Assembly (NCBI RefSeq): GCF_001039005.1
Contig: NZ_LDWR01000011.1
Coordinates: forward strand, 372,001 to 436,000
Direction of reading: 5' to 3'
DNA: 64,000 nt
DNA from: Burkholderia cepacia
GTDB taxonomy: Bacteria; Pseudomonadota; Gammaproteobacteria; Burkholderiales; Burkholderiaceae
The position numbers and the translations under genes are program-made. Position 1 is the stretch's first letter. Each line of letters starts with the position of its first letter. A model generated the notes under the pieces. That model was given only the letters and a program-made list of their open reading frames with translations. It was not told the DNA's origin and ran no database searches. Below are positions 1 to 64,000 of this stretch, one piece after another.

Positions 1-1807
1 CATGCGCATGCTGGTGCACGTTGCACGCGTTCGCACAACCGCACATCGCGGCAGCCGCCGCACGCTGCAGCGGTGCGCCGCCGCGCTGCGTCGCGCCCCA
101 GCCGCCGTAACCGCCGTACTCGCGCACAGGCGACCAGTCCGGCATCGCGGGCGGGATCGGTGCATCGTGCGACGCGAACGGCCCCGCGCCCCATACGATC
201 CTGCCGCCGACCACCGTCAGCAATGCGGTCGTATCCACGATATCGTCCTCCGCGCAGGTGAAGAAATCGCGATCCGGGACCACGAGGTCGGCGAGCTGCC
301 CGACCGCGATGCGCCCTTTCTTGCCTTCCTCGTTCGAGAACCACGTCACGTATTCGGTCCACATGCGCAGCGCGGTCTCGCGATCGAGCAGGTTGCGTTG
401 CGGATACATGCGCAGGCCGCCGACCGTCTTGCCCGTCACGAGCCACGCGAGCGACACCCACGGGTTGTACGACGCAACCCGCGTTGCATCGGTGCCGGCC
501 GAGACCTTGATGCCCTTCGACAGCATCTTCGCGACGGGCGGCGTCGCTTCGGCCGCCTGTGCGCCGTAGCGTTCGACGAAGTATTCGCCCTGGTACGCCA
601 TCCGGTGCTGCACCGCGATGCCGCCGCCCAGTGCCGCAATCCGGTCCATCGATTTTTCGGTAATGGTTTCCGCGTGATCGAAGAACCAGTTCAGTCCTTC
701 GAGCGGAATGTCCTTGTTGACCTTCTCGAACACGTCCAGCGCGCGGCTGATCGTTTCGTCGTAGGTCGCATGCATGCGCCACGGCCAGCGGTTCTGCGCG
801 AGCACGCGCACGACGCCGTCGAGATCGTCTTCCATCTGCGCCGGCAGATCCGGGCGCGCGACGCGGAAGTCTTCGAAGTCGGCCGCCGAGAACACCAGCA
901 TTTCGCCCGCACCGTTGTTGCGGAAGTAGTCAGTGCCGTCGTGATACTTCGTGCTCTTCGTCCAGTTCACGAAGTCTTCCTTCTCCGCGTTCGGCTTCTG
1001 CGTGAACAGGTTGTACGCGATCCGGATCGTCATCTCGCCCGCATCGTGCAGCTTGCGGATCACCTCGTAATCGTCCGGATAGTTCTGCGACCCGCCGCCC
1101 GCGTCGATCACGCCCGTCACGCCTAGACGGTTCAGTTCGCGCATGAAGTGGCGCGTCGAGTTGTACTGGTATTCGAACGGCAGCTTCGGCCCTTTCGCGA
1201 GCGTCGCGTAGAGAATCGTCGCGTTCGGGTTCGCGAGCAACAGCCCGGTCGGGTTGCCCGCGGCGTCGCGCAGGATCGTGCCGCCCGGCGGCTCCGGTGT
1301 GTCCTTCGTGTAGCCGACGACACGCAGCGCGGCTGCATTCAGCAGCGCGCGGTCGTACAGGTGCAGGATGAACACGGGCGTATCGGGCGCGGCCGCGTTG
1401 AGTTCGTCAATCGTCGGCAGGCGCTTCTCGACGAATTGATGCTCGGTAAAGCCGCCGACCACGCGCACCCACTGCGGCGCGGGCGTGATCGCGACCTGCC
1501 GCTTGAGCATCTCCATCGCGACCGCAAGCGAACGCACGCCGTCCCAGCGCAGTTCCATGTTGTAGTTCAGGCCGCCTCGAATCACGTGCGTATGGTTGTC
1601 GATCAGGCCCGGCAGCATCGTGCGGCCGTCGAGGTCGACGACCTTCGTCGTGCGGCCGGCAAGTGGCATGACGTCCGCGTTGCCGCCGACCGCGACGAAA
1701 CGGCCGTCCTTGATCGCGACAGCCGTCGCGACGGGGTTCGCACGATCGAGCGTCGTGATGCGCCCGTTGTGCAGGATGAGATCGGGTTGAGTACCGGTTG
1801 CGCTCAT
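1..1807 (-). CDS. Amidohydrolase, YtcJ-like (3' end beyond window)
   Basis: This is a metal-dependent amidohydrolase of the YtcJ/imidazolonepropionase-like superfamily, probably hydrolysing an amide or cyclic amide in the cytoplasm; the substrate is unknown. The frame opens with MSATGTQPDLILHNGRITTLD, the usual N-terminal beta-sandwich. It continues into LPGLIDNHTHV at about residue 65-72, the HxH metal motif. Later metal-site segments are WRMHATYD, FDHAETI and SAGTDATR. About 602 residues are visible and the frame is still open at the left edge, so the C-terminus is missing; the visible end is alanine-, Cys- and His-rich (MCGCANACNVHQHAH), which may be a metal-binding tail. The ATG at 1807 lies 18 bp after a small XapX gene on the same strand, so the two are probably co-transcribed. 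The divergent LysR gene is the likely regulator. Confidence 0.85.
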   Translation of the reverse strand, partial: MSATGTQPDLILHNGRITTLDRANPVATAVAIKDGRFVAVGGNADVMPLAGRTTKVVDLDGRTMLPGLIDNHTHVIRGGLNYNMELRWDGVRSLAVAMEMLKRQVAITPAPQWVRVVGGFTEHQFVEKRLPTIDELNAAAPDTPVFILHLYDRALLNAAALRVVGYTKDTPEPPGGTILRDAAGNPTGLLLANPNATILYATLAKGPKLPFEYQYNSTRHFMRELNRLGVTGVIDAGGGSQNYPDDYEVIRKLHDAGEMTIRIAYNLFTQKPNAEKEDFVNWTKSTKYHDGTDYFRNNGAGEMLVFSAADFEDFRVARPDLPAQMEDDLDGVVRVLAQNRWPWRMHATYDETISRALDVFEKVNKDIPLEGLNWFFDHAETITEKSMDRIAALGGGIAVQHRMAYQGEYFVERYGAQAAEATPPVAKMLSKGIKVSAGTDATRVASYNPWVSLAWLVTGKTVGGLRMYPQRNLLDRETALRMWTEYVTWFSNEEGKKGRIAVGQLADLVVPDRDFFTCAEDDIVDTTALLTVVGGRIVWGAGPFASHDAPIPPAMPDWSPVREYGGYGGWGATQRGGAPLQRAAAAAMCGCANACNVHQHAH

Positions 1808-1825
1808 GTAGTGTCCTCGATGCGG

Positions 1826-1993
1826 TCAGAAGCCGAGCCAGTGACGGACCGGCGCGATGGCCTGTGCGCCGACCAGCATGCCGGCCAGGCCGACCAGCGC
1901 GATCAGCGGCGGTGCGGGTGAGCGCACCTTGATCACGCTGTACACGACGCCGATCAGCACGCCGGCGCCCAATGAAAGTAGATAAGATTCCAT
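1826..1993 (-). CDS. XapX-domain small membrane protein (first copy)
   Basis: This is a 55-residue hydrophobic protein beginning MESYLLSLGAGVLIG. It has two predicted transmembrane segments (about residues 5-21 and 29-47) separated by the loop KVRSPAPPL. The SPAPPxIAL motif and the length match the XapX domain family (DUF1427), whose function is unknown. The ATG at 1993 is preceded by a GGAGAGA ribosome site. A longer upstream start in the same frame would add a charged, non-conserved extension and is not favoured. The gene leads a likely two-gene operon with the amidohydrolase and is divergent from the LysR gene. A second XapX gene with the same motif lies at 4067, so the locus carries two paralogues. 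Confidence 0.8.
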   Translation of the reverse strand: MESYLLSLGAGVLIGVVYSVIKVRSPAPPLIALVGLAGMLVGAQAIAPVRHWLGF

Positions 1994-2118
1994 AACGATT
2001 TCTCTCCGGGCCGGATTAGAATCACCTGCATCGCACGCGCGCCTTCGCGGTGCGTAGCATCGACGGCACGATCCGCTGCCGCCGCATCCGTTTCGCTTCC
2101 CTGCCATTCGTTCCGACC

Positions 2119-3042
2119 ATGCAACACCTTCCTGATCTCGAAGCCTGGGCCATCTTTGCGCGCGTCGCGGAGACCGGCTCGTTCGCCAAAGCCGCCGACC
2201 TGCTCGGCGTGACGCAACCGACCGTGTCGAAGGCGATCGCGCGCCTCGAAAAGCGGCTCGGCGCGATGCTGCTGTACCGCACGTCGCGCAAGCTGTCGCT
2301 CACGCCGACCGGCGAACTGCTGCGCGACCGCGCGATCCGCCTGCTCGCCGACGCAGAGCTGATCGAGAGCGAAGCGTCCGCGCAGGCGCTCGAACCGCAC
2401 GGCCTCGTGCGCGTGAATGCGCCGATGTCGTTCGGGCTGCGCCATCTGTCGCCGGTGCTGCCCGCGTTTCTCGAGCGCTATCCGCGCGTCGACGTCGACC
2501 TCGTGCTCACCGATCACATCGTCGACATCGTGTCCGGCGGCTTCGACGTCGCGATCCGCATCGCCGAGCTGAGCGATTCGTCGCTGCGCTCGCGCCGGCT
2601 CTGCGCGGTACGCCGCCCGCTCGTCGCGTCGCCCGCGTACCTCGACCGGCGCGGCCGCCCCACGCACCCGCGCGACATCGAACAGCACGTGTGCCTCACC
2701 TACACGAACCTGCCGACGCCCGAGCACTGGCGCTTCCGTCACCCGGAATCGGGCGAGGAAGTCGGCGTGTCCGTGCACGGGCGCATCCGCACCAACAACG
2801 CGGACGTGATCGTCCCCGCGCTCGTCGCTGGTCACGGGCTCGCACTGCAACCCGAGTTCCTGGTGTGGGAAGCGATGCAGCGCGGCGAGCTCGAGGAAGT
2901 GATGGACGACTGGAAGATCGCCGACATCAACGTCAACCTCGTCACGCCGCCCGGCATGCTGCGCGCCGCGCGCGTGACGGTGCTGCTCGACTTCCTCGCG
3001 GAGCACTTCGCGCATGCGCCGTGGGCATTGCCTGTCGCCTGA
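2119..3042 (+). CDS. LysR-family transcriptional regulator
   Basis: This 307-residue DNA-binding regulator has an N-terminal winged helix-turn-helix at about residues 5-62 ([19 protein letters not shown], then [17 protein letters not shown]). A LysR substrate-binding domain follows from about residue 90 to the end, ending in the typical [12 protein letters not shown] and [13 protein letters not shown] segments. The ATG at 2119 gives the usual family start ([16 protein letters not shown]); an in-frame ATG 69 bp upstream would add a basic tail not seen in the family. It is divergent from the XapX-amidohydrolase pair and convergent with the isochorismatase-like gene, so either is a plausible target. 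The effector is unknown. Confidence 0.9.
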
Positions 3043-3104
3043 ACGCGCGGCGGCGGCGGCCGCGGATCGTCGCGGCCCTCGCGGCGAGCCACGGCCGGCG
3101 CCCG

Positions 3105-3791
3105 TTACTTCGCCGGCACGGCCGCGAGCGATTCGTGCGGCGTCGCGGTGCGCTGCGCGGCCTTGTGGACCATCGTGTACGCGTAGTCGACACCCATCCC
3201 GTACGCGCCCGAGTGCTCCCGCACGATCGCCATCACCGCGTCGTACGTGTCGCGGCGTGCCCAGTCGCGCTGCCACTCGAGCACGACCTGCTGCCACGTG
3301 ACGGGCACGGCGCCGGCCTGCACCATCCGCTGCATCGCGAAGTCGTGCGCATCCTTCGACGTGCCGCCCGATGCATCGGCCACCATGTAGATCTCGTAGC
3401 CGCCTTCGAGCATCGCGCACAGCGCGAACGTCGTATTGCAGACTTCGGTCCACAGGCCCGCGACGATCACCTTCTTGCGGCCGTTCGCGGCGAGCGCGTC
3501 GCGCACCTTCTGGTCGTCCCACGAGTTCATCGACGTGCGTTCGAGCAGCGGCCGGTTCGGAAACACATCCAGCAGTTCGGGAAAGGTGTGGCCGGAGAAA
3601 CTGTCGGTCTCGACCGTCGTGATCGTGGTCGGCACGTCGAACGCCCTCGCCGCCTTCGCGAGCCCGACGACGTTGTTCTTCAGCGTCTGGCGATCGATCG
3701 ATTGCACGCCGAACGCCATCTGCGGCTGCTGATCGATGAAGATCAGCTGGCTGTTCTGCGGAGTCAGTACTTCAAGCTTCGGGTTGCTCAT
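3105..3791 (-). CDS. Isochorismatase-family cysteine hydrolase (YcaC-like)
   Basis: This 228-residue cytoplasmic hydrolase has the isochorismatase fold. The nucleophile region is GLWTEVCNTTFALCAML with Cys118. An N-terminal acidic residue, Asp20 in LIFIDQQPQM, belongs to the expected catalytic set. The length and the segments VTTVETDSFSG-like and RTSMNSWDD resemble YcaC-type hydrolases of unknown substrate more than true isochorismatases or nicotinamidases. The gene faces the LysR gene tail to tail and is divergent from the second XapX gene, with a repeat-containing control region between them. Its association with XapX proteins and an amidohydrolase suggests a small amide or amine catabolic locus; this is inference. 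Confidence 0.87.
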   Translation of the reverse strand: MSNPKLEVLTPQNSQLIFIDQQPQMAFGVQSIDRQTLKNNVVGLAKAARAFDVPTTITTVETDSFSGHTFPELLDVFPNRPLLERTSMNSWDDQKVRDALAANGRKKVIVAGLWTEVCNTTFALCAMLEGGYEIYMVADASGGTSKDAHDFAMQRMVQAGAVPVTWQQVVLEWQRDWARRDTYDAVMAIVREHSGAYGMGVDYAYTMVHKAAQRTATPHESLAAVPAK

Positions 3792-3932
3792 GGCGCGGGT
3801 CGTCCTGTGAACGGGAAAAGAGGGGCCTGCCTCGACCGTCGAAACGGGAGGAGCCGGGTGCGGGTCGGCGCCGGATCGTCATCCGGCTCGAAATATTTAA
3901 TCCGCAAACGCGCGGCGCGAACATCCAAGAAA

Positions 3933-3961
3933 CGGAATCGATGCGATTCCGGAATCGATGC
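3933..3961. promoter_or_regulatory. Candidate operator: 12-bp direct repeat plus palindrome
   Basis: The 12-mer CGGAATCGATGC occurs at 3933-3944 and again at 3950-3961, a 17-bp period. The first copy also forms a perfect inverted repeat with 7-bp arms (GGAATCG and CGATTCC, 3934-3950, ATG between them). It lies in the 275-bp gap between the divergent isochorismatase-like and XapX genes, 142 bp from one start codon and 106 bp from the other. Repeated half-sites of this kind suit a dimeric regulator; the regulator is not identified. Confidence 0.45.
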
Positions 3962-4066
3962 CCGTTCCGGGCTACCCGCCCTTTTTTTCTTCACGCAAAC
4001 CCGATACGCTTTCAGGATCTTGACGGCGTACACCACACCGCTCGTCGGCCATCACGGGACCTCACC

Positions 4067-4327
4067 ATGAAACCGTATTTCCTGTCGCTGCTCGCCGGCC
4101 TCCTCGCCGGCGCCATCTACGGCGCGATCGGCGTGAATTCGCCGGCGCCGCCGATCATCGCGCTCACCGGCCTGCTCGGCATGCTGGCCGGCGAACAGAT
4201 CCTGCCCGTCGCGCGCCGCATGTTCGCGGGCCATCGGCTCAATACCGCGTGGCGCGACGCGCAGTGCAGCCAGCACATGTTCGGCACGCTGCCGGGCGGC
4301 GCCGCGAACGACCGCAAGCCGTCGTGA
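4067..4327 (+). CDS. XapX-domain small membrane protein (second copy)
   Basis: This is an 86-residue protein whose first 50 residues parallel the XapX protein at 1826. It begins MKPYFLSLLAGLLAGAIYG, followed by the loop VNSPAPPIIALTGLLGMLAG. It has two hydrophobic segments and then a hydrophilic tail of about 35 residues that the first copy lacks. The ATG at 4067 follows a short ACCTCACC leader without a strong ribosome site. It ends 25 bp before the antiporter gene, so the two may be co-transcribed. Function is unknown. Confidence 0.78.
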   Translation: MKPYFLSLLAGLLAGAIYGAIGVNSPAPPIIALTGLLGMLAGEQILPVARRMFAGHRLNTAWRDAQCSQHMFGTLPGGAANDRKPS

Positions 4328-4352
4328 TGCCCTCCATCGCCGCCAGCCGCGC

Positions 4353-5933
4353 ATGACGAACGTCGAGCTGTTCCAGTACCTGCTGCTGTTGATCTGTGGC
4401 GCGGGCGCGCTCACGTGGCTCGCCGAACGGATCTCGATTCCGCCGGCCGTCGTGCTGCTGCTCGGCGGCTGCGTGGTGGCGGTCGCCGGCAAGCGCGTGC
4501 CCGACATGGACCCGGCGCTGCTGCTCGCGGCCGTGCTGCCGCCGCTGCTGATGTCGAGCGGGTTCTACACCGCGTGGAAGGAATTCCGGCAGGAGCTCGC
4601 ATCGATCGCGTCGCTCGCGCTCGGCGCGGTGGCGTTCACGACCGTCGCGGTGGCGCTGGCCGTGCACGCCGCGAACCCGGCGCTGCCGTGGGCCGCGTGC
4701 TTCACGCTCGGCGCGATCGTGTCGCCGCCCGACGCGGTCGCCGCGAAGGCGATCCTGCAGCGCCACCCGCTGCCCGCGCGGCTCGTCGCGGTGCTCGAAG
4801 GCGAAAGCCTCGTCAACGATGCGTCAGGCCTGCTGCTGTACCAGATGGCCGTGTCGGCCGCACTCGCCGTGTCGATCACGGCCGCGAGCGCCACCGGCCT
4901 GTTCTTCTCGCTGACGCTGATCGGCATCGCGGTCGGCCTCGCGTGCGGCCATGCGATGTCCTGGGTACTGCCGCGCCTGCGTGACCCGATGCTCGGTATC
5001 GTCGTGACCTTCCTGATGGCATGGGGCAGCTACGGCGTCGCGGAAGCCGTCGACGGTTCGGGCGTGCTGTCGGTGGTGACCTGCGGCCTCGTGCTCGGCG
5101 TGCGCCAGCATCGCGTGTTCGACGCCGACATGCGCATCAAGGCGAAAGCGACGTGGGAAGCGATCGTGTTCCTGCTCGACGCGCTCGTGTTCATCCTGAT
5201 CGGGCTCGCGCTGCACGCAATCCTCGCGCGCGTGAACCACGAAGGCGCGGTGCTGATGGCCGGCCTGCGCGTCGCACTGCCCGCCACCGCCGCCGCGATC
5301 GCCGCGCGCGTCGTATGGGTGTTCGTCGCGATGTGGCTGCCGGGCCGCCTGCGCGCGCCCCGCGCGGGCCACCCGCCGTGGTCGTGGCGCGAGGCCGTCG
5401 TGCTCGGCTGGTCGGGCATGCGCGGCGTCGTGAGCCTCGCGGCCGCGATCGCGCTGCCCAGCAACTTCCCCGGCCGCGACCTGATCCTGTTCAGCACGTT
5501 CCTGCTGATCATCGCAACGCTGGTCGTGCAGGGCGGCACGCTCGCGCCGCTGATCCGCGTGCTGAAGTTGCGGCCGGCGGCGCGGCACACGATGTCCGAG
5601 CATGCGGTGCGCGCGCAGACGTTCGGCGCGGCGCTCGCCGAACTCGACGCGCTCGAGCAGCGCGGATCGAACCTCGAACGTGCATCGCTCGACCGCCTGC
5701 TCGCCGAATACCGGAGCCGCGTCACGTTCAACGAACGTGCGCACCGGCAAGGCGCCGAGCCGGCCGGCGTGCGCGCGCGGATGCTGCGCGTCGAACTCGA
5801 ACTCGTCGGCGTATCGCGCCGCACACTGCTCGACCTGCATCGCGACGGCAAGGTCGACGACGCCGTGCTGCACCGGATCGAATCGGAGCTCGATTTCGAG
5901 GAACTGCGGCTGCAGCGGCTGCTCGAACCGTAA
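4353..5933 (+). CDS. CPA1-family Na+/H+ antiporter
   Basis: This 526-residue integral membrane protein probably exchanges Na+ or K+ for H+ across the inner membrane. About twelve hydrophobic segments occupy residues 5-415. The conserved antiporter features are [16 protein letters not shown], with its functional Asp, and [14 protein letters not shown], with the Asn-Asp pair typical of the NhaP/NHE branch. [14 protein letters not shown] is a further family signature. The last 110 residues form a soluble, charged, probably helical tail ([19 protein letters not shown] onward), as in E. coli YjcE-type antiporters. The OsmC-like gene starts 47 bp downstream on the same strand. Confidence 0.9.
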
Positions 5934-5980
5934 CGCCCGGCCACGCCGCCGGTCCTCCCCCTTCCCCACCTGGAACTGCA

Positions 5981-6373
5981 ATGAGCGAACTGTCCGTCGA
6001 AGCGAGCATCGGCTCCGTCGATTACCTCGTCCACTTCAGCGATGGCGTCCACCAGTGGCGCGCCGACGAACCGGCGCCGCTCGGCGGCGGCGATGCGGCA
6101 CCGACCCCGGTCGCGCTGCTGCTGTCGAGCCTCGGCGCCTGCACCGCGATCACGCTGAAGATGTATGCGCAACGCAAGGGCTGGCCGCTCGCCGAAGTGC
6201 ACGTGAAGCTCGCGCACGAATCGGGCAACGCGGGCAGCACGATCGTGCGCCGCATCACGCTCGACGGCGACCTGTCCGGCGAACAGCGCGAGCGTCTGCT
6301 GCAGATCGCGAACGCGTGCCCGGTGCACAAGATCCTCACGCATCCGATCACGATCGATACCGCGATCGCCTGA
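5981..6373 (+). CDS. OsmC-like peroxidase-fold protein
   Basis: This 130-residue cytoplasmic protein belongs to the OsmC/Ohr superfamily of thiol-dependent peroxide reductases. The first redox cysteine is in [21 protein letters not shown] at about residue 55. The second is in [17 protein letters not shown] at about residue 113. This spacing and the CPVHKIL motif are typical of the YhfA/OsmC-like branch rather than Ohr. It lies between the antiporter and a pirin gene on the same strand, with gaps of 47 and 31 bp, so the three may form a stress-related operon. Confidence 0.87.
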
Positions 6374-6404
6374 CGCACCCCGCATCGACCACGAGATCCT
6401 CTCC

Positions 6405-7289
6405 ATGTCTGCATCGATCAAGACCCTGCTCACGCCGCGCGAAAGCGACATCGGCAACCTCGTCGTGCGTCGCGTGCTGCCCGCGCGCGCCGCGCGGCTC
6501 GTCGGCCCGTTCATCTTCTTCGACGAGATGGGGCCCGCGGTATTGCCGGCCGGGCGCGGCATCGACGTGCTGCCGCATCCGCACATCGGGCTCGCGACCG
6601 TCACCTACCTGTTCGACGGTTCGCTGATGCATCACGACAGCCTCGGCTTCCGGCAGAAGATCGTGCCCGGCGACGTGAACTGGATGACGGCCGGGCGCGG
6701 TATCGTTCATTCGGAGCGCTCGCCCGACGAGGACCGGCCGCACGAGCAGCCCGTCCACGGAATCCAGACCTGGGTTGCGCTGCCGGTCGAGCACGAGGAC
6801 ACCGCGCCCGCGTTCGTCCATCATCCGGCCGACACGCTGCCGTCGTTCACGCGCGACGGCGCAAGCGTGCGCGTGATTGCAGGCAGCGCGTTCGGGCTCA
6901 CGTCGCCGGTCGAGGTGTTCTCGCCGACGCTCTATGCGTATGCGGAATTCGCGGCGGACGGGCAACTCGCGCTCGATGCGGAGCACGACGAACGCGGCGT
7001 GTATCTCGTCGACGGCGACCTCACCATCGACGGCACGCCGCTCGCTCCCGCGACGATGGCCGTGCTCGAACCGGGCGCCACCGTGACGCTCGCCAGCGCG
7101 AACGGCGCGCGCGTGATGCTGCTCGGTGGCGCACACCTGCCGGGCGAGCGTTTCATCGAATGGAATTTCGTGTCGAGCGAGCGCGCGAAGATCGAAGCGG
7201 CCCGCGTCGCGTGGGCCGCGCAGACGTTCGGCAAGGTGCCGGGCGAAGAAGACACGTGGACGCGCCAGCCGGAACGCAACGCGCACTAA
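6405..7289 (+). CDS. Pirin-family bicupin protein
   Basis: This 294-residue protein has two cupin domains. The N-terminal metal site is complete: HPHIGLATVTYLF supplies two His residues, and TAGRGIVHSERSP supplies the third His and the Glu. The middle segment IQTWVALPVEHEDTAP is a second pirin signature. Bacterial pirins bind iron or other metals and several show quercetin 2,3-dioxygenase activity; the physiological role here is unknown. It is the last gene of a plus-strand run and converges on the cellulose operon. Confidence 0.9.
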   Translation: MSASIKTLLTPRESDIGNLVVRRVLPARAARLVGPFIFFDEMGPAVLPAGRGIDVLPHPHIGLATVTYLFDGSLMHHDSLGFRQKIVPGDVNWMTAGRGIVHSERSPDEDRPHEQPVHGIQTWVALPVEHEDTAPAFVHHPADTLPSFTRDGASVRVIAGSAFGLTSPVEVFSPTLYAYAEFAADGQLALDAEHDERGVYLVDGDLTIDGTPLAPATMAVLEPGATVTLASANGARVMLLGGAHLPGERFIEWNFVSSERAKIEAARVAWAAQTFGKVPGEEDTWTRQPERNAH

Positions 7290-7311
7290 AGCGGTCCGAT
7301 CGCAAGCCAAC

Positions 7312-7337
7312 GACGGCCGGCACGCATGCCGGCCGTC
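7312..7337. terminator. Bidirectional hairpin between pirin and bcsR
   Basis: A perfect 11-bp stem (GACGGCCGGCA and TGCCGGCCGTC) closes on a 4-nt CGCA loop. It sits in the 54-bp gap between the converging pirin and bcsR stop codons. It has no T-tract, so its function as an intrinsic terminator is probable rather than certain. Confidence 0.55.
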
Positions 7338-7343
7338 ATGCGT

Positions 7344-7541
7344 TTACCGCTTCAATCCCATCAGTTTTGCCAGCGTCGGCCAGCGATCGAGCGACTCGAC
7401 GAACGCGCGGCGCGCCTGCTCGTCGACATAACGTTCGGGGTCGAGCGCCGGCAGATGCCGCGCGAGACCGAGCACGTCGTTCGGCTGCGACAGGCGATCG
7501 TCGTCGCTTTCGCCGGGAAGGATTACTGTTCGTCGATCCAT
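7344..7541 (-). CDS. bcsR: BcsR-like cellulose biosynthesis accessory protein
   Basis: This is a 65-residue soluble protein starting MDRRTVILPGESDDD. Its C-terminal half, ending ALDPERYVDEQ and AFVESLDRWPTLAKLMG, parallels the end of E. coli BcsR, where a similar RWPLLAEF segment occurs. BcsR works with BcsQ in assembly of the cellulose synthase complex. The ATG at 7541 overlaps the bcsG stop by 19 bp, consistent with translational coupling. It is the last gene of the operon, whereas enterobacterial bcsR precedes bcsQ. The short length makes the family call moderate. Confidence 0.65.
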   Translation of the reverse strand: MDRRTVILPGESDDDRLSQPNDVLGLARHLPALDPERYVDEQARRAFVESLDRWPTLAKLMGLKR

Positions 7542-9088
7542 ACGCCGTCCGGAGTTTTCACCGCGTAACCCGCGGCCGTCTGCATTGTCACCGTGCCTTC
7601 GTTCTCGCCCACCATCCGCGTGCGCGGCAGGTCGGCCGCGTATTGCGCGAGCGTCGTGCCCGGCTTGAACGGGCTGTTCGACACGAGGTTCGACAGCAAT
7701 TGCGCGAGCGCGAGAAAGCTGGTCGGCTGCTCGATCACGGTCGTCGCGCCGTGATTGCCGTCGAAGCCGACGAGCCGCACGCCAACCGGCCCGTGCACGA
7801 TGCGCGGCGTCGGAATTTCGCGCAGGCCCGCGACCTGGTTCTTGTCGCCGCGCAGCGCGGCGCCGTGCTCGGGCACGAACACGATCACCGCGCGGCGGCC
7901 CGATTGCGCGATCAGGTCGGCGAGACGGTCGAAGTCGCTCATCAGCTTCGTCGCGCGCTGCGGATACGAGTCGATGCTGGTCAACGAACTGCCGACCACG
8001 CGGTTGCCGTCGTGCAGGCTGATCGTGTTGTAGTACAGCGCGACCGGGCCCGGCACCGCCGCGCGCTGCGCATACCAGTTCGCGAGCGTCGCGTAGTCGT
8101 CCTTGATCGGCGAGCCGTCGAACGCATGCATCGCATCGGGCGCGGCCGCGTTCGAGATCATCGGCGCGTCGGCCACCCCGATATTGTCGTGGATCACCTG
8201 CAGGAAGTTGTCGAAGTGGCCATCGTGGTTCAGCAGCGACTGCACCGTATAGCCGGCGCCCGCGAGCTGCGCGAACAGCTGGCATTGCTGCGGCGCGGGC
8301 TTGTACAGGTCCTCGTGCGCCTCCTGCCCGCAGCTCGCGCGCAGCACGCGGATCGCCGCCGGGCCGCTGTAGCTCGCGGCCGTGCTGAAGTTCGTGAACA
8401 GGTAGTCGAAGCGGCTCAGCATCGGGTGATTGCGCACCTTCGCCGCATCGAGGTCATCCCACGACAGCGAGCAGATGTGCAGCACGATCACGTCGAACTG
8501 CGCGGCCGGATCGTTGCCGAGATGGCCGAACGCGACCTGCCGCTGCGACTCCTGCGCGCGGAACGTCGCGAGCGCGGCGTTGTGATCCTCGGGCTGGTCG
8601 GCGCGCCCCATCGTTGTCGTGCCCGTCACGTTCGCCTGCTGCGGGAGCGGTGCGACGACGCGCGCCATCAGCCCGCTGCCGGCCTGCCACAGCGGCATCA
8701 CGATCAGCACGGCCAGCACGAACGTCGCGACGCGCAGCCAGCGATTGACGACGAAATAGACGATCAGCGCGCCGGCCACCGTCAGCAGCAGCACGGGCGG
8801 CAGCAGGCGCGGCAGCAGCTCCATCCAGTAGTCGAACCGGAACGTGCTCATTTCGCGCGCGGCCTCGGCGAGACGGGCGAGCGGCGGCGCATGCAGCTCG
8901 TGCGCGAGCAGCGGCACCGCGATCGCGATCGCCGCGACCTGTCGCACGATGCGCCACGCGCGTCGCCGGATCGGCGCACTCGCCGCAAGCGCCACCGCGA
9001 ACGCGAGGTTCGCGAGCCACAGCGGCTGCAGGTGCCCGGTCGCGAACAGCGCGAACTTCAGGATGAAATACAGATTCCAGAACGTCAT
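7523..9088 (-). CDS. bcsG: Cellulose phosphoethanolamine transferase BcsG
   Basis: This 521-residue inner-membrane protein transfers phosphoethanolamine from phosphatidylethanolamine to cellulose. The N-terminal 150 residues hold about four transmembrane segments. A periplasmic alkaline-phosphatase-fold domain follows. The nucleophile region TAASYSGPAAIRVLRASCG has Ser at residues 239 and 241. Zn-site segments include FYNT-like YYNTISLHDGNR and VFVPEHGAALRGDKNQVAGLREIP, close to E. coli BcsG. All hallmark residues are present, so modified cellulose is predicted. It starts 27 bp after bcsA and overlaps bcsR. Confidence 0.93.
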   Translation of the reverse strand: MTFWNLYFILKFALFATGHLQPLWLANLAFAVALAASAPIRRRAWRIVRQVAAIAIAVPLLAHELHAPPLARLAEAAREMSTFRFDYWMELLPRLLPPVLLLTVAGALIVYFVVNRWLRVATFVLAVLIVMPLWQAGSGLMARVVAPLPQQANVTGTTTMGRADQPEDHNAALATFRAQESQRQVAFGHLGNDPAAQFDVIVLHICSLSWDDLDAAKVRNHPMLSRFDYLFTNFSTAASYSGPAAIRVLRASCGQEAHEDLYKPAPQQCQLFAQLAGAGYTVQSLLNHDGHFDNFLQVIHDNIGVADAPMISNAAAPDAMHAFDGSPIKDDYATLANWYAQRAAVPGPVALYYNTISLHDGNRVVGSSLTSIDSYPQRATKLMSDFDRLADLIAQSGRRAVIVFVPEHGAALRGDKNQVAGLREIPTPRIVHGPVGVRLVGFDGNHGATTVIEQPTSFLALAQLLSNLVSNSPFKPGTTLAQYAADLPRTRMVGENEGTVTMQTAAGYAVKTPDGVWIDEQ

Positions 9089-9115
9089 CTAACCCACTCC
9101 ATGATGAGCGCCGCG

Positions 9116-11653
9116 TCAGTCGCGCGCCCGATCGAGCTTCGGCGCCAGCATGGCCTGCAAGCCGCGCGCCGTACCCTTCCACATCCGTACATAACCGTCC
9201 ACGCCGACGCGCAGCACTTCCTTCAGGCCGCCGAGCGGCGTGTCGATGCGCTGACCTTCGTGCCAGTCGAGCCACGCATCCGCGCGGCCGAACGTGCATT
9301 GCACGAGCTGCCGCTCCTGTTCGAGCGTCAGTTCCTCGAAGCTCAGGCCGACGTGGGTCGGCGTCACGCGGCTCACGCGCACCGGGAACGGGAACGGCCG
9401 GTCGCCGCGCGTCACGCACACCGTCAGCGTGTCGCCGACCGCGAGCGGCAGCCCCGGTACTGCTTCGAGGCCGAGGCCGCCGGTCGAGTAGTCGCTCGTG
9501 AAGCACGCGGCAGTCGTTCCGTCGGCGAGCAGCAGCGTGGCCGGCACGCGCATCGCGATCCGGTGCGTGACGCGCACCTGCTTGGTCTCGCGCGCAACCG
9601 CCAGCGCCGCGCCGAGCATCGCGAGGTTGTACACGGTCCAGCCGAGCGTGATCAGGATCGTCGACGCCTCGTCGCCCTGGTCGGCCACGAGCCGCCACAA
9701 CCCGGCCGCGATCGCGAGCACGTTCAGCCCGAACAGCACGAGGTACGGCTTCGACGTCGACCAGTCGACGTACCCTTCGTCGATCTTGCCGCCCTTATCG
9801 GTCACGTTGAACTTGCCGTGCTTCGGGCTGAAGAACGCGACGGTGGTCGGCAGCGCGATATACCACGCGAGCACCGATTCGTAGACCTCGGCCCAGAACG
9901 AATGGCGGTAGCGCCCTTGCATCCGCGAGTTCGCGACGTTCGCGAGCACGAGATACGGGATCACGTAGCTCGCGAGCGCGAGCGACGACGCGTTGATGAA
10001 GTACAGGTGGAAGAACAGGTACGCGAGCGGGATCGTCAGGAACACCAGCCGCGGAATCCCGTAGAAGAAGTGCAGCATCGCGTTGCCGTAGCAGATCCGC
10101 TGGATCAGGCCGAGCCCGCGCCCGAGGAACGGGTTGTCGATGCGGAAGATCTGCGCCATCCCACGCGCCCAGCGCGTGCGCTGCTTCACGTGGCCCGCGA
10201 GGCTCTCCGTCGCGAGGCCGGCCGCCTGCACGGTCGGCAGGTACGCCGACGTATAACCGCGCCGGTGCAGCTTGAGCGCCGTGTGCGCGTCCTCGGTGAC
10301 GGTCTCGACCGCGACGCCGCCGACCTCCTCCAGCGCGCTGCGCTTGAGCACCGCGCACGATCCGCAGAAGAACGTCGCGTTCCACAGGTCGTTGCCTGAC
10401 TGCACGAGCCCGTAGAACAGGTTGCCCTCGTTCGGGATCTCGCGGAACGTGCCGAGGTTGCGCTCGAACGGATCGGGCGAGAAGAAATGGTGCGGCGTCT
10501 GCACGAGCGCGCACTTCGGGTCGCGCTGGAACACGCCCATCGTCGTCTGCAGGAACGAGCGCGTCGGCACGTGATCGCAGTCGAAGATCGCGATGTATTC
10601 GCCGTGCGTCTTCGGCAGCGCGCGGTTGATGTTGCCGGCCTTCGCGTGGAGGTTGTCGTCGCGCGTCAGGTAGTCGATGCCGGCTTCGGCCGCGAACGCC
10701 GCGAACTCGGGGCGCCGGCCGTCGTCGAGCAGGTACACGCGCAGCTTCGCCGTCGGCCAGTCGATGCTCTGCGCGGCGAATACCGTCGGCTTCACGACCG
10801 ACAGCGGCTCGTTGTAGGTCGGGATATAGATGTCGACGGTCGGCCAGGTGTCGGGATCGTCGGACAGCGGCACGATCGGCCGGTCGAGCGGCCACGCGGT
10901 CTGCACGAAGCCGAGCAGCAGGATCATCCACGTGTAGGCTTCCGCGCCGTACAGCATGTAACCGGCGATCGCCTCGACCGGGCCGCGGAAATCGAGCGTC
11001 TGTGTCGTGCGCCACCACACGTAGCGCACCGTCGAGAGCAACGCGAGCGACGCGAGCGCGAGCGTCGGCAGGTGACCCGGCAGGCGGCGCAGCGCGAGCG
11101 CCAGCACCGCGACGATCGCGAAGAACGCGAACTGCGCGCCGGGCATCAGCGGCGACATCCCGGCCGCGGCCCACAGCAGCGCGCCGACCACGAGCAGCAG
11201 CGGCGCGAGCCAGCGGCGCCGGCCGACGCCGTTCGCGCGCGCATCGAGCCAGCCGCCCCAGCGCACCCACGGCAGGCGTTCGAGCAACGCGTCGACGCGC
11301 CGGCCGACCGCGCGCCCGGCCACGTAGACGGGCACGACGAATTTGTCGAACCACGCGAGCGGATCGCGCGCGGGCCGGCCGTCGGCCGCGCGCGGCGCGC
11401 GCACGATCGAGCGCCACAGCCATTCGCGCGCGCTGAGCGGCTGCAGCACGCCCCACTCGTGCGCGAGCCGCAGGAACGCGACGCGCACCCAGCGGCGCAC
11501 ATGATCGGGGCGGCCCGTCGGCGGCACGTGGAAAAACAGCCGCACGAGCCAGTCGATCCGCGTACGTTCCGCCGGCAGCCCGATGCCACGCGCGAACCAG
11601 TCGGCCGCACGGCGGCCGAACGCGCGCAGTCGCGGCATGCGCGCGGCCTTCAT
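9116..11653 (-). CDS. bcsA: Cellulose synthase catalytic subunit BcsA (GT2 plus PilZ)
   Basis: This 845-residue protein polymerises UDP-glucose into beta-1,4-glucan and exports the chain through its own membrane channel. GT2 motifs are in order: YIPTYNEP, LLDDGRRPEF (about residue 310), IAIFDCDHVPT (about 357), the TED triad (about 452) and QRTRWARGMAQ (about 490). The C-terminal PilZ domain retains the c-di-GMP residues RVTHR (about 690) and DYSTGGLGLE. An N-terminal extension of about 130 residues precedes the first membrane helix. The ATG at 11653 overlaps the bcsQ stop by 4 bp; a continuous upstream frame runs through bcsQ but is out of register with it and was not used. Confidence 0.95.
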   Translation of the reverse strand: MKAARMPRLRAFGRRAADWFARGIGLPAERTRIDWLVRLFFHVPPTGRPDHVRRWVRVAFLRLAHEWGVLQPLSAREWLWRSIVRAPRAADGRPARDPLAWFDKFVVPVYVAGRAVGRRVDALLERLPWVRWGGWLDARANGVGRRRWLAPLLLVVGALLWAAAGMSPLMPGAQFAFFAIVAVLALALRRLPGHLPTLALASLALLSTVRYVWWRTTQTLDFRGPVEAIAGYMLYGAEAYTWMILLLGFVQTAWPLDRPIVPLSDDPDTWPTVDIYIPTYNEPLSVVKPTVFAAQSIDWPTAKLRVYLLDDGRRPEFAAFAAEAGIDYLTRDDNLHAKAGNINRALPKTHGEYIAIFDCDHVPTRSFLQTTMGVFQRDPKCALVQTPHHFFSPDPFERNLGTFREIPNEGNLFYGLVQSGNDLWNATFFCGSCAVLKRSALEEVGGVAVETVTEDAHTALKLHRRGYTSAYLPTVQAAGLATESLAGHVKQRTRWARGMAQIFRIDNPFLGRGLGLIQRICYGNAMLHFFYGIPRLVFLTIPLAYLFFHLYFINASSLALASYVIPYLVLANVANSRMQGRYRHSFWAEVYESVLAWYIALPTTVAFFSPKHGKFNVTDKGGKIDEGYVDWSTSKPYLVLFGLNVLAIAAGLWRLVADQGDEASTILITLGWTVYNLAMLGAALAVARETKQVRVTHRIAMRVPATLLLADGTTAACFTSDYSTGGLGLEAVPGLPLAVGDTLTVCVTRGDRPFPFPVRVSRVTPTHVGLSFEELTLEQERQLVQCTFGRADAWLDWHEGQRIDTPLGGLKEVLRVGVDGYVRMWKGTARGLQAMLAPKLDRARD

Positions 11654-12429
11654 CGCACCGCTCCGCTGCGACCGGCCGCACCGGCGGCCAGCCACGTATC
11701 GACCCAGTTCGCGATGCCATTCAGGTCGTGCGACGCCTGCGAATACGGCGCGTCGTCGAAGATCCAGCTGCCGCGCGCGAGCGCTTCGGGCACGGCCGCA
11801 TCGACGTGAATCCGCTGGTCGAGCATCGAGCCCGGCCCCGCGACCGCGCGCAGCATCGCGAGCGCATCGCGCTGCATGTCGCGCGCCGGATTCAGCCGGT
11901 TCACGACGATCTGCAGATCGCCGCCGCCGGCCCTGAGCGCGCCGAGCCGCGCGGCGGTCGTCGCGCACGCGGTCGGTTCGGGGGGCACGACGACCAGCGT
12001 CAGGTCCGCGCAGCGAATCGCCTGCTCGGCCTGCGGCGACGGATAGCGCGCGGTATCGACCAGCACGACGCCGTCGGCCGGCAACCCGATCTCGTCGAGC
12101 GCACGCGACAGCCACGCGCGGTCGGCCACGAGCCGCGCATCGCAGGCGGCGGCGCCGGCCGCGTCGACCTGCCCGTACGGCACGAACAGCACGCCGTCGG
12201 CATTGCACCACGTGTGGGCGTGCCACGGCTCGGCGCCGCCGAGCACGCTCTGTGCGAGGCCGTGTTCGGCCAGCGTGTCGAGGCCGAGCGTCGCGCCCAT
12301 CAGGTTCTGCGCATCGAATTCGACGGCGACGACCGGCCGGCCGCGGCGCGCGAGCAGCACCGCGAGCGCGGCCGCGAGCGTCGTGCGACCCGCGCCGCCC
12401 GTCGTCGACGTAATGGCGATCGTCTTCAT
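11650..12429 (-). CDS. bcsQ: BcsQ, MinD/ParA-like ATPase of cellulose export
   Basis: This 259-residue P-loop protein of the MinD/ParA group is required in E. coli for polar assembly of the cellulose machine. The deviant Walker A is ITSTTGGAGRTTLAAALA, with Arg where ParA-type proteins usually have Lys; altered P-loops are known for BcsQ. Walker A' is VVAVEFDAQNLMG and the VVLVDTARYPSP segment is Walker B-like. The gene overlaps bcsF upstream and bcsA downstream by 4 bp each (ATGA junctions), indicating coupled translation. Confidence 0.9.
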   Translation of the reverse strand: MKTIAITSTTGGAGRTTLAAALAVLLARRGRPVVAVEFDAQNLMGATLGLDTLAEHGLAQSVLGGAEPWHAHTWCNADGVLFVPYGQVDAAGAAACDARLVADRAWLSRALDEIGLPADGVVLVDTARYPSPQAEQAIRCADLTLVVVPPEPTACATTAARLGALRAGGGDLQIVVNRLNPARDMQRDALAMLRAVAGPGSMLDQRIHVDAAVPEALARGSWIFDDAPYSQASHDLNGIANWVDTWLAAGAAGRSGAVR

Positions 12430-12635
12430 CGGGTCGCCTCGTCGCCGCGCTCGGCGCCGGGTAGCAACCGCCCGCGCAGCGCGACCGGCACCAGTTCGCA
12501 CGGCACCGCGTCGCGCCGGTCGATCCCGCGCGGCGCATGAAAGCCGCGGCCGATGCCGAGGTGCTGCGCGACGATCCAGACGGGCACCGCGATCACGATG
12601 CCGACGATGAAACCGATGACGAGTTCGGCGATCAT
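12426..12635 (-). CDS. bcsF: BcsF-like membrane anchor
   Basis: This is a 69-residue protein with a single N-terminal transmembrane segment (residues 4-24: LVIGFIVGIVIAVPVWIVAQ) and a short basic cytoplasmic tail. Position, length and topology match BcsF, which anchors the c-di-GMP sensor BcsE to the synthase and activates BcsG. It overlaps bcsE and bcsQ by 4 bp each. The call relies on context because sequence identity across this family is low. Confidence 0.75.
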   Translation of the reverse strand: MIAELVIGFIVGIVIAVPVWIVAQHLGIGRGFHAPRGIDRRDAVPCELVPVALRGRLLPGAERGDEATR

Positions 12636-14608
12636 GCGCCCTCCGGATTGCGCAGCGGCATCGCGCTGCGGATGGCACCGCGCGCACGCGCGGCGGGATT
12701 GACGGGATGCGGGGCCGGTGCGTCGGCGGCCAGGTGCGCGAGCGCCGGCATCGCACCGATCGCCTCGAGCGACACGATGGCATCGATTGCATCGACCGCA
12801 TCGCTCACCTCGCTCGCGTCAGGCAACGCCGCGCCGGAATCGGCGCGCGCAGCCGAGGTGCGCGCCGCACCGGCCGGCTGCTTGACCGCGAACAGGTCGC
12901 TGTAGTCGGCGATCGGCGCGCGCCGGTTCTCGGCCTTCAGCGCATCGAGCTCCGTGTCGATGCTGCCCTGCCCGAGGCATACGACGCGGTCGGACAGCGA
13001 GTCGACCGGTGCGTCGAAGATTCGCGCAAGCGCGTCGTCGGCATCGACCGGCTCGCACGCGAACAGGAACACGTACAGGTGCCCGGCATCGGCCGTCACG
13101 ACGTCGCCCGCGCGACGCGGCCGGCAATGCCGCAGCGCGTCGACGTGCGACACGCCCGGCAGCAGCGTGATTTTCGCGAGCGTGTGCGGCAGCGCGAGCA
13201 CGGCGCCGCGATCGAGCACCGCGCGAATCCGCAGGCAGAACGCGCCGACCGGCAGATAACCGAGCACCGAATCGCCGAGCGCGGCCGCGAGCGCCGCGCG
13301 ATAGTCGGCCGCGACGGGCCGCGCATAGAGCTGGCCGCGCAGCGCGTGCACGGCGGCCTGCATCCGCGATACCGGCAGGTCGCGCGCGACGACGCGGTTC
13401 GCGCCGACGCTCAGCACGAGCATCTCGAACTGCTGGCGCAGCACCTCGCCGCGCTCGACGACCGCGATCTTCAGCGCGCCGCCGCACTGCCGGCGCAGCG
13501 CGTGCACGTCGGCGCACAACGCTTCGAGCTGCGCATGCGAGCGGAACACGAGCACCGCGGTCGCGGCCTGGGCTTGCGCGCAGGCCGCGACGACGGCTGC
13601 GTTGTCGTCGACGATTTCCCAGTCGCCGGGCACGCGAGTCGCGCCGTCGAGCACCGCGCGGCTGACGACGACGCGATCCTCGTCGCTCGCCAGCTTCATC
13701 CGGTGCGCCGGCTCGGTCGCGCCGCCATCGACGCTCGCGGACAGCCGGCCGCCCGGTGCAAAGCGCAGCGGTCGCACTTCGCCGGCCGCGAGCGTGTCGC
13801 CCGCGCGCCAGAAATCGACGATCCACAGCAGTTCGCCGTGCGTGCGCTGCATCTGCGCGACGCCCGAGCAGACGCCGTGGAAACCGCTGCGCGGCGTGCG
13901 ATCCGCATCGCGTACGAGCGGCGGATCATCGGTACGCACATCGGTGCCCGCACGGGCCGCTTCGGGATCGAGCAGCAGCACGAGCGCGATCCGGCGCGTG
14001 CGGCACCAGTCGGCGAGTGCGTGCGCTTCGTCCGCGAGCGCGACCGGGTCGTCCCAGCTGAACCAGCGCTGCGCGCCTTCGACGAAATACAGCGAGCGCG
14101 CACGAAAACCGTAGCGCTTCATCGCGCGCAAGCCGCCCGTGAGTCGCGCGAACGGGCCCGGCGCCGCGCGGCGCGGCGCGTCGCCGGTCGCACCGGTCGC
14201 GCCGGCACCTGCTCCCTCGGCCGGCTCGGCCGCCGCCGGCATCGCCAGCACGTTCAGGTTGCGCGGCCAGCCGGCCGGGTGTGCTCCTCCCGCGAAACCG
14301 CGCGCCTGCAGATGTTCGGCGACACGCTCCGGATCGCGTGCGAGCACGACCGTCACGTCGCGTGTGCGCGCCTGTCGCACGCTCTCCCACACGAGCGCGT
14401 CGCAGGCCGGCGTGCCGCCGGCCGCGTAGATCGCGTACAGGCCACCCGCTTCCAGTTGCGTCCAGGTGTCGGGCAATCCGTCGATCGCGAGCCGGCTCAG
14501 CGTGCCGATGCGGCCGCCGGCCGGCCCCGTGCGCAGCAGCGCGCGCAGGCGGCCCAGCAGGCCGGCGGCGCCGAGCGCGGGACGGGTGGCATCGATTTCC
14601 GTATTCAC
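12632..14608 (-). CDS. bcsE: BcsE, c-di-GMP-binding cellulose regulator
   Basis: This 658-residue soluble protein senses c-di-GMP and stimulates cellulose synthesis. The N-terminal 300 residues resemble a degenerate RecA-like NTPase domain. The C-terminal GIL domain contains LRHCRPRRAGDVVTAD, whose RAGD matches the RxGD c-di-GMP motif. The last 90 residues are low-complexity and Ala/Pro-rich. Translation starts at GTG 14608, six bases after an AGGGGA ribosome site that overlaps the left end of the palindromic element described below. It is unclear whether its mRNA is made mainly from the bcsB promoter through that element. Confidence 0.88.
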   Translation of the reverse strand: MNTEIDATRPALGAAGLLGRLRALLRTGPAGGRIGTLSRLAIDGLPDTWTQLEAGGLYAIYAAGGTPACDALVWESVRQARTRDVTVVLARDPERVAEHLQARGFAGGAHPAGWPRNLNVLAMPAAAEPAEGAGAGATGATGDAPRRAAPGPFARLTGGLRAMKRYGFRARSLYFVEGAQRWFSWDDPVALADEAHALADWCRTRRIALVLLLDPEAARAGTDVRTDDPPLVRDADRTPRSGFHGVCSGVAQMQRTHGELLWIVDFWRAGDTLAAGEVRPLRFAPGGRLSASVDGGATEPAHRMKLASDEDRVVVSRAVLDGATRVPGDWEIVDDNAAVVAACAQAQAATAVLVFRSHAQLEALCADVHALRRQCGGALKIAVVERGEVLRQQFEMLVLSVGANRVVARDLPVSRMQAAVHALRGQLYARPVAADYRAALAAALGDSVLGYLPVGAFCLRIRAVLDRGAVLALPHTLAKITLLPGVSHVDALRHCRPRRAGDVVTADAGHLYVFLFACEPVDADDALARIFDAPVDSLSDRVVCLGQGSIDTELDALKAENRRAPIADYSDLFAVKQPAGAARTSAARADSGAALPDASEVSDAVDAIDAIVSLEAIGAMPALAHLAADAPAPHPVNPAARARGAIRSAMPLRNPEGA

Positions 14609-14649
14609 GACGGTCCCCTAGGGTCTGTTTCCATATGGAACACACATGC

Positions 14650-14747
14650 GTTGCCACGAGAACGGCCGCTCGCGAGGCGCGCGACGCCGCGAATACTGAC
14701 GTATTCGCAAGGAGCGCAACGCGGCGAGCGGCCGTTCTCGTGGCAAC
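14650..14747. repeat. Hairpin 1 of the element
   Basis: Perfect 24-nt arms (14650-14673 and 14724-14747) begin GTTGCCACGAGAACGG. The loop region contains a second stem, GCGAATAC (14689-14696) paired with GTATTCGC (14701-14708) around a TGAC loop. An A/T-rich linker follows at 14748-14768. Confidence 0.85.
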
Positions 14748-14773
14748 CCCAAATTAAAAAATTCATGTCACGG

Positions 14774-14874
14774 GAATGCCCGAAATCGCCCGTATGGCGG
14801 CGTCGTTCGTCGCTTGTTTGGCGCGGCCAAACGGCGCTTCTCACTTCTTGCCCTACGAGCGATTTCGGGCATTC
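14774..14874. repeat. Hairpin 2 of the element
   Basis: Perfect 16-nt arms GAATGCCCGAAATCGC (14774-14789) and its complement (14859-14874) enclose a smaller stem. That inner stem is GTTTGGC (14816-14822) paired with GCCAAAC (14826-14832) around a GCG loop. Confidence 0.85.
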
Positions 14875-14902
14875 GCATGTGTGTTCCATATGGAAACAGA
14901 CC

Positions 14903-17900
14903 CTAGTAATCCGAATAAAGCCGCACCGGCGTCGGCGTAACGAGCCAGCTCCGCTGCGCGCGCGCATCGAACGCATAACGCAGGTACACGAGCGCCGAAC
15001 TCGGCGCGTAGTCGTGCGACCGGTCGACATGCAGTTGCGCGCCGACGCTCAGATGCGGATTCACGCGGTATTCGACGATGCCGTTCACGCCATACGAGAA
15101 CGACACGCCGCGCGTCGAGCTGCCCGCGTACACGAACCCGGCCGCCACCTGCGCGGCCCGCTGGTCCGAGAACGTCGGGTAATACAGCGAATCCTTCTCG
15201 TAGCTGTTCGAGACCCCGCCCGTGAAAGTCAGGTCCCACGACAGCGCGTCGTGCCGCCCCGCCCATTCGATCGGCACGCCGAGCGACAGGTAGCGCTGCG
15301 GGCTGTAGTAACCGCCCTGCCCGTACGTGTAATAGCGCAGGTTCTGCGCGTAGTGCCACGCGTTGCCGACGAGCCCGGTGCTGACCTTCATCGTCGCGCG
15401 CTCGTACACGGGCACCGTGAAGCCGGTGCGCAGCGTGACTTCCGCGTTGCGCTCGACGTTGCGGCCGGACAGCACGCCCGCGCCGAGTTCCGCGAACAGG
15501 TTCGTGCGGCCCACATCGACCGACGCGCGCAGGTTCACGCCGTCGCGGCGCACGCCGCCCCACACCGCGCCGGTCCACGGGTCGCGCATCCCCGCGTACG
15601 ACAGCACGCTGCTCGTTTCCGGCCGCCGCGACGCATTCACGCTGAAGCTCGCCGGACCCGCATCGAAGCGATAACGCACGCCGCCGACGAGGTAATGCAC
15701 GGGGAAACCGAGCGGCGACGTGCCGAGATCGAAACGCCATGCATCGGTGCGATAACCGGCGCCGAGCGCAACGCCCGTCGCCGTCTGGTGCAGCGAGCCC
15801 GGCGGATTCGCGATCAACGCGGCGGCCGACTGATTCGACTGAAATGGCGGCGGCAGCCCGCTCTGGGCCTTGAGCGCCGCGTAGGTCCCGAACGTCGTGA
15901 GCGAATAGGCGTTCGGATCGCTGGTATCGAGCGTGCCCGGGTCCAGGTGCACGGTGTCGATCTGCGCGAACACATGCCCGTCGTAGCGGATCGGCAGCTG
16001 CATGTAGATCGGCACCTGCTGCGCGCGATACGACGAAATACCTTCGTCGCCCGACTTGTACGCGGGCGTCCAGCCGGTCTCGATCTCGGGGTTGCGCCGC
16101 TGCTCGAGATCCGCGAACGCGGCCTGCGCGGGCGTCAGGCCGTCGCGGCCCGGGCTCACGCCGGCCGTGCGTTCCTGCGACAGCGACAAGCGATACAACG
16201 ACGCCGCGTCGTCATAACGACCCTGTGCTTCGGCCACGCGCCCGGCCGCGACCGTCACGTCCGCGCGCGCCGGATACGCGGCGTGCAGCCGGTCGGTCAC
16301 CTGCGCGGCTTCGTCCGGACGGCGCAGCGCGTTCAGGCGGCGCACGGCCGACAGCTGCGTATCGACGTCGTCGTCCGGCGTGCGCGCGAGCACGGCCTGC
16401 ACACGCGCGAGCGCGGCCGCGCGGTTGCCGCTGTCCTCGTCGATGCGCGCGAGCGCGAGCTGCGTGTCGGTATCGTCAGGCGTGCGCGCGACGACCGGTG
16501 CAAGCGCGTCGCGCGCCGCGCCGAAATGCCCCTGCGCGCGTTCCAGATCGGCCAGCTCGAGCGCGTAGCGCTTGTCCGCGCGGCCGGCCGGGCTCGCGCG
16601 ATCGAGCTGTGTGCGTGCCTGCACGTAGTCCTGCCGCGCGATCGCGTCGTCCGTCTGCCGCAGCACGAGCCGCAGCGATTGATCCTCGAGCCTCGCCGTC
16701 TGTGCGGGCGTCAGCGACGGTTCGCGGCGCAGCGCGTCGAGCCACGCGGCGAGCGCGTCGTCGCGCCCCGCGCTGCCGAGCAGGTCGCCGTAGCGCAGCC
16801 GCACGTCCGCGTCGGCTTCGCTCGGATGCGCGACGATCCAGTCATGCAACGGCGCGAGGCCGCGATCGGGCTCACCCGCGTCGATCCACTGCGCGCCGAC
16901 CGCGGCGAGCATGTCGGGATCGTCCGGCGCGCTCGCCTGTGCATGCGCGAGCGACGCGGCAAATGCCACGCGGTCGCCGCGCCCGAGCGCGCCGCGCGCG
17001 TCGGCCAGCGTGCCTTCGGCATCGAGCTTGCGCGCCAGCGCGCGCATCCCGTCCGAACGGTGTGCGTCGTCGACAGGTGCGAGCGCGGCCTGCGCGCCCG
17101 CGACGTCGTTGACCGAATTGCGATACAGCGCGGTCGCATAGCGCATCTCGGGTGTATCGCTTTGCGCGAGCCCGTCGTCCATCACCGTGCGGCCGAGCTG
17201 CGGCAGCCCCATGTCGCGATAGAGACGCGCGAGCGCGAAACGTGTCCACGGCGCGTCGGGCGCCGCACGCACGGCGGCCTCGTAGCGTTGCGCGGCCGGC
17301 CCGCGTTCGCCCTTGTCCGCGAGTGCGCGCGCCTGATCCGCGAGCAGGTCGGCGCGCAGACCGTCGAGCGCGCGACGATCGTCGCGGCCCGTCACCCGTC
17401 CTTGCAATGCGTCGAGCAGCGGGCCGATCCGGTCCGCGCGGCCGGTGTTCTCATACAGCATGGCCGCGCCGCGCACGGCCGGCAGGCTCGGCGAACGCGC
17501 GGCCAGCAACTCGCGCAGCAACGGCTCCGCGCGCGCCCAGTCGCGCTGCGCAAGCAGCGCATCGGCGAGCTGCAGCTTCGCGTCCGGGCTGTTCGGCTGC
17601 ATCGCGAGCGCGGCACGCGCCGCGCGCTCGGCGTCTTTCGACCGTCCCGCGGCGGCCGCCGCGCGGCCTTGCGCGAGCAGTCCCCAGAACTGCGCGGTGC
17701 GCGCCAGGCTCTGCCATTTGTCGCGCTGGTCGGTCGCGAGCGTCGCGGCCCGCACGAACAACGCGCGCGCTTCGTCGTGCCGGCCTTCGCGCAGACGCAA
17801 CAGGCCAAGGCCGCCAACCGCGTCAGCATCGTCGGCCCGCGCGCGCGCGGCACGGGCGAGCAGCGGATCGGCGCCCGCCAGGTCGCCGCGCGCGAGCGCC

Positions 17901-18811
17901 TGCAGGCCGCGCTGCTGCGCGATGTAGCCGGGATCGCGTTCGAGCCGGCGCTGCGCATCGCGCCGGCTGTCCAGTTCGGCAACCCGGCCGCGGAATTCGG
18001 TATCGTCCGGCACGAGCGCGAGATACGCCTGCAGCGCATCGAGATACGCGGGATCGCTGCCGGCCGCCTGCAGCACGCGCCGCCACAGCGACATCGCCTC
18101 CGTATGGTCGGCGTCGTCCCGCTTCGCGAGCGACCATGCGATCCGGTTCGCCTCCGCGCGCGTGGCGGCATGCTGGTTCAGCAGCCGCGCGAGCGCCATG
18201 GCCGCGCTGGTGTCCTGCGGATCGGCCGCGATCCTGCGGCGCAGCGCGGCGAGCGCCGAGTCGTGTGTACCCGGCGCATTCGCGAGGATCTCGTAATACT
18301 CGGCGCCGAGCGCGCCGGACGGCGCGTCGTTCGGAAACAGCGCGACGACCCGCCGGGCCGCCTCGTCGGTGCGGCCGCTGCGCGCGAGCAGGCGGATCTG
18401 CGCCATCTCGCCGCGCCCGCTCGTCGCGACGCGGTATTCGTCGGCCACCCGCCGCGTGGCAGGCCCGTCGGGCGACTGCGCCTGCAGGCGCGCGAGCGCG
18501 GCCTGCGCGCCTTTCGCGTCGCCGAGCCGCAGCAGCACGCGCACCTGCTCGGCCAGCAGTTCGGTGTCGCCCGGCGCGATCAGCAGCCCCTTGCGCAGCG
18601 CATCGCGCGCGAGGTCGTCGCGGTGCTTGACGCCCCACATCCGCGCGGTGTCGAGTTGGCGCTGCGCGTCGGCGGAAACGGACGTCGCTCGCGCGGCGGT
18701 TTTCGGCGCCGTCGTATCGGATGCGGCGCCCGGCGCCGCCGCGCACACCGACGACGCGAGCCACGCGAACCCCGCGACATGCGGCGCGGCACGCTTCAGC
18801 GGGCGGCGCAC
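14903..18811 (-). CDS. bcsC: BcsC, TPR-rich outer-membrane cellulose export channel
   Basis: This protein of about 1302 residues carries nascent cellulose across the periplasm and outer membrane. A GTG start at 18811 is chosen: it is preceded by GGGGAGG and gives a signal peptide ending SSVCAAAPGAA. About 900 residues of tetratricopeptide-like repeats follow (recurring AxxxLARL, GxxxxAxxALxxAL patterns). The final roughly 340 residues form a porin-like beta-barrel, from ETGWTPAYKSGDEGISSYR to the terminal VRLYSDY. The start overlaps bcsZ by 16 bp. The TAG stop falls inside the CTAG at the edge of the palindromic element. It is somewhat longer than E. coli BcsC. Confidence 0.92.
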   Translation of the reverse strand: MRRPLKRAAPHVAGFAWLASSVCAAAPGAASDTTAPKTAARATSVSADAQRQLDTARMWGVKHRDDLARDALRKGLLIAPGDTELLAEQVRVLLRLGDAKGAQAALARLQAQSPDGPATRRVADEYRVATSGRGEMAQIRLLARSGRTDEAARRVVALFPNDAPSGALGAEYYEILANAPGTHDSALAALRRRIAADPQDTSAAMALARLLNQHAATRAEANRIAWSLAKRDDADHTEAMSLWRRVLQAAGSDPAYLDALQAYLALVPDDTEFRGRVAELDSRRDAQRRLERDPGYIAQQRGLQALARGDLAGADPLLARAARARADDADAVGGLGLLRLREGRHDEARALFVRAATLATDQRDKWQSLARTAQFWGLLAQGRAAAAAGRSKDAERAARAALAMQPNSPDAKLQLADALLAQRDWARAEPLLRELLAARSPSLPAVRGAAMLYENTGRADRIGPLLDALQGRVTGRDDRRALDGLRADLLADQARALADKGERGPAAQRYEAAVRAAPDAPWTRFALARLYRDMGLPQLGRTVMDDGLAQSDTPEMRYATALYRNSVNDVAGAQAALAPVDDAHRSDGMRALARKLDAEGTLADARGALGRGDRVAFAASLAHAQASAPDDPDMLAAVGAQWIDAGEPDRGLAPLHDWIVAHPSEADADVRLRYGDLLGSAGRDDALAAWLDALRREPSLTPAQTARLEDQSLRLVLRQTDDAIARQDYVQARTQLDRASPAGRADKRYALELADLERAQGHFGAARDALAPVVARTPDDTDTQLALARIDEDSGNRAAALARVQAVLARTPDDDVDTQLSAVRRLNALRRPDEAAQVTDRLHAAYPARADVTVAAGRVAEAQGRYDDAASLYRLSLSQERTAGVSPGRDGLTPAQAAFADLEQRRNPEIETGWTPAYKSGDEGISSYRAQQVPIYMQLPIRYDGHVFAQIDTVHLDPGTLDTSDPNAYSLTTFGTYAALKAQSGLPPPFQSNQSAAALIANPPGSLHQTATGVALGAGYRTDAWRFDLGTSPLGFPVHYLVGGVRYRFDAGPASFSVNASRRPETSSVLSYAGMRDPWTGAVWGGVRRDGVNLRASVDVGRTNLFAELGAGVLSGRNVERNAEVTLRTGFTVPVYERATMKVSTGLVGNAWHYAQNLRYYTYGQGGYYSPQRYLSLGVPIEWAGRHDALSWDLTFTGGVSNSYEKDSLYYPTFSDQRAAQVAAGFVYAGSSTRGVSFSYGVNGIVEYRVNPHLSVGAQLHVDRSHDYAPSSALVYLRYAFDARAQRSWLVTPTPVRLYSDY

Positions 18812-20016
18812 GAACGGCCTCCCCAGCGAGCGTCGAGCGTGCCGTCCGCGCCGAACCGGTAGCGCCCGTCGCGCCAGCCGAGCCCGAACAGCGTCAGCAC
18901 GCTCGTGTAGTAGCCGGGCGCCGACTGGCGCGCGAGCGCATCGACGCGGGCCGCCTGCGCATCCGCGAGCGCGCGCTGGCCGCGCGCGTCGAGAAACGGC
19001 ACGGCCGCCGCCGAGAACCCCGCGTTGCCGTCGTTCGGCCCCGCGACGCCCGTCGTCGTATCGACCTTCTCCGGCGGCGCGCCACGCGCGGCGATGGCGT
19101 CCGCAAACGGCGCGAAACGCGCGAGCAACGGCGCGGCAAGCGGATCGGCGCGGTCGAGCATGCCGGCCCACAGGTACACGCGGATCGCGTTGTACGCGCT
19201 CTCCGCGTGCGTCTCCGGATCGGGCCCGAAGCCGGTGCCCGCGCGATACAGCGCCCAGTCGGGCGAAAAACCCTTCGGCGCCGTGTCGAGCAGCACGCGC
19301 CCGGTGCTGGAAGCCAGCGCGGCCCAGCGCCGGTCGTCGGGCAGGCGCGCGCCGAGCGCGCGGATCACCTGCGGCGGCGAATAGCTCGGATTCACGCGCC
19401 ACTGACCATTGGCCAGCTTGAACCCCGTCGGCCCCGGCAGCAGCGTGACGCCAAGACCCGGCACGGTGGCCGTTTCCTCGTCGAGCACACGCTTCGCGAG
19501 CAGCGTGCCGCGCGCGGTATAGCTGCGCTCGTGCCACAGCCGCCCGGCCTCGACGAGCGCATATGCGATCCACAGGTCGGCGTCCGACGCCGCGTTCGCG
19601 TCGAGCACGCGCCACGCGCCGTCGGGCGCACGGCCCCACAGCCACGCCGGCAGATGCGCGCTCAGGTCGCCCTGCGCGAGGTTGTTCTCGGTCCATGCGA
19701 GGATCGTGTCGAACATGCGCCGGTCGTTCGCGACCAGCGCGAAGAAAAGTCCATACGCCTGCCCCTCCGACACCGTGCGTGAATCGGCCGAGCCGACGTC
19801 GATCACGCGGCCGTCGGCCGAGATGAAATCGCGCTTGAACGCGTCCCAGCGCGGCCATGCCGCGCTGCATCCCGCATTGGCCGCGTCGGCCCCCGCGGCC
19901 TGCGCGCGAGCAGCCATGCCGGCCGTCGCGCACGCCACCGCGACCGTCAGCGCGAACGCCGCGCCGACGCGTCGCGCCGGCTGCGTTGCCCGTCGCTTCG
20001 CCATAACCCGCGCCAT
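18796..20016 (-). CDS. bcsZ: BcsZ, periplasmic endo-beta-1,4-glucanase (GH8)
   Basis: This 406-residue family 8 glycoside hydrolase has a signal peptide (residues 1-41, ending MAARAQAAGAD). The catalytic acid is in SRTVSEGQAYGLFFALVAND, matching the SEGQxYG motif of E. coli BcsZ. The segments WGRAPDGAWRVLDANAASDADLWIAY and ESAYNAIRVYLWAGM complete the active-site cleft. It trims cellulose during export. The ATG at 20016 lies just after the bcsB stop with GGGGGA in front; an in-frame ATG at 20004 is an alternative. Confidence 0.93.
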   Translation of the reverse strand: MARVMAKRRATQPARRVGAAFALTVAVACATAGMAARAQAAGADAANAGCSAAWPRWDAFKRDFISADGRVIDVGSADSRTVSEGQAYGLFFALVANDRRMFDTILAWTENNLAQGDLSAHLPAWLWGRAPDGAWRVLDANAASDADLWIAYALVEAGRLWHERSYTARGTLLAKRVLDEETATVPGLGVTLLPGPTGFKLANGQWRVNPSYSPPQVIRALGARLPDDRRWAALASSTGRVLLDTAPKGFSPDWALYRAGTGFGPDPETHAESAYNAIRVYLWAGMLDRADPLAAPLLARFAPFADAIAARGAPPEKVDTTTGVAGPNDGNAGFSAAAVPFLDARGQRALADAQAARVDALARQSAPGYYTSVLTLFGLGWRDGRYRFGADGTLDARWGGRSCAAR

Positions 20017-20019
20017 CCG

Positions 20020-22332
20020 TTACATCCCCCGTCGACGCGCGGCGATTCTCTGCAGCACGCTGAACACGCCGAGCGCGAGCAGCAGCCCCGCGACGACGCC
20101 AACCGCGCCGAGCACGACCGGATGCCGCGCCGCATGCGTCCATACGCGCGCATACCACGGCACGAAGCCGACCACGTAAGGCTCGCCGACACGCAGGCTG
20201 TCGACCTGCCCCGGCCGCACCAGCGCGAGATCGCCCTGCAGTTGCGACACGAGGCCGGCGTTCTCGAACACGTTCAGCAAATCGCCGAGGCGCGGCTGGT
20301 CGGTCGCCGTCAGCGCGACGACGCTGCGACCATGGCTGCCCGGCAGCTCGAAACCGGCGAGCGCCGCGAGCGGGCCCGTCTGTTCGATATGCGCACCGCC
20401 GTCGGCCAGGCCGACGCCGTTGCGCCAGCGCTCCTTCACCGTGAACGCGACACGCGTCGTGCCCGCACCCTCCTGCTCGCCGATCGCGAGCGGCAGCGCC
20501 GAGCGCCAGTGCGCGAGTAGCGGCGACGCAGGCGAGCCGTCGATCACGAGCAGATCCTTGCTGCCCGACAGCGCGGCGACGTCGCCGGGCCGCGCGACCT
20601 GCACGCGCAGGGCCGGAAAACCGGTCCACTCGCCCATGTGGCCGAGCATCGTCAGGTAGGCCTCGAGTTCCTGCGGCGACGGCCGGTCGGGTATCACGAC
20701 GGCCGTCTGCGACAGGTCGGCGAAGCGCGTGAACGGAAAGCCGCTGTTCGCGAAATACGCGAGGTTCGGCAATTGCGCGTAATGGACGAAGTGCGAGAAG
20801 TCGATCGTCGAATCGGGATCGATCGCCGCACGCTGCGGCTCGGAGGCCGTGCTCGAGCACAGGCCCGTCTTCTGCGAATCGAGCGTGAAACGGAACTGCA
20901 GCTGGTTGCCGCTGCCGACGCGAAACGCCGGAATATCGACGTCGCTCGTCACGCGCCCTTCCGGTACCGACAGCAGCGGCAGCTGCATGCGGCCGCGCGC
21001 GTCCTCGGCATGGGCCGGCCCGAGCCGGTACGACTTCACGAGCTGGTCGTTGATTTCGACGGCGAGCGTCGAGTTGTCCTGCACCGTCGGCGCCGTGTAG
21101 CGGTAACGCAGCGTGATCGGCACGCCCGCGCCGTTCCACGAATGGAGATCGGCCGGCACGCGCAGGTTCAGGCGGATCGCGTCGGGCGTCGTGCCGCGCG
21201 CTTCCAGCTCGCGCGGATCGGACACGAGCTCGCGGAACGTGATCGGCCGGTTCACCGGCAGCCAGCGCGGCGCGTCGTACGGCTTGCGCGGCGCGCCGAG
21301 ATCGACGTGCGCGACCGTCGCCGACGGCCCCGACAGCGCCGCGCGGCCGAGCACGAGCGTCGCGACCGCGTCGTCGACTTCGGCCGCCGTGCGGCCCGTG
21401 ACGACGAGCAGCTTGCGCCCGGGCGCGGCCGGGTTGTCGGCGACCGCGAGCAGCGGGCCGTTGACCGACGGCAGCGCGAGGCCGGCCGGCAGCGTCGCGG
21501 CCGTGCCGATCACCACCGCCTGGTCGTCGGCCGGCAGCGCGGACGACACCGGGAAGCGCGTATGCCGGTAGTCGGCCAGCGCGCCGAACCACGACGCGAG
21601 CACGCCCGCGCTGCGCAGCGTCGCCGAATCGGGCGATGCCGGCAGCACGAACGGCAGCCGCACGCGGCCGTTGTCGCGCCGGTCGAAGAACGGCGCGGGC
21701 AGCAGCGCAAGATCGTTCGGCAGGCGGACCGGCGATTCGTCGAGGATCAGCTCGCTCGTCGGGCTCACGTCGGCCCATAGCGCCGAGTTCGACGGATCCT
21801 CGCAATGGTCGAGCGTGTAGTGCGCGATCAGGCGCAGGCCGATCTGGTTGAAATCCGAGAAGTAGCGCGGATCGATCGGGATCTCTTGCGTGACCGTGCG
21901 GCCCGCGCGCACGGCGTCGAACGGGACGGTCGCGATGACCTCGCCGTTTACCGACACCTTCAGGTGCGACATCGGGAACACGAGCGACGGCGAATACGCG
22001 TAGGTCAGGCGCAGCCGCGCGCCCGTGACCACGCGGTCGAGCCGCACGCCCGCGTTGATCGTGCGCGCGTCGTCGGCGCCGCGCAGGCGCAGCGGGTCGA
22101 ACGCGCCGAGCGACGCGAACGGCAGGTGTACGGTCGACGCCGGCAGCCCGGCGGACGGCGCACTGGCCGCCGTCGGCGCGGCCGCGAGCGGTGCCGCGGC
22201 GGCAACGGCGGCGGGTGCCGAAGCGCCGACCGCAGCCGGCACTGCCGGTATCGGCGCGGCCGACAGCGCGGCCGCGTGGAAAGCGCCGAGCGCGGCGACC
22301 GACAGGACGAACAGCGACGCGGCCGGCTTCAT
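20020..22332 (-). CDS. bcsB: BcsB, periplasmic cellulose synthase regulatory subunit
   Basis: This 770-residue partner of BcsA sits in the periplasm and guides the glucan chain. It has a signal peptide (residues 1-25) and then an Ala/Pro-rich linker to about residue 65. Repeated carbohydrate-binding and flavodoxin-like domains follow (for example FPMSHLKVSVNGEVIATVPFD and HYTLDHCEDPSNSALWADVSPTS). A C-terminal membrane anchor is at about residues 735-762 (VVLGAVGVVAGLLLALGVFSVL). It is the first gene of the operon; the control region lies between it and the divergent diguanylate cyclase. Confidence 0.93.
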   Translation of the reverse strand: MKPAASLFVLSVAALGAFHAAALSAAPIPAVPAAVGASAPAAVAAAAPLAAAPTAASAPSAGLPASTVHLPFASLGAFDPLRLRGADDARTINAGVRLDRVVTGARLRLTYAYSPSLVFPMSHLKVSVNGEVIATVPFDAVRAGRTVTQEIPIDPRYFSDFNQIGLRLIAHYTLDHCEDPSNSALWADVSPTSELILDESPVRLPNDLALLPAPFFDRRDNGRVRLPFVLPASPDSATLRSAGVLASWFGALADYRHTRFPVSSALPADDQAVVIGTAATLPAGLALPSVNGPLLAVADNPAAPGRKLLVVTGRTAAEVDDAVATLVLGRAALSGPSATVAHVDLGAPRKPYDAPRWLPVNRPITFRELVSDPRELEARGTTPDAIRLNLRVPADLHSWNGAGVPITLRYRYTAPTVQDNSTLAVEINDQLVKSYRLGPAHAEDARGRMQLPLLSVPEGRVTSDVDIPAFRVGSGNQLQFRFTLDSQKTGLCSSTASEPQRAAIDPDSTIDFSHFVHYAQLPNLAYFANSGFPFTRFADLSQTAVVIPDRPSPQELEAYLTMLGHMGEWTGFPALRVQVARPGDVAALSGSKDLLVIDGSPASPLLAHWRSALPLAIGEQEGAGTTRVAFTVKERWRNGVGLADGGAHIEQTGPLAALAGFELPGSHGRSVVALTATDQPRLGDLLNVFENAGLVSQLQGDLALVRPGQVDSLRVGEPYVVGFVPWYARVWTHAARHPVVLGAVGVVAGLLLALGVFSVLQRIAARRRGM

Positions 22333-22788
22333 GCGCGGCTCCGCTTCGTCAGGCTTGTCCGGTTTTCATTCGCATCGAAATCCGCGCGCGCAAAGCAGCC
22401 ATGCCCGTGAGTGCACAATCCCACTGCTTCCCCTCATATCTAACTGGCCTGATTCATATATCGAAACAACGCGGCCGATTCTTTAGCGGTCCCTGCGTCG
22501 TGTTGCGCGCGCCTGGCACCGGCACTCGCGTATTCGTCACACTATCTCAAAAATAGGACAAAACTTACCCCGATTCGCGACGGTGAAGCGAAAAAAACCT
22601 CAGACCGGTCGGAAATGCTGCGCAAGAGGAGTGAATGGCAAAATTTTCGCCATTGCTGCCGGTGGGGCCGAACGGCATACTGCCGGCGCGGCCGGCCGGG
22701 CCGGCATGCCGGCGGCGGTCCGTTGCAGACCGCCCGCAAGGCGCTGCCGCGGGGCGGCGCGTATGCTACCGCACTCCCGCGCCGCCCG
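22333..22788. promoter_or_regulatory. bcsB / diguanylate cyclase divergent control region
   Basis: This 456-bp non-coding gap is A/T-richer than its neighbours at 22430-22600 and probably holds both promoters. The clearest structure is a 6-bp-arm inverted repeat at 22634-22654, AATGGC and GCCATT, flanking a nine-base AAAATTTTC core; this resembles a repressor or activator site. A G/C-only palindromic run (GCCGGC repeats) lies at 22682-22715. No riboswitch was recognised. Confidence 0.5.
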
Positions 22789-23838
22789 ATGATCTTTCTT
22801 CGCGAGAAAACTGACTTGGATCAAATCGCCAACACCGCCACCCCGTCCGCCGACACGCTGCTGCGCATCATCGCGGTGCAAACCGAAATCGCAAAGCTCG
22901 GCCTCGACCTCGGCAGCGTGATGGCCTATGTGGCCGAACAAGTGCCGCAGCTGACCGGCGCGAGCGCCGCCGCGGTCGAGTTCGCCGAAGGCGACGACAT
23001 GGTGTACCGCGCCGCGTCGGGCACCGCGGCCGGGATGCTCGGGCTGCGGCTGCGCCGCTCGGGCAGCCTGTCGGGCCTGTGTGTGCAGCAAGGCGAGTTG
23101 CTGCACTGCAGCGATTCGGAAATCGACCCGCGCGTCGACCGCGACGCGTGCCGCCGGGTCGGCCTGCGCTCGATGCTCGTGATGCCGCTCACGCATGCGG
23201 AGACGACGGTCGGTGTGCTGAAGGTGATGTCGCCGGACGTCGACGGTTTCTCGCAAGCTGACGCCGGCACGCTGCGGTTGACGGCCGAGCTGATCGCCGC
23301 AGCGATGTTCCACGCGGCGCGCAACGAGGCGAACGAGCTGTACCTGCGCGCGACGCACGACGCGCTCACCGGCCTACCGAACCGCGCGCTGTTCTACGAC
23401 CGCCTGCGTCAGTCGATGCATACGGCGCTGCGCGCGAACGGCCGGCTCGGCATTCTCAACATCGACATGGACGGGCTGAAGCCGATCAACGACGGTTTCG
23501 GCCACCGCGCGGGCGACGCCGCGCTGCGCGAGATCGCCGCGCGGATGCAGGGTGCGGTGCGGCGCTCGGATACGGTCGCGCGCGTCGGCGGCGACGAATT
23601 CGCGGTGCTCCTGCCGAACATCGGCAATCGCGACGACGCGCATGCGCAAAGCACGCGGCTCGCGCGGCAGGTCGGCGAACCGTTCGAATTCGAGGGACAG
23701 CCGCTGCGGCTCGGCGTCAGCGTCGGGATCGCGATGCTGCCCGACGACGGCACCGACATGAACGCGCTGATCGAGCATGCGGATCAGGCGATGTACGAAG
23801 CGAAGCGGTCGCGATCGCAACGCAGGACGCCTGCGTAA
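22789..23838 (+). CDS. GAF-GGDEF diguanylate cyclase
   Basis: This protein of about 349 residues makes c-di-GMP. An N-terminal GAF domain spans about residues 20-180 (MAYVAEQVPQLTGASAAAVEF through VLKVMSPDVDGFSQAD). A GGDEF domain spans about 185-345, with DALTGLPNRALFYDRL, NIDMDGLKPINDGFGHRAGD and an intact RVGGDEFAVLL. The upstream RRSD five residues before GGDEF is an RxxD inhibitory site, so product feedback is likely. ATG 22789 and TTG 22816 are both possible starts and neither has a strong ribosome site. Its position head-to-head with bcsB suggests it supplies the signal read by BcsA and BcsE. Confidence 0.9.
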   Translation: MIFLREKTDLDQIANTATPSADTLLRIIAVQTEIAKLGLDLGSVMAYVAEQVPQLTGASAAAVEFAEGDDMVYRAASGTAAGMLGLRLRRSGSLSGLCVQQGELLHCSDSEIDPRVDRDACRRVGLRSMLVMPLTHAETTVGVLKVMSPDVDGFSQADAGTLRLTAELIAAAMFHAARNEANELYLRATHDALTGLPNRALFYDRLRQSMHTALRANGRLGILNIDMDGLKPINDGFGHRAGDAALREIAARMQGAVRRSDTVARVGGDEFAVLLPNIGNRDDAHAQSTRLARQVGEPFEFEGQPLRLGVSVGIAMLPDDGTDMNALIEHADQAMYEAKRSRSQRRTPA

Positions 23839-23907
23839 CGCCGGCCCGAAGGCGGTCCGCTGCGGGCGCAGCCGAACAGGCCCGCCCGATCATCGCGTGA
23901 AGCGGCG

Positions 23908-24360
23908 TTAGCCGACCTGCGGCATCGCGATCGCCAGCCCGACCACGAGCCACTGCACGATCGCGACGAGCACGCCGGCCCGGCACAGCCCGACCGCGCC
24001 GCGCACACGCGCGTCGAGCGCGCGCCCGGCCTTCCCTGCATCGATCCAGCCGAGATCGGCGAGCGCGCGGTCGAGCGCCGCGAGTTCGTCGTCGACCGAC
24101 GCATCACCGGAGGCCGCCCGCGCGAGCGCGGCGAACAACCGGCGGTCGATCTCGATGCGCACCGCGTACCACAGCGCGGCGATCCCCGACCCCGTGCTGA
24201 CGACGGCCAGCAGCACGCGGGCGATCGACGCCGGCGCCCAGCCCGCCGCGATCCACCAGCCCGCGCCCGCCGCGGCCAGCGCGGCCGCGATCGCCCACGC
24301 ACCCGCGTCGAGCGCGCCGCGCGCGGCGGCAATCCTGAATGGCGCGGACGGATCGCGCAT
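23908..24360 (-). CDS. Small membrane protein of the lipid cluster, unknown function
   Basis: This 150-residue protein has about three hydrophobic segments (residues 17-36, 42-62 and 127-145) and a cytoplasmic-looking helical middle (DDELAALDRALADLGWIDAGKAGRALDARVRG). I do not recognise the family. The ATG overlaps the stop of the upstream phosphatase by 4 bp, so it belongs to the ynb-like operon and may be a membrane partner of the lipid enzymes. Confidence 0.7.
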   Translation of the reverse strand: MRDPSAPFRIAAARGALDAGAWAIAAALAAAGAGWWIAAGWAPASIARVLLAVVSTGSGIAALWYAVRIEIDRRLFAALARAASGDASVDDELAALDRALADLGWIDAGKAGRALDARVRGAVGLCRAGVLVAIVQWLVVGLAIAMPQVG

Positions 24361-25766
24361 CACCCGCCTCCCGCGCCGCGACGGCGATTGATCCAGTGCT
24401 GCAGCACGGCCACGCCGTCGTCCGACCACACCGCGTGAGGCCGCACCGCGCGCACGGCGGCAAGCGCGTCGCGCGCATCGCCCAGCCCGCGCCGTGCCGC
24501 GAGCCACGCGGCCGCGCACAGCACGCTGCGCCCGTAGCCGAGCGCGCAGCAGACCAGCACGTCGCGCCCTTCCCCGTGCAGGCGCTCGAGCGCCGCGACG
24601 GCCTGCGCGAGCTGCGCCGCGGTCGGCGCAACGAGATCGAGCTGCGGCACGGCCGCATAGGCAAACGACGCATCGGCCGCCGCCCAGCGCGGCATCTCGG
24701 CGGTCAGGTCGACCAGCGCCGTGAAGCCGTGGCGCCGCACGTCGCGCGTCGTCGGCGTACGGCCGATCGACACGCGCTCGTCGATCCGCACGGGCGCCGG
24801 CTGCCGGAACGTCCACAGCCGCGAATTGACGAATGCGCCGGCGATCGTCGGCGCGAGCAGCCAGCGGATGACGACCGGGAAACGCCCGTGCGCATCCTTC
24901 TGGAAGGCGCCGGGCGCGCCGCGCCGGTAGATCCACGCGACGCACGCGAGCGCCAGCGCGACCCACCCCGCCGCCAGCGCCCAGCCCGGCGCGCGCGGCA
25001 CGCACCACAGCGCCACGAGCGCGACCAGCGCCGCGCCGAGCGCATAACGACGCGCGAGCGCGCGGCCGGCCGCGCCCGGCGACGCATCGGCGCCCGGCAA
25101 CCGGCCCGCGGCATCGCGCAACGGAAACAGGAACAACGCGAGACAGCCGACGGCCGCACCGGTCGGCACGTCGATCGCGTGATGCTGGTAGGTCGTCAGC
25201 ACCGACACGCCGATCGCCGCGAACCACAGATGCAGCACGACGCGCACGGCCGTGCCGCGCAGATGCTTCGAATAAACGGCCCACAGGACGACGAGCAGCC
25301 CGATGTGCAGCGACGGCGCCTGGTTGAACGGCTTGTCGAAGCCCATCAGCAGCGTGAACAGCGCGCCGGCCACGCCGCCCGCGTCGGGCCGCTCGAAACC
25401 GAAGCGCAGCGGCCACGCGATGAAGCACACAACCGACACCAGTTGCACGGTCAGCAGCCGCTTCACGTGATCGAGCAGATCGGCGCGGCGCGTCCAGAAG
25501 AAAAACGACAGCGCATACAGCAGGTCGATCGACCAGTACGGCACGATCGTCCACGGGACGAACGGGATCGCATGCTCCCAGCCGAACGCGAACGTCGGCA
25601 CCGCTGCGCGGCGCGCGGCGAGCCAGTTCGCGAAGCCGTACGTCGAGAAGAACACGGCGCCCATCACCGCGAGCCAGCCGAAGCGCAACGCGAACGACGC
25701 GTCGCGCGCGCCGGCCGCCGACGCCTGCGCCGCCAGGCCGCGTGCGTCGCCGCCGAACTCGCTCAT
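24360..25766 (-). CDS. ynbD: PAP2 / dual-specificity phosphatase fusion (YnbD-like)
   Basis: This 468-residue inner-membrane protein has two phosphatase modules. The N-terminal PAP2 domain has about six helices, with QAPSLHIG (the PSxH motif) and TTYQHHAIDVPTG (the His-Asp motif). The C-terminal domain from about residue 330 is of the dual-specificity phosphatase type with VLVCCALGYGRSVLCAA. The C-x5-R loop is intact, but the His usually preceding the nucleophile is replaced by Cys. The architecture matches E. coli YnbD. The likely substrate is a phosphatidyl-polyol phosphate made by the neighbouring enzymes; this is inference. Confidence 0.82.
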   Translation of the reverse strand: MSEFGGDARGLAAQASAAGARDASFALRFGWLAVMGAVFFSTYGFANWLAARRAAVPTFAFGWEHAIPFVPWTIVPYWSIDLLYALSFFFWTRRADLLDHVKRLLTVQLVSVVCFIAWPLRFGFERPDAGGVAGALFTLLMGFDKPFNQAPSLHIGLLVVLWAVYSKHLRGTAVRVVLHLWFAAIGVSVLTTYQHHAIDVPTGAAVGCLALFLFPLRDAAGRLPGADASPGAAGRALARRYALGAALVALVALWCVPRAPGWALAAGWVALALACVAWIYRRGAPGAFQKDAHGRFPVVIRWLLAPTIAGAFVNSRLWTFRQPAPVRIDERVSIGRTPTTRDVRRHGFTALVDLTAEMPRWAAADASFAYAAVPQLDLVAPTAAQLAQAVAALERLHGEGRDVLVCCALGYGRSVLCAAAWLAARRGLGDARDALAAVRAVRPHAVWSDDGVAVLQHWINRRRGAGGG

Positions 25767-27532
25767 GACGCGTCGACCCGCTGCGCGAGACTGACCGTGA
25801 AGATGCCCATTTCATCGATCCGCTGGTCGAGCTTGCGGAAGCCCGCACGCGCGACGAGTTCGTCCATCTCCGCCTGCGAGCGGCGGCGCATCACCCAGGT
25901 CGCCTCGCCGCGGTGATTGTTCAGCGCCCGCGCGATGAATTCGAGCTGCGGATGCCACGGCTGCCCCGTATAGACGAGATAACCGCCCGGCGGTACGGCC
26001 TGTGCGAGCCCGCGCAGCGAGCGCTCGATCAGCGCGTTCTCGCCGAACAGTTCGTACAGGCCCGATACGATCGCCAGCGTCGGACGCGGCTCGAGCGTCG
26101 CGAGCGACGCTTCGTCGAACGCGTCGCCGCGCTCGAAGCGCGCGATCGGCTCCAGGCCGCGCTGCGCGATCAGCACGCGTCCGGCCTCGACGTTCGGCGG
26201 GCTGTAGTCGCGCAGCGTGATGTCGTCGGGCGCCGCGCCGTCGCGCTCGGCGGCCGTCGCGATCGCGTCGAGCACGTAGCGCCCGTGCCCAGCCGCGATA
26301 TCGACGATCCGCACCGGCGTGCCGTGGCCGCGCAGGCGGCCGATCGCCGTTCCGATCAGTTCCTGCAGATGCACCTTGCGCTGGCGGATACCGATCCAGC
26401 CCGGCGAATCGAGATACGTGCGATCGATCAGCGCGCCGACGCCGAGCCGGCCCTGCGCGCGGTTGCGATACACATAGTCGAGCGTCGAGCCCGAATCGAA
26501 GCCGAGCCGCAGCCCGAGCGCGATGCCGTCCGACAGCGCGCCGCCGGCCTTCAGGCCGGCCCGTGTGAGCGCCCAGTAAGCGCGCGCGAACACGTTCGCG
26601 GGAGGCCGGCCGAGCGCCGCGTATTCGTCGTGGAACGCGCCGCGCCGGTCGGCATCAGCGAGCGACACGCGCGGGCTCGGCGCATCGAACTCGCGCAGCA
26701 CGAAGGCGCGCAGCGGTGCGAGCGCCTGCGCGCGGTCGCGCTCGCCGAGCGTGTCGTGATAGAAGCCCGGCAGCACGATGCGCTCCTTGCGCGCCGCGCC
26801 GAGCCGTTCGAAGAAGCGGTCCTGCGGGCCGCGATGCACGACCCAGTCGGCGCCCGAGATCAGCAGTTGCGTCGGCACGGTGATCGCGGCCGCGTCGGCG
26901 ACGATCCGCTTCGCGGTGTCGTGCAGGTCGAGCAGCATGTTGACCGCGATCGGCCGCGTGATCAGCGGATCGGACGCGTAGCTCGCGATCCGCTCGGGGT
27001 CGTGCGTGAGGAATTTCGGCTTCACGTAGCTGTTCACGTAGAACAGCCCGCGCAGCTTGTGCATCAACCGCAGGCCAGGCCGCGCGAACGGCACGTAGAG
27101 CTTGATGTGGAAGGCCGGCGACGCGACGACGAGGCAGCGGATCGGGGGCGCGTAGTCGTGCGCCCAGCTGGCCGCGAGCACCGCGCCGACGCTCTGGGCA
27201 ACCACGGCCATGTCCTCGATCGCGATGCCGTGCGTGTCGCGGATATGCTCGACGAAGGTCTGCAGGTCGCGCACCGACGCGGCCGCGCTCGGGCTGTAGC
27301 CGCGCGCGCCGGGCGAGCGGCCGTGGCCGCGCGCATCCCACGCGAAAAACGCGAAATCGGGCAGGTCGAGCTCGTCGACGAGGTGCGCGACGCGCGCCGA
27401 ATGCTCGTGGCCGCGATGCAGCAGCACGATGGCGCTGCGGCAGCGCGGGCCGGTTGCGGGCCAGTGACGATAGAACAGCGTTTCGCCGTCGTGCGTGATG
27501 AAGTCGGCCTCACGGGCCGTGCGTGCGCTCAT
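25763..27532 (-). CDS. ynbC: Alpha/beta-hydrolase-methyltransferase fusion (YnbC-like)
   Basis: This 589-residue bifunctional protein matches E. coli YnbC in length and arrangement. Residues 1-290 are a lysophospholipase-like alpha/beta hydrolase: VLLHRGHEHSAR, FAFFAWDARGHGRSPGARG and a nucleophile elbow VAQSVGAV, where the first Gly of GxSxG is Ala. Later segments are SGADWVVHRG and LPGFYHDTLGE, with catalytic Asp and His candidates. Residues 300-585 resemble a SAM-dependent methyltransferase, with VRIVDIAAGHGRYVLDA as the SAM loop. The start overlaps no other gene and its end overlaps the YnbD start by 4 bp. Membrane-lipid remodelling is the likely role. Confidence 0.82.
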   Translation of the reverse strand: MSARTAREADFITHDGETLFYRHWPATGPRCRSAIVLLHRGHEHSARVAHLVDELDLPDFAFFAWDARGHGRSPGARGYSPSAAASVRDLQTFVEHIRDTHGIAIEDMAVVAQSVGAVLAASWAHDYAPPIRCLVVASPAFHIKLYVPFARPGLRLMHKLRGLFYVNSYVKPKFLTHDPERIASYASDPLITRPIAVNMLLDLHDTAKRIVADAAAITVPTQLLISGADWVVHRGPQDRFFERLGAARKERIVLPGFYHDTLGERDRAQALAPLRAFVLREFDAPSPRVSLADADRRGAFHDEYAALGRPPANVFARAYWALTRAGLKAGGALSDGIALGLRLGFDSGSTLDYVYRNRAQGRLGVGALIDRTYLDSPGWIGIRQRKVHLQELIGTAIGRLRGHGTPVRIVDIAAGHGRYVLDAIATAAERDGAAPDDITLRDYSPPNVEAGRVLIAQRGLEPIARFERGDAFDEASLATLEPRPTLAIVSGLYELFGENALIERSLRGLAQAVPPGGYLVYTGQPWHPQLEFIARALNNHRGEATWVMRRRSQAEMDELVARAGFRKLDQRIDEMGIFTVSLAQRVDAS

Positions 27533-27591
27533 GCGATCTCTCTCGTTTCGTTATTCGAATCATGTGGCGCCGCCCTCCGGCGCCTCGTCGG

Positions 27592-28197
27592 TCAACCGCC
27601 CTTTTCGGCGATGCCGGCCTGCACGCGCCGCACCACCGTGACGATCGACAGCACGATCAGCAGGCGCCACAGCCACGCGGCGACGCTGCCGACCGGCAAA
27701 CCGAAGCCGATCCACAGCGCGAACGCGCCCAGGGCCAGCGCGCGGTCGCTCTTGCCGAACGGGCCGTCGTAACGACGGCTCGCGCCGACGAGCGGTCCGA
27801 TCAGCCCCGCGCATTCGACGATGACCGCCGTCAGCGCGAACAGCCAGACGTCCGCCGGAGCGAACGCGGAAATCGCGAGGAACGGCAGCACGAGCGCGAC
27901 ATCGGACACGATGTCGCCCAGCTCGTTCAGGTAGGCGCCGAGCGTGCTCTTCTGCCCGTGCTCGCGCGCGAGCATCCCGTCGATCGCGTTGAGCGCCATC
28001 CGCGCGAACAGCCACAGCGGAATCAGCAGGAACAGCGCGCGGGCGAACACGCCGAGCCCGGCGAGCGCGCCGACGACGATCGAGCCGCCGGCCGCGAACA
28101 GCGTGACCTGGTTGGCGGTGACGCCGCGCTCGGCGAGCGAATTCGCGAACGGGCGCAGACGGTCCTGGAATTTGGGTTTGAGTGCGTAGAGGCTCAT
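27592..28197 (-). CDS. ynbA: CDP-alcohol phosphatidyltransferase-like protein (YnbA-like)
   Basis: This 201-residue membrane protein has about six helices. It carries a CDP-alcohol phosphotransferase signature at residues 70-99: NAIDGMLAREHG, then GAYLNELGDIVSD. Two of the usual Asp residues are Asn (Asn70 for the first, Asn91 for the third), while Asp73, Asp95, the Gly-x2-Ala-Arg core and Asp99 remain. From memory E. coli YnbA shows a similar pattern, so the change may define the subfamily. It would condense a CDP-activated lipid with an unknown alcohol. It is the first minus-strand gene of the cluster. Confidence 0.83.
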   Translation of the reverse strand: MSLYALKPKFQDRLRPFANSLAERGVTANQVTLFAAGGSIVVGALAGLGVFARALFLLIPLWLFARMALNAIDGMLAREHGQKSTLGAYLNELGDIVSDVALVLPFLAISAFAPADVWLFALTAVIVECAGLIGPLVGASRRYDGPFGKSDRALALGAFALWIGFGLPVGSVAAWLWRLLIVLSIVTVVRRVQAGIAEKGG

Positions 28198-28647
28198 CGT
28201 TTCGTATTCGTATTATTCGCGCGGCACAGTCGGACACGTTTCCCGCCACCCTGCTCCGGGCGGCGAAACGGCCTTCGTCGGCCTTCAATGGAAGGCCCTC
28301 ATCGTCGCCGAGTGGCCCCGATGCGTCAAGCATGCACCCGTGGCGCCAATCTGGCGTTTTTTACGGAAACTCGCGATAATCCGCTGGCCCGATCGCAGCG
28401 AGATCCATTCGAACTGCAAACGGGCACTCGTGCAACAGCCGATTATCCCGCCGCCGACCGGCGCATTCGCCGCGACGCAACAGCGTGTGACGGCGAACCG
28501 TCCGATTATCGCGGACCTGCGACAGGCAGCCACGAATTTGAAAAAATTTAAACAAGGGCCGTCCGGCGCGCATCCTGCCGCGCCGGCATTCCGGGGCCCC
28601 ACCCGCCGCACATGCGGCCGGGCACGCAGGCAGGAGGCGCAGCGCCG
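28198..28647. promoter_or_regulatory. Divergent control region of the ynb-like cluster
   Basis: A 450-bp gap separates the minus-strand ynbA/C/D genes from the plus-strand plsC/ynbB genes. The heptamer GATTATC occurs at 28441-28447 and 28504-28510, and in inverted form at 28375-28381, spaced 66 and 63 bp apart. An A/T-rich segment at 28536-28555 (TTTGAAAAAATTTAAACAAG) is a promoter candidate for plsC. No coding frame is convincing here. Confidence 0.4.
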
Positions 28648-29280
28648 ATGAACATTCTCAACGTCTGGCAGCGCGACTTCCTGCTGTCCATCGTGCGGCT
28701 TGTCGCCGGCGCGTATCCGGTCTGGCATCAGGCGCCGCCGTCACCGACGCAGAAGATCTACTTCTCGAACCATACGAGCCACATCGACACGCTCGCGATC
28801 CTCGCCGCGCTGCCGCGCAACGTGCGCGCGGTCGTGCGGCCGGTCGCCGCGCGCGACTACTGGGACAGCAGCGACATGAAGCGCCACATCGCGCAGAAAC
28901 TGCTGAACGTCGTGCTGATCGACCGCCACCGTGAGTCCGGCGGCGACCCGCTCGAACCCGTGCGCGACGCGCTGCGGCAAGGCCACTCGATCATCATCTT
29001 CCCGGAAGGCACGCGCGGCGCCGACGTGCTTCCGCAGCCGTTCAAGAGCGGGCTGTTCCATCTCGCGACCGAGTTCCCGAACGTCGCGCTCGCGCCCGTC
29101 TACCTCGAGAACCTGCAGCGCATCATGCCGAAGGGCGCGATCTGGCCCGTGCCGCTGATCTGCAAGGTGCACTTCGGCGCGAACGAAGCGCTCGGCGACC
29201 AGGAAGAAAAACCGACGTTCCTCGCCCGCATGCACGACGCGGTCGTCGCGCTCGCGCCGCCGCAGCGGCCGGCCGGCTGA
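28648..29280 (+). CDS. PlsC-type 1-acyl-glycerophosphate acyltransferase
   Basis: This 210-residue acyltransferase acylates a lysophospholipid at the inner membrane. The catalytic NHTSHID (His42, Asp47) and the substrate-binding FPEGTR (residues 118-123) are intact. VVRPVAARDYW and LAPVYLENLQR are further family blocks. A CAGGAGG ribosome site precedes the ATG. It is followed 35 bp later by the CDP-diacylglycerol synthase-like gene, making a two-gene operon that could feed CDP-diacylglycerol into the divergent YnbA-like enzyme. Confidence 0.9.
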   Translation: MNILNVWQRDFLLSIVRLVAGAYPVWHQAPPSPTQKIYFSNHTSHIDTLAILAALPRNVRAVVRPVAARDYWDSSDMKRHIAQKLLNVVLIDRHRESGGDPLEPVRDALRQGHSIIIFPEGTRGADVLPQPFKSGLFHLATEFPNVALAPVYLENLQRIMPKGAIWPVPLICKVHFGANEALGDQEEKPTFLARMHDAVVALAPPQRPAG

Positions 29281-29315
29281 ACGCGGCGCCCTCCTTTCCT
29301 TTTCCGGATATCTCC

Positions 29316-30245
29316 ATGCGAACTCTCTTCTGGGAACTGGTCGCGGGCGTCACGGGCGTGCTCGTCGTCGCCACCGTGATCGGTGCGATCCTCGGCGCGC
29401 GCAGCGGCGGCACGAGCTCGACCATCGTCAACCTGAACCAGCGCATCCGCGCGTGGTGGGCGATGATCGCGATCATGGCCATCGCGATCGGCCTCGGCAA
29501 CAACGTCACGTATTTCGTGTTCGCGCTGCTGTCGTACCTGACGCTGCGCGAATTCATCACGCTCACGCCGACGACCGCAAGCGACCATACGACGCTCTTC
29601 ATCGCATTCTTCGTCGCGATCCCCGTGCAGTACCTGCTGCTCGGGATCAACTGGTACGGGATGTATTCGATCTTCGTGCCCGTGCACCTGTTCTTCGCGA
29701 TGTCGCTCGTGTCCGCGCTCACGCAGGACACGCGCGAATTCCTGAGCCGCAACGCGAAGATCAACTGGGCGCTGATGGTGTGCGTGTACGGGCTGAGCCA
29801 CGCGCCGGCCGTGCTGATCCTCGACATTCCGCACTACACCGGGCAGAACGCGCTGCTGCTGTTCTTCTTCCTGGTCGTCGTGCAGATCAGCGACGTGCTG
29901 CAGTACGTCGTCGGCAAGCTGTTCGGACGCCGCAAGATCGCGCCGCAGCTATCGCCGTCGAAGACGATCGAAGGCTTCATCGGCGGCGGCCTGCTCGCGA
30001 CGCTGTGCGGCGCGTCGCTGTATCGCGTGACGCCGTTCAGCTTCGGCGCGGCGTTCGGGATCTCGCTCGCGATCGTGATCGCGGGTTTCGTCGGCGGGCT
30101 CGTGCTGTCGGCCGTCAAGCGCTCGCTCGGCACGAAGGACTGGGGCTCGATGATCGCGGGCCACGGCGGCATGCTCGATCGCGTCGACTCGATCTGCTTC
30201 GCCGCGCCCGTGTTCTTCCACCTCGTGCGCTACCTGTACGTGTGA
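29316..30245 (+). CDS. ynbB: CDP-diglyceride synthase-like protein (YnbB-like)
   Basis: This 309-residue integral membrane protein makes CDP-diacylglycerol from phosphatidate and CTP. It has about eight hydrophobic segments. The C-terminal signature SAVKRSLGTKDWGSMIAGHGGMLDR fits the CdsA consensus, including KR, KD, HGG and DR. The motif SPSKTIEGFIGG precedes it. Genomic context with YnbA-, YnbC- and YnbD-like genes favours YnbB over housekeeping CdsA. Confidence 0.88.
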   Translation: MRTLFWELVAGVTGVLVVATVIGAILGARSGGTSSTIVNLNQRIRAWWAMIAIMAIAIGLGNNVTYFVFALLSYLTLREFITLTPTTASDHTTLFIAFFVAIPVQYLLLGINWYGMYSIFVPVHLFFAMSLVSALTQDTREFLSRNAKINWALMVCVYGLSHAPAVLILDIPHYTGQNALLLFFFLVVVQISDVLQYVVGKLFGRRKIAPQLSPSKTIEGFIGGGLLATLCGASLYRVTPFSFGAAFGISLAIVIAGFVGGLVLSAVKRSLGTKDWGSMIAGHGGMLDRVDSICFAAPVFFHLVRYLYV

Positions 30246-30249
30246 TGCG

Positions 30250-30270
30250 CGGGCGGCGCAACGCCGCCCG
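30250..30270. terminator. Hairpin terminator after ynbB
   Basis: A perfect 9-bp stem, CGGGCGGCG and CGCCGCCCG, closes on CAA and is followed by TT. It lies between the convergent ynbB and 30288 genes, so it could act in both directions. Confidence 0.55.
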
Positions 30271-30287
30271 TTCCCGCGCGCGAACGC

Positions 30288-31112
30288 TCAATACCCTTCG
30301 CGCAGCGCCTTCGGCACGATGTAGCGGCCGCGCGACGCATCGAACTTCACCGTGTAGCGCGCGTGGAGGTCCTTGTCGCCGCGCGTGCCCGTTTCCGTGA
30401 CCGTCAGCGGATAAACGTCGCCGGTGCCTGTCGTGTCGGGCACGATCGTGAACGTGCGGCTCTCGCAATGCGACTTCGCGTTCCCGCAATCGAGCGATCC
30501 CGCATTGTCGAGCGTCTCGTTGATGCGCGGCGCCGCCTCGACGATCCCATTGCCGAGCGGCAACCAGATCGACCGGCTCGCCTGCGTGTAGCCCTGCAGC
30601 GTGATCCCGTCGCCGATGACGAACCCGAACAGATGCGGGCCGAGCCGCTCGATGCGCACCGTGCCCGGTTCGCCGCGCTTGCCCGATTCGATGCCGGTTT
30701 TCTTCACGACCGGCTCGAGCGTCTTGCCGTCCGCCGCCGGCTTCAGCACGTACAGGTCGATTGTGCCGGCCGTGCCGTCCGAATCCATCCCTGGCATCCC
30801 GTTCTGCACGGCTGCTTCGGTTTCACCGCACATCGCGAGCAGCGTGCGCGGGCCGTCCGCAGTCGCCACGCGCAGCGATCCGCACGGCGCATAGATGAAA
30901 TCGTCGGCGTCCGCCTGCCAGCCCTTGCGATCCGCGCGCCACTTGCCGTAGCTGTCGTGAATGAACGTCTGCAGCTGACGGTCGGCAGGGATCGAATCGG
31001 CCGCGTAGACGGGCGACAACGCGGAAAGTGCCGTGAGCACCGCGAGCGCGCCAAGTACGGCGAGCGAAGCCGCAATCGGCTTGAGACGTTTGTTCCGGTG
31101 CGGGACAGTCAT
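30288..31112 (-). CDS. Secreted protein of unknown function
   Basis: This is a 274-residue protein with a signal peptide (MTVPHRNKRLKPIAASLAVL to ALSPVYAADS, cleavage near residue 38). The mature part starts ADRQLQTFIHDSYGKWRADRKGW and contains four or more cysteines (CGSLRV, MCGETE, DCGNAKSHC), suggesting disulphides in the periplasm. I do not recognise the family. An in-frame ATG 57 bp upstream would bury the signal peptide and is rejected. It follows another exported gene by 61 bp and is probably in its operon. Confidence 0.7.
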   Translation of the reverse strand: MTVPHRNKRLKPIAASLAVLGALAVLTALSALSPVYAADSIPADRQLQTFIHDSYGKWRADRKGWQADADDFIYAPCGSLRVATADGPRTLLAMCGETEAAVQNGMPGMDSDGTAGTIDLYVLKPAADGKTLEPVVKKTGIESGKRGEPGTVRIERLGPHLFGFVIGDGITLQGYTQASRSIWLPLGNGIVEAAPRINETLDNAGSLDCGNAKSHCESRTFTIVPDTTGTGDVYPLTVTETGTRGDKDLHARYTVKFDASRGRYIVPKALREGY

Positions 31113-31173
31113 GACGTGGTTCGATTCGGTTGGATTGGCACGGCGTGCGGCGGGTGGTAACCGGTGCACGCGA

Positions 31174-31938
31174 TCAGGGTTGCCGGGGCGCGATGCCGGT
31201 GCCGTCCGGCTTCAGGCGTGCGGTTTGCACCCACCCTTCGGCGCTGCCGCGCGTGCGCGAATTCAGATAGACGACCGACGTGAAACGGCCGTATTCGGCC
31301 CGCGCATCGACGCGGTCGTGCTCGACGATGAACAGCCCGTCGATCCGGCAGGCGTCGTCCGGCGCGGAAAAGAACGGCAGACGCCCCTTGCCGGTCACGA
31401 CGCGCCCCGCGTCGCTGCCCATCACGACATCGCCCTGCGCTTGCGCGCGGCGGTTCAGCGCGTCGCAATCGACGGCGCTGTGCGCGGGCGCGGCCGGCGT
31501 GGCCGGCGCCGCACACGCCGACACGAAGCGCGACAGCGCGCGCCGGTCGATCGCCAGCACGTCCGGCCGGTCGGGATCGCGCGTGATGTCGAGCGCGCGC
31601 ATCGCATGCGTATCGAGCGTCACCCAGCCGATCGTCGCCTCCTGGTTGGGCGTGCCCGGATGATCGGGCGTGACGAACAGGCGGACGCGGTAGACGTCGC
31701 CATCACGCTCGTCCACGTCGGCACGGATCGCACGCCGGTCCATCGCGGTCTGCCGCAGCGCCGGCACGATCAGCTGCGTCAATTGCTCGCTGCATGACGC
31801 CGGCGGCGCGGCGACGGCCGGCTGCGCAGCCACCGCGCCCAGACACGCCAGCGCGACGCGCGCGGCGACGGCCGCGAACCGGCGCCGCCGCACGGCCTCG
31901 CCATTCGCGCCGGCCGGCGTTACGATCTCGTTCTTCAT
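31174..31938 (-). CDS. Exported protein of unknown function
   Basis: This 254-residue protein has an Arg-rich n-region (VRRRRFAAVAARVALACLG) and a signal peptide ending AQPAVAAPP near residue 44. The mature domain has segments VYRVRLFVTPDHPGTPNQEATIGWV and CRIDGLFIVEHDRVDARAEYGRF. It contains four cysteines and a proline/alanine hinge at about residue 140. No family is recognised. It is upstream of the secreted gene at 30288 and divergent from the LuxR regulator, which may control both. Confidence 0.68.
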   Translation of the reverse strand: MKNEIVTPAGANGEAVRRRRFAAVAARVALACLGAVAAQPAVAAPPASCSEQLTQLIVPALRQTAMDRRAIRADVDERDGDVYRVRLFVTPDHPGTPNQEATIGWVTLDTHAMRALDITRDPDRPDVLAIDRRALSRFVSACAAPATPAAPAHSAVDCDALNRRAQAQGDVVMGSDAGRVVTGKGRLPFFSAPDDACRIDGLFIVEHDRVDARAEYGRFTSVVYLNSRTRGSAEGWVQTARLKPDGTGIAPRQP

Positions 31939-32059
31939 TCCAGGATCCGGTGATGCGCGCGGCCCCTGCCGCGCGTGCGGAAACGTGCCCGCGAGCCCGT
32001 AGCGTACACGCACCGCGCGGCATCGCAAACGCATCGGCCGGCCCGACACGGACACACGC

Positions 32060-32857
32060 ATGAACCTCACGTTGCAGGACGTCGCATGGCACCGGTCGGT
32101 CGGACGGCTCATCGAGTCGCTCGACCAGCCGGGCTTCTGGCTGTCGCTGATCCGGCTGATCGAGGAATACGTCGAGGTCGACAGCTGGGTCGCGCTGATG
32201 TTCGGCGACGACCGCCCGCAGGTGTTCGCCGAATGCCCGTACGAAGGCGGCGGCCCCGACCCGCTGTACCGCGACTACGTGCAGGGCCTGTACCTGCTGG
32301 ACCCGTTCTACATCGCGAACCGCGACGCGCCGAAGAGCGGCCTGTTCCGGCTGTCCGACGTCGCGCCCGAGTGCTTTCGCGACACCGAGTACTACACGCT
32401 CTATTTCACGCACAACGTCGTCGAGGACGAGGTGCAGTTCAACGTCGTGCTCGACGACACGCGCACGCTGTGCCTGTCGCTCGGCAGCAAGCGGCGTTTC
32501 AGCCCGGAACAGGTCGCCTTGCTCGACCTGGTGCGCCCCTGGGTGGCCGGACTGATGCGCCAGCGTCTCGCGTACGAGCGCACGCCCGCCGAACCCGCAC
32601 CGCCGCGCCGGGCCGGTGCCGGCGCGCAGGACGGCTTCGAGCACGCGATGGCGCGGCTCGGCACGCCGCTCACCGCGCGCGAGCTCGACGTGATCCGGCT
32701 GATCCTGAGCGGCCGCTCGAACAAGGAAGTCGCGAACAAGCTGGCGATTTCGGCGGAAACGGTCAAGGTGCACCGGCGCAACATCTACGCGAAGCTCGCG
32801 ATCAATTCGCAGTCGGAGCTGTTTTCGCTGTTCCTGAAGGCGCAGACCGATGCGTGA
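32060..32857 (+). CDS. LuxR-family transcriptional regulator
   Basis: This 265-residue regulator has a C-terminal LuxR-type helix-turn-helix at about residues 200-260 (LTARELDVIRLILSGRSNKEVANKLAISAETVKVHRRNIYAKL). The N-terminal 170 residues are a sensory domain (YVEVDSWVALMFGDDRPQVFAECPYEGG) without the receiver Asp set, so this is not a response regulator. It does not show clear acyl-homoserine-lactone-binding residues. The divergent exported gene is 121 bp away. A hairpin overlaps the stop codon. Confidence 0.85.
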   Translation: MNLTLQDVAWHRSVGRLIESLDQPGFWLSLIRLIEEYVEVDSWVALMFGDDRPQVFAECPYEGGGPDPLYRDYVQGLYLLDPFYIANRDAPKSGLFRLSDVAPECFRDTEYYTLYFTHNVVEDEVQFNVVLDDTRTLCLSLGSKRRFSPEQVALLDLVRPWVAGLMRQRLAYERTPAEPAPPRRAGAGAQDGFEHAMARLGTPLTARELDVIRLILSGRSNKEVANKLAISAETVKVHRRNIYAKLAINSQSELFSLFLKAQTDA

Positions 32858-32878
32858 TGCGGGGCGCCGCCGCATCAC
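32854..32878 (+). terminator. Hairpin at the LuxR gene stop codon
   Basis: A 9-bp perfect stem, GTGATGCGG (32854-32862) with CCGCATCAC (32870-32878), includes the TGA stop. No T-run follows, so termination is probable but unproven. Confidence 0.45.
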
Positions 32879-32985
32879 GGCTTCGACGCGCGCATCGCGC
32901 GCCAGGACGTGCGACTGTCGCGAGTTCAATACCCCCGACGGGTTAACGCGTCAGCGGGATAGGAAACCGCAGTGATCGGCGCATA

Positions 32986-33000
32986 CTAGGCCCTGTTTCC
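32986..33000. repeat. Remnant resembling the end of the bcs palindromic element
   Basis: The sequence CTAGGCCCTGTTTCC matches the left terminus of the 14.6-kb element (CTAG followed by GGTCTGTTTCC) at 13 of 15 positions, including the CTAG. It lacks the CCATATGG extension. It lies 48 bp upstream of the nitrilase-family gene, outside any coding frame. Confidence 0.35.
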
Positions 33001-33048
33001 AACCGCTCCGCCGCGTGCCGCGACGGGCCACTGCCACCGAATTCGCCC

Positions 33049-33870
33049 ATGAAACTGAAGCTCGACATCGTCCAGCTCGCCGGCCGCGACGGCGACACGC
33101 ACTACAACCTGCAGCGCACGCTGGATGCGATCGCGACCTGCGCGCCCGGCACCGACATCGTGATGTTTCCGGAAGCGCAGCTCACCGGCTTCCTCGATCC
33201 GTCCAATCTCGCCGAAGTGGCCGAGCCGCTCGACGGCCCGAGCATCGCTGCGGTCATCGCGGCCGCGCGGGCGCGCGACGTCGCCGTCGTGGTCGGTCTG
33301 ATCGAGAACGATGGCGGGCGCTTCTACAACACGACCGTGTTCGTCACGCCGGACGGCATCGCGCTGCGCTATCGCAAGACGCATCTGTGGGTGAGCGAGC
33401 ACGGCGTCGTGCTGCCCGGCGATCGTTACGCGACCGTCGAATGGCGCGGCGTGCGGATCGGCCTGCTGATCTGCTACGACAGCGAATTCCCGGAAACCGG
33501 CCGCGCACTCGCCGCGCTCGGCGCGCAGCTGATCCTCGTGACCGACGGCAACATGGAGCCGTACCGCTATGTCCACCGCACGTCGGCATCGGCGCGCGCG
33601 ATGGAGAACCAGGTGTTCGCGGTGGTCGCCAACCGCGTCGGCGACAGCGCGCACGACGTCGTGTTCGCGGGCGGCAGCCTCGCGGTCGATCCGTTCGGCA
33701 ACGTGATCTTCGAAGCCGGCAACACCGAATCGCGTCACGCGGTCGAACTCGATCTCGACCAGATCGCCGCGTCGCGCGCGGTCTACGACTATCGAAAGGA
33801 TCAGCGCCTGCACCTCGCCGGCGAACGCATCGAGCACGCGGACGGACGCCGCGAACTGCTGATTCCATAA
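33049..33870 (+). CDS. Carbon-nitrogen hydrolase (nitrilase superfamily)
   Basis: This 273-residue cytoplasmic amidase-like enzyme has the complete Glu-Lys-Cys triad: Glu in IVMFPEAQLTGF (about residue 43), Lys in LRYRKTHLWVSE (about 111) and Cys in GLLICYDSEFPE (about 144). A second Glu in SEHGVVLPGD-like context is consistent with the superfamily. The substrate cannot be assigned. The next plus-strand gene is far away, so it is probably monocistronic. Confidence 0.88.
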   Translation: MKLKLDIVQLAGRDGDTHYNLQRTLDAIATCAPGTDIVMFPEAQLTGFLDPSNLAEVAEPLDGPSIAAVIAAARARDVAVVVGLIENDGGRFYNTTVFVTPDGIALRYRKTHLWVSEHGVVLPGDRYATVEWRGVRIGLLICYDSEFPETGRALAALGAQLILVTDGNMEPYRYVHRTSASARAMENQVFAVVANRVGDSAHDVVFAGGSLAVDPFGNVIFEAGNTESRHAVELDLDQIAASRAVYDYRKDQRLHLAGERIEHADGRRELLIP

Positions 33871-33904
33871 GCGCCTGCCCGGCTCCTGGCGTCGACGCCG
33901 TTCG

Positions 33905-34219
33905 TCACGCCGGGTCGGGCACGTCGATCGCCAGCAGCGCCGAACTGACCGACTTGCCGTGCGCATCGAGCGCAAGCGAGCGCGTCACGCCGCCGCCGAG
34001 CGCGTCGCGCAGCACGAAATTGAACGCGGCGAGCGCCGGCAACTCGTAACGCACGACGTCGCCGTGCACGATGCCCGCGAGCCATGCCTTCACCGCATCC
34101 GCATCCAGATGCGCGCGCAGATGGTCGTAATGTCGCGGATCGCGGCAGATGACCGATACGTTCAGCGTATTGCCCTTGTCGCCGGTGCGCGCATGCGCGA
34201 GTTCACGCAGTTGCATCAT
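33905..34219 (-). CDS. AtuA C-terminal-domain protein (small subunit)
   Basis: This 104-residue protein beginning MMQLRELAHARTGDKGNTLNVSVICRD matches the domain found at the C-terminus of AtuA-family proteins of acyclic terpene utilisation. Here it is a separate gene whose ATG overlaps the stop of the AtuA-like gene by 4 bp. The two products probably form one complex. Function in this organism is unknown. Confidence 0.75.
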   Translation of the reverse strand: MMQLRELAHARTGDKGNTLNVSVICRDPRHYDHLRAHLDADAVKAWLAGIVHGDVVRYELPALAAFNFVLRDALGGGVTRSLALDAHGKSVSSALLAIDVPDPA

Positions 34220-35580
34220 GCCTCCACGAATGAAAACGACGGCGTCACGGCCGCGCGCGGCAGCAGCACCGACTGCACGGCGATCACCTCGCGCGTCGAC
34301 TTGAACGCGCCGCCGCCGCCGGCCGGCCCGTTCGTATAAAGCGTCTCGACTTCATTGCCGATCCGCGCCGCTTCACCGGCGCTCGCCGCGCGGCCGGCCA
34401 CCCGCACCCGCACCTCGGCCGGCTCGCCGCGCACGGCCGGCGTCGCGTCGCCATACAGCGAATCGACGCCGATCAGGTCGAAGCGCAATTCGGTCGCGGC
34501 GACGCCGGTCAGCGCCAGCCGCTCGCGGACGATGTCGAGCGCGAGACGCGCGCGCTCCAGTGCGCCCGGGCCGCCGTACGAGATCTGGCCTTCGCCGATA
34601 TAGCCGTCGACATAAGCCACCGACACCTTCAGCGTATCGGGCCGCACGCTACCGCGCCCGCCCGTCACGCGCACACGATCCGTCGCCTCTTCGGCGACCG
34701 CGACCCGCGTGAAATCCGCGACGACGTCGGGCTGCAGGTAGCGCGCCGGATCGTGAATCTCGTAAAGCAATTGTTCCTTGCAGGTCGCCGCGCTCACGCG
34801 GCCGCCCGCGTGCGGCACCTTCGTGATCACGACGGCGCCGTCAGCCGCGACTTCGCCGATCGGGAACCCGAGCCGTGCGAGGTTCGGCACGTCCTTGTAG
34901 CCGGGATCGGCGAAATAACCGCCCGTCACCTGCCCCGCGCATTCGAGCAGATGGCCGACGACCGTCGCCTGCCCGAGCGTGTCCCAGTCGTCCATTCGCC
35001 AGCCGAACGCGTGAATCAGCGGCGCGGCGAACAGCGACGGATCGGCGACGCGCCCGGTCAGCACGACGTCCGCGCCGGCCGCGAGCGCGTCGACGATCGG
35101 CGCGGCGCCGAGGTACGCGTTCGCGGACACGATGTGGTCGCGATACGCGGCGACTTCGTCGCCCGATTCCTCGAAACGGAACGCGCCGCGCAGCACGACG
35201 TCGAGCACGTCGTCGCCTTCGACCGCCGCGACCTTCAGCCCCGCGATGCCGAGCGATTGCGCAATCTGCGCGGTACGTTGCGCGGCCGCACGCGGGTTCG
35301 CCGCGCCCATGTTCGACACGATGCGCACGCCCTTCGGCACGGCGACCGGCAGCACGGCGCGCATCCGCGCGTCGAGCAGTGGATCGTAGCCGAGCGCCGG
35401 GTCCTTGCGCCGCGCCTGCTGCGCGATCGCGATCGTGCGCTCGGCCAGGCATTCGAAGACGAGATAGTCGAGCTGGCCGTGTTCGGCGAGTTCGACCGCG
35501 GGCTCGATCCGGTCGCCCGAGTAGCCGGCGCCCGCGCCGATGCGCACGCGCCGTTCAGGTTGCTTTGCTGTCATGTCCAT
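34216..35580 (-). CDS. AtuA-family (DUF1446) protein
   Basis: This 454-residue cytoplasmic protein has the AtuA/DUF1446 features: RIGAGAGYSGDRIEPAVEL near the N-terminus, VSNMGAANPRAAAQRTAQIA, DVVLTGRVADPSLFAAPLIHAFGW and VGHLLECAGQVTGGYFADPG. The family works with carboxylases in terpenoid or branched-chain acid catabolism, though its chemistry is unsettled. The gene lies 33 bp downstream of the CitMHS-type transporter, and the module has a divergent LysR regulator, so an organic acid is a likely substrate. Confidence 0.85.
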   Translation of the reverse strand: MDMTAKQPERRVRIGAGAGYSGDRIEPAVELAEHGQLDYLVFECLAERTIAIAQQARRKDPALGYDPLLDARMRAVLPVAVPKGVRIVSNMGAANPRAAAQRTAQIAQSLGIAGLKVAAVEGDDVLDVVLRGAFRFEESGDEVAAYRDHIVSANAYLGAAPIVDALAAGADVVLTGRVADPSLFAAPLIHAFGWRMDDWDTLGQATVVGHLLECAGQVTGGYFADPGYKDVPNLARLGFPIGEVAADGAVVITKVPHAGGRVSAATCKEQLLYEIHDPARYLQPDVVADFTRVAVAEEATDRVRVTGGRGSVRPDTLKVSVAYVDGYIGEGQISYGGPGALERARLALDIVRERLALTGVAATELRFDLIGVDSLYGDATPAVRGEPAEVRVRVAGRAASAGEAARIGNEVETLYTNGPAGGGGAFKSTREVIAVQSVLLPRAAVTPSFSFVEA

Positions 35581-35613
35581 CCCGTCGTCCGGCGGTTACG
35601 CCGCCGGGAAAGA

Positions 35614-36912
35614 TCAAAAAATGCCCAGCACGACGCACGCGATCGTCATCACGATCGAGGCGCCGAACAGCAGCGGGAACGTGAATTTCTGGTGCTCGGC
35701 CAGCTCGATGCCGCACAGGCCGACGACGAGGAACGTCGCGGGCGTCAGCGGGCTGACCGGAAAACCGGTCGTCATCTGCCCGAGCAGCGCGGCCTGCCCG
35801 ACCTGCACGGCCGGCACGCCGAGCTGGCCGGCCACCTCCGCGATCACGGGCAGCACGCCGAAGTAGAACGAATCGGGATCGAACAGCATGCTGAGCGGCA
35901 TCGACGCGAAACCGAGCACCACCGGGATGTGGCCGGCCATCGACGGCGGCACGAAGCCGACCGCCGCCTGCGCCATCGCCTTCAGCATCCCGCTGCCCTG
36001 CATGATCCCGGTGAACACGCCGGCCGCGAGCAGGATGCCGGCCATCATCAGCGCGGCGCGTGCATGCGCGTCGATCCGCTTCCTCTGCATGTCGACGTCC
36101 GGGTAATTCACCATCAGCGCGATGCACAGCCCGACCATGAACATGATCGCGGGCGGGATCTTCTCGCCCATCACGACCATCGTGCCGAGCACGACGAGCG
36201 TCAGCACGAGGTTGAACCAGAACAGGTGCGGCCGGCGCAGCGCCTGCTCGTCGGGCGTCAGCTCGCGCTTCGGCAGCGGAATGGACGCAGCGTCGCGCGA
36301 CAGGCCGAGCCGCTTCTCCTCGCGCCGCCCGAGCCAGTACGCGACGCCGAACACGAACACGAGCCCGATCGCCTGGATCGGAATCAGCGGGTTGAACAGC
36401 GCCGACACCGGCAGGTGCAGCGACGCCGACGCGCGGATCATCGGCCCCGTCCACGGCAGGAAGTTGATGCCCGCGGCCATCGACACCGCGGCGGCCAGCA
36501 CGCGCCGGTCCATCTTCAGCCGGTCGTACAGCGGCAGCACGGCCGGAATCGTCACGAGAAAACAGACGGCGCCCGAGCCGTCGAGATGGATCAGCAGCGC
36601 GAGCAGCGTCGTGCCCATCACGATGCGCGTCGGCCGCGTGCCGACCGCGCGCAGGATGCGGTCGATGATCGGGTCGAGCGTGCCGGCATCGGTGATCGTG
36701 CCGAAATACAGGATCGCGAATACGAACATCCCGACGACGGGCGCGAGGCCCTTCAGCCCGTCGATGACGAACTTGCTGGTGTGCAGCCCGAAGCCGCCGA
36801 TCAGCGACGCGGCGATCGGCACGATGATCAGCGCGACGAGCGGCGACATCCGCTTCGACAGAATCGCGGCCAGCAGCACGACGATCGTGCCAAGCCCGAG
36901 TAACGGCAGCAT
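35614..36912 (-). CDS. CitMHS-family citrate/proton symporter
   Basis: This 432-residue membrane protein has about twelve helices and the CitMHS blocks GLAPVVGMFVFAILYFGTITDAGTLDPI, IHLDGSGAVCFLVTIPA and INFLPWTGPMIRASASL. Relatives take up metal-citrate or related tricarboxylates with protons. The gene is first in a minus-strand operon with the AtuA pair. The divergent LysR gene begins 97 bp away. Confidence 0.88.
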   Translation of the reverse strand: MLPLLGLGTIVVLLAAILSKRMSPLVALIIVPIAASLIGGFGLHTSKFVIDGLKGLAPVVGMFVFAILYFGTITDAGTLDPIIDRILRAVGTRPTRIVMGTTLLALLIHLDGSGAVCFLVTIPAVLPLYDRLKMDRRVLAAAVSMAAGINFLPWTGPMIRASASLHLPVSALFNPLIPIQAIGLVFVFGVAYWLGRREEKRLGLSRDAASIPLPKRELTPDEQALRRPHLFWFNLVLTLVVLGTMVVMGEKIPPAIMFMVGLCIALMVNYPDVDMQRKRIDAHARAALMMAGILLAAGVFTGIMQGSGMLKAMAQAAVGFVPPSMAGHIPVVLGFASMPLSMLFDPDSFYFGVLPVIAEVAGQLGVPAVQVGQAALLGQMTTGFPVSPLTPATFLVVGLCGIELAEHQKFTFPLLFGASIVMTIACVVLGIF

Positions 36913-36979
36913 CCGTGTCTCCTACCTTGTCTTTTGTTGGAGACGAGCGTAAGGTCGGCGCAGCGATAGCACAATTGAA

Positions 36980-37001
36980 ATGATTTGATCGAAGCAATCA
37001 T
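36980..37001. promoter_or_regulatory. Candidate LysR box
   Basis: The inverted repeat ATGATT (36980-36985) and AATCAT (36996-37001) fits the T-N11-A layout of LysR sites. It lies 9 bp before the LysR start and 68 bp upstream of the CitMHS start, as expected for autoregulation and divergent activation. Confidence 0.45.
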
Positions 37002-37009
37002 GAATCGTT

Positions 37010-37906
37010 ATGGATCTGAATCTCCGCGACATCCGCGCGTTCGTCACCGTCGCGCACGCCGGCAACTTCACGCGTGCGGCCGCGCGCCTGCACCTGTCGC
37101 AGCCGGCGCTGACCGTACAGATCCGCCGGCTCGAGGAAATCGTCGGTGCGCGCCTGTTCGACCGCAACAGCCGCAGCGTCGCGCTCACGCAGACCGGGCG
37201 CGAGCTGCTGCCGCTGCTGCAGCGCTCGCTCGACGACATGGAACGCGTACTGCGCGATGCGCGCGCGCTCGGCGAAGGCACGAGCGGCACGGTGCGGCTC
37301 GCGTGCTTGCCGACCTTCGCGTCCAGCGTGCTGCCGGAGCTGATCCAGTCGTTCCGGCGCGACGTGCCGCGTGCGGGCTTCGAGATCCGCGACGGCGTCG
37401 CGAGCCTCGTCACCGCGCTCGTGCGCAACGAGGAAGCCGATCTCGGGCTGACGGGCGGCGACGCGTTCGATGCATCGCTGGAGGTGCTGTATGCGGGCGC
37501 CGACCGGCTCGTCGCCGTGTGCCCGAAAGACCATCCGCTCGCGCGCAAGCGCCGCGTGACCACCGCCGATGTCGCCAGCGTGCCGCTGGTGCTCACCGCG
37601 CAGGGCACGAGCGTGCGCAGTGTCGTCGACGCCGCGCTGAAAGCGGCCGGCTGCACGCCCGACATCGCGTGCGAGCCGACCTACATGATGACGGCCGTCG
37701 CGATGGTACGCGGCGGCCTCGGCGTGACGATCCTGCCCGCGACCGCGCGCGAGGTGCGCGCCGAGCCCGAGCTGGTCGCGAAGCCGATCGACGATCCCGC
37801 GTTCGTGCGGCCGATCGCGCTCGTCACGAAGCGCGGACGCACGCTGCCGCGCGTCGCGCAGGCATTCGCCGAAGCGATGCTGGCGGAATTGAAAAAGCGC
37901 GCGTGA
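37010..37906 (+). CDS. LysR-family regulator of the CitMHS-AtuA operon
   Basis: This 298-residue LysR protein has its helix-turn-helix in FVTVAHAGNFTRAAARLHLSQPALTVQIRRLEEIVG (residues 10-45). The effector domain runs from about residue 92 (GTVRLACLPTFASSVLPELI) and includes VRGGLGVTILP. It starts head-to-head with the CitMHS gene, and a candidate LysR box lies between. The inducer is probably the transported acid; this is inference. Confidence 0.9.
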   Translation: MDLNLRDIRAFVTVAHAGNFTRAAARLHLSQPALTVQIRRLEEIVGARLFDRNSRSVALTQTGRELLPLLQRSLDDMERVLRDARALGEGTSGTVRLACLPTFASSVLPELIQSFRRDVPRAGFEIRDGVASLVTALVRNEEADLGLTGGDAFDASLEVLYAGADRLVAVCPKDHPLARKRRVTTADVASVPLVLTAQGTSVRSVVDAALKAAGCTPDIACEPTYMMTAVAMVRGGLGVTILPATAREVRAEPELVAKPIDDPAFVRPIALVTKRGRTLPRVAQAFAEAMLAELKKRA

Positions 37907-37945
37907 GCCGCGCGCCCTGAGCGGAACCGGAAGATCGCGTGACGC

Positions 37946-38530
37946 TTACGGCGCGTCCGGATCGACGTGCAGCGATTCGCCGATCGCATAGAAATTGCCG
38001 CCCGCGATGTAGTGCAGGCTGCGCAGCGCGGGATCGGCCGATTCGAAATACCAGTGGCCGTCGCGGAACACGCGCGTGTCGGACCACGCACCGACCACTT
38101 CGCCGATGAACAAATCGTAGGTCTGCTGGTTGTGCGGCTCGGGAATCAGCTTGCACGCGAGCCAGCCCGAGCATCCTGCGACGAACGGCAGGTCGTGGCC
38201 GTCGACGTCGAACAGCGTGACGCCCGCTTCGCGCAGCTTGTCGGGCCGCTCCGCGAGACTGTGGCTGCCGACCGCGTGCGTGAGCTGCAGCTGCGCGGCC
38301 GTCGGCACCTGGATCACGAACCTGCCGCTGCGCTCGACGAGCTCGCGCGTCTTCGCGGACTTGTCGAGCACGACCGTCAGCTTCGGCGGCAGGAAGTCCA
38401 GCGCGCACGCCCAGGCGGCGGCCATCACGTTGTCGACGCCGTCGTGGCGGGCCGACACGAGCACGGTCGGCCCGTGGTTGAGGAGACGGTAGGCTTTCTT
38501 CAGCTCCACCGGAGCGATATGACTGTCCAT
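37946..38530 (-). CDS. Flavin reductase-like FMN-binding protein
   Basis: This 194-residue protein has the flavin reductase-like fold: YRLLNHGPTVLVSARHDGVDNVMAAAWACALDF at the N-terminus, TVVLDKSAKTRELVERSGRFVIQVPT, then VAGCSGWLACKL and YDLFIGEVVGAW. It probably binds FMN and may supply reduced flavin or act as an oxidoreductase. The ATG at 38530 is preceded by AAGGAA; a start 27 bp upstream is possible. It lies downstream of the VOC gene on the same strand. Confidence 0.85.
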   Translation of the reverse strand: MDSHIAPVELKKAYRLLNHGPTVLVSARHDGVDNVMAAAWACALDFLPPKLTVVLDKSAKTRELVERSGRFVIQVPTAAQLQLTHAVGSHSLAERPDKLREAGVTLFDVDGHDLPFVAGCSGWLACKLIPEPHNQQTYDLFIGEVVGAWSDTRVFRDGHWYFESADPALRSLHYIAGGNFYAIGESLHVDPDAP

Positions 38531-38662
38531 ACGGGTTCCTTGGAGAACGGCGCGCACGGACGGAAGCCGTGCGGCGCGGCACCGGCCGGCGCGCGTGCGC
38601 GCGGCCCGGCCGAAGGCCGCATTCTCGCACCCAATTTCAATCGGCGCTGACGGCCCCGCGTG

Positions 38663-39088
38663 TCACTTCGCGAACAGCTGGCCGATGTCGCGGAACGCCT
38701 TGAACTCGAGCGCATTGCCGCACGGATCGAACAGGAACATCGTCGCCTGTTCGCCGACCTGCCCCTGGAACCGCACGTACGGCTCGATCACGAACGTCAC
38801 GCCGAACGACCGCAGCCGCTCGGCCAGCGCTTCCCAGCTCGCCCAGTCGAGCACGATCCCGAAGTGCGGCACCGGCACGTCGTGACCGTCGACCGCATTC
38901 GTATGCGCGCCTTCCTGCGACGCGGTCTTCGGATGCTCATGGATCACGAGCTGGTGCCCGTAGAAGTCGAAGTCGACCCATTGCGCGCTCGAACGCCCCT
39001 CTTCCCGCCCGAACACACGGCCGTAGAAATCGCGCGCGGCCGCCAGATCGTAGACCGGAATCGCCAGGTGAAACGGGGAAAGACTCAT
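38663..39088 (-). CDS. VOC-superfamily (glyoxalase/dioxygenase-like) protein
   Basis: This 141-residue protein has the paired beta-alpha-beta-beta-beta modules of the vicinal oxygen chelate superfamily. Metal-ligand candidates are His7 in [11 protein letters not shown], His in VPHFGIVLD and Glu in [14 protein letters not shown]. The substrate is unknown. It is divergent from the LysR gene at 39201, its probable regulator. Confidence 0.85.
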
Positions 39089-39149
39089 GGTTGCCTCGTG
39101 AAGAAACACGCGCATGGCGCGCGGATCGCACCATGGTAGACAACGCCAC

Positions 39150-39178
39150 GCAAAAATTAAATCAATATATAGTTTTGC
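39150..39178. promoter_or_regulatory. A/T-rich inverted repeat upstream of LysR/VOC pair
   Basis: The arms GCAAAA (39150-39155) and TTTTGC (39173-39178) flank a 17-bp A/T-only-like spacer. It is midway between the divergent VOC (39088) and LysR (39201) starts and is a plausible operator with overlapping promoters. Confidence 0.35.
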
Positions 39179-39200
39179 AATTCACAAACGGAATTGATGA

Positions 39201-40091
39201 ATGATCCGCGAGCTGAAAACCCTCGTCGCCGTCGCCCGGGAAGGTACGTTCGCCGCGGCCGGCAACCGTATCGGGCTGACGCAGGCGGCCGTAAGCGCGC
39301 AGATGCAGCGTCTCGAAGCCGAACTCGGCTTCGCGCTGTTCGACCGGCAAGGCCGGTCGGCCCGTCTCAACGAGATGGGCCATCACGTGCTCGACCAGGC
39401 GCAGGCGCTGATCGGCCTGTACGAGAACCTGAGCTCGACCGCGCCCGGCTCGCCGGCCGCCGTGCGCGTGACGATCGGCGCGATCGCGTCGGTGCAGAGC
39501 GCGCTGCTGCCGGCCGCGCTGGCCGATTTCCATCGCCGCCATCCCGGCTGCCGGACGCGCGTGATACCGGGGCTGTCGATCGAGCTGGTCAACCGGGTCG
39601 ACGCGGGCGAAATCGACATGGCCGCGATCATCCGGCCGCCGTTTTCGCTGCAGAGCGACCTGCACTGGACGACGCTCGCGCAGGAACCGTTCCGGCTGAT
39701 CGTGCCGCGCGGCGTGAAGGGCAAGGACTGGGCCGAACTGCTCGCGAGCGAGCCGTTCGTCCGCTACGACCGCGCATCGTTCGGCGGCCGTCAGGTCGAT
39801 CGTTTCCTGCGAAAGATGCACATTGCGGTGCGCGACACCTGCGAACTCGACGAACTCGACGCGATCGTCAAGCTGGTCGAGAACGGCGTCGGCATCGCGA
39901 TCGTGCCGCAGACCGCCGTGTATCGCCGCTGGCCGGCCGGCGTGCGCGCGCTCGACCTCGGGCACCACACGTTTCACCGCGACGTCGGGCTCGTGCATCG
40001 CGCGCGGCGCACGATGTCGGAACCCGCGCAGATGCTGGCCCGGTTGATCGAGGCCGCATCGCAGCGGCGCGCGCCACCGCAGGCGGCCTGA
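39201..40091 (+). CDS. LysR-family transcriptional regulator
   Basis: This 296-residue protein has its helix-turn-helix in LVAVAREGTFAAAGNRIGLTQAAVSAQMQRLEAELG (residues 7-43). The ligand-binding domain includes VTIGAIASVQSALLPAALADFHRRHPG and IVKLVENGVGIAIVPQTAVY. It is divergent from the VOC-flavin reductase pair, the likely targets, and converges on the ThuA-like gene. Confidence 0.88.
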   Translation: MIRELKTLVAVAREGTFAAAGNRIGLTQAAVSAQMQRLEAELGFALFDRQGRSARLNEMGHHVLDQAQALIGLYENLSSTAPGSPAAVRVTIGAIASVQSALLPAALADFHRRHPGCRTRVIPGLSIELVNRVDAGEIDMAAIIRPPFSLQSDLHWTTLAQEPFRLIVPRGVKGKDWAELLASEPFVRYDRASFGGRQVDRFLRKMHIAVRDTCELDELDAIVKLVENGVGIAIVPQTAVYRRWPAGVRALDLGHHTFHRDVGLVHRARRTMSEPAQMLARLIEAASQRRAPPQAA

Positions 40092-40125
40092 CGCGCGCGC
40101 CCGGCGACGCGCTTGCCGTGGCGGA

Positions 40126-40899
40126 TCAGCGCCGCCCGGCCGCCCAGTCGACGGCCGCGTCGAACAGCGCGACGCCGGCCGGCGACAGGTTCACGAACGT
40201 GTCGTTGTCGAGGAAGAACATCACGCGGCGCGCCGGCGCGAGCGCTTCGTAGTCCATCGTCGCGCCCTTCTCGTACGCGAAGATCGCGGCCTTGTCGGGT
40301 TGGCCGTACACGGTCGCGATCGTGATCGCGCCGAGCCCCGGCTTGCCCCAGCTCATCGGCGCCTGCTTGCCGTACACGTTGGTCGCGCCGGCCGGCAGCC
40401 CGGCCGAGATCGGATGCGGCGCGTTGACGAGCCACAGGTAGCGCTCCTTGCCCGTTTCGCCGAAGTCGACGTCGTGACGCTTGCCCGTCATCGCGAGATC
40501 GTCGAGCAGATCGTTTTCCCACGTCACGAGCGGCTTGTCGAGCGTGCGCCAGCCGGGCCGCACGTTCTTCGACGACACCGTCGACGAAATCACGACCAGG
40601 TCGGCATCGCGCGCCGCCTCGGGAGTGGCCGACTCGTCGATCAGGCGCACCGCGTAACCGCGCTCGCCGAGATGCTGGACGATGCGTTCGTCGACCTTCA
40701 GGTTCGGGCCGCGCAGTTGCACGAGCATCGCGACGCGCGTGACGGCCTGCGGCGCATCGGCTGCAAGCGCGGTGGCGGGAACCCCCGCGCCCAGGCCCAA
40801 GCCCAGCGCGAGCACCGAGCCCGCGATCGCGCGCAACACGCGGCGCCGCGCGCCGGCGGCCATGGCGCGCACGGCGCCGGTCTTCATCTTCCGGTTCAT
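40126..40899 (-). CDS. Exported ThuA-like protein
   Basis: This 257-residue protein has a signal peptide (residues 1-47, ending VPATALAADAP). A flavodoxin-like mature domain follows: VTRVAMLVQLRGPNLKVDERIVQHLGERGYAV, ADLVVISSTVSSKNVRPGW and VMFFLDNDTFVNLSPAGVALFDAAVDW. This pattern resembles ThuA-like or trehalose-utilisation proteins of unknown biochemistry. It lies 55 bp after the TonB receptor on the same strand and may be a periplasmic partner of that uptake system. Confidence 0.7.
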   Translation of the reverse strand: MNRKMKTGAVRAMAAGARRRVLRAIAGSVLALGLGLGAGVPATALAADAPQAVTRVAMLVQLRGPNLKVDERIVQHLGERGYAVRLIDESATPEAARDADLVVISSTVSSKNVRPGWRTLDKPLVTWENDLLDDLAMTGKRHDVDFGETGKERYLWLVNAPHPISAGLPAGATNVYGKQAPMSWGKPGLGAITIATVYGQPDKAAIFAYEKGATMDYEALAPARRVMFFLDNDTFVNLSPAGVALFDAAVDWAAGRR

Positions 40900-40954
40900 C
40901 TTGAGCTTCTCCGAAGCCGCGCGCCGTCGGATCGGCCGCGCGGCGATTGCGTGG

Positions 40955-43486
40955 TCAGAACTGCAGCGTGGTCAGCAGCGACACCTGTCGCGCATCGCCG
41001 ATCGCGACGAAGTAGCGGTTCGCGCTCGACGGGTAATACGTGCGGTTGAACAGGTTCTTCACGTTGAGCTGGAACGACAGCTTCTGCTTGCCGATCCGCG
41101 TGTCGTAGGTGGCGAACGCATCGGCGAGCACGTACGACGGCAGCGTGAAGCTGTTCGCCGAATCGCCGGGCCGCGCGCCGACGTAGCGCGCCGCCGCGCC
41201 GATGCGCAGGTCGTCGCCGCCGACCAGCGTGCCGACGTCGTAGACGGCCGCGAGCGACGCCGTGTGCCGCGCGACGTTCCACAGCCGGTTGCCCGCGTAC
41301 AGCGGATCCTCGGTCGTCTTCGCATCGATGTACGCATAACTCGCGATCACGTTCACGCGTTCGCCGATCTTGCCCGACAGGTCGAGCTCGACGCCGCGCG
41401 AGCGCGCCTTGCCCGACGTGCGCCAGTCGGTCAGCTTCGTCGTGTCGTTGAACTGCGACACGAGCACGTTCTTCTTGTCGATGTTGAACAGCGCGAGCGT
41501 GCCCGTCATCCCGCCCGGCAGGTCGAGCTTGCCGCCCACCTCCCACGCGGTCGCCTCCTCGGGCGGCGTCGCACCGTCGATCACGTAGCCCGATGCCATC
41601 GGCGCGATCGACGACGACGGTTTCAGCGATTGCGAATAGCTGCCGTACAGCGAGAACGACTCGGTCCACTTGTAGACGATGCCCGCGCGCGGCAGCCACT
41701 TCGAGCCGCTGAGGTCGGTGTTCGCCTTGAACGGCCGGCCGCGCCCCGCGACCTGGTTGTAGGTGATGTAGCGGATCCCGCCCGACACGATCCACTTGTC
41801 GGTCAGGTGGATGCTGTCCTGGAGAAACACCGACGTATCGTGCAGCGTATCGGTCTGATCGCTGTCGCTCGCGGACACGGTGCTCGACGGCGGCAGCAGC
41901 CCGTACACCGGGTCGATATAGCTGAACGGCGTCTTCACCGCCTGCCGCAGCAGGTCCTTGCGATAGATGCGGCGGTACTCGCTGTCGAGCCCGAACTGCA
42001 CGTCGTGGCGCATGCCCGCGAGCGTCAGCTTGCCGTTCACGTAAGCGATGCCGTAGCTGTCGGTGCTGAGCGAGCCGTGCGTCGCATCGTTGCTGCGCGA
42101 CAGCGTGCCCTTCACCGGATCGACGCCCGTCGTGCGCAACTGGTTCGCGTCGTAGGTTTCGCGGTTGTAGCTGTAGCCGAGATGCGCGCTCCAGTCCGCG
42201 TTGAACTGGTGATCGACGCTCAGCTGCGCGAGATGCGATTCGCCGTCCATGTTGTTGAACGGCTCGTCGATCCGCCGCCGCGCGGGAATGTCGAGCGGCG
42301 CGTTGGTGCGCGGGTCGAGCGCGGTGCCGCGATCGAACGGCGAATGGAACTTGCGATATTCGTAGGACACGACGACCTGCGTATCGCGGCCGTACCACGC
42401 GAGCGAAGGTGCGACGAAGGTCTGCCGGTATTCGCCGAAGTTGCGCCAGTACTGCTCGTTCGACTGGTCGACGATCAGCCGGTACGCGAGCCGCGAATCG
42501 CCGACCGGGCCTGTCGTGTCGAACGTCGCGCTGCCGCCGTTCTTGCCGTGGCCGAACGTCGACGCGCCGAGCGAGATCGCGTTGTAGCGCGTGAGCTGCG
42601 GCTGCTTGCTGACGACATTGACGACACCGCCCGGATCCATCAGCCCGTACAGCAGCGACGTCGGCCCCTTGAGCACCTCGACGCTGTCGACCGCCGCGTT
42701 GAACGAACGCCCCTGCACGATCGGCATGCCGTTGTGCATGACCGAGCCGTCGCGGTTGTCGCCGAAACCGCGCTTCATGATCGTGTCCTGCGTGCCTGCG
42801 AGCGTGTTGCCCTGCGTGATGCCGCTCACGTTGCCGAGCGCGTCGTCGAGATTGCGCGGACGCTGGTCGCGCAGCACCTGCGCGGGCACGATGTTGACGG
42901 CCTGCGCGGTGTCGAGCAGCGGGATGTCCGAGCGCAGCACGCCCGCTTCCTTCGGCGGCCGGTAGCTTTCGGCGCGCAGCGCGGTGCTGCGCACGTTGAT
43001 CGCCGGCAACTCGGCGGCCGCTGCCGCGCCGGTCGCCGCAGGCTGCGCGGCCGAGCCGTTCGTGCGCATCAGCGTGTAGCCGCCGCCCGGCTGGCGCAGC
43101 GCGACGAGCCCGGTGCCCGCCAGCACGCGGTCGAGCGCGCCATCGACGTCGAACCGGCCGTGCACGCCGCCGCTCGTCAGGCCGGCCGTCAGCTCGGCCG
43201 GGAACGCGAGCAGGATGCCCGCGTCGCGCCCGAACCGGTTCAGCGTCGCTTCGAGCGAGCCGGCCGGAATGTCGAACGCGCGACGCGACGCGCGCTGCGC
43301 GGCGGGTGTCGCATCGGCGTCGGTGTCGGCCAGCGCGGGCAGCGGCAGCAGCGCCGACAGCAGGACGGCGCCGGCCAGCCGGCGCGCAAGGCGGCCCGGC
43401 GCGGCGGGCGCGGCCGGGCGCGATGCGCGCGGCAGATGACGGGCGGGCGCCGGACGGCGCCGATACGTGAGACGGATGGAAACCAT
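40955..43486 (-). CDS. TonB-dependent siderophore receptor with STN signalling domain
   Basis: This outer-membrane transporter has about 843 residues. After a signal sequence ending LPALAD it carries a secretin/TonB N-terminal (STN) domain (FDIPAGSLEATLNRFGRDAGILLAF to GGGYTLM), which talks to the anti-sigma factor. The plug follows: SDIPLLDTAQAVNIVPAQVLRDQRPRNLDDALGNVSGI and VEVLKGPTSLLYGLMDPGGVVN. A beta-barrel ends in a terminal aromatic residue (LLTTLQF). The ligand is probably a ferric siderophore. ATG 43486 is chosen because it precedes the basic signal region; an ATG at 43534 is also open. Confidence 0.92.
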   Translation of the reverse strand: MVSIRLTYRRRPAPARHLPRASRPAAPAAPGRLARRLAGAVLLSALLPLPALADTDADATPAAQRASRRAFDIPAGSLEATLNRFGRDAGILLAFPAELTAGLTSGGVHGRFDVDGALDRVLAGTGLVALRQPGGGYTLMRTNGSAAQPAATGAAAAAELPAINVRSTALRAESYRPPKEAGVLRSDIPLLDTAQAVNIVPAQVLRDQRPRNLDDALGNVSGITQGNTLAGTQDTIMKRGFGDNRDGSVMHNGMPIVQGRSFNAAVDSVEVLKGPTSLLYGLMDPGGVVNVVSKQPQLTRYNAISLGASTFGHGKNGGSATFDTTGPVGDSRLAYRLIVDQSNEQYWRNFGEYRQTFVAPSLAWYGRDTQVVVSYEYRKFHSPFDRGTALDPRTNAPLDIPARRRIDEPFNNMDGESHLAQLSVDHQFNADWSAHLGYSYNRETYDANQLRTTGVDPVKGTLSRSNDATHGSLSTDSYGIAYVNGKLTLAGMRHDVQFGLDSEYRRIYRKDLLRQAVKTPFSYIDPVYGLLPPSSTVSASDSDQTDTLHDTSVFLQDSIHLTDKWIVSGGIRYITYNQVAGRGRPFKANTDLSGSKWLPRAGIVYKWTESFSLYGSYSQSLKPSSSIAPMASGYVIDGATPPEEATAWEVGGKLDLPGGMTGTLALFNIDKKNVLVSQFNDTTKLTDWRTSGKARSRGVELDLSGKIGERVNVIASYAYIDAKTTEDPLYAGNRLWNVARHTASLAAVYDVGTLVGGDDLRIGAAARYVGARPGDSANSFTLPSYVLADAFATYDTRIGKQKLSFQLNVKNLFNRTYYPSSANRYFVAIGDARQVSLLTTLQF

Positions 43487-43587
43487 GATCGGGGAGTCGG
43501 TGGACGATGGGCCAGTGCTGCTTTCACTACCCATGTCACGCGAACATCGAGAAACAGCTCAGGTCGGCGAGAAAAAATTCGACGCGC

Positions 43588-44574
43588 TCACGAACGGGCC
43601 GGCACGACCGTCGCCCAGTAGCGCGTCAGGTAGTCGACGTCGATCGGCAGCGTCGCCTTCAGCGTGTCGAGCACGCGCGCCGGATCGTCGAGCGGATAGG
43701 TGCCCGACACGCGCAGGTCGGCCACGGCCGCATCGCAGCGCAGGCTGCCGCGGCGATAACGATCGAGCTCGGCGACGAGGTCGGCCAGCCGCATGCGCGA
43801 TGCGACGAGCATGCCGCCCGTCCACGCGGACGCATACGCATCGAGCGGCGCCGACGCGCCGATCGCGTCGCGCGTGAACGACGCGCCCTCGCCGGCCGCG
43901 ATCACGCGCGTGCCGGCCGCCGCATCGGCCGGCTGCACGCGCACGGCGCCGGCGAACACCTCGACGCGCGTCGCGCCGTCGCGCTGACGCACCGCGAAAC
44001 GCGTGCCGAGCGGCTGTAGCTCGCCTTGCGCGGTCGCGACGACGAGCGGCCGCGCGGGCACGCGATCGTCGTGGCCGCTCGTCACCATGATCGTGCCGCG
44101 CAGCAGGCGCAGGCGGCGCGCCGTGCCGTCAACGCGCACGTCGAGCGCCGTGTCGGTATCGAGCACGACGACCGTGCGATCCGCGAGCGTCACCGTGCGC
44201 CGCTCGCCGACCGCCGTGCGCAGGTCGGCCGGCCAGATCGCCGCGCGCCGCACCGGATCGGCCATCCACGCGGCGCCGCCCGCGAACAGCAGCACGCCCA
44301 GCGTCTTCACGGCCGCGCGGCGTCGGCTTGCACGCGGCGGCAGCAGCGCCGCGTGCGCGGCCTGCGTGTCGAGCCCGGCCGTCAGCCGGCCGAACCGGCC
44401 CTGCATCGCTTCGATATGACGCCAGGCCGCATCGTGCGCCGGATCCTCGGCGCGCCAGCGCGCGAGCGCGGCGGCGAACGCGTCGTCCGTGCGGCCGGCC
44501 TGCCGGTCGACCCACCATTCGACCGCGCGACGCGCGACCTGCGGCGGCACCGCCGGCGCTCCCGGGGCGGCCAT
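43588..44574 (-). CDS. fecR: FecR-type anti-sigma factor
   Basis: This 328-residue inner-membrane protein senses the STN domain of the receptor and controls the sigma factor. The cytoplasmic N-terminus carries the FecR block AVEWWVDRQAGRTDDAFAAALARWRAEDPAHDAAWRHIE. One transmembrane segment is at about residues 88-105. The periplasmic FecR domain includes TAVGERRTVTLADRTVVVLDTDTALDV and LVVATAQGELQPLGTRFAVRQ. The sigma gene ends 3 bp upstream of its start. Confidence 0.92.
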   Translation of the reverse strand: MAAPGAPAVPPQVARRAVEWWVDRQAGRTDDAFAAALARWRAEDPAHDAAWRHIEAMQGRFGRLTAGLDTQAAHAALLPPRASRRRAAVKTLGVLLFAGGAAWMADPVRRAAIWPADLRTAVGERRTVTLADRTVVVLDTDTALDVRVDGTARRLRLLRGTIMVTSGHDDRVPARPLVVATAQGELQPLGTRFAVRQRDGATRVEVFAGAVRVQPADAAAGTRVIAAGEGASFTRDAIGASAPLDAYASAWTGGMLVASRMRLADLVAELDRYRRGSLRCDAAVADLRVSGTYPLDDPARVLDTLKATLPIDVDYLTRYWATVVPARS

Positions 44575-44577
44575 CGG

Positions 44578-45087
44578 TCAGGCCGCCTTCGCGAAGAAGC
44601 ACTGCGTGCCGGCCTTCACGAGATAGCGCTTCACCGTCGCCAGCGACACGCCGAGTTCGCGCGCGATCTCGGCCTGCGTGAGTCCGTCGAGCTGCGCGAG
44701 CAGGAACGCGCGCTTCGCCGCGAGCGGCAGCCCGTCGAGCAGCCGGTCGATTTCGAGCAGCGTCTCGAGCACGACGGCCCGCTCTTCCGGCGACGGCGCA
44801 ACCGCTTCGGGCCGTTGCGCGAGCACGTCGAGATACGCGCGCTCGATCTGCTCGCGCCGCCAGTGGTTGCTCAGCACGCGCTGCGCGACCGTCGTCAGGA
44901 ACGCGCGCGGCTCGTCGGCGCCGATCGGCTCGTCGCGCGCGAGCAGGCGCATGAACGTGTCGTGCGCCAGATCGGCCGCGCGGTGCGCGCAACCGAGCTT
45001 GCGGCTCAGCCAGCCGCGCAGCCACGCGTGGTGGCCGACATAGAGGGCGTCGATTTCTCGATGGAGAGACAGCTTATCAGCGGACAT
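44578..45087 (-). CDS. fecI: FecI-like ECF sigma factor
   Basis: This 169-residue extracytoplasmic-function sigma factor has region 2 at about residues 10-80 (YVGHHAWLRGWLSRKLGCAHRAADLAHDTFMRLL) and region 4 at about 105-160 (LPLAAKRAFLLAQLDGLTQAEIARELGVSLATVKRYLVKA). With FecR and the STN receptor it forms a complete cell-surface signalling system. A Fur box 40 bp upstream indicates iron repression. Confidence 0.93.
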   Translation of the reverse strand: MSADKLSLHREIDALYVGHHAWLRGWLSRKLGCAHRAADLAHDTFMRLLARDEPIGADEPRAFLTTVAQRVLSNHWRREQIERAYLDVLAQRPEAVAPSPEERAVVLETLLEIDRLLDGLPLAAKRAFLLAQLDGLTQAEIARELGVSLATVKRYLVKAGTQCFFAKAA

Positions 45088-45126
45088 GGCCGGGTTCCGG
45101 GGTGCGCAGGCGTCGGCAATTTTGTA

Positions 45127-45145
45127 AATGAGAATGATTATTATA
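45127..45145 (-). promoter_or_regulatory. Fur box
   Basis: On the minus strand the site contains AATCATTCTC preceded by GTATATAAT. This matches 14 of 19 positions of the classical Fur consensus (GATAATGATAATCATTATC), counted by eye. It sits 40 bp before the fecI start, so iron-loaded Fur would block the fecI promoter. Confidence 0.75.
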
Positions 45146-45400
45146 TACAAAAGCGGATCGGCGGCCGGGGTTTCGGTGCGCGGCGGCCGCGGTCGGTCAC
45201 GCAGACGGCGCACCGGAACCGGGATGCATGACGAAGCCGCAATGACTTCGCGGGACCCGGACGGCGTGCCGCGCGGCCGGTCAAAACCGCGCTTATCTAC
45301 CCGGCGGTTTCGGCCGCTCTTTTTATCGCCTTTATCGGTCCGATCGCAAAATTACCGGGCGATTTCCGTCCTGTTCCATTTACCGCCGCTTTCCCGGTGC

Positions 45401-45421
45401 AACTGACGCGATGCGTCAGTT
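45401..45421. repeat. Perfect 9-bp hairpin
   Basis: AACTGACGC and GCGTCAGTT flank a GAT loop. On the plus strand two further T residues follow. No gene ends nearby, so it is more likely an operator or leader structure for the transglycosylase gene than a terminator. Confidence 0.5.
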
Positions 45422-45643
45422 TTCCGAATACCTCACTGCATCGGCATACGCGCGGAATGCCGGCCATTTTTACCGATCAAGCGTCACCGCAACCGGTGAT
45501 CCGACGCGATAAAAATGCGTGGCGAACTGATGGGCAAATGCAAAGGAAAGTTTGACGCGAGCCATTTGTCTGCTCGCTATGGCAAACTTCGCGTCTCGCG
45601 TAATTTCCTTGCACCGGGCGGCCGGATTCCGCCCCATCCTGCC

Positions 45644-46867
45644 ATGCCGCGTCATACCACCCGTTCGATCAGCCGCGAAACGCTGAAAGTCGCCTCGACG
45701 ATTGCCATGTCGTGCGCGCTGCACGGCGTCGCGCGGGCCGATTGCCTCGACGACGCGGCCGCGTTCCAGCACGTGAGCGTCGCCCTGATGCGCGGCATCG
45801 CGCAGGTCGAGTCGGGGATGAATCCGAATGCCGTCAACACCAATACAAACGGCACGGTCGACATCGGCCTGATGCAGATCAACAGCACGTGGCTGCCGAC
45901 GCTCGCGCGCGAAGGCATCACGCAGCAGAGCCTGTTCGATCCGTGCACGAACGCGTATGTCGGCGCGTGGATCCTGTCGCAGAACATCCGCCAGCTCGGT
46001 CCCAACTGGAACGCGATCGGCGCGTACAACTCCGCGTCGCCCGACAAGCGCCTCGCGTATGCGCGCAAGGTCTATGATGCAATCCGGACCATGCCGGATT
46101 CGCCGGATACTCCCATGCCTATCCTTCCGCCCTCCTTTACGCCGCCGCAACAGCAACAGGCGTACAACCCGTTCGCGAGCCTGAGCGTGTCCGCGCCGCC
46201 GGTCACGCGCGCACGCACGGTGTCGCCGGCCCCGCCGCCGCAGGGCGGCCCCGCCGGCCCGGCCGGCACGTACAACTTCGGATGGACGGTCACGGGTGCG
46301 GACCAGGCAAAACCGACCCAGGTGTTCGACGACGGCGCGCGCATCTACGTGCAGTTCAGCGACATGAAGCACGTGCCGGCGATCTTCACCGAGACGTCGG
46401 CCGGGCGCGTGCTGATGTCGTGGGAGTTGCAGTTTCCGTATGCCGTTCTGACGCGTCCCGCGCAAACGTTAATCTTCCAGCTCGGGCCGTTCGAGGCGCG
46501 CGCGCAGCGTGGCGCGGCCGGTGCTGCAGGGATGACCGCGCAGGCCGGTACGGCGGCGCAGCGTCCGGCAACGGCAGGCTCGCCGACGGCTGCGGCCGCT
46601 GCTTCGAAGAAGTCCGCCGATGCGGGGACGAATGCCGCGGCCAATACGGCGGCAAAGCGCACGTCGTCGACCGATGCGCTCTGGTATTTGAACACGCCGT
46701 CGACGTCGGCATCGGGATCGAATGCGGCATCGCCGTCGACAGCGAATATTCCCGCCACGCTGCCGACCGCCGTCACGTCGAACACGCCGCCCGCCGCGCC
46801 GGTTCCGGCGCCCGCGGCTCAGCCTTCGCGCGTCAGCACGGATGCGCTGTGGTACATCTCGAAGTAA
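45644..46867 (+). CDS. VirB1-like lytic transglycosylase fused to a VirB9-like domain
   Basis: This exported protein of about 407 residues has a signal peptide ending GVARADC. An SLT transglycosylase domain follows (residues 35-150), with catalytic Glu56 in IAQVESGMNP and the DIGLMQINSTW motif of the VirB1/IagB type. After a Pro/Gln-rich linker, residues 210-285 resemble the C-terminal domain of VirB9/TrbG/CagX: FGWTVTGADQAKPTQVFDDG, then IYVQFSDMKHVPAIF. The last 110 residues are low-complexity Ala/Ser/Thr with the heptapeptide STDALWY at 342-348 and 398-404. No conjugation or type III genes adjoin. ATG 45644 is chosen for the signal peptide; an ATG at 45515 also lies in frame. Confidence 0.8.
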   Translation: MPRHTTRSISRETLKVASTIAMSCALHGVARADCLDDAAAFQHVSVALMRGIAQVESGMNPNAVNTNTNGTVDIGLMQINSTWLPTLAREGITQQSLFDPCTNAYVGAWILSQNIRQLGPNWNAIGAYNSASPDKRLAYARKVYDAIRTMPDSPDTPMPILPPSFTPPQQQQAYNPFASLSVSAPPVTRARTVSPAPPPQGGPAGPAGTYNFGWTVTGADQAKPTQVFDDGARIYVQFSDMKHVPAIFTETSAGRVLMSWELQFPYAVLTRPAQTLIFQLGPFEARAQRGAAGAAGMTAQAGTAAQRPATAGSPTAAAAASKKSADAGTNAAANTAAKRTSSTDALWYLNTPSTSASGSNAASPSTANIPATLPTAVTSNTPPAAPVPAPAAQPSRVSTDALWYISK

Positions 46868-46933
46868 CACGCACGCGATCGCACGCATTGCGCGGCGATC
46901 ATTTCTCCACGGTCGGCGGCAATTTGGGCGCGT

Positions 46934-47035
46934 TCATGCCGCCCACTGCAGTTCGGCCGTGCCGTTCTTCCTGAAATACACACGCGGATAACGCGACGTC
47001 GACGACTCCGGCTGCGGAATCGTCGTGTCGCTCGA
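46934..47035 (-). other. Coding-like fragment in frame after the I78 stop
   Basis: After the TGA that ends the I78-like gene, the same frame continues for 33 sense codons to a second TGA (46934-46936). The translation, SSDTTIPQPESS then RYPRVYFRKNGTAELQWAA, has GC-rich third positions and looks protein-like. It contains no ATG. It could be the 3' remnant of a lost gene or a readthrough extension. Confidence 0.35.
47000..47025. terminator. Imperfect hairpin downstream of the I78-like gene
   Basis: Arms CGACGACTCCG and CGGAATCGTCG pair with one mismatch around GCTG. It lies between converging genes and overlaps the coding-like fragment; no T-run is present, so terminator function is uncertain. 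Confidence 0.35.
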
Positions 47036-47365
47036 TCACCCGCGCCGCACCCAGATCACCTTGCCGTCGCGAATGCCGAGATTGCGGCGTTCCTCACGGT
47101 AATCCATCGTGCCGGGTAGCGCCTTGCCGTCGCGCTCGAGCACGCGCCACAGGCAGCCGTCCAGTTGCGCCGCCGCATCGGCCTCGGTCTTGCCGACCAG
47201 CGCATCGTCCGGCCCCGCGTCCGCCTTGCATGCGTGCGACGCGCCCGCCTGCCCGCCATTCGCCGGCACGCTGCCCGCGTTCGTGTTGTTTCCGTTCATG
47301 TCCGCACATCCCGCAAACGTTGCGCTCGCAACCAGTGCCATCATCATCGCGATCGTCTTCTTCAT
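47036..47365 (-). CDS. Small lipoprotein, peptidase inhibitor I78-like
   Basis: This is a 109-residue protein with a lipoprotein signal (MKKTIAMMMALVASATFAGC; Cys20 would be acylated). A short Asn/Gly-rich linker follows. The mature domain matches the I78 serine-peptidase inhibitor layout: DALVGKTEADAAAQLDG, then PGTMDYREERRNLGIRDGKVIWVRR. The usual C-terminal Cys-Gly of the family is replaced by RRG. It may protect the envelope from host or self proteases. Confidence 0.72.
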   Translation of the reverse strand: MKKTIAMMMALVASATFAGCADMNGNNTNAGSVPANGGQAGASHACKADAGPDDALVGKTEADAAAQLDGCLWRVLERDGKALPGTMDYREERRNLGIRDGKVIWVRRG

Positions 47366-47612
47366 CGGTTTCTCCCTTTCGCGCCCGGCGGAGCATGTGC
47401 GGCGTTCCTGGCCGACCGAGCGTTGCATGCATGATCGGTGCCGCGCGTCGCCCGCCGTTTCCGGACGGATGCCGGCAAGCGAACCGCGGCCTCGCACGCG
47501 CCGGCCACGCCAATTCGGCGCGCCGGAGCCGCCTGCATGTTACCGCACGCTGCCCCGCGTGACGGCGCGTACATGACGATCGCGCCCGTCCATGCATGCC
47601 GCGACAACCCGC

Positions 47613-48392
47613 TCAGAATTTGTAGGTCACGCCCGCGATGCCGAAGTAGTTGCTGCGCGACTGGACGATCGGACTGTCGCCGTAGCGGCCGAGCAGCCGC
47701 GTGACGCCGCCGGTCGCGAGCACCGACCAGTGCTGCGACAGGGTCCAGTTCCACGCGACCGCCATCGACGCGCTGTCGATCCCGCCGCTCGTCGAATACG
47801 GCCGGAACCGGCTCGTCATCGACTGTGCATCGGTCACGCCGTAGAACGTCTGCGTATAGCGTCCCGAACCCGCATGCACGGTGCCCGTCACGACGATCTC
47901 GTGCTGTGAGGTCTTGAACACCGGCACCGCGAGATCCATGTGCCCCGATACGCCGCGCGACGTATGCGTCACCGGTGAGTCGATCGTGACGCTCAGTTCC
48001 GCCGCGTTGAACAGCGTCACGCCCGCACGCACGCCGACGAGCACCGAGCCCGGAATCCGGCCCATGCCCTTCAGGTAGTCGGAGCCCGGCAGGTCGAAGC
48101 GGCTCTCGTCCGCGCGGCCTGCGTCGTAGCTCACGGCCGCCGACACGAACACGCCGTGCGGCAGATCCAGCCGGTAGCCGGCGCCCTGGGTGCTGTCGAT
48201 GAAGAAGCCGTTGCCGAACGTGGCGGAAAACGACGGCGCGACCACGCCGCGATACTGATTGCTGCCCTGGTAGCGTGGCGCGAACCCGCCGCCGAGGGAC
48301 AGCGAATACTGGTTTTCCGCGTGAGCGGCGGCGGCAAGGGTCAGGCCGGCGAGCGGCATGCAATAGCGGTAGCGGCGGAGTAATGGGCGCAC
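47613..48392 (-). CDS. MipA/OmpV-family outer-membrane protein
   Basis: This outer-membrane beta-barrel has about 259 residues. Family blocks include YSLSLGGGFAPRYQGSNQYRGVVAPSFSATFGNGFFIDS, LDLPHGVFVSAAVSYDAGR and the C-terminal NYFGIAGVTYKF ending in Phe. GTG 48392 is chosen because it gives a basic n-region (VRPLLRRYRYC) and a signal peptide ending AAAAHA. ATG 48359 would leave a very short signal and ATG 48479 would overlap the repeat-rich control region. It is divergent from a two-component system, the usual arrangement for this family. Confidence 0.8.
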   Translation of the reverse strand: MRPLLRRYRYCMPLAGLTLAAAAHAENQYSLSLGGGFAPRYQGSNQYRGVVAPSFSATFGNGFFIDSTQGAGYRLDLPHGVFVSAAVSYDAGRADESRFDLPGSDYLKGMGRIPGSVLVGVRAGVTLFNAAELSVTIDSPVTHTSRGVSGHMDLAVPVFKTSQHEIVVTGTVHAGSGRYTQTFYGVTDAQSMTSRFRPYSTSGGIDSASMAVAWNWTLSQHWSVLATGGVTRLLGRYGDSPIVQSRSNYFGIAGVTYKF

Positions 48393-48443
48393 AATATTGA
48401 GATAAGAGTGACGGAGCCCGCAGTCTAGGTGCCGCCCTGCGCC

Positions 48444-48506
48444 GAGACTGTCCAGAATCTGCGGAGAATCTGTGCTCAATTGTGTTCGATTGTCCGCGAT
48501 TGTCGT
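48444..48506. promoter_or_regulatory. Array of six helically phased repeats
   Basis: Between the MipA and response-regulator genes, a short motif ending in ACTG, TCTG or ATTG recurs with its last G at 48450, 48461, 48472, 48482, 48492 and 48502, that is, at spacings of 11, 11, 10, 10 and 10 bp. The last three units are the decamers CAATTGTGTT, CGATTGTCCG and CGATTGTCGT. One-turn spacing is the typical layout for tandem OmpR-family binding sites, so this is probably the operator of the adjacent regulator. Confidence 0.55.
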
Positions 48507-48604
48507 CCTGCTCCCCCGGCCTCCGGTGCGCCGGATAGAATTCGCGTGCCGCGCCGCGCTCCGGTCTGCCGGGTACGAGATGGCGCGTGCGCCTCGAGGA
48601 GAAT

Positions 48605-49330
48605 ATGAACGAAGATCCGCTCAAATACCGTGTACTGCTGATCGAGGATGACGACCGGCTCGCGCAGCTCGTTCGCGAATACCTCGACGGTTATGAATTC
48701 GCGGTCACGGTCGTGCGGCGCGGCGACCTCGCCGTCGCGGCGGTGCGCGAGCACCAGCCGGCCCTCGTGATACTCGACCTGATGCTGCCGAATCTCGACG
48801 GGATGGAAGTCTGCCGGCGCATCCGCGCGTTCACCAACGTCCCCGTGCTGATCCTGACCGCGCGCCTGGACGTCTACGACCAGGTCGCGGGCCTCGAGAC
48901 TGGCGCCGACGACTACGTGACGAAGCCGATCGAGCCGCGCGTGCTCGTCGCACGCGCCCGCGCGCTGTTGCGCCGCGCACAGCCGGCCGCCGCGGATGCA
49001 CCCGTTGCGCCGCCCGAGGCGCTCGTATTCGGCGAACTGGTGATCTCGCCGCCGAACCGCACCGTTACGTGGCGCGGCGAGCCGGTCGACCTGAAGACCG
49101 CCGAATTCAACCTGCTGCTGATCCTCGCGCGCGCGGCCGGCACCGTGCTGAGCCGCGACGACATCCTGAAGCAATTGCGCGGCATCGAGTTCGACGGGCT
49201 CGACCGCTCGGTCGATTCCGGCATCTCGAAGCTGCGCCGCCGCTTCGAGGATGCTTCATCGGAGCCGCACAAGATCAAGACGATCTGGGGCCGCGGCTAC
49301 CTGTTCAGCCCTTCCGCGTGGGACGAATAA
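48605..49330 (+). CDS. OmpR-family response regulator (RstA-like)
   Basis: This 241-residue regulator has a receiver domain with acidic pocket EDD (residues 14-16), phospho-acceptor Asp58 in LVILDLMLPNLDG and Lys in DDYVTKPIEP. A winged-helix DNA-binding domain occupies about residues 140-235, with LKTAEFNLLLILARAAG, DRSVDSGISKLRRRF and IKTIWGRGYLF. A CGAGGAG ribosome site precedes the ATG. Its stop abuts the kinase start. Divergent from the MipA gene, its probable target. Confidence 0.93.
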   Translation: MNEDPLKYRVLLIEDDDRLAQLVREYLDGYEFAVTVVRRGDLAVAAVREHQPALVILDLMLPNLDGMEVCRRIRAFTNVPVLILTARLDVYDQVAGLETGADDYVTKPIEPRVLVARARALLRRAQPAAADAPVAPPEALVFGELVISPPNRTVTWRGEPVDLKTAEFNLLLILARAAGTVLSRDDILKQLRGIEFDGLDRSVDSGISKLRRRFEDASSEPHKIKTIWGRGYLFSPSAWDE

Positions 49331-50707
49331 ATGCTGCGTCCGTTGATCAGGCTGTACCTCGTCGTGATCCTGTTCGTCATCGCGGCGATCATGTTCATCC
49401 AGCTGTCGTTCGACCGGATCTTCTACGAGCGCACCGCGCAGGCGCAGCGCGACTCGCTGACGACCTACGCGTTCGTGCTCAACGACTACCTCGAACGCCA
49501 CCCGGGCGGACAGCGCGAGCTCGCGCTACGGGAGCTCGCGAAGCACGGCAACGAAGGGTTCGGTTTCATGTCGATGGCCGCCGCCCGCGCGCAACTGAGC
49601 GGCGCGCCGCTGCGCGATCTCGATGCCGGCAAGATCGCGATCAGCTACAACAGCAAGGATTACTACATGCCGCTCGCGGACGGCACGGTGCTGCATGCAC
49701 GGCCGGTCGAAGCGCCCGATCTCGACATCAGGATCTATGCGTACCTGCTGCTCGCGATCAGCACGCTGTTCGCGGTGGTGCTGTGGATTCACTACCACTG
49801 GCGCGACCTGCGCAAGCTGCAGGACGCCGCACGCGCGTTCGGCGCCGGCATGCTGTCGACGCGCGTGAAACTGTCGGGCAAGTCGAACATCGACGAACTG
49901 TCGCAGCAGTTCAACGACATGGCCGAGCGCATCGAGGCGTCGATCAAGCAGCAGCGCGAAATGATGCACGGCATCTCGCATGAGCTTAAAACGCCGCTCG
50001 CGCGGCTCGAATTCGGGCTCGCGCTGCTCGCCGAGCCCGACGAATCGGCGCGGATGCGCGAACGCCGCGACGCGCTGCGGCGCGACGTGCGCGAACTCGA
50101 CGAACTCGTCACCGAGCTGCTGACGATCGGCCGGCTCGAACAGGGTGCGAGCCAGCTCGCGCCGATGGAAGTCGTCGTCGATGCGCTGATCGACAGCGTC
50201 GCCGGCAACGTCGCGAACGACATCGCCGATCGCGGCGTCACGCTCGACGTGTCGACGCTGGGCGCGCCCGCGACCCACGTGTGCGATCCGAAGCTCGTCG
50301 CCCGCGCGTTGCTGAACCTGATCCGCAACAGCGCGCGCTACGCGCAGCGCACGGTGGTGCTGGCCGCGGTCGCCGACCGGTCCGGCGCACTCGTGCTGAG
50401 CGTCGACGACGACGGCCCCGGCATTCCGGTCGACGAACGCGCCCGCGTGTTCGAACCGTTCCAGCGGCTCGACTCGAGCCGCGACCGGCAAACCGGCGGC
50501 TTCGGGCTCGGGCTCGCGATCGTGCGGCGCGTCGCGCAGGTGCACGGCGGCGACGTGCGGCTCGAGGATTCGCCGCTCGGCGGCGCACGCTTCGTGATCA
50601 CGCTGCCCGCGCGCGCGCTGCCGGATAGCCTCTTCGACGTGGCGGGCACCATCGCGCACACCGACGCGCTCGGCAACGGCTCGAGCAGGGCAACGCCGCC
50701 GCGATGA
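49331..50707 (+). CDS. Sensor histidine kinase (RstB-like)
   Basis: This 458-residue inner-membrane kinase has two transmembrane segments (about residues 8-28 and 136-156) around a periplasmic domain of about 105 residues. A HAMP domain follows, then the phospho-acceptor helix with His217 in MMHGISHELKTPLARLEF. The ATPase domain has N, D and G boxes (LLNLIRNSARYA, LSVDDDGPGIPVDE, TGGFGLGLAIVRR). The ATG follows the regulator stop directly, so they are co-translated. The ligand is unknown. Confidence 0.93.
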   Translation: MLRPLIRLYLVVILFVIAAIMFIQLSFDRIFYERTAQAQRDSLTTYAFVLNDYLERHPGGQRELALRELAKHGNEGFGFMSMAAARAQLSGAPLRDLDAGKIAISYNSKDYYMPLADGTVLHARPVEAPDLDIRIYAYLLLAISTLFAVVLWIHYHWRDLRKLQDAARAFGAGMLSTRVKLSGKSNIDELSQQFNDMAERIEASIKQQREMMHGISHELKTPLARLEFGLALLAEPDESARMRERRDALRRDVRELDELVTELLTIGRLEQGASQLAPMEVVVDALIDSVAGNVANDIADRGVTLDVSTLGAPATHVCDPKLVARALLNLIRNSARYAQRTVVLAAVADRSGALVLSVDDDGPGIPVDERARVFEPFQRLDSSRDRQTGGFGLGLAIVRRVAQVHGGDVRLEDSPLGGARFVITLPARALPDSLFDVAGTIAHTDALGNGSSRATPPR

Positions 50708-50770
50708 ATCGCGCGGCGGGCCACCGCCTCGCCCTTGCCTGACGGCTTGCCGCCGGCGCGTGCACGCCGC

Positions 50771-51811
50771 TCAGCGGCGACGCAGCAACGCAACGAAGAA
50801 CAGGCTGCCGAACAGCGCGGTCACGATCCCGATGGGCAGGTCCTCCGGCGCCGCGAGCGTGCGGGCGGCGACGTCGGCCCACACGAGCAGGATCGCCCCT
50901 GTCAGCGCAGCGACCGGCAGCAGCCTGCCGTGCTCGGCGCCGACGACGCGCCGGCACAGATGCGGCGTCACGAGCCCGACGAAACCGATCGCGCCGCTCA
51001 CCGCGACCATCGCGCCCGTCGCGAACGATGCGACGACGAAGACCTCGCGCCGCATCCGCGCGCTCGGCACGCCGAGCCCGGCCGCGGCGGCATCGCCCGA
51101 CATCAGCGCATTCAGTTCGCGCCGGCGCGCGTACAGCGCGCCGCCCGCGAGCACCGCGCACACCGCCGGCACCGGCAACAGATCCCAGCGCGCGAGGCCG
51201 ACGCCGCCGAGCATCCAGAACAGCACCGACGACGCGGCGCGCTGGTCGCCGAGATACAGCAGCAGGTTGCCGAACGCGGCCATCATGAACGACACCGATA
51301 CGCCCGCGAGCAGCAGCCGGTCCGATTCGAGCCGGCCGCGCCGGTAGGCGAGCGCGATGACGCACGCGGTTGCCGCGAGCGCGCCCGTGAATGCGGCGGC
51401 CGACAACGTGAACGGGCCGAACGCCGCGCCGGCCACCACCGTGACCGCGACGGCGCCGAGCATCGCGCCCGCGCTCACGCCGAGCAGGTGCGGATCGGCA
51501 AGACGGTTCGCGGTCGCCGCCTGCAACGCGACGCCGACCGCCGCGAGCGTCGCGCCGACGATCGCGGCCAGCAACGCACGCGGCATCCGGATCAGCCACA
51601 CGATGCTGTCGTCGCCCGCGCCCGCCGCGAACGCGCCGGCGTCGCCGAACGCCGCTGCGATGTGCGTAGCGACGATGCGCACCGCAACCGGCATCGCGAT
51701 CGGCGCCGGACCGAATGCAGCCGACGCGACGATCGACACGATCAGCAGCACGGCCAGCGCCGGCAGCACCACGCGCATGCCGAGCCGCGACGCCTGCACG
51801 CGCACGCTCAT
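50771..51811 (-). CDS. FecCD-type ABC transporter permease
   Basis: This 346-residue inner-membrane permease has about nine helices of the BtuC/FecCD type. Signatures are IVWLIRMPRALLAAIVGATLAAVGVALQAATANRLADPHLLGVSAGA, GAIGFVGLVTPHLCRRVVGAEHGRLLP and EDLPIGIVTALFGSLFFVALL. It moves a metal-chelate or corrinoid-type substrate with the adjacent ATPase and binding protein. It overlaps the binding-protein gene by 4 bp and is last in the operon. Confidence 0.92.
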   Translation of the reverse strand: MSVRVQASRLGMRVVLPALAVLLIVSIVASAAFGPAPIAMPVAVRIVATHIAAAFGDAGAFAAGAGDDSIVWLIRMPRALLAAIVGATLAAVGVALQAATANRLADPHLLGVSAGAMLGAVAVTVVAGAAFGPFTLSAAAFTGALAATACVIALAYRRGRLESDRLLLAGVSVSFMMAAFGNLLLYLGDQRAASSVLFWMLGGVGLARWDLLPVPAVCAVLAGGALYARRRELNALMSGDAAAAGLGVPSARMRREVFVVASFATGAMVAVSGAIGFVGLVTPHLCRRVVGAEHGRLLPVAALTGAILLVWADVAARTLAAPEDLPIGIVTALFGSLFFVALLRRR

Positions 51812-52800
51812 CGCGCCGGCCCGGCGAACGCGGCCGGATACAACGCGCGGGCCAGCGTCTCGACCGCCGCGACATTCTCGGGCCCCGGCGTCGCCGCATC
51901 GTACGGAATCACGACGAAGCGCCGGTCGCGGATCGCGGCCACGCGCGCGAGCGCCGGCTGGCTCAGCAGGAACTGCTGCTTCTGCGCGGCCGTCACGGCC
52001 GAATAGTCGACGATCACGATCGCCTGCGGATCGCGCTCGACCACGCTCTCCCAACTCACCTGCGTCCAGCTGCGCGACACGTTGTCCATCACGTTGCGCG
52101 CCCCTGCCGCCGCCAGCAACGCGGTCGGCATCGCGAGCCCGCCCGCCGTCATCGGCTTGTCGGTGCCGCTGTCGTAGACGAACACGCGCAGCGGCTCAGG
52201 GCGCCCGATCGTGCGCGACACAGCCGCGAGACGGTCGCGCATCGCGGCGATCACCTGCGCGGCACGCGCCTCGACGCCGAAGATCCGGCCGAGATTGTTC
52301 AGGTCGCGAAACACGTCGTCGAACGACGCGGGCGTTTGCTTCATCACGTGCGAGCACGATTCGGTCAGTTCATACGTACGGATGCCGAACAGCGCGAGCG
52401 TCGCGGGCGTCACCGCGCCGCCGACATGCATCCCGTAGTTCCAGCCCGCCAGATAGAAATCGGCGCGCGCGGCAGCCAGCACCTCGAGCGACGGATACTG
52501 GCTCGCCAGTTCGGGCACACCACGCAACGCGTCGCGCACGCGCGCGGTGCCCGTCTTCCAGCCGCCGATGCCCGTATAACCGACGAGCCGGTTTTTCAGG
52601 CCGAGCACGAGCATCATCTCGGTCAGGTTCACATCGTTGCTCACCGCGCGCGTCGGCGCGCGCTCGAACGTCACGTCGCGATCGCAACTGTGCACGGTGA
52701 CGGGATAGGCGCCCGCATGAACGGCGGCGCAGCCGAGCACGGCGGCAGCAACAACCCTGCGGGATACGGCGGACAAGACAGGAAACGGCATGGCGGTCAT
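51808..52800 (-). CDS. TroA-fold ABC substrate-binding protein
   Basis: This 330-residue periplasmic protein has a signal peptide (residues 1-31, ending AAVHAGAYP). Two lobes joined by a long helix carry family features: TEMMLVLGLKNRLVGYTGIGGW, DFYLAGWNYGMHVGGAVTPATLALFGIRTYELTES and SWTQVSWESVVERDPQAIVIVDY. It belongs to the iron-siderophore/cobalamin class. ATG 52800 overlaps the ATPase stop by 4 bp; ATG 52791 is also possible. The ligand is not deducible from sequence. Confidence 0.88.
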   Translation of the reverse strand: MTAMPFPVLSAVSRRVVAAAVLGCAAVHAGAYPVTVHSCDRDVTFERAPTRAVSNDVNLTEMMLVLGLKNRLVGYTGIGGWKTGTARVRDALRGVPELASQYPSLEVLAAARADFYLAGWNYGMHVGGAVTPATLALFGIRTYELTESCSHVMKQTPASFDDVFRDLNNLGRIFGVEARAAQVIAAMRDRLAAVSRTIGRPEPLRVFVYDSGTDKPMTAGGLAMPTALLAAAGARNVMDNVSRSWTQVSWESVVERDPQAIVIVDYSAVTAAQKQQFLLSQPALARVAAIRDRRFVVIPYDAATPGPENVAAVETLARALYPAAFAGPAR

Positions 52801-53573
52801 TCCGGATGAAGCGGCGTGATGCGCGGCCGGCCCGTGACGGGATGGCGGTCGACGAGCGCGGCGACGCCGAACACGTCGCGCAGCAGCGCTTCGGTCAGCA
52901 CATCGTCCGGCGCGCCGGACGCGACGACCCGCCCGTGCGCGAGCACGTGGAGCCGGTCGCAATACGCAGCCGCGAGATTGAGGTCGTGAATCGTCGCGAG
53001 CGTCGCGATGCCGAGGCGCCGCACGCGCGCGAGCAGTTCGAGCTGGTGACGCAGATCGAGATGATTGGTCGGTTCGTCGAGCAGCAACAGCTCGGGCTGC
53101 TGCGCGAGTGCGCGGGCCAGCAGCGCGCGCTGCTTCTCGCCGCCCGACAGCGACGCGACGCGTTGCGCGCGGCGCTCGGCGAGACCGACGTCGTGCAGCG
53201 CGGATTCGACGATCCGGCGATCGTCGGCCGACTCCGCATCGAACGGCCGCTGGTGCGGCGTGCGGCCCATGCCGACCAGTTCGTCGACCGTCAGCCCGAA
53301 ATCGTCCGGCGTCTCCTGCTGCAGCACCGCGACGCGCTGCGCGACCGCGCGCGGCCGCATGCGCCACACGTCCTGCGCATCGAGCGCGACACCGCCCGCG
53401 TCGGGCCGTGCGTAACGGAACACGCAGCGCAGCAGGCTCGTCTTGCCGCTGCCGTTCGGGCCGATCAGCCCGACGAACTCGCCTTCGGCGACGTTCAGCG
53501 TCACCGCATCGAGCACGGTGACCGCGCCGCCGGGAGACCAGCTCACGCGTTCGATTTCGAGCATGTGCGCCAT
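52797..53573 (-). CDS. ABC transporter ATP-binding protein
   Basis: This 258-residue ATPase has Walker A GLIGPNGSGKTSLLR, Q-loop VLQQETPDDFG, signature SLSGGEKQRALLARALAQ, Walker B LLLLDEPTNHLD and the H-loop His in ATIHDLNLAA. This is the FepC/BtuD class that pairs with FecCD permeases. It starts 21 bp after the TonB receptor stop, so receptor, ATPase, binding protein and permease form one operon. Confidence 0.94.
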   Translation of the reverse strand: MAHMLEIERVSWSPGGAVTVLDAVTLNVAEGEFVGLIGPNGSGKTSLLRCVFRYARPDAGGVALDAQDVWRMRPRAVAQRVAVLQQETPDDFGLTVDELVGMGRTPHQRPFDAESADDRRIVESALHDVGLAERRAQRVASLSGGEKQRALLARALAQQPELLLLDEPTNHLDLRHQLELLARVRRLGIATLATIHDLNLAAAYCDRLHVLAHGRVVASGAPDDVLTEALLRDVFGVAALVDRHPVTGRPRITPLHPE

Positions 53574-53593
53574 GGGAGGTTCGCCGCGCCGCA

Positions 53594-55795
53594 CTAGAAG
53601 CGCATCGTCGCGACGAGCTCCGCCGAGCGCGACGGACCGAGCAACCATTGCTCGCCGCCGTTCGACGTCGTCACTGCATACGTGCGATTCGCGAGATTGC
53701 GCAGATACAGCGCGAGTTCGGTGCGCGACGTCGGCTGCCAGCGCAGCGACGCATCGAACACCGTGTACGACGGCACCTGCAGGCGGTTCGCATCGTCGCC
53801 GTACGTCGCGCCGACATAACGCACACCTGCATTCGCCTGCCAGCGCTCGGCGAACGCCCAGCCGAGCCACAGGTTCGCCGTCTGCTGCGGCACGTTGGAC
53901 GGCACGTTGCCGGCGCGTGACACCGTCGCGCCGCCGACCGTCTGGTTGAACGCGTCGTAGCGCGCGCGCAGCAGCGCGACGTTCGCGTCGATCGTCCAGC
54001 CGTGCGGCAGCCGCGCGCCGCCCGTCAGCTCGACGCCGCGCGACGATTGCCTGCCGACCTGCTGGCGCAGCGCGGGATTTAACGGGTCGGTGCCGAGCAG
54101 GTTGCGCTTCGTGATGTCGTACACCGCGAATGTCCAGTACGCGCGGCCGTCGAGCAGCGTCTGCTTGACGCCGGCTTCCCACTGTTCGCCGGTCGCGAGC
54201 CGGTAGTTCGCCTGCGACGCGGACAACGTCACGAGCGAGCCGAGGCCCTCCGCGCCCGTCGTGTACTGCGCATACGCGCTCAACGTCGGCGCGACTTCGA
54301 ACACGAAACCCGTGCGCCAGCCGACGTTCGCGAAACGCTTGTCGAAGCCCGCGCCGGTCGCCGCCTGCTCGCGGCTGAACGCGATGTGGTCGTAACGCAG
54401 GCCGCTCACCCACGCGAGCCGCGGCAGCACCTCGAGCCGGTTCTCGGCGAACACCGCGGCCTGCCGCGCACGCGTGCTGAACTTCGGCAAAGTCGGGTCG
54501 GGGCTCGCGAACACGCCGGGATCGAAGCCATGCGCGGCGACCGTCGATTCGCCGCCGTACGGCGAGTTGTTGGTGCCGTCGAACGTGATCTGGCTGAATT
54601 CCGTACCGACGACGAAACGGTTCGCGCGACCGAACAGCGTGCCGTCGAAACGCGCGCTCAGCCGGTCGCCGATCTGCCGCTGATGGTGGCCGATGTCGAG
54701 ATAGTCGCCGCGCGTGACGCGCCCCGTCGCGGGATCGAGCGCATACGATTCGGCGTTGCGCCAGTGGCGGTTCGACGTCAGGTAGTAGAGCTGGTTGTCG
54801 ATCGTCACGCCGGGCGCGGGCCGGTAGCTGGCCGACAGGCGCGTCCACTGGTCGTAGTACGCGATCGTCGCATCGCCGACGTTGTAGTTGAGCTTGCGCA
54901 GCGACGGGTCGAGCACGGCGTTCGGCGCGGGCACGCCGTAGTAGGTCGCCGGCATCTGGCGGCCATAGTCGTAGTCGAGCGTCAGCGTGAGTTGCGGGCT
55001 CACGTCGAAGCGCAGCGCGCCGCCGACCGCCGTCGTATGCGTATCGGCCCGCTCGGCGAGACCGTTCGCGCGTGCATCGCTCGCGTAGAAGCGGTACGAC
55101 AGCCGCGGGCCGAGCGCGCCCGTCGTATCGAACGCGACGCGCTTCGCGCCGTCGGGGCCGACGCCGACCTGCAGCGTCGTCTCGCGTGTGCGCCGCGGCC
55201 GCTTCGGCACCACGTTCACGACGCCGCCGATCGCCCCTTCGCCGTACAGCACCGATGCCGGGCCGCGCAGCACCTCGATGCGCTCGACCGACCACGTATC
55301 GAACGGGAACGTGATCGTGCCGGCCGCCGGCATGAGCCGCACGCCGTCGAGCAGCGTCATCACCGATTCCTGCCCGCTGAAGCCACGCACGCTCATCGCG
55401 GTGCCGCCGGTGCCCGGTGCCATCGCGCTCGAGAAACCGGCCGTGCGCGTGACCGCGTCGAGCACCGTGCGATCGCCGCGCGCCTCGATCGTGTCGGCCG
55501 TGACCGTCTCGACGCTCGCCGGTGTATCGAGGCTCGCCAGCCCGAGCCGCGAACCCGTTTCGAGCGGTTGCGTCAGCGGGTCGATCGGCGCGGATCGCGC
55601 TGTGACGTTGATCGCGGGCAACGCGTGCCGGTCGTCCGGTGCGGGGGCTGCCGCTTCGGCGGCCCATGCGCCGGAGGTCGCCATCGCGCAGCCCAGCAAG
55701 GTCGTGCAGCCGCGTGCGCGCCAGGCGCCGGTGTTCCGGCGCGACGCGGCATGGTGCCGCTCCCCTCGCGCCGGTTTGTTTCTGGCTTTCGTCAC
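53594..55795 (-). CDS. TonB-dependent outer-membrane receptor
   Basis: This 733-residue receptor has a signal sequence ending SGAWAAEA, a plug domain (TPASVETVTADTIEARGDRTVLDAVTRTAGF; MSVRGFSGQESVMTLLDGVRLMPAAGTITFPFDTWSVERIEVLRGPASVLYGEGAIGGVVNVV) and a barrel ending LVATMRF. Unlike the receptor at 40955 it has no STN domain, so it does not signal to a sigma factor. It heads the ABC operon. The Zur-like palindrome upstream points to a zinc-regulated chelate. Confidence 0.92.
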   Translation of the reverse strand: MTKARNKPARGERHHAASRRNTGAWRARGCTTLLGCAMATSGAWAAEAAAPAPDDRHALPAINVTARSAPIDPLTQPLETGSRLGLASLDTPASVETVTADTIEARGDRTVLDAVTRTAGFSSAMAPGTGGTAMSVRGFSGQESVMTLLDGVRLMPAAGTITFPFDTWSVERIEVLRGPASVLYGEGAIGGVVNVVPKRPRRTRETTLQVGVGPDGAKRVAFDTTGALGPRLSYRFYASDARANGLAERADTHTTAVGGALRFDVSPQLTLTLDYDYGRQMPATYYGVPAPNAVLDPSLRKLNYNVGDATIAYYDQWTRLSASYRPAPGVTIDNQLYYLTSNRHWRNAESYALDPATGRVTRGDYLDIGHHQRQIGDRLSARFDGTLFGRANRFVVGTEFSQITFDGTNNSPYGGESTVAAHGFDPGVFASPDPTLPKFSTRARQAAVFAENRLEVLPRLAWVSGLRYDHIAFSREQAATGAGFDKRFANVGWRTGFVFEVAPTLSAYAQYTTGAEGLGSLVTLSASQANYRLATGEQWEAGVKQTLLDGRAYWTFAVYDITKRNLLGTDPLNPALRQQVGRQSSRGVELTGGARLPHGWTIDANVALLRARYDAFNQTVGGATVSRAGNVPSNVPQQTANLWLGWAFAERWQANAGVRYVGATYGDDANRLQVPSYTVFDASLRWQPTSRTELALYLRNLANRTYAVTTSNGGEQWLLGPSRSAELVATMRF

Positions 55796-55873
55796 TTCGT
55801 ATCGATCTTCGGATGGTGTCGTCGCGCGCGGCCATGCCCGGCGGCCCGGGCGGCAGGCGACGAAAACGTCCGA

Positions 55874-55888
55874 TGATACAATATATCA
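55874..55888. promoter_or_regulatory. Zur-like palindrome upstream of the TonB-ABC operon
   Basis: Read on the minus strand the site is TGATATATTGTATCA, a palindrome with 5-bp arms around TATTG. It matches 12 of 15 positions of the Zur-type core TGTTATATTATAACA by eye. It lies 79 bp before the TonB receptor start. Fur consensus is a poor fit. Confidence 0.45.
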
Positions 55889-56027
55889 ACTTGATTCGTC
55901 AGGTTTTTGTCAGCTTGTAACTCCGCAGCCGGTTGCGCGCTGCGAACACGCGCCGATACTTCACGACCATGCTCGACTCAGGCCCCCACCTGTCACGCAA
56001 CCGCGGACCGATCGCGACTGCCCGCGC

Positions 56028-56951
56028 TCAGCGGCCGACTTCCTTCCACTTGCGCGCGAGTCCGAGGCGTTCGAAGCGCTCGATCAGAAACTCGGTGAAT
56101 ACGCGGATCTTCGCCGGCTGGTGACGGCGGCTTTGGTACGCGATGTTGACGGTGAGCGTCGGTAGTTGCCAGTCGGTAAGCACCGGCACCAGCTTCCCCG
56201 CGACGATATCGTCGTGGATGATGTAGAGCGGCTGGATCAGGATGCCGAGCCCGGCGAGCGCCGCGGCGCGGATCACCTGTCCTTCGTTCGCATCGAGCAC
56301 GCTCCTGATCGTGACCGACTGCTTCTTCGCACCGCGGCGGAAATGCAGCACGTACGGATCGTTGGCAAGGTTGTAGACCAGCAGCCGATGGTCGCACAGC
56401 GCGTCGGGCGTCGCCGGCGCGCCGTGCTTCGCCAGATACCCGGGCGACGCGGCCAGCACGCGCCGCGTCTCCGCGAGCTTGCGCACGGTGATGCCCGAAT
56501 CGGCCTCGTGCTCGCGCGTGCGGATCGCCACGTCGATGCCGGCCTCGATGAAATCCGGGTAGCGGTTCGCCGCGACAATCTGCACGTTCAGGTTCGGGTA
56601 GCGCCGATGAAACTCCGGCAACGCCGGCGCGATATAGATCGACGCGAACGACACCGACGCGGTCACGCGCAACGTGCCGGCCGGATTGACGCTCGCCTCG
56701 TTGACCGCCGCGTCGGCTTCCGACAGCTCCGTCAGGATCGCGACGCAGCGCCGGTGGTACTCGTGCCCGGCGTCGGTCAGCCACAAGCGGCGCGTGGTCC
56801 GCTCGACGAGCCGCGCCGCCAGGCGCTCTTCAAGCGCATTCAGGCAGCGGCTCGCCGCCGCGCTCGACATGCCGAGCCGCTCGGCGGCCTTCGACAGGCT
56901 GCCCAGCTCGGCCACCTGCACGAAAAATTCGATCTGCGTCCACTTGTCCAT
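56028..56951 (-). CDS. LysR-family regulator divergent from the dioxygenase
   Basis: This 307-residue protein has its helix-turn-helix in FFVQVAELGSLSKAAERLGMSSAAASRCLNALEERL (residues 8-43). The effector domain includes GTLRVTASVSFASIYIAPALPEFHRRYPN and IRAAALAGLGILIQP. ATG 56951 with GGAAGAA upstream is chosen over an ATG 42 bp earlier, which overlaps the candidate operator. It probably controls the divergent hydroxyquinol genes. Confidence 0.9.
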   Translation of the reverse strand: MDKWTQIEFFVQVAELGSLSKAAERLGMSSAAASRCLNALEERLAARLVERTTRRLWLTDAGHEYHRRCVAILTELSEADAAVNEASVNPAGTLRVTASVSFASIYIAPALPEFHRRYPNLNVQIVAANRYPDFIEAGIDVAIRTREHEADSGITVRKLAETRRVLAASPGYLAKHGAPATPDALCDHRLLVYNLANDPYVLHFRRGAKKQSVTIRSVLDANEGQVIRAAALAGLGILIQPLYIIHDDIVAGKLVPVLTDWQLPTLTVNIAYQSRRHQPAKIRVFTEFLIERFERLGLARKWKEVGR

Positions 56952-56969
56952 GCGTTCGATTCTTCCACC

Positions 56970-56992
56970 TGGCGGAGAACAAAACTCCTCCA
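56970..56992. promoter_or_regulatory. Candidate LysR operator
   Basis: TGGCGGAG and CTCCTCCA form 8-bp arms (one mismatch) around AACAAAA. It lies in the 73-bp gap between the divergent LysR and dioxygenase starts, close enough to both to control them. Confidence 0.4.
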
Positions 56993-57024
56993 AACCCTCT
57001 TTTTTACGATCAAAGGAGGAATTA

Positions 57025-57951
57025 ATGTTACGTCAATGCGTGATCGAACGACATCAGGAGACGCCCCCCATGCGCAATCTCAACGAAGACACCATCACGC
57101 AGGCCGTGATCGCGTCGCTGGGCGACTGCCGCGACGAGCGGCTGCGCACGGTCATGACGAGCCTCGTCCAGCACCTGCATGCGTTCGCACGGGAAACGAA
57201 GCTCACCGAAGCCGAGTGGCAAGCCGCGATCGGCTTCCTCACGGCGGTCGGGCACATCACCGACGACAAGCGGCAGGAGTTCATCCTGCTGTCCGACGTG
57301 CTCGGGCTGTCGACCCTCGTGACCGCGCAGAATCATGCGAAGCCGGCCGGCTGCACGGAGGCGACCGTATTCGGTCCGTTCTACGTCGAAGGCAGCCCCG
57401 AGTTCGGGATGTTCGACGACATCGCTAACGGCGCGTGCGGCGAGCCCTGCTTCGTGTCGGGCCGTGTGCGCGACATTCACGGCACGCCCGTCGCACACGC
57501 ATCGCTGGAAGTCTGGCAAGCCGACGAGGACGGGCATTACGACGTGCAACAGCCGGCCGATGACGGCTCGGTCACGCATCGCGCACGCGGGCGGCTGCAA
57601 ACCGATGCCGACGGTCGTTACGCGTTCCGTTCGATCCTCGCCGAACCGTATCCGATTCCGCACGACGGCCCCGTCGGCGCGATGCTCGATGCGCTCGGCC
57701 GCCACCCGTGGCGCCCCGCGCACCTGCACTTCATGATCGAGGCGAGCGGCTTCGAAACGCTGATCACGCACGTGTTCCGCGACGGGGACCGCTACCTCGA
57801 CTCCGATGCGGTATTCGGCGTGCGTTCGACGCTCGTCGCCGACTGGGTCCGGCATGCGCCCGGCACGGCGCCCGACGGATCGCGCATGGACACGCCGTTC
57901 TACACGCTCGATTACGACTTCGTGCTGAATCGCGCGGAGCGCGCCGCATGA
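57025..57951 (+). CDS. Intradiol ring-cleavage dioxygenase, hydroxyquinol 1,2-dioxygenase-like
   Basis: This 308-residue Fe(III) enzyme probably cleaves hydroxyquinol to maleylacetate, since a maleylacetate reductase follows. The N-terminal helical dimer domain includes VMTSLVQHLHAFARETKLTEAEWQAAIGFLTAVG. Iron ligands are visible: Tyr in EDGHYDVQQP, Tyr in AEPYPIPHDGP and two His in PAHLHFMIEASG. VFGPFYVEGSPE is the family block before the catalytic domain. ATG 57025 is chosen because AAAGGAGGA stands at ideal distance; ATG 57070, preceded by AGGAG, gives a 293-residue form closer to typical family starts. Confidence 0.88.
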   Translation: MLRQCVIERHQETPPMRNLNEDTITQAVIASLGDCRDERLRTVMTSLVQHLHAFARETKLTEAEWQAAIGFLTAVGHITDDKRQEFILLSDVLGLSTLVTAQNHAKPAGCTEATVFGPFYVEGSPEFGMFDDIANGACGEPCFVSGRVRDIHGTPVAHASLEVWQADEDGHYDVQQPADDGSVTHRARGRLQTDADGRYAFRSILAEPYPIPHDGPVGAMLDALGRHPWRPAHLHFMIEASGFETLITHVFRDGDRYLDSDAVFGVRSTLVADWVRHAPGTAPDGSRMDTPFYTLDYDFVLNRAERAA

Positions 57952-58044
57952 TCCGGCACGACCGGGCGCGAACGCACCGCGACGCGCTGACGGGCTTGCG
58001 CATCGCGCGGCATCAGGTCGACTACGCAACGGAGTAACGAGCAC

Positions 58045-59112
58045 ATGAACTTCATCTACCAGGCGCGTCCCGCACGCGTCGTCTTCGGTGCAGGCAGCCT
58101 GCAACATCTCGAACGCGAAGTGCTGGCGCTGGGCGCGCAGCGCGCGCTGGTGCTCTGCACGCCGGGGCAGCGCGCGCTCGCGCAACGCATCGTCGAGCGG
58201 CTCGGTGCGCGTTCCGCCGGGCTGTACGACCGCGCGACGATGCACGTGCCGATCGAAATCGCCCGCGATGCGCAGGCGTTCGCCCGGTCATGCGACGCGG
58301 ATTGCGCGATCGCGATCGGCGGCGGGTCGACGATCGGCCTCGGCAAGGCGATCGCGCTCGAAAGCAGCCTGCCGATCCTGGCGATACCGACGACCTACGC
58401 CGGCAGCGAAATGACGCCGATCTACGGCCTGACCGAAGGCGGCGTCAAGCGCACGGGGTCCGACGCGCGCGTGTTGCCGAAGACGGTGATCTACGATCCC
58501 GAGCTCACCGTCACGCTGCCGGTCGAGCTGTCGGTGACGAGCGGCATCAATGCGATCGCGCACGCGGCGGAAGGCCTCTACGCGAACAACGCGAATCCGG
58601 TCATGAGCCTCGTCGCCGAGGAAGGCATTCGCGCGCTGGCGCGCGGCCTGCCCGGCGTGCGCCGCAACGCCGCCGATCTTGCCGCGCGCAGCGATGCGCT
58701 CTACGGCGCGTGGCTGTGCGGCATGGTCCTCGGCAACGTCGGCATGGCGCTGCACCACAAGCTCTGTCACACGCTCGGCGGCAGTTTCAACCTGCCGCAC
58801 GCGCCGACCCATACGGTCGTGCTGCCGCATGCACTCGCGTACAACGCCGCGCATGCGCCGGACGCGATGCAGCGGATCGCCCGCGCAATCGGCACCCACG
58901 ACGCGGCGCGCGGCATCTACGCGCTGGCGCTCGACAACGGCGCACCGGTCTCGTTGAAAGCGATCGGCATGCAGGAAGCCGACCTCGATCGCGCGGCCGA
59001 TCTCGCGGCCGCCAATCCGTACTGGAACCCGCGCCCGATCGAACGCGACGGCCTGCGCGCGCTGCTGCAGGATGCATTCGACGGCAGCCTGCCCCGCTCG
59101 ACCGTCCGCTGA
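58045..59112 (+). CDS. Maleylacetate reductase
   Basis: This 355-residue iron-containing-alcohol-dehydrogenase-fold enzyme reduces maleylacetate to 3-oxoadipate with NAD(P)H. The nucleotide site is CAIAIGGGSTIGLGKAIAL. The family block AIPTTYAGSEMTPIYGLTEGGVKRTGSD is characteristic of maleylacetate reductases. Metal-region His residues are in GMALHHKLCHTLGGSFNLPHAPTHTVVLPH. It lies 93 bp after the dioxygenase on the same strand, completing the lower hydroxyquinol pathway. No monooxygenase making hydroxyquinol is visible in the window. Confidence 0.92.
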   Translation: MNFIYQARPARVVFGAGSLQHLEREVLALGAQRALVLCTPGQRALAQRIVERLGARSAGLYDRATMHVPIEIARDAQAFARSCDADCAIAIGGGSTIGLGKAIALESSLPILAIPTTYAGSEMTPIYGLTEGGVKRTGSDARVLPKTVIYDPELTVTLPVELSVTSGINAIAHAAEGLYANNANPVMSLVAEEGIRALARGLPGVRRNAADLAARSDALYGAWLCGMVLGNVGMALHHKLCHTLGGSFNLPHAPTHTVVLPHALAYNAAHAPDAMQRIARAIGTHDAARGIYALALDNGAPVSLKAIGMQEADLDRAADLAAANPYWNPRPIERDGLRALLQDAFDGSLPRSTVR

Positions 59113-59155
59113 ACCCGCTTGCGGCTGGCGCGTAACGTTGCGTGCAACCCTACGA

Positions 59156-59881
59156 CTACGCGCCACCGCCCTCCACCACGCCGTCGATCTCCGCCCGCGT
59201 AAAACCATATTTCGCCATCCGCTCGCGATGATCGGCCGAGCCGAGATACTCGCGCAGCTTCCCATTCACGGCCTGCACGAGCGCATCGTTGTTCCTGCCG
59301 AACGAGAACGCCCCGACCGGCACCGCCGCGCCCGCGCCACGCTCGTGTTCGACGGCCGCCACACCTTCGTTCGCACCCGCGACAACGCGGTTCCCGATCG
59401 CCGTGCTTGCATACGCATCGATCTGCCCCGCAAGCAGCGCGGCGACTGCGTCGGGCTGATCCTTGAACACGACGATCTGGGCGTCGCGCACGCCTGCCGA
59501 CCGGGCCGAGTCGATCTGCACCTGCGCGGCAACGCAGCCCAAACGCGCATCGCCGCGTGCCGCGACGGCCGCGTAGCTCGTCAGCGCCTTCGGATTGCCG
59601 GCCTGAACCAGAAACCCGTCGCCGATCGCCCACACCGGCGCGCTGAACGCAACGTGCTGCGCGCGTTCGGCCGTCACGAAGATCGGCACGTTCATGTCCC
59701 AGCGGCCTGCCTGCACGCCCGGCAGCAGTGCGTCGAACGAGGTCGGGTGATACTCGATTTCCGTCACGCCGATCGCGCGCAGCACCACCTCGGCCAGCTC
59801 GATATCCGCGCCGGTCACGGACCCGTCGTCGGCCGTCCAGTAGAACGGCGGCTCCTCGATATACGCAATCCTTACTTTCAT
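59156..59881 (-). CDS. Solute-binding-fold protein lacking a signal peptide
   Basis: This 241-residue protein has the family 3 solute-binding fold: VRIAYIEEPPFYWTADDGSVTGADIELAEVVLRAIG, then FDALLPGVQAGRWDMNVPIFVTAERAQHVAFSAP. Most relatives are periplasmic amino-acid-binding proteins, but this one begins MKVRIAYIEEPPF with no hydrophobic leader and no permease or ATPase adjoins. It may act in the cytoplasm as a ligand sensor or enzyme, or be moonlighting; this is inference. It follows the aminotransferase gene by 56 bp on the same strand. Confidence 0.8.
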   Translation of the reverse strand: MKVRIAYIEEPPFYWTADDGSVTGADIELAEVVLRAIGVTEIEYHPTSFDALLPGVQAGRWDMNVPIFVTAERAQHVAFSAPVWAIGDGFLVQAGNPKALTSYAAVAARGDARLGCVAAQVQIDSARSAGVRDAQIVVFKDQPDAVAALLAGQIDAYASTAIGNRVVAGANEGVAAVEHERGAGAAVPVGAFSFGRNNDALVQAVNGKLREYLGSADHRERMAKYGFTRAEIDGVVEGGGA

Positions 59882-59937
59882 CGTGTCACTCCTGACGTTC
59901 AATGATGTCCGCCCCGCTCGCCCGCCGGGCGACCGGT

Positions 59938-61098
59938 TCATGCCACAGCCGCATCCATCGCCTGCGACAGCGCCGACAATGCCGGCGACAGGCGTTCCAG
60001 TGGAAGATAACCGAAGCCCAGCCTGAACACGCGGCTGCTTTCGCCAAACCAGGTGCCGGACGCCAGTTGCAGATCGTACTCGGGCAGCACTTGCCAGAAG
60101 CGCGACACGGCCTGCTCGTCGAATGCATCCGCGCGCAGCCGCACGCAGCACAACGCACCGGCATCCGGCCGTACCCACTCGACACGTCCGCGCTCCCCTT
60201 CGCACCAGCCCGACACGACGTCGAGCGCATCGGCAAGCAGCCGGCGCCGGGGCGCGAGCACACGCTCCCGGTTGCGCAGCAAGGTGGCGGCAAGCGTTTC
60301 GTCCAGTACGGAACCCGAGATCACGGTGTTCAGCTTGGCCACGAGCAAGCGCGCCCGAAGCCCCGCGTCGGACACGGTAAGCCACCCGGTCCGCAAACCG
60401 GGCGCACCCAGCGCCTTCGATACCGACGAGCCCGTGACGATGCGTGCATCGACACCCGCAAAACTGGCAGCCACGGCGGCATCGCCATAGGTCGCTTCGC
60501 GATAGGTCTCGTCGATGAACAGTATCGCGTCCGGACAGCGCCGCGCCATCAACGCGAGCAGCCCGTCGATCTCGGCGCGCGACGCCTGTACGCCGCCGGG
60601 ATTCTGCGGGGACGCAATGCTGACCAGCCGGGTTTTCGGCGACAGGCTCGCTTCGAACTGCGCGAGGTCCAGTCGATAGCCGTTCTCGAACGACAGTCGC
60701 ACCTCGCGCACCGTCGCGCCGGCGCCGACCAGGCAATCGCGACTCGGCGGAAAGCACGGCGTCGCGAGCACGGCCTCGTCGCCGGGCCGGCATAGCTCGT
60801 AGGCGAGCAGAAACAGCCCGAGCGCGGTGCCTTGCGTCGTCACGATCTGCGCGGCCGGCACGTTGCAGGTATCGGCAATCGCATCGCGCAGCGCGGCCGC
60901 GCCTGCCGACTGGCTGTAGCCGAGCTTCAGGTTGCGAACCGGCTCCAGACCGGCCAGATCCAGCAGCTCGCCGACCGTCAGGTCTTGCGACGTGCTCTCC
61001 GCCAGGTTGAAGGTTCGATTCACATCGAGCAGCGAGATGATTTCGTTGTACGGAAATCGTCCGCGCCACTCGCCGGATTGCATCTGTGTTGCTTGCAT
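59938..61098 (-). CDS. PLP-dependent aminotransferase, class I/II
   Basis: This 386-residue fold-type I enzyme has YSQSAGAAALRDAIADTCNVP near the N-terminus, the block SIASPQNPGGVQASRAEIDGLL and the PLP lysine in TGSSVSKALGAPGLRTGWL. The C-terminal Arg region is SRVFRLGFGYLPLE. It would transaminate or otherwise process an amino acid; the substrate is unknown. ATG 61098 with GAGGGG ahead is chosen. It is divergent from the GntR/aminotransferase regulator, its likely controller. Confidence 0.88.
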   Translation of the reverse strand: MQATQMQSGEWRGRFPYNEIISLLDVNRTFNLAESTSQDLTVGELLDLAGLEPVRNLKLGYSQSAGAAALRDAIADTCNVPAAQIVTTQGTALGLFLLAYELCRPGDEAVLATPCFPPSRDCLVGAGATVREVRLSFENGYRLDLAQFEASLSPKTRLVSIASPQNPGGVQASRAEIDGLLALMARRCPDAILFIDETYREATYGDAAVAASFAGVDARIVTGSSVSKALGAPGLRTGWLTVSDAGLRARLLVAKLNTVISGSVLDETLAATLLRNRERVLAPRRRLLADALDVVSGWCEGERGRVEWVRPDAGALCCVRLRADAFDEQAVSRFWQVLPEYDLQLASGTWFGESSRVFRLGFGYLPLERLSPALSALSQAMDAAVA

Positions 61099-61271
61099 GC
61101 GCTTGCCCCTCAATTTGCTTTGCTGGTCAACCGACCGGAACAGCGCCATCGTAGCGTTCGCACGAAAACCATAACAGCCACAATTTTCCGACGATTGGAC
61201 CAACACAATTCTGCTTGGCGAGATGCCTGCGCACGATCGATAATCGGCCACTCCCCTGCCGCAGGCGCCCC

Positions 61272-62705
61272 ATGGACACGCATACGCCGTACCGTTACAG
61301 GCAACTGGCCGATCTCATCGTCGGCATGATCGACAACGGCACGCTCGCACCCGGCGCGCGGCTGCCGTCCGTGCGCACCGTGAGCGAGCAGCAGCGCATC
61401 AGCGTCTCCACCGCGCTGCAGGCCTACCGTCTGCTCGAGGATCGCGGCGTGCTCGTGTCACGGCCGCAGTCCGGTTTTTACGTCGCGGCTGCACGCGGTG
61501 GGTCGCTCGCGTTGCCGTCGGCGTCGCGCTCACGCGCGAAGGCGTCGACGGTGTCGATCAGCGGCGCCGTCGCCGCGTTGCTCGAACACGCCGCCAATTC
61601 GGCACTCGTGCCGCTCGGCTGCGCGGTGCCCGATACGGCGCTGCTGCAATCGAAACGGCTCGATCTCGCACTCGCTCGCGCGGCGCGTCAGCACGGCATG
61701 CGCTACAACGTCTACTGCCCGCCTTACGGCGAGCCGGCGCTGCGCCGCGAAATCGCGAGGCGGGCCATGCGCTTCGGGCATCCGCTGTCCGCCGACGACA
61801 TCCTCGTCACGAACGGCTGCACCGAAGCGCTGACGCTTGCGTTGAATACCGTCGCGAAACGCGGCGATACGATTGCGGTGGAATCGCCGACTTACTTCGG
61901 CTTGCTTCACACGCTGGAAGCGTTGGGGATGAAGGCGCTGGAATTGCCGACCGACCCGCTGCGCGGTGTCGATGTCGGCGTGCTCGCGCAGCGGCTCGAA
62001 TCGGAACCGATCGCCGCCTGCGTGCTGTCGTCGAGCTTCGGCAATCCGCTCGGCTCGACGATGACCGAAGACGACAAACGTGCGCTGCTCGCACTGCTAG
62101 CGCGGCATCGTGTGCCGCTGATCGAAGACGACGTCTACGGCGACATCCACTTCGGGCGCGATCGGCCCAGGCCGTTCATCGCACTCGACGGCGGCGCCAA
62201 TACGATCTATTGCAGCTCGTTCTCCAAGAGCCTCGCGCCCGGATACCGGATCGGCTGGATCGCCGCGGGCGCCCGCGCGCAACAGGTGATGGAGCGCAAG
62301 CTCGCGCTCAGCCTCTGCGGCCCCACGCTGCTCCAGGTCGCGCTCGCGGATTTCCTGGCGAGCGGCGCATACGATGCGCACTTGCGCCGTATCCGGCGGT
62401 TGTTCGAAGAGAACCTGGCGCGGATGACGCGCACGATCGAAGCCAGCTTTCCGGCCGACACCAAAGTGAGCCGCCCGGCCGGCGGCTTCGTGCTCTGGCT
62501 CGAACTGCCGAAGCGTTTCGATTCTCGCGCGCTGTTCGACGCCGCGCTCGAACAGGGCATCTGCTTCGCACCGGGCGACGTCTTCTCCGCCAGCCGGCGC
62601 TTTCGCCACTGCCTGCGCCTGAGCGCGGGGCACGTGTGGAACGAACGCATCGAGGACGGCATCCGGCGCCTTGGCCGGCTCGCACACGCGCAGCTCGCGC
62701 GCTGA
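61272..62705 (+). CDS. MocR-type GntR-aminotransferase regulator
   Basis: This 477-residue protein fuses an N-terminal GntR winged helix (residues 5-75: YRQLADLIVGMIDNGTLAPGARLPSVRTVSEQQRISVSTALQAYRLLEDRG) to an aminotransferase-like domain. The latter contains VTNGCTEALTLALNTV, VPLIEDDVYGDIHF and the PLP-binding Lys in CSSFSKSLAPGYRIGWI. MocR proteins use PLP or its adducts as effectors. Divergent orientation to the aminotransferase suggests it controls amino-acid catabolism or PLP-linked genes nearby. Confidence 0.92.
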   Translation: MDTHTPYRYRQLADLIVGMIDNGTLAPGARLPSVRTVSEQQRISVSTALQAYRLLEDRGVLVSRPQSGFYVAAARGGSLALPSASRSRAKASTVSISGAVAALLEHAANSALVPLGCAVPDTALLQSKRLDLALARAARQHGMRYNVYCPPYGEPALRREIARRAMRFGHPLSADDILVTNGCTEALTLALNTVAKRGDTIAVESPTYFGLLHTLEALGMKALELPTDPLRGVDVGVLAQRLESEPIAACVLSSSFGNPLGSTMTEDDKRALLALLARHRVPLIEDDVYGDIHFGRDRPRPFIALDGGANTIYCSSFSKSLAPGYRIGWIAAGARAQQVMERKLALSLCGPTLLQVALADFLASGAYDAHLRRIRRLFEENLARMTRTIEASFPADTKVSRPAGGFVLWLELPKRFDSRALFDAALEQGICFAPGDVFSASRRFRHCLRLSAGHVWNERIEDGIRRLGRLAHAQLAR

Positions 62706-62739
62706 TCGAACAGCGGTTGCCGCCCGGCAGCCGACCGTT

Positions 62740-63180
62740 TCAGCCGCCGACCTTGAACGCCGGAAGCTGCTGCCCGAGCCGCGCGCCCATTTCCGCGCCG
62801 AGCGCCTGCAACGCATTGAACGGCCGGATCATGACCTCGAACTCGACGATCCGCCCGTCGTCGTCGAAGCGAATCATGTCGATCCCCTTCAGCGCCTTGT
62901 CGCCGACGTTCGCGCTGAACTCCAGCACCACGTTCTTGCCGTCGTCGGCGACGAACTGGCGGTGATAGGTGAAATTCTCGAGGATCGTGATCACCGTGCG
63001 CAGCGCCATCAGCAGCGCGGGTGCCGGGCCGTACGGCTTGAACGCCATCGGCGAACGGAACACGGCGTCCGGATGGACAATCGAATCCAGCGCGCCAAGG
63101 TCCTTGCGTTCGATCAGAGCATGCCATGTGTCGAGCGAGGTCGCGACAGCGGGATGAAGATGCATCGGTGAATGCGTCAT
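62740..63180 (-). CDS. SnoaL/NTF2-like protein
   Basis: This 146-residue protein has the cone-shaped NTF2-like fold pattern: ATSLDTWHALIERKDLGALDSIVHPDAVFRSP, then TITILENFTYHRQFVADDGKNVVLEFSANVGD and DMIRFDDDGRIVEFEVMIRPFNALQ. Such proteins bind small ligands or act as isomerases and hydratases. It is 43 bp downstream of the fadH stop on the same strand, suggesting a fatty-acid or xenobiotic context. Confidence 0.82.
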   Translation of the reverse strand: MTHSPMHLHPAVATSLDTWHALIERKDLGALDSIVHPDAVFRSPMAFKPYGPAPALLMALRTVITILENFTYHRQFVADDGKNVVLEFSANVGDKALKGIDMIRFDDDGRIVEFEVMIRPFNALQALGAEMGARLGQQLPAFKVGG

Positions 63181-63223
63181 CGAAGACTCCTGTAGCGTCG
63201 GGAGGAAACAGAACGAATTGGTC

Positions 63224-64000
63224 TCATAGGGTTGCGGCAAGCGTCGTGCCCTGGTGAATCGCGCGCTTCGCATCGAGCTCGGCGGCTTCGTCTGCGCCGC
63301 CGATCAGGTGCACCTTGCATCCGGCGGCCTGCAGTTGCTCCGCCAGCTCGCGCGACGGCTCCTGCCCGGCGCAGATCACCACGTTGTCCACTTGCAGCGT
63401 CTGCTCGACGCCGTCGATCGTCACGTGCAATCCATCGTCGTCGATGCGCCGGTATGTCACCGCCGACGACATCCCGACGCCGCGCGCCTTCAGCGCCGTG
63501 CGGTGAATCCACCCGGTGGTCTTGCCGAGCCCGTCGCCGACCTTCGACGCCTTGCGCTGCAGCAGATGCACGTGTCGCGCCGCCGGCTCGGGCTGCGCAT
63601 CGCGCAAGCCGCCGGCCTTTGCGTATGATTGATCGACGCCCCATTCGGCGAAAAACCGGTCGACGTCGATGCGCGGGCCGTCGTCGCGATGGACGAGGAA
63701 TTCCGCGACGTCGAAGCCGATTCCGCCCGCGCCGACGATCGCGACGTTGCGGCCCACGGCCTTGTGGTCGCGCAGCACATCGAGATAACCGAGCGTCTTC
63801 GCGTGGCCAACGCCGTCGATCGGCGGCGTGCGCGGCACGATGCCCGTCGCGATCACCACCTCGTCGAATTCGCCCTGCAGCAGCATCTCGGCAGTCGCGC
63901 GCGTATTGACGTGAAGCGTCACGCCGCGCAGTTCGATCTGCCGGCGGAAGTAGCGCAGCGTCTCGTGGAACTCTTCCTTGCCGGGCACCTGCTTCGCGAT
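63224..64000 (-). CDS. fadH: 2,4-dienoyl-CoA reductase, C-terminal part (5' end beyond window)
   Basis: The visible 258 residues form the C-terminal FAD/NADPH domains of a FadH-like 2,4-dienoyl-CoA reductase, which removes double bonds of unsaturated fatty acids during beta-oxidation. The frame enters at 64000 as IAKQVPGKEEFHETLRYFRR. It carries VVIATGIVPRTPPIDG, the nucleotide-binding VAIVGAGGIGFDVAEFL and the family blocks GKTTGWIHRTALKARGV and VVICAGQEPSRELAEQL. These closely parallel E. coli FadH. The N-terminal TIM barrel lies outside the window. Confidence 0.9.
   Translation of the reverse strand: MAKQVPGKEEFHETLRYFRRQIELRGVTLHVNTRATAEMLLQGEFDEVVIATGIVPRTPPIDGVGHAKTLGYLDVLRDHKAVGRNVAIVGAGGIGFDVAEFLVHRDDGPRIDVDRFFAEWGVDQSYAKAGGLRDAQPEPAARHVHLLQRKASKVGDGLGKTTGWIHRTALKARGVGMSSAVTYRRIDDDGLHVTIDGVEQTLQVDNVVICAGQEPSRELAEQLQAAGCKVHLIGGADEAAELDAKRAIHQGTTLAATL

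Follow-up and report, generated by a model that had tools for sequence, protein, structure and literature searches.

A widespread miniature mobile element family with covarying stems, viewed from its copy between bcsC and bcsE of Burkholderia cepacia

The element at the bcsC-bcsE junction

In the stretch of Burkholderia cepacia DNA analysed here (64,000 nucleotides; the window), the genes bcsC and bcsE of the bcs operon are held apart by a strongly palindromic sequence. The locus raises the questions of what this sequence is, how it came to lie at the junction, and what keeps its arms matched. The features of the region, numbered by position in the window, are as follows.

12632..14608, minus strand: bcsE, with a GTG start (Pfam CBP_BcsE, E 2.1e-133)
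14619..14620, no strand: left copy of the duplicated target TA (tetramer CTAG); a single CTAG stands at empty sites, and TA lies on both sides in 93 of 156 rows of copies
14621..14903, no strand: element proper, 283 bp, subfamily A
14621..14650, plus strand: left terminal inverted repeat, forming the 5' side of stem P1; the outer bases recur at the ends of an IS5-family IS
14650..14673, plus strand: hairpin A, 5' arm, 24 nt
14689..14708, plus strand: apical small hairpin of hairpin A, 8-bp stem, kept in both subfamilies
14724..14747, plus strand: hairpin A, 3' arm
14774..14789, plus strand: hairpin B, 5' arm, 16 nt
14816..14832, plus strand: apical small hairpin of hairpin B, 7-bp stem; in L340, L344 and L345 another paired hairpin is swapped in as a unit
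14859..14874, plus strand: hairpin B, 3' arm
14874..14903, plus strand: right terminal inverted repeat, 3' side of stem P1
14904..14905, no strand: right TA of the target duplication; together with 14903 it makes up the minus-strand TAG stop of bcsC
14903..18769, minus strand: 3' part of bcsC up to its TAG stop (Pfam BCSC_C, E 9.1e-105)

A preliminary description of this DNA had read here a perfect 33-bp terminal inverted repeat with CTAG at both ends and two nested perfect hairpins, and both are borne out. The repeats occupy 14618-14650 and 14874-14906, the 33 bp including the CTA of the target, and the arms of hairpins A and B pair perfectly over 24 and 16 nt. Given only the base composition, 64 kb would be expected to hold about 2e-11 perfect 33-bp repeats spanning no more than 300 bp. 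Folded as RNA in the operon sense, the element reaches -199.8 kcal/mol (z -18.4), whereas shuffles average -103.15 and 0 of 200 do as well; folded as DNA, its z is -18.1. The copies are predicted to be able to fold into a three-way junction made of the repeat stem P1 and hairpins A and B. Since the duplicated target is TA within YTAR (CTAG here), the element proper is 14621-14903; the earlier count of 281 bp plus one CTAG was right about a clean insertion at CTAG, but 283 bp plus TA is the better unit. With this length and without a transposase gene, the element has the size of a MITE. It appears to have no protein-coding content, as had been proposed, although the stretch is not free of reading frames, chance ORFs running across it as expected at 69% GC.

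The TAG stop of bcsC overlaps the target CTAG, and both this stop and the start region of bcsE survive the insertion. Between the bcsC stop and the bcsE GTG lie 294 nt, or 9 nt once the element and one TA are taken away; a glycosyl hydrolase 8 (Pfam, E 4.2e-78) is also encoded among the neighbours. The element thus restores the bcsC stop, leaves the beginning of bcsE intact and places a very stable RNA structure between them. Transcripts carrying other MITEs are described in PMC10969869 as being cut by RNase III or shifted in stability, and an effect on bcsE and later genes is therefore plausible here. By this analogy the bcs mRNA may undergo RNase III-type processing or a change in stability, to which we would give somewhat less than an even chance.

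Comparison of the same junction in other genomes bears on the age of the insertion. Among 30 junctions, that of the source genome included, 5 hold the element between two CTAG, and 18 have a single CTAG (in one of them CTAA), the stop of bcsC and the start region of bcsE being the same. Another 6 carry scar-like extra bases, among which L134 shows a clear piece of the repeat, and 1 differs in another way. Two further genomes, G046 and G020, also carry the element at this site, which brings the carriers to 7 of the 32 genomes read and leaves 25 in which it is absent or represented only by scar-like bases. The carriers are scattered on the tree of the flanks, a tree weakly supported in places; all seven copies share one outer orientation, and the copies have diverged from one another. 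Thus, the target-site duplication stands opposite empty sites in relatives, as is expected of a MITE, and clean insertion at CTAG, with many copies elsewhere, is upheld. The preliminary description had also called the insertion recent. That part finds no support in view of the seven scattered genomes with shared site and outer orientation, the six scar-like junctions and the divergence of the shared copies. An old insertion with repeated loss and repeated insertion at a rare CTAG both fit these data; a single very recent insertion does not.

The same comparison deals with the notion of a fixed regulatory RNA of the bcs operon. Although seven genomes share site and outer orientation, the element is absent or scar-like in 25 of 32 and has many copies at other genes, so that in its stated form this explanation is refuted and retains next to no probability. 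Presence in all relatives together with a lack of copies elsewhere had been named as speaking against a mobile insert, and the element shows neither.

The repeat family and its likely mobiliser

The source genome matches the element at 19 separate places. Seventeen are complete copies with both repeats and both hairpin stems, 9 of subfamily A, to which the window copy belongs, and 8 of subfamily B, which has other repeat and stem sequences. Hairpin A is shortened in L009 and L017, L019 is a one-hairpin form, and L018 is a remnant. A search of the source genome and of other Burkholderia for the repeat had been suggested at the outset; within the genus, 61 of 65 genomes match the A query and 59 of 65 the B query. 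As in other MITEs, many copies lie at unrelated sites, and terminal inverted repeats are present, the outer repeat having at most one mismatch over its 30 positions in 145 of the 156 rows. These rows stand for 153 distinct places, three being counted twice (L010/L077, L012/L307, L102/L346), and the copies are a non-random sample taken from the best-listed matches.

Beyond the genus, an exact loop pattern occurs in 91 stretches of the named genome collection; the 80 listed belong to Burkholderia and Paraburkholderia except for one in Trinickia, and Caballeronia joins them through plasmid and megaplasmid records. With a covariance model of hairpin B, matches came from 89 of 299 genomes and from 10 of the 25 genera of the host family, a number of genera to be read as an upper bound because the three loci of genus g19 are of a kind whose repeat begins TAGTG. 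Of 33 loci examined from several genera, 22 have the family-type outer repeat (18 with exact AGGGYCTGTT, 4 slightly changed) around an inner part that is different yet still paired. The other 11 comprise 4 with a repeat beginning TAGTG, 3 with another repeat and 4 with none in the examined stretch; six of the 33 loci are short, namely L379 with the family-type repeat, L390 with another repeat, and the four with none. Loci L392, L394, L403 and L405 in other genera represent a separate inverted-repeat element, about 164 bp long, whose ends begin TAGTG. We conclude that the element is a member of a widespread miniature mobile family in Burkholderia and its relatives. Phages gave no match to it, and Rfam 15 gave no family at gathering score, with five sub-threshold matches only.

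We had taken 36 partial BLAST matches for truncated copies, which proved mostly wrong. Twenty are an outer repeat around one hairpin, hairpin A in 10 and hairpin B in 10. Seven hold both hairpins, among them L502, in which no outer repeat of at least 15 nt was detected, and nine show no outer repeat at a search length that inverted repeats below 15 nt would escape. A 54-bp copy in G049 (C11:11975-12028, in L167) consists of the two repeats alone. The outer repeat is thus the constant part of the element and the hairpins are removable modules. A pattern for a longer element (the 22-nt A end with C or G nine bases on, leaving out A or T at that place and the B ends) found none in the 65 genomes except the 54-bp copy of G049. 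Copies of about 310-340 nt occur at the bcs site in L115, L122 and L127 and also at L007, with extra bases in hairpin B, for example like CCCCAAGGGGAC.

Where TA lies on both sides, it is within YTAR in 77 of the 93 rows (CTAG 39, TTAA 26, CTAA 9, TTAG 3), and YTAR sites are rare, with 20 in the window outside the element. Two of these 20 are at stop codons. Among 76 copies whose gene context was read with a crude ORF caller, a gene ends exactly at the element edge in 22 (one place counted twice; bcsC is the one such case compared with empty sites), and a preference for stop codons as insertion sites is suggested. The same 76 copies lie between tandem genes in 29 cases, convergent genes in 6 and divergent genes in 3, with 38 unclassified.

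Thirty loci with the IS5-type domain PF13340 were inspected, and two, L199 and L200, proved to be ISs of about 830 bp. Their ends read TAGGGTCTGTT[CT]ACATTC or close to it, the left end of L200 being TAGGTCCTGTTCACATTC. The right end of the 833-bp IS is GGGTCTGTTTACAT after TA, and the same 14 bases are found in most A copies; the window copy has 13 of these 14 end bases with one different, and B copies share fewer. IS and element are alike at their ends only, with no shared interior. The transposase matches NCBIfam NF033580 (E 4e-54, 183.9 bits against a cut-off of 110) and PF13340 (E 1.5e-28), which places the IS in the IS5 family. Matches to the IS, often short, occur in 24 of 65 genus genomes, and named plasmids carry it, several with the annotation "IS5 family transposase". 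Because it has the 14 end bases and the TA-type target in common with most A copies, the 833-bp IS is the likely mobiliser, and we infer that it probably moves the element in trans. The source genome holds only two pieces of the IS, of 454 and 57 bp, so the mobiliser may have been lost or may be a different enzyme. An IS5/IS427-type transposase had been presumed in the preliminary description; an IS5-family IS with matching ends has now been found as the probable mobiliser. Apart from this, the IS5-type IS has apparent internal-deletion derivatives of about 270 bp, near the element in length (G049:C11:1204955-1205224; NZ_LT984809 348847-349117), and PF13340 matches occur in all 65 genus genomes with at least 3 each, some of which may be old domesticated genes.

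Two other transposition systems were considered as sources of the element. IS630-family (Tc1/mariner-like) transposons also use TA targets, and a MITE derived from one would share the TA duplication; moreover, a DDE_3 gene adjoins a copy in G062. However, at none of 29 DDE_3 loci is the gene flanked by two element-type ends, and the four with recognisable IS630-type ends read AGTGTTC[CT]GTC, with no GGGYCTGTT ends seen, leaving an IS630 origin very improbable. The IS in G062 (L143; G062:C9:171472-172328) is of IS630 type and sits directly beside the element copy, apparently at its terminal CTAG.

REPINs are short palindromic mobile sequences, and a REPIN-like element moved by a RAYT (Y1 HUH) transposase would agree with the palindromic ends bearing TAG tags and with the Y1-like gene in 15 of 16 genus genomes examined. 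Yet REPINs are not known to duplicate their target, while the element has duplicated TA relative to its empty sites. HUH enzymes carry an H-U-H motif, and the Y1-like protein of the source genome reads PRQVQLL at this position. Element-type ends were found at 0 of 18 Y1 loci checked (30 fetched), and we regard such an origin as even less credible than the IS630 one. The Y1-like gene of the source genome (237 aa; C165; L185:1120-1833) is conserved, and its neighbours resemble glutamate synthase and OmpW by eye.

How the stems change between copies

Copies of this family change in both arms at once. In an alignment of 149 rows, 7 rows outside 280-290 nt being omitted, Watson-Crick cells make up 98.2% of P1, 99.1% of hairpin A and 98.7% of hairpin B. 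At least two Watson-Crick types occur at 22 of 30 pairs in P1, 9 of 19 in A and 9 of 15 in B, and all three stems covary; among 32 chosen copies, double changes fall at 41 of 96 predicted pairs. Copies at shared sites give a view of rates. For 63 pairs of copies (those with zero or more than 25% flank divergence, or of different subfamily, being omitted), we counted 75 double changes (18.5 expected from the flank rate) and 71 single ones (467 expected), figures that serve as a guide because the pairs are not independent and the flanks are partly coding. All 75 double changes lead from one Watson-Crick pair to another.

Such a pattern might be expected if the stems were kept mainly by selection for a working RNA or single-stranded DNA structure, single mutations being removed or compensated; such a structure might serve in mRNA processing, be recognised as a folded strand by the transposition machinery, or make the element a mobile structured RNA. 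Several observations agree with this. Single mismatches fall 6.6-fold short of the number predicted from the flank rate, total change per pair stays under what neutrality would give, and at shared sites stems change less overall than loops. Between subfamilies, the loops (79 and 88% alike) resemble each other more than the repeats do (63 and 67%) or the stem of hairpin B (38 and 44%), the stem of hairpin A (70 and 74%) being near its loop (79%). The apical stem of hairpin B has been swapped as a unit and is still paired, and P1 has an excess of G-U over A-C mismatches (56 against 10 over all copies, 39 of them at one pair) where A and B together have 20 against 21.

Against selection stand the unpaired parts and the kind of change. 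The unpaired linker is only 48% alike between subfamilies, and unpaired columns at shared sites differ by 8.2%, which is about the flank level. Among 30 distinct double events, 17 are transversions, which no G-U intermediate can explain, and 13 are transitions; P1 alone has 5 transversions to 10 transitions, so that transitions lead there, as against 12 to 3 in the hairpins. Unpaired columns have 106 transversions and 144 transitions, and paired changes thus include transversions about as commonly as elsewhere. The L340 cluster contributes 7 of the 30 double events, and 13 transversions and 10 transitions are left without it; its interior diverges so much that re-insertion or conversion is likely there. 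At the pairs with double events, the unpaired states (n=37) are 16 G-U, 13 A-C and 8 other. In addition, copies with one hairpin or none retain the outer repeats, 25 of the 32 genomes read at the bcs site do without the element, and no Rfam family reaches threshold. Taken as the main cause, selection for structure is in our judgement unlikely.

Inversions between the arms are a further feature of these copies. Both interior orientations occur at 5 of 24 shared sites, with re-insertion possible in individual cases; these sites derive from 28 clusters, from which three duplicates and the spurious L290/L323 were removed, and L276 is misplaced in another. In L127, the bcs-site copy of G055, the outer orientation agrees with that of the window copy, and only the loop of hairpin A lies inverted within its arms. 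Among the 156 best-matching rows none showed an inverted loop (one is unclear); this set is biased against inversion because it was chosen by similarity.

Paired change that includes transversions, together with inversion between arms, is what template switching predicts. During replication, switching between the arms would copy one arm onto the other and would sometimes flip the sequence between them. Arm homogenisation and spacer inversion by template switching are described in PMC8604942, and PMC8794818 argues that template switching maintains hairpins. In the yeast data of the former transitions are commoner, and it cites bacterial data in which transversions are. Template switching fits better than RNA selection alone and is the best-supported cause of the matched arms, a mechanism we infer from these patterns; some selection on pairing may act alongside it, the G-U excess of P1 leaving room for selection at the RNA level. 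As a joint reading, we consider it probable that the element is a MITE inserted at the TA of the CTAG overlapping the bcsC stop, that its mobiliser is of IS5 type, and that its arms are matched by template switching. An IS5-family-type transposase would then act in trans by recognising the outer bases, which are the best-kept part of the repeat across genera.

A bolder reading makes the three-way junction the working form of the element rather than a by-product: a folded single strand with the shape of a viral hairpin terminus would use its own arms as template and would spread or be repaired via the fold. It would explain at once the matched arms, the interiors and loops in both orientations and the removable hairpins, and if it were true, the IS5-type transposase would be required for the outer cuts only. 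We think this rather improbable, more so than selection for structure, and keep to a MITE with arms matched by template switching.

Relation to known systems

The family shares traits with several described ones. Correia elements, the MITEs of Neisseria, are likewise short, with terminal inverted repeats and many copies, and PMC10969869 reports that they can invert and that transcripts are cut by RNase III at the terminal repeats. In contrast, the ends of the present family match those of an IS5-family IS, its two nested hairpins covary, and some of its variants have a single hairpin, a distinction drawn from descriptions and not from sequence. ERIC and RU elements also duplicate TA. As outlined in PMC10969869, ERIC and the enterobacterial RU are palindromic, intergenic and without transposase, like the element, and can occupy gene 3' ends and affect mRNA. 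Here, however, the ends are different, the fold is a three-way junction, the hosts are Burkholderiaceae and there is a likely partner IS, again by description rather than by sequence. Chunjie of Geobacter is likewise a MITE, of 235 bp, but has another host, and the part of its description consulted does not mention covarying stems. REPIN/RAYT systems differ from the element in its target duplication, and no active RAYT was found beside it. Finally, the arm homogenisation and spacer inversion of quasipalindrome correction or template switching (PMC8604942, PMC8794818) resemble what is seen here. These papers deal with short repeats in yeast genes and RNA genes; in the present case all three nested stems of a mobile family seem to be involved at the same time.

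We therefore regard this as a structurally unusual MITE family of which no earlier description was found in the literature searched. The top listings of that search held no description of the family, four end motifs gave none, and the main text of a 2024 MITE review is without the word Burkholderia; a name for the family or for the IS may exist elsewhere.

Covariation in stems is usually taken as proof of a functional RNA. In this family, with its many natural copies, a DNA copying mechanism is the probable origin of much of it, and loops and flanks provide built-in controls. The family is thus a test bed for separating RNA selection from DNA copying as causes of covariation and a caution for RNA-family discovery in these genomes, and a likely partner IS can now be named for a large repeat family of the Burkholderiaceae.
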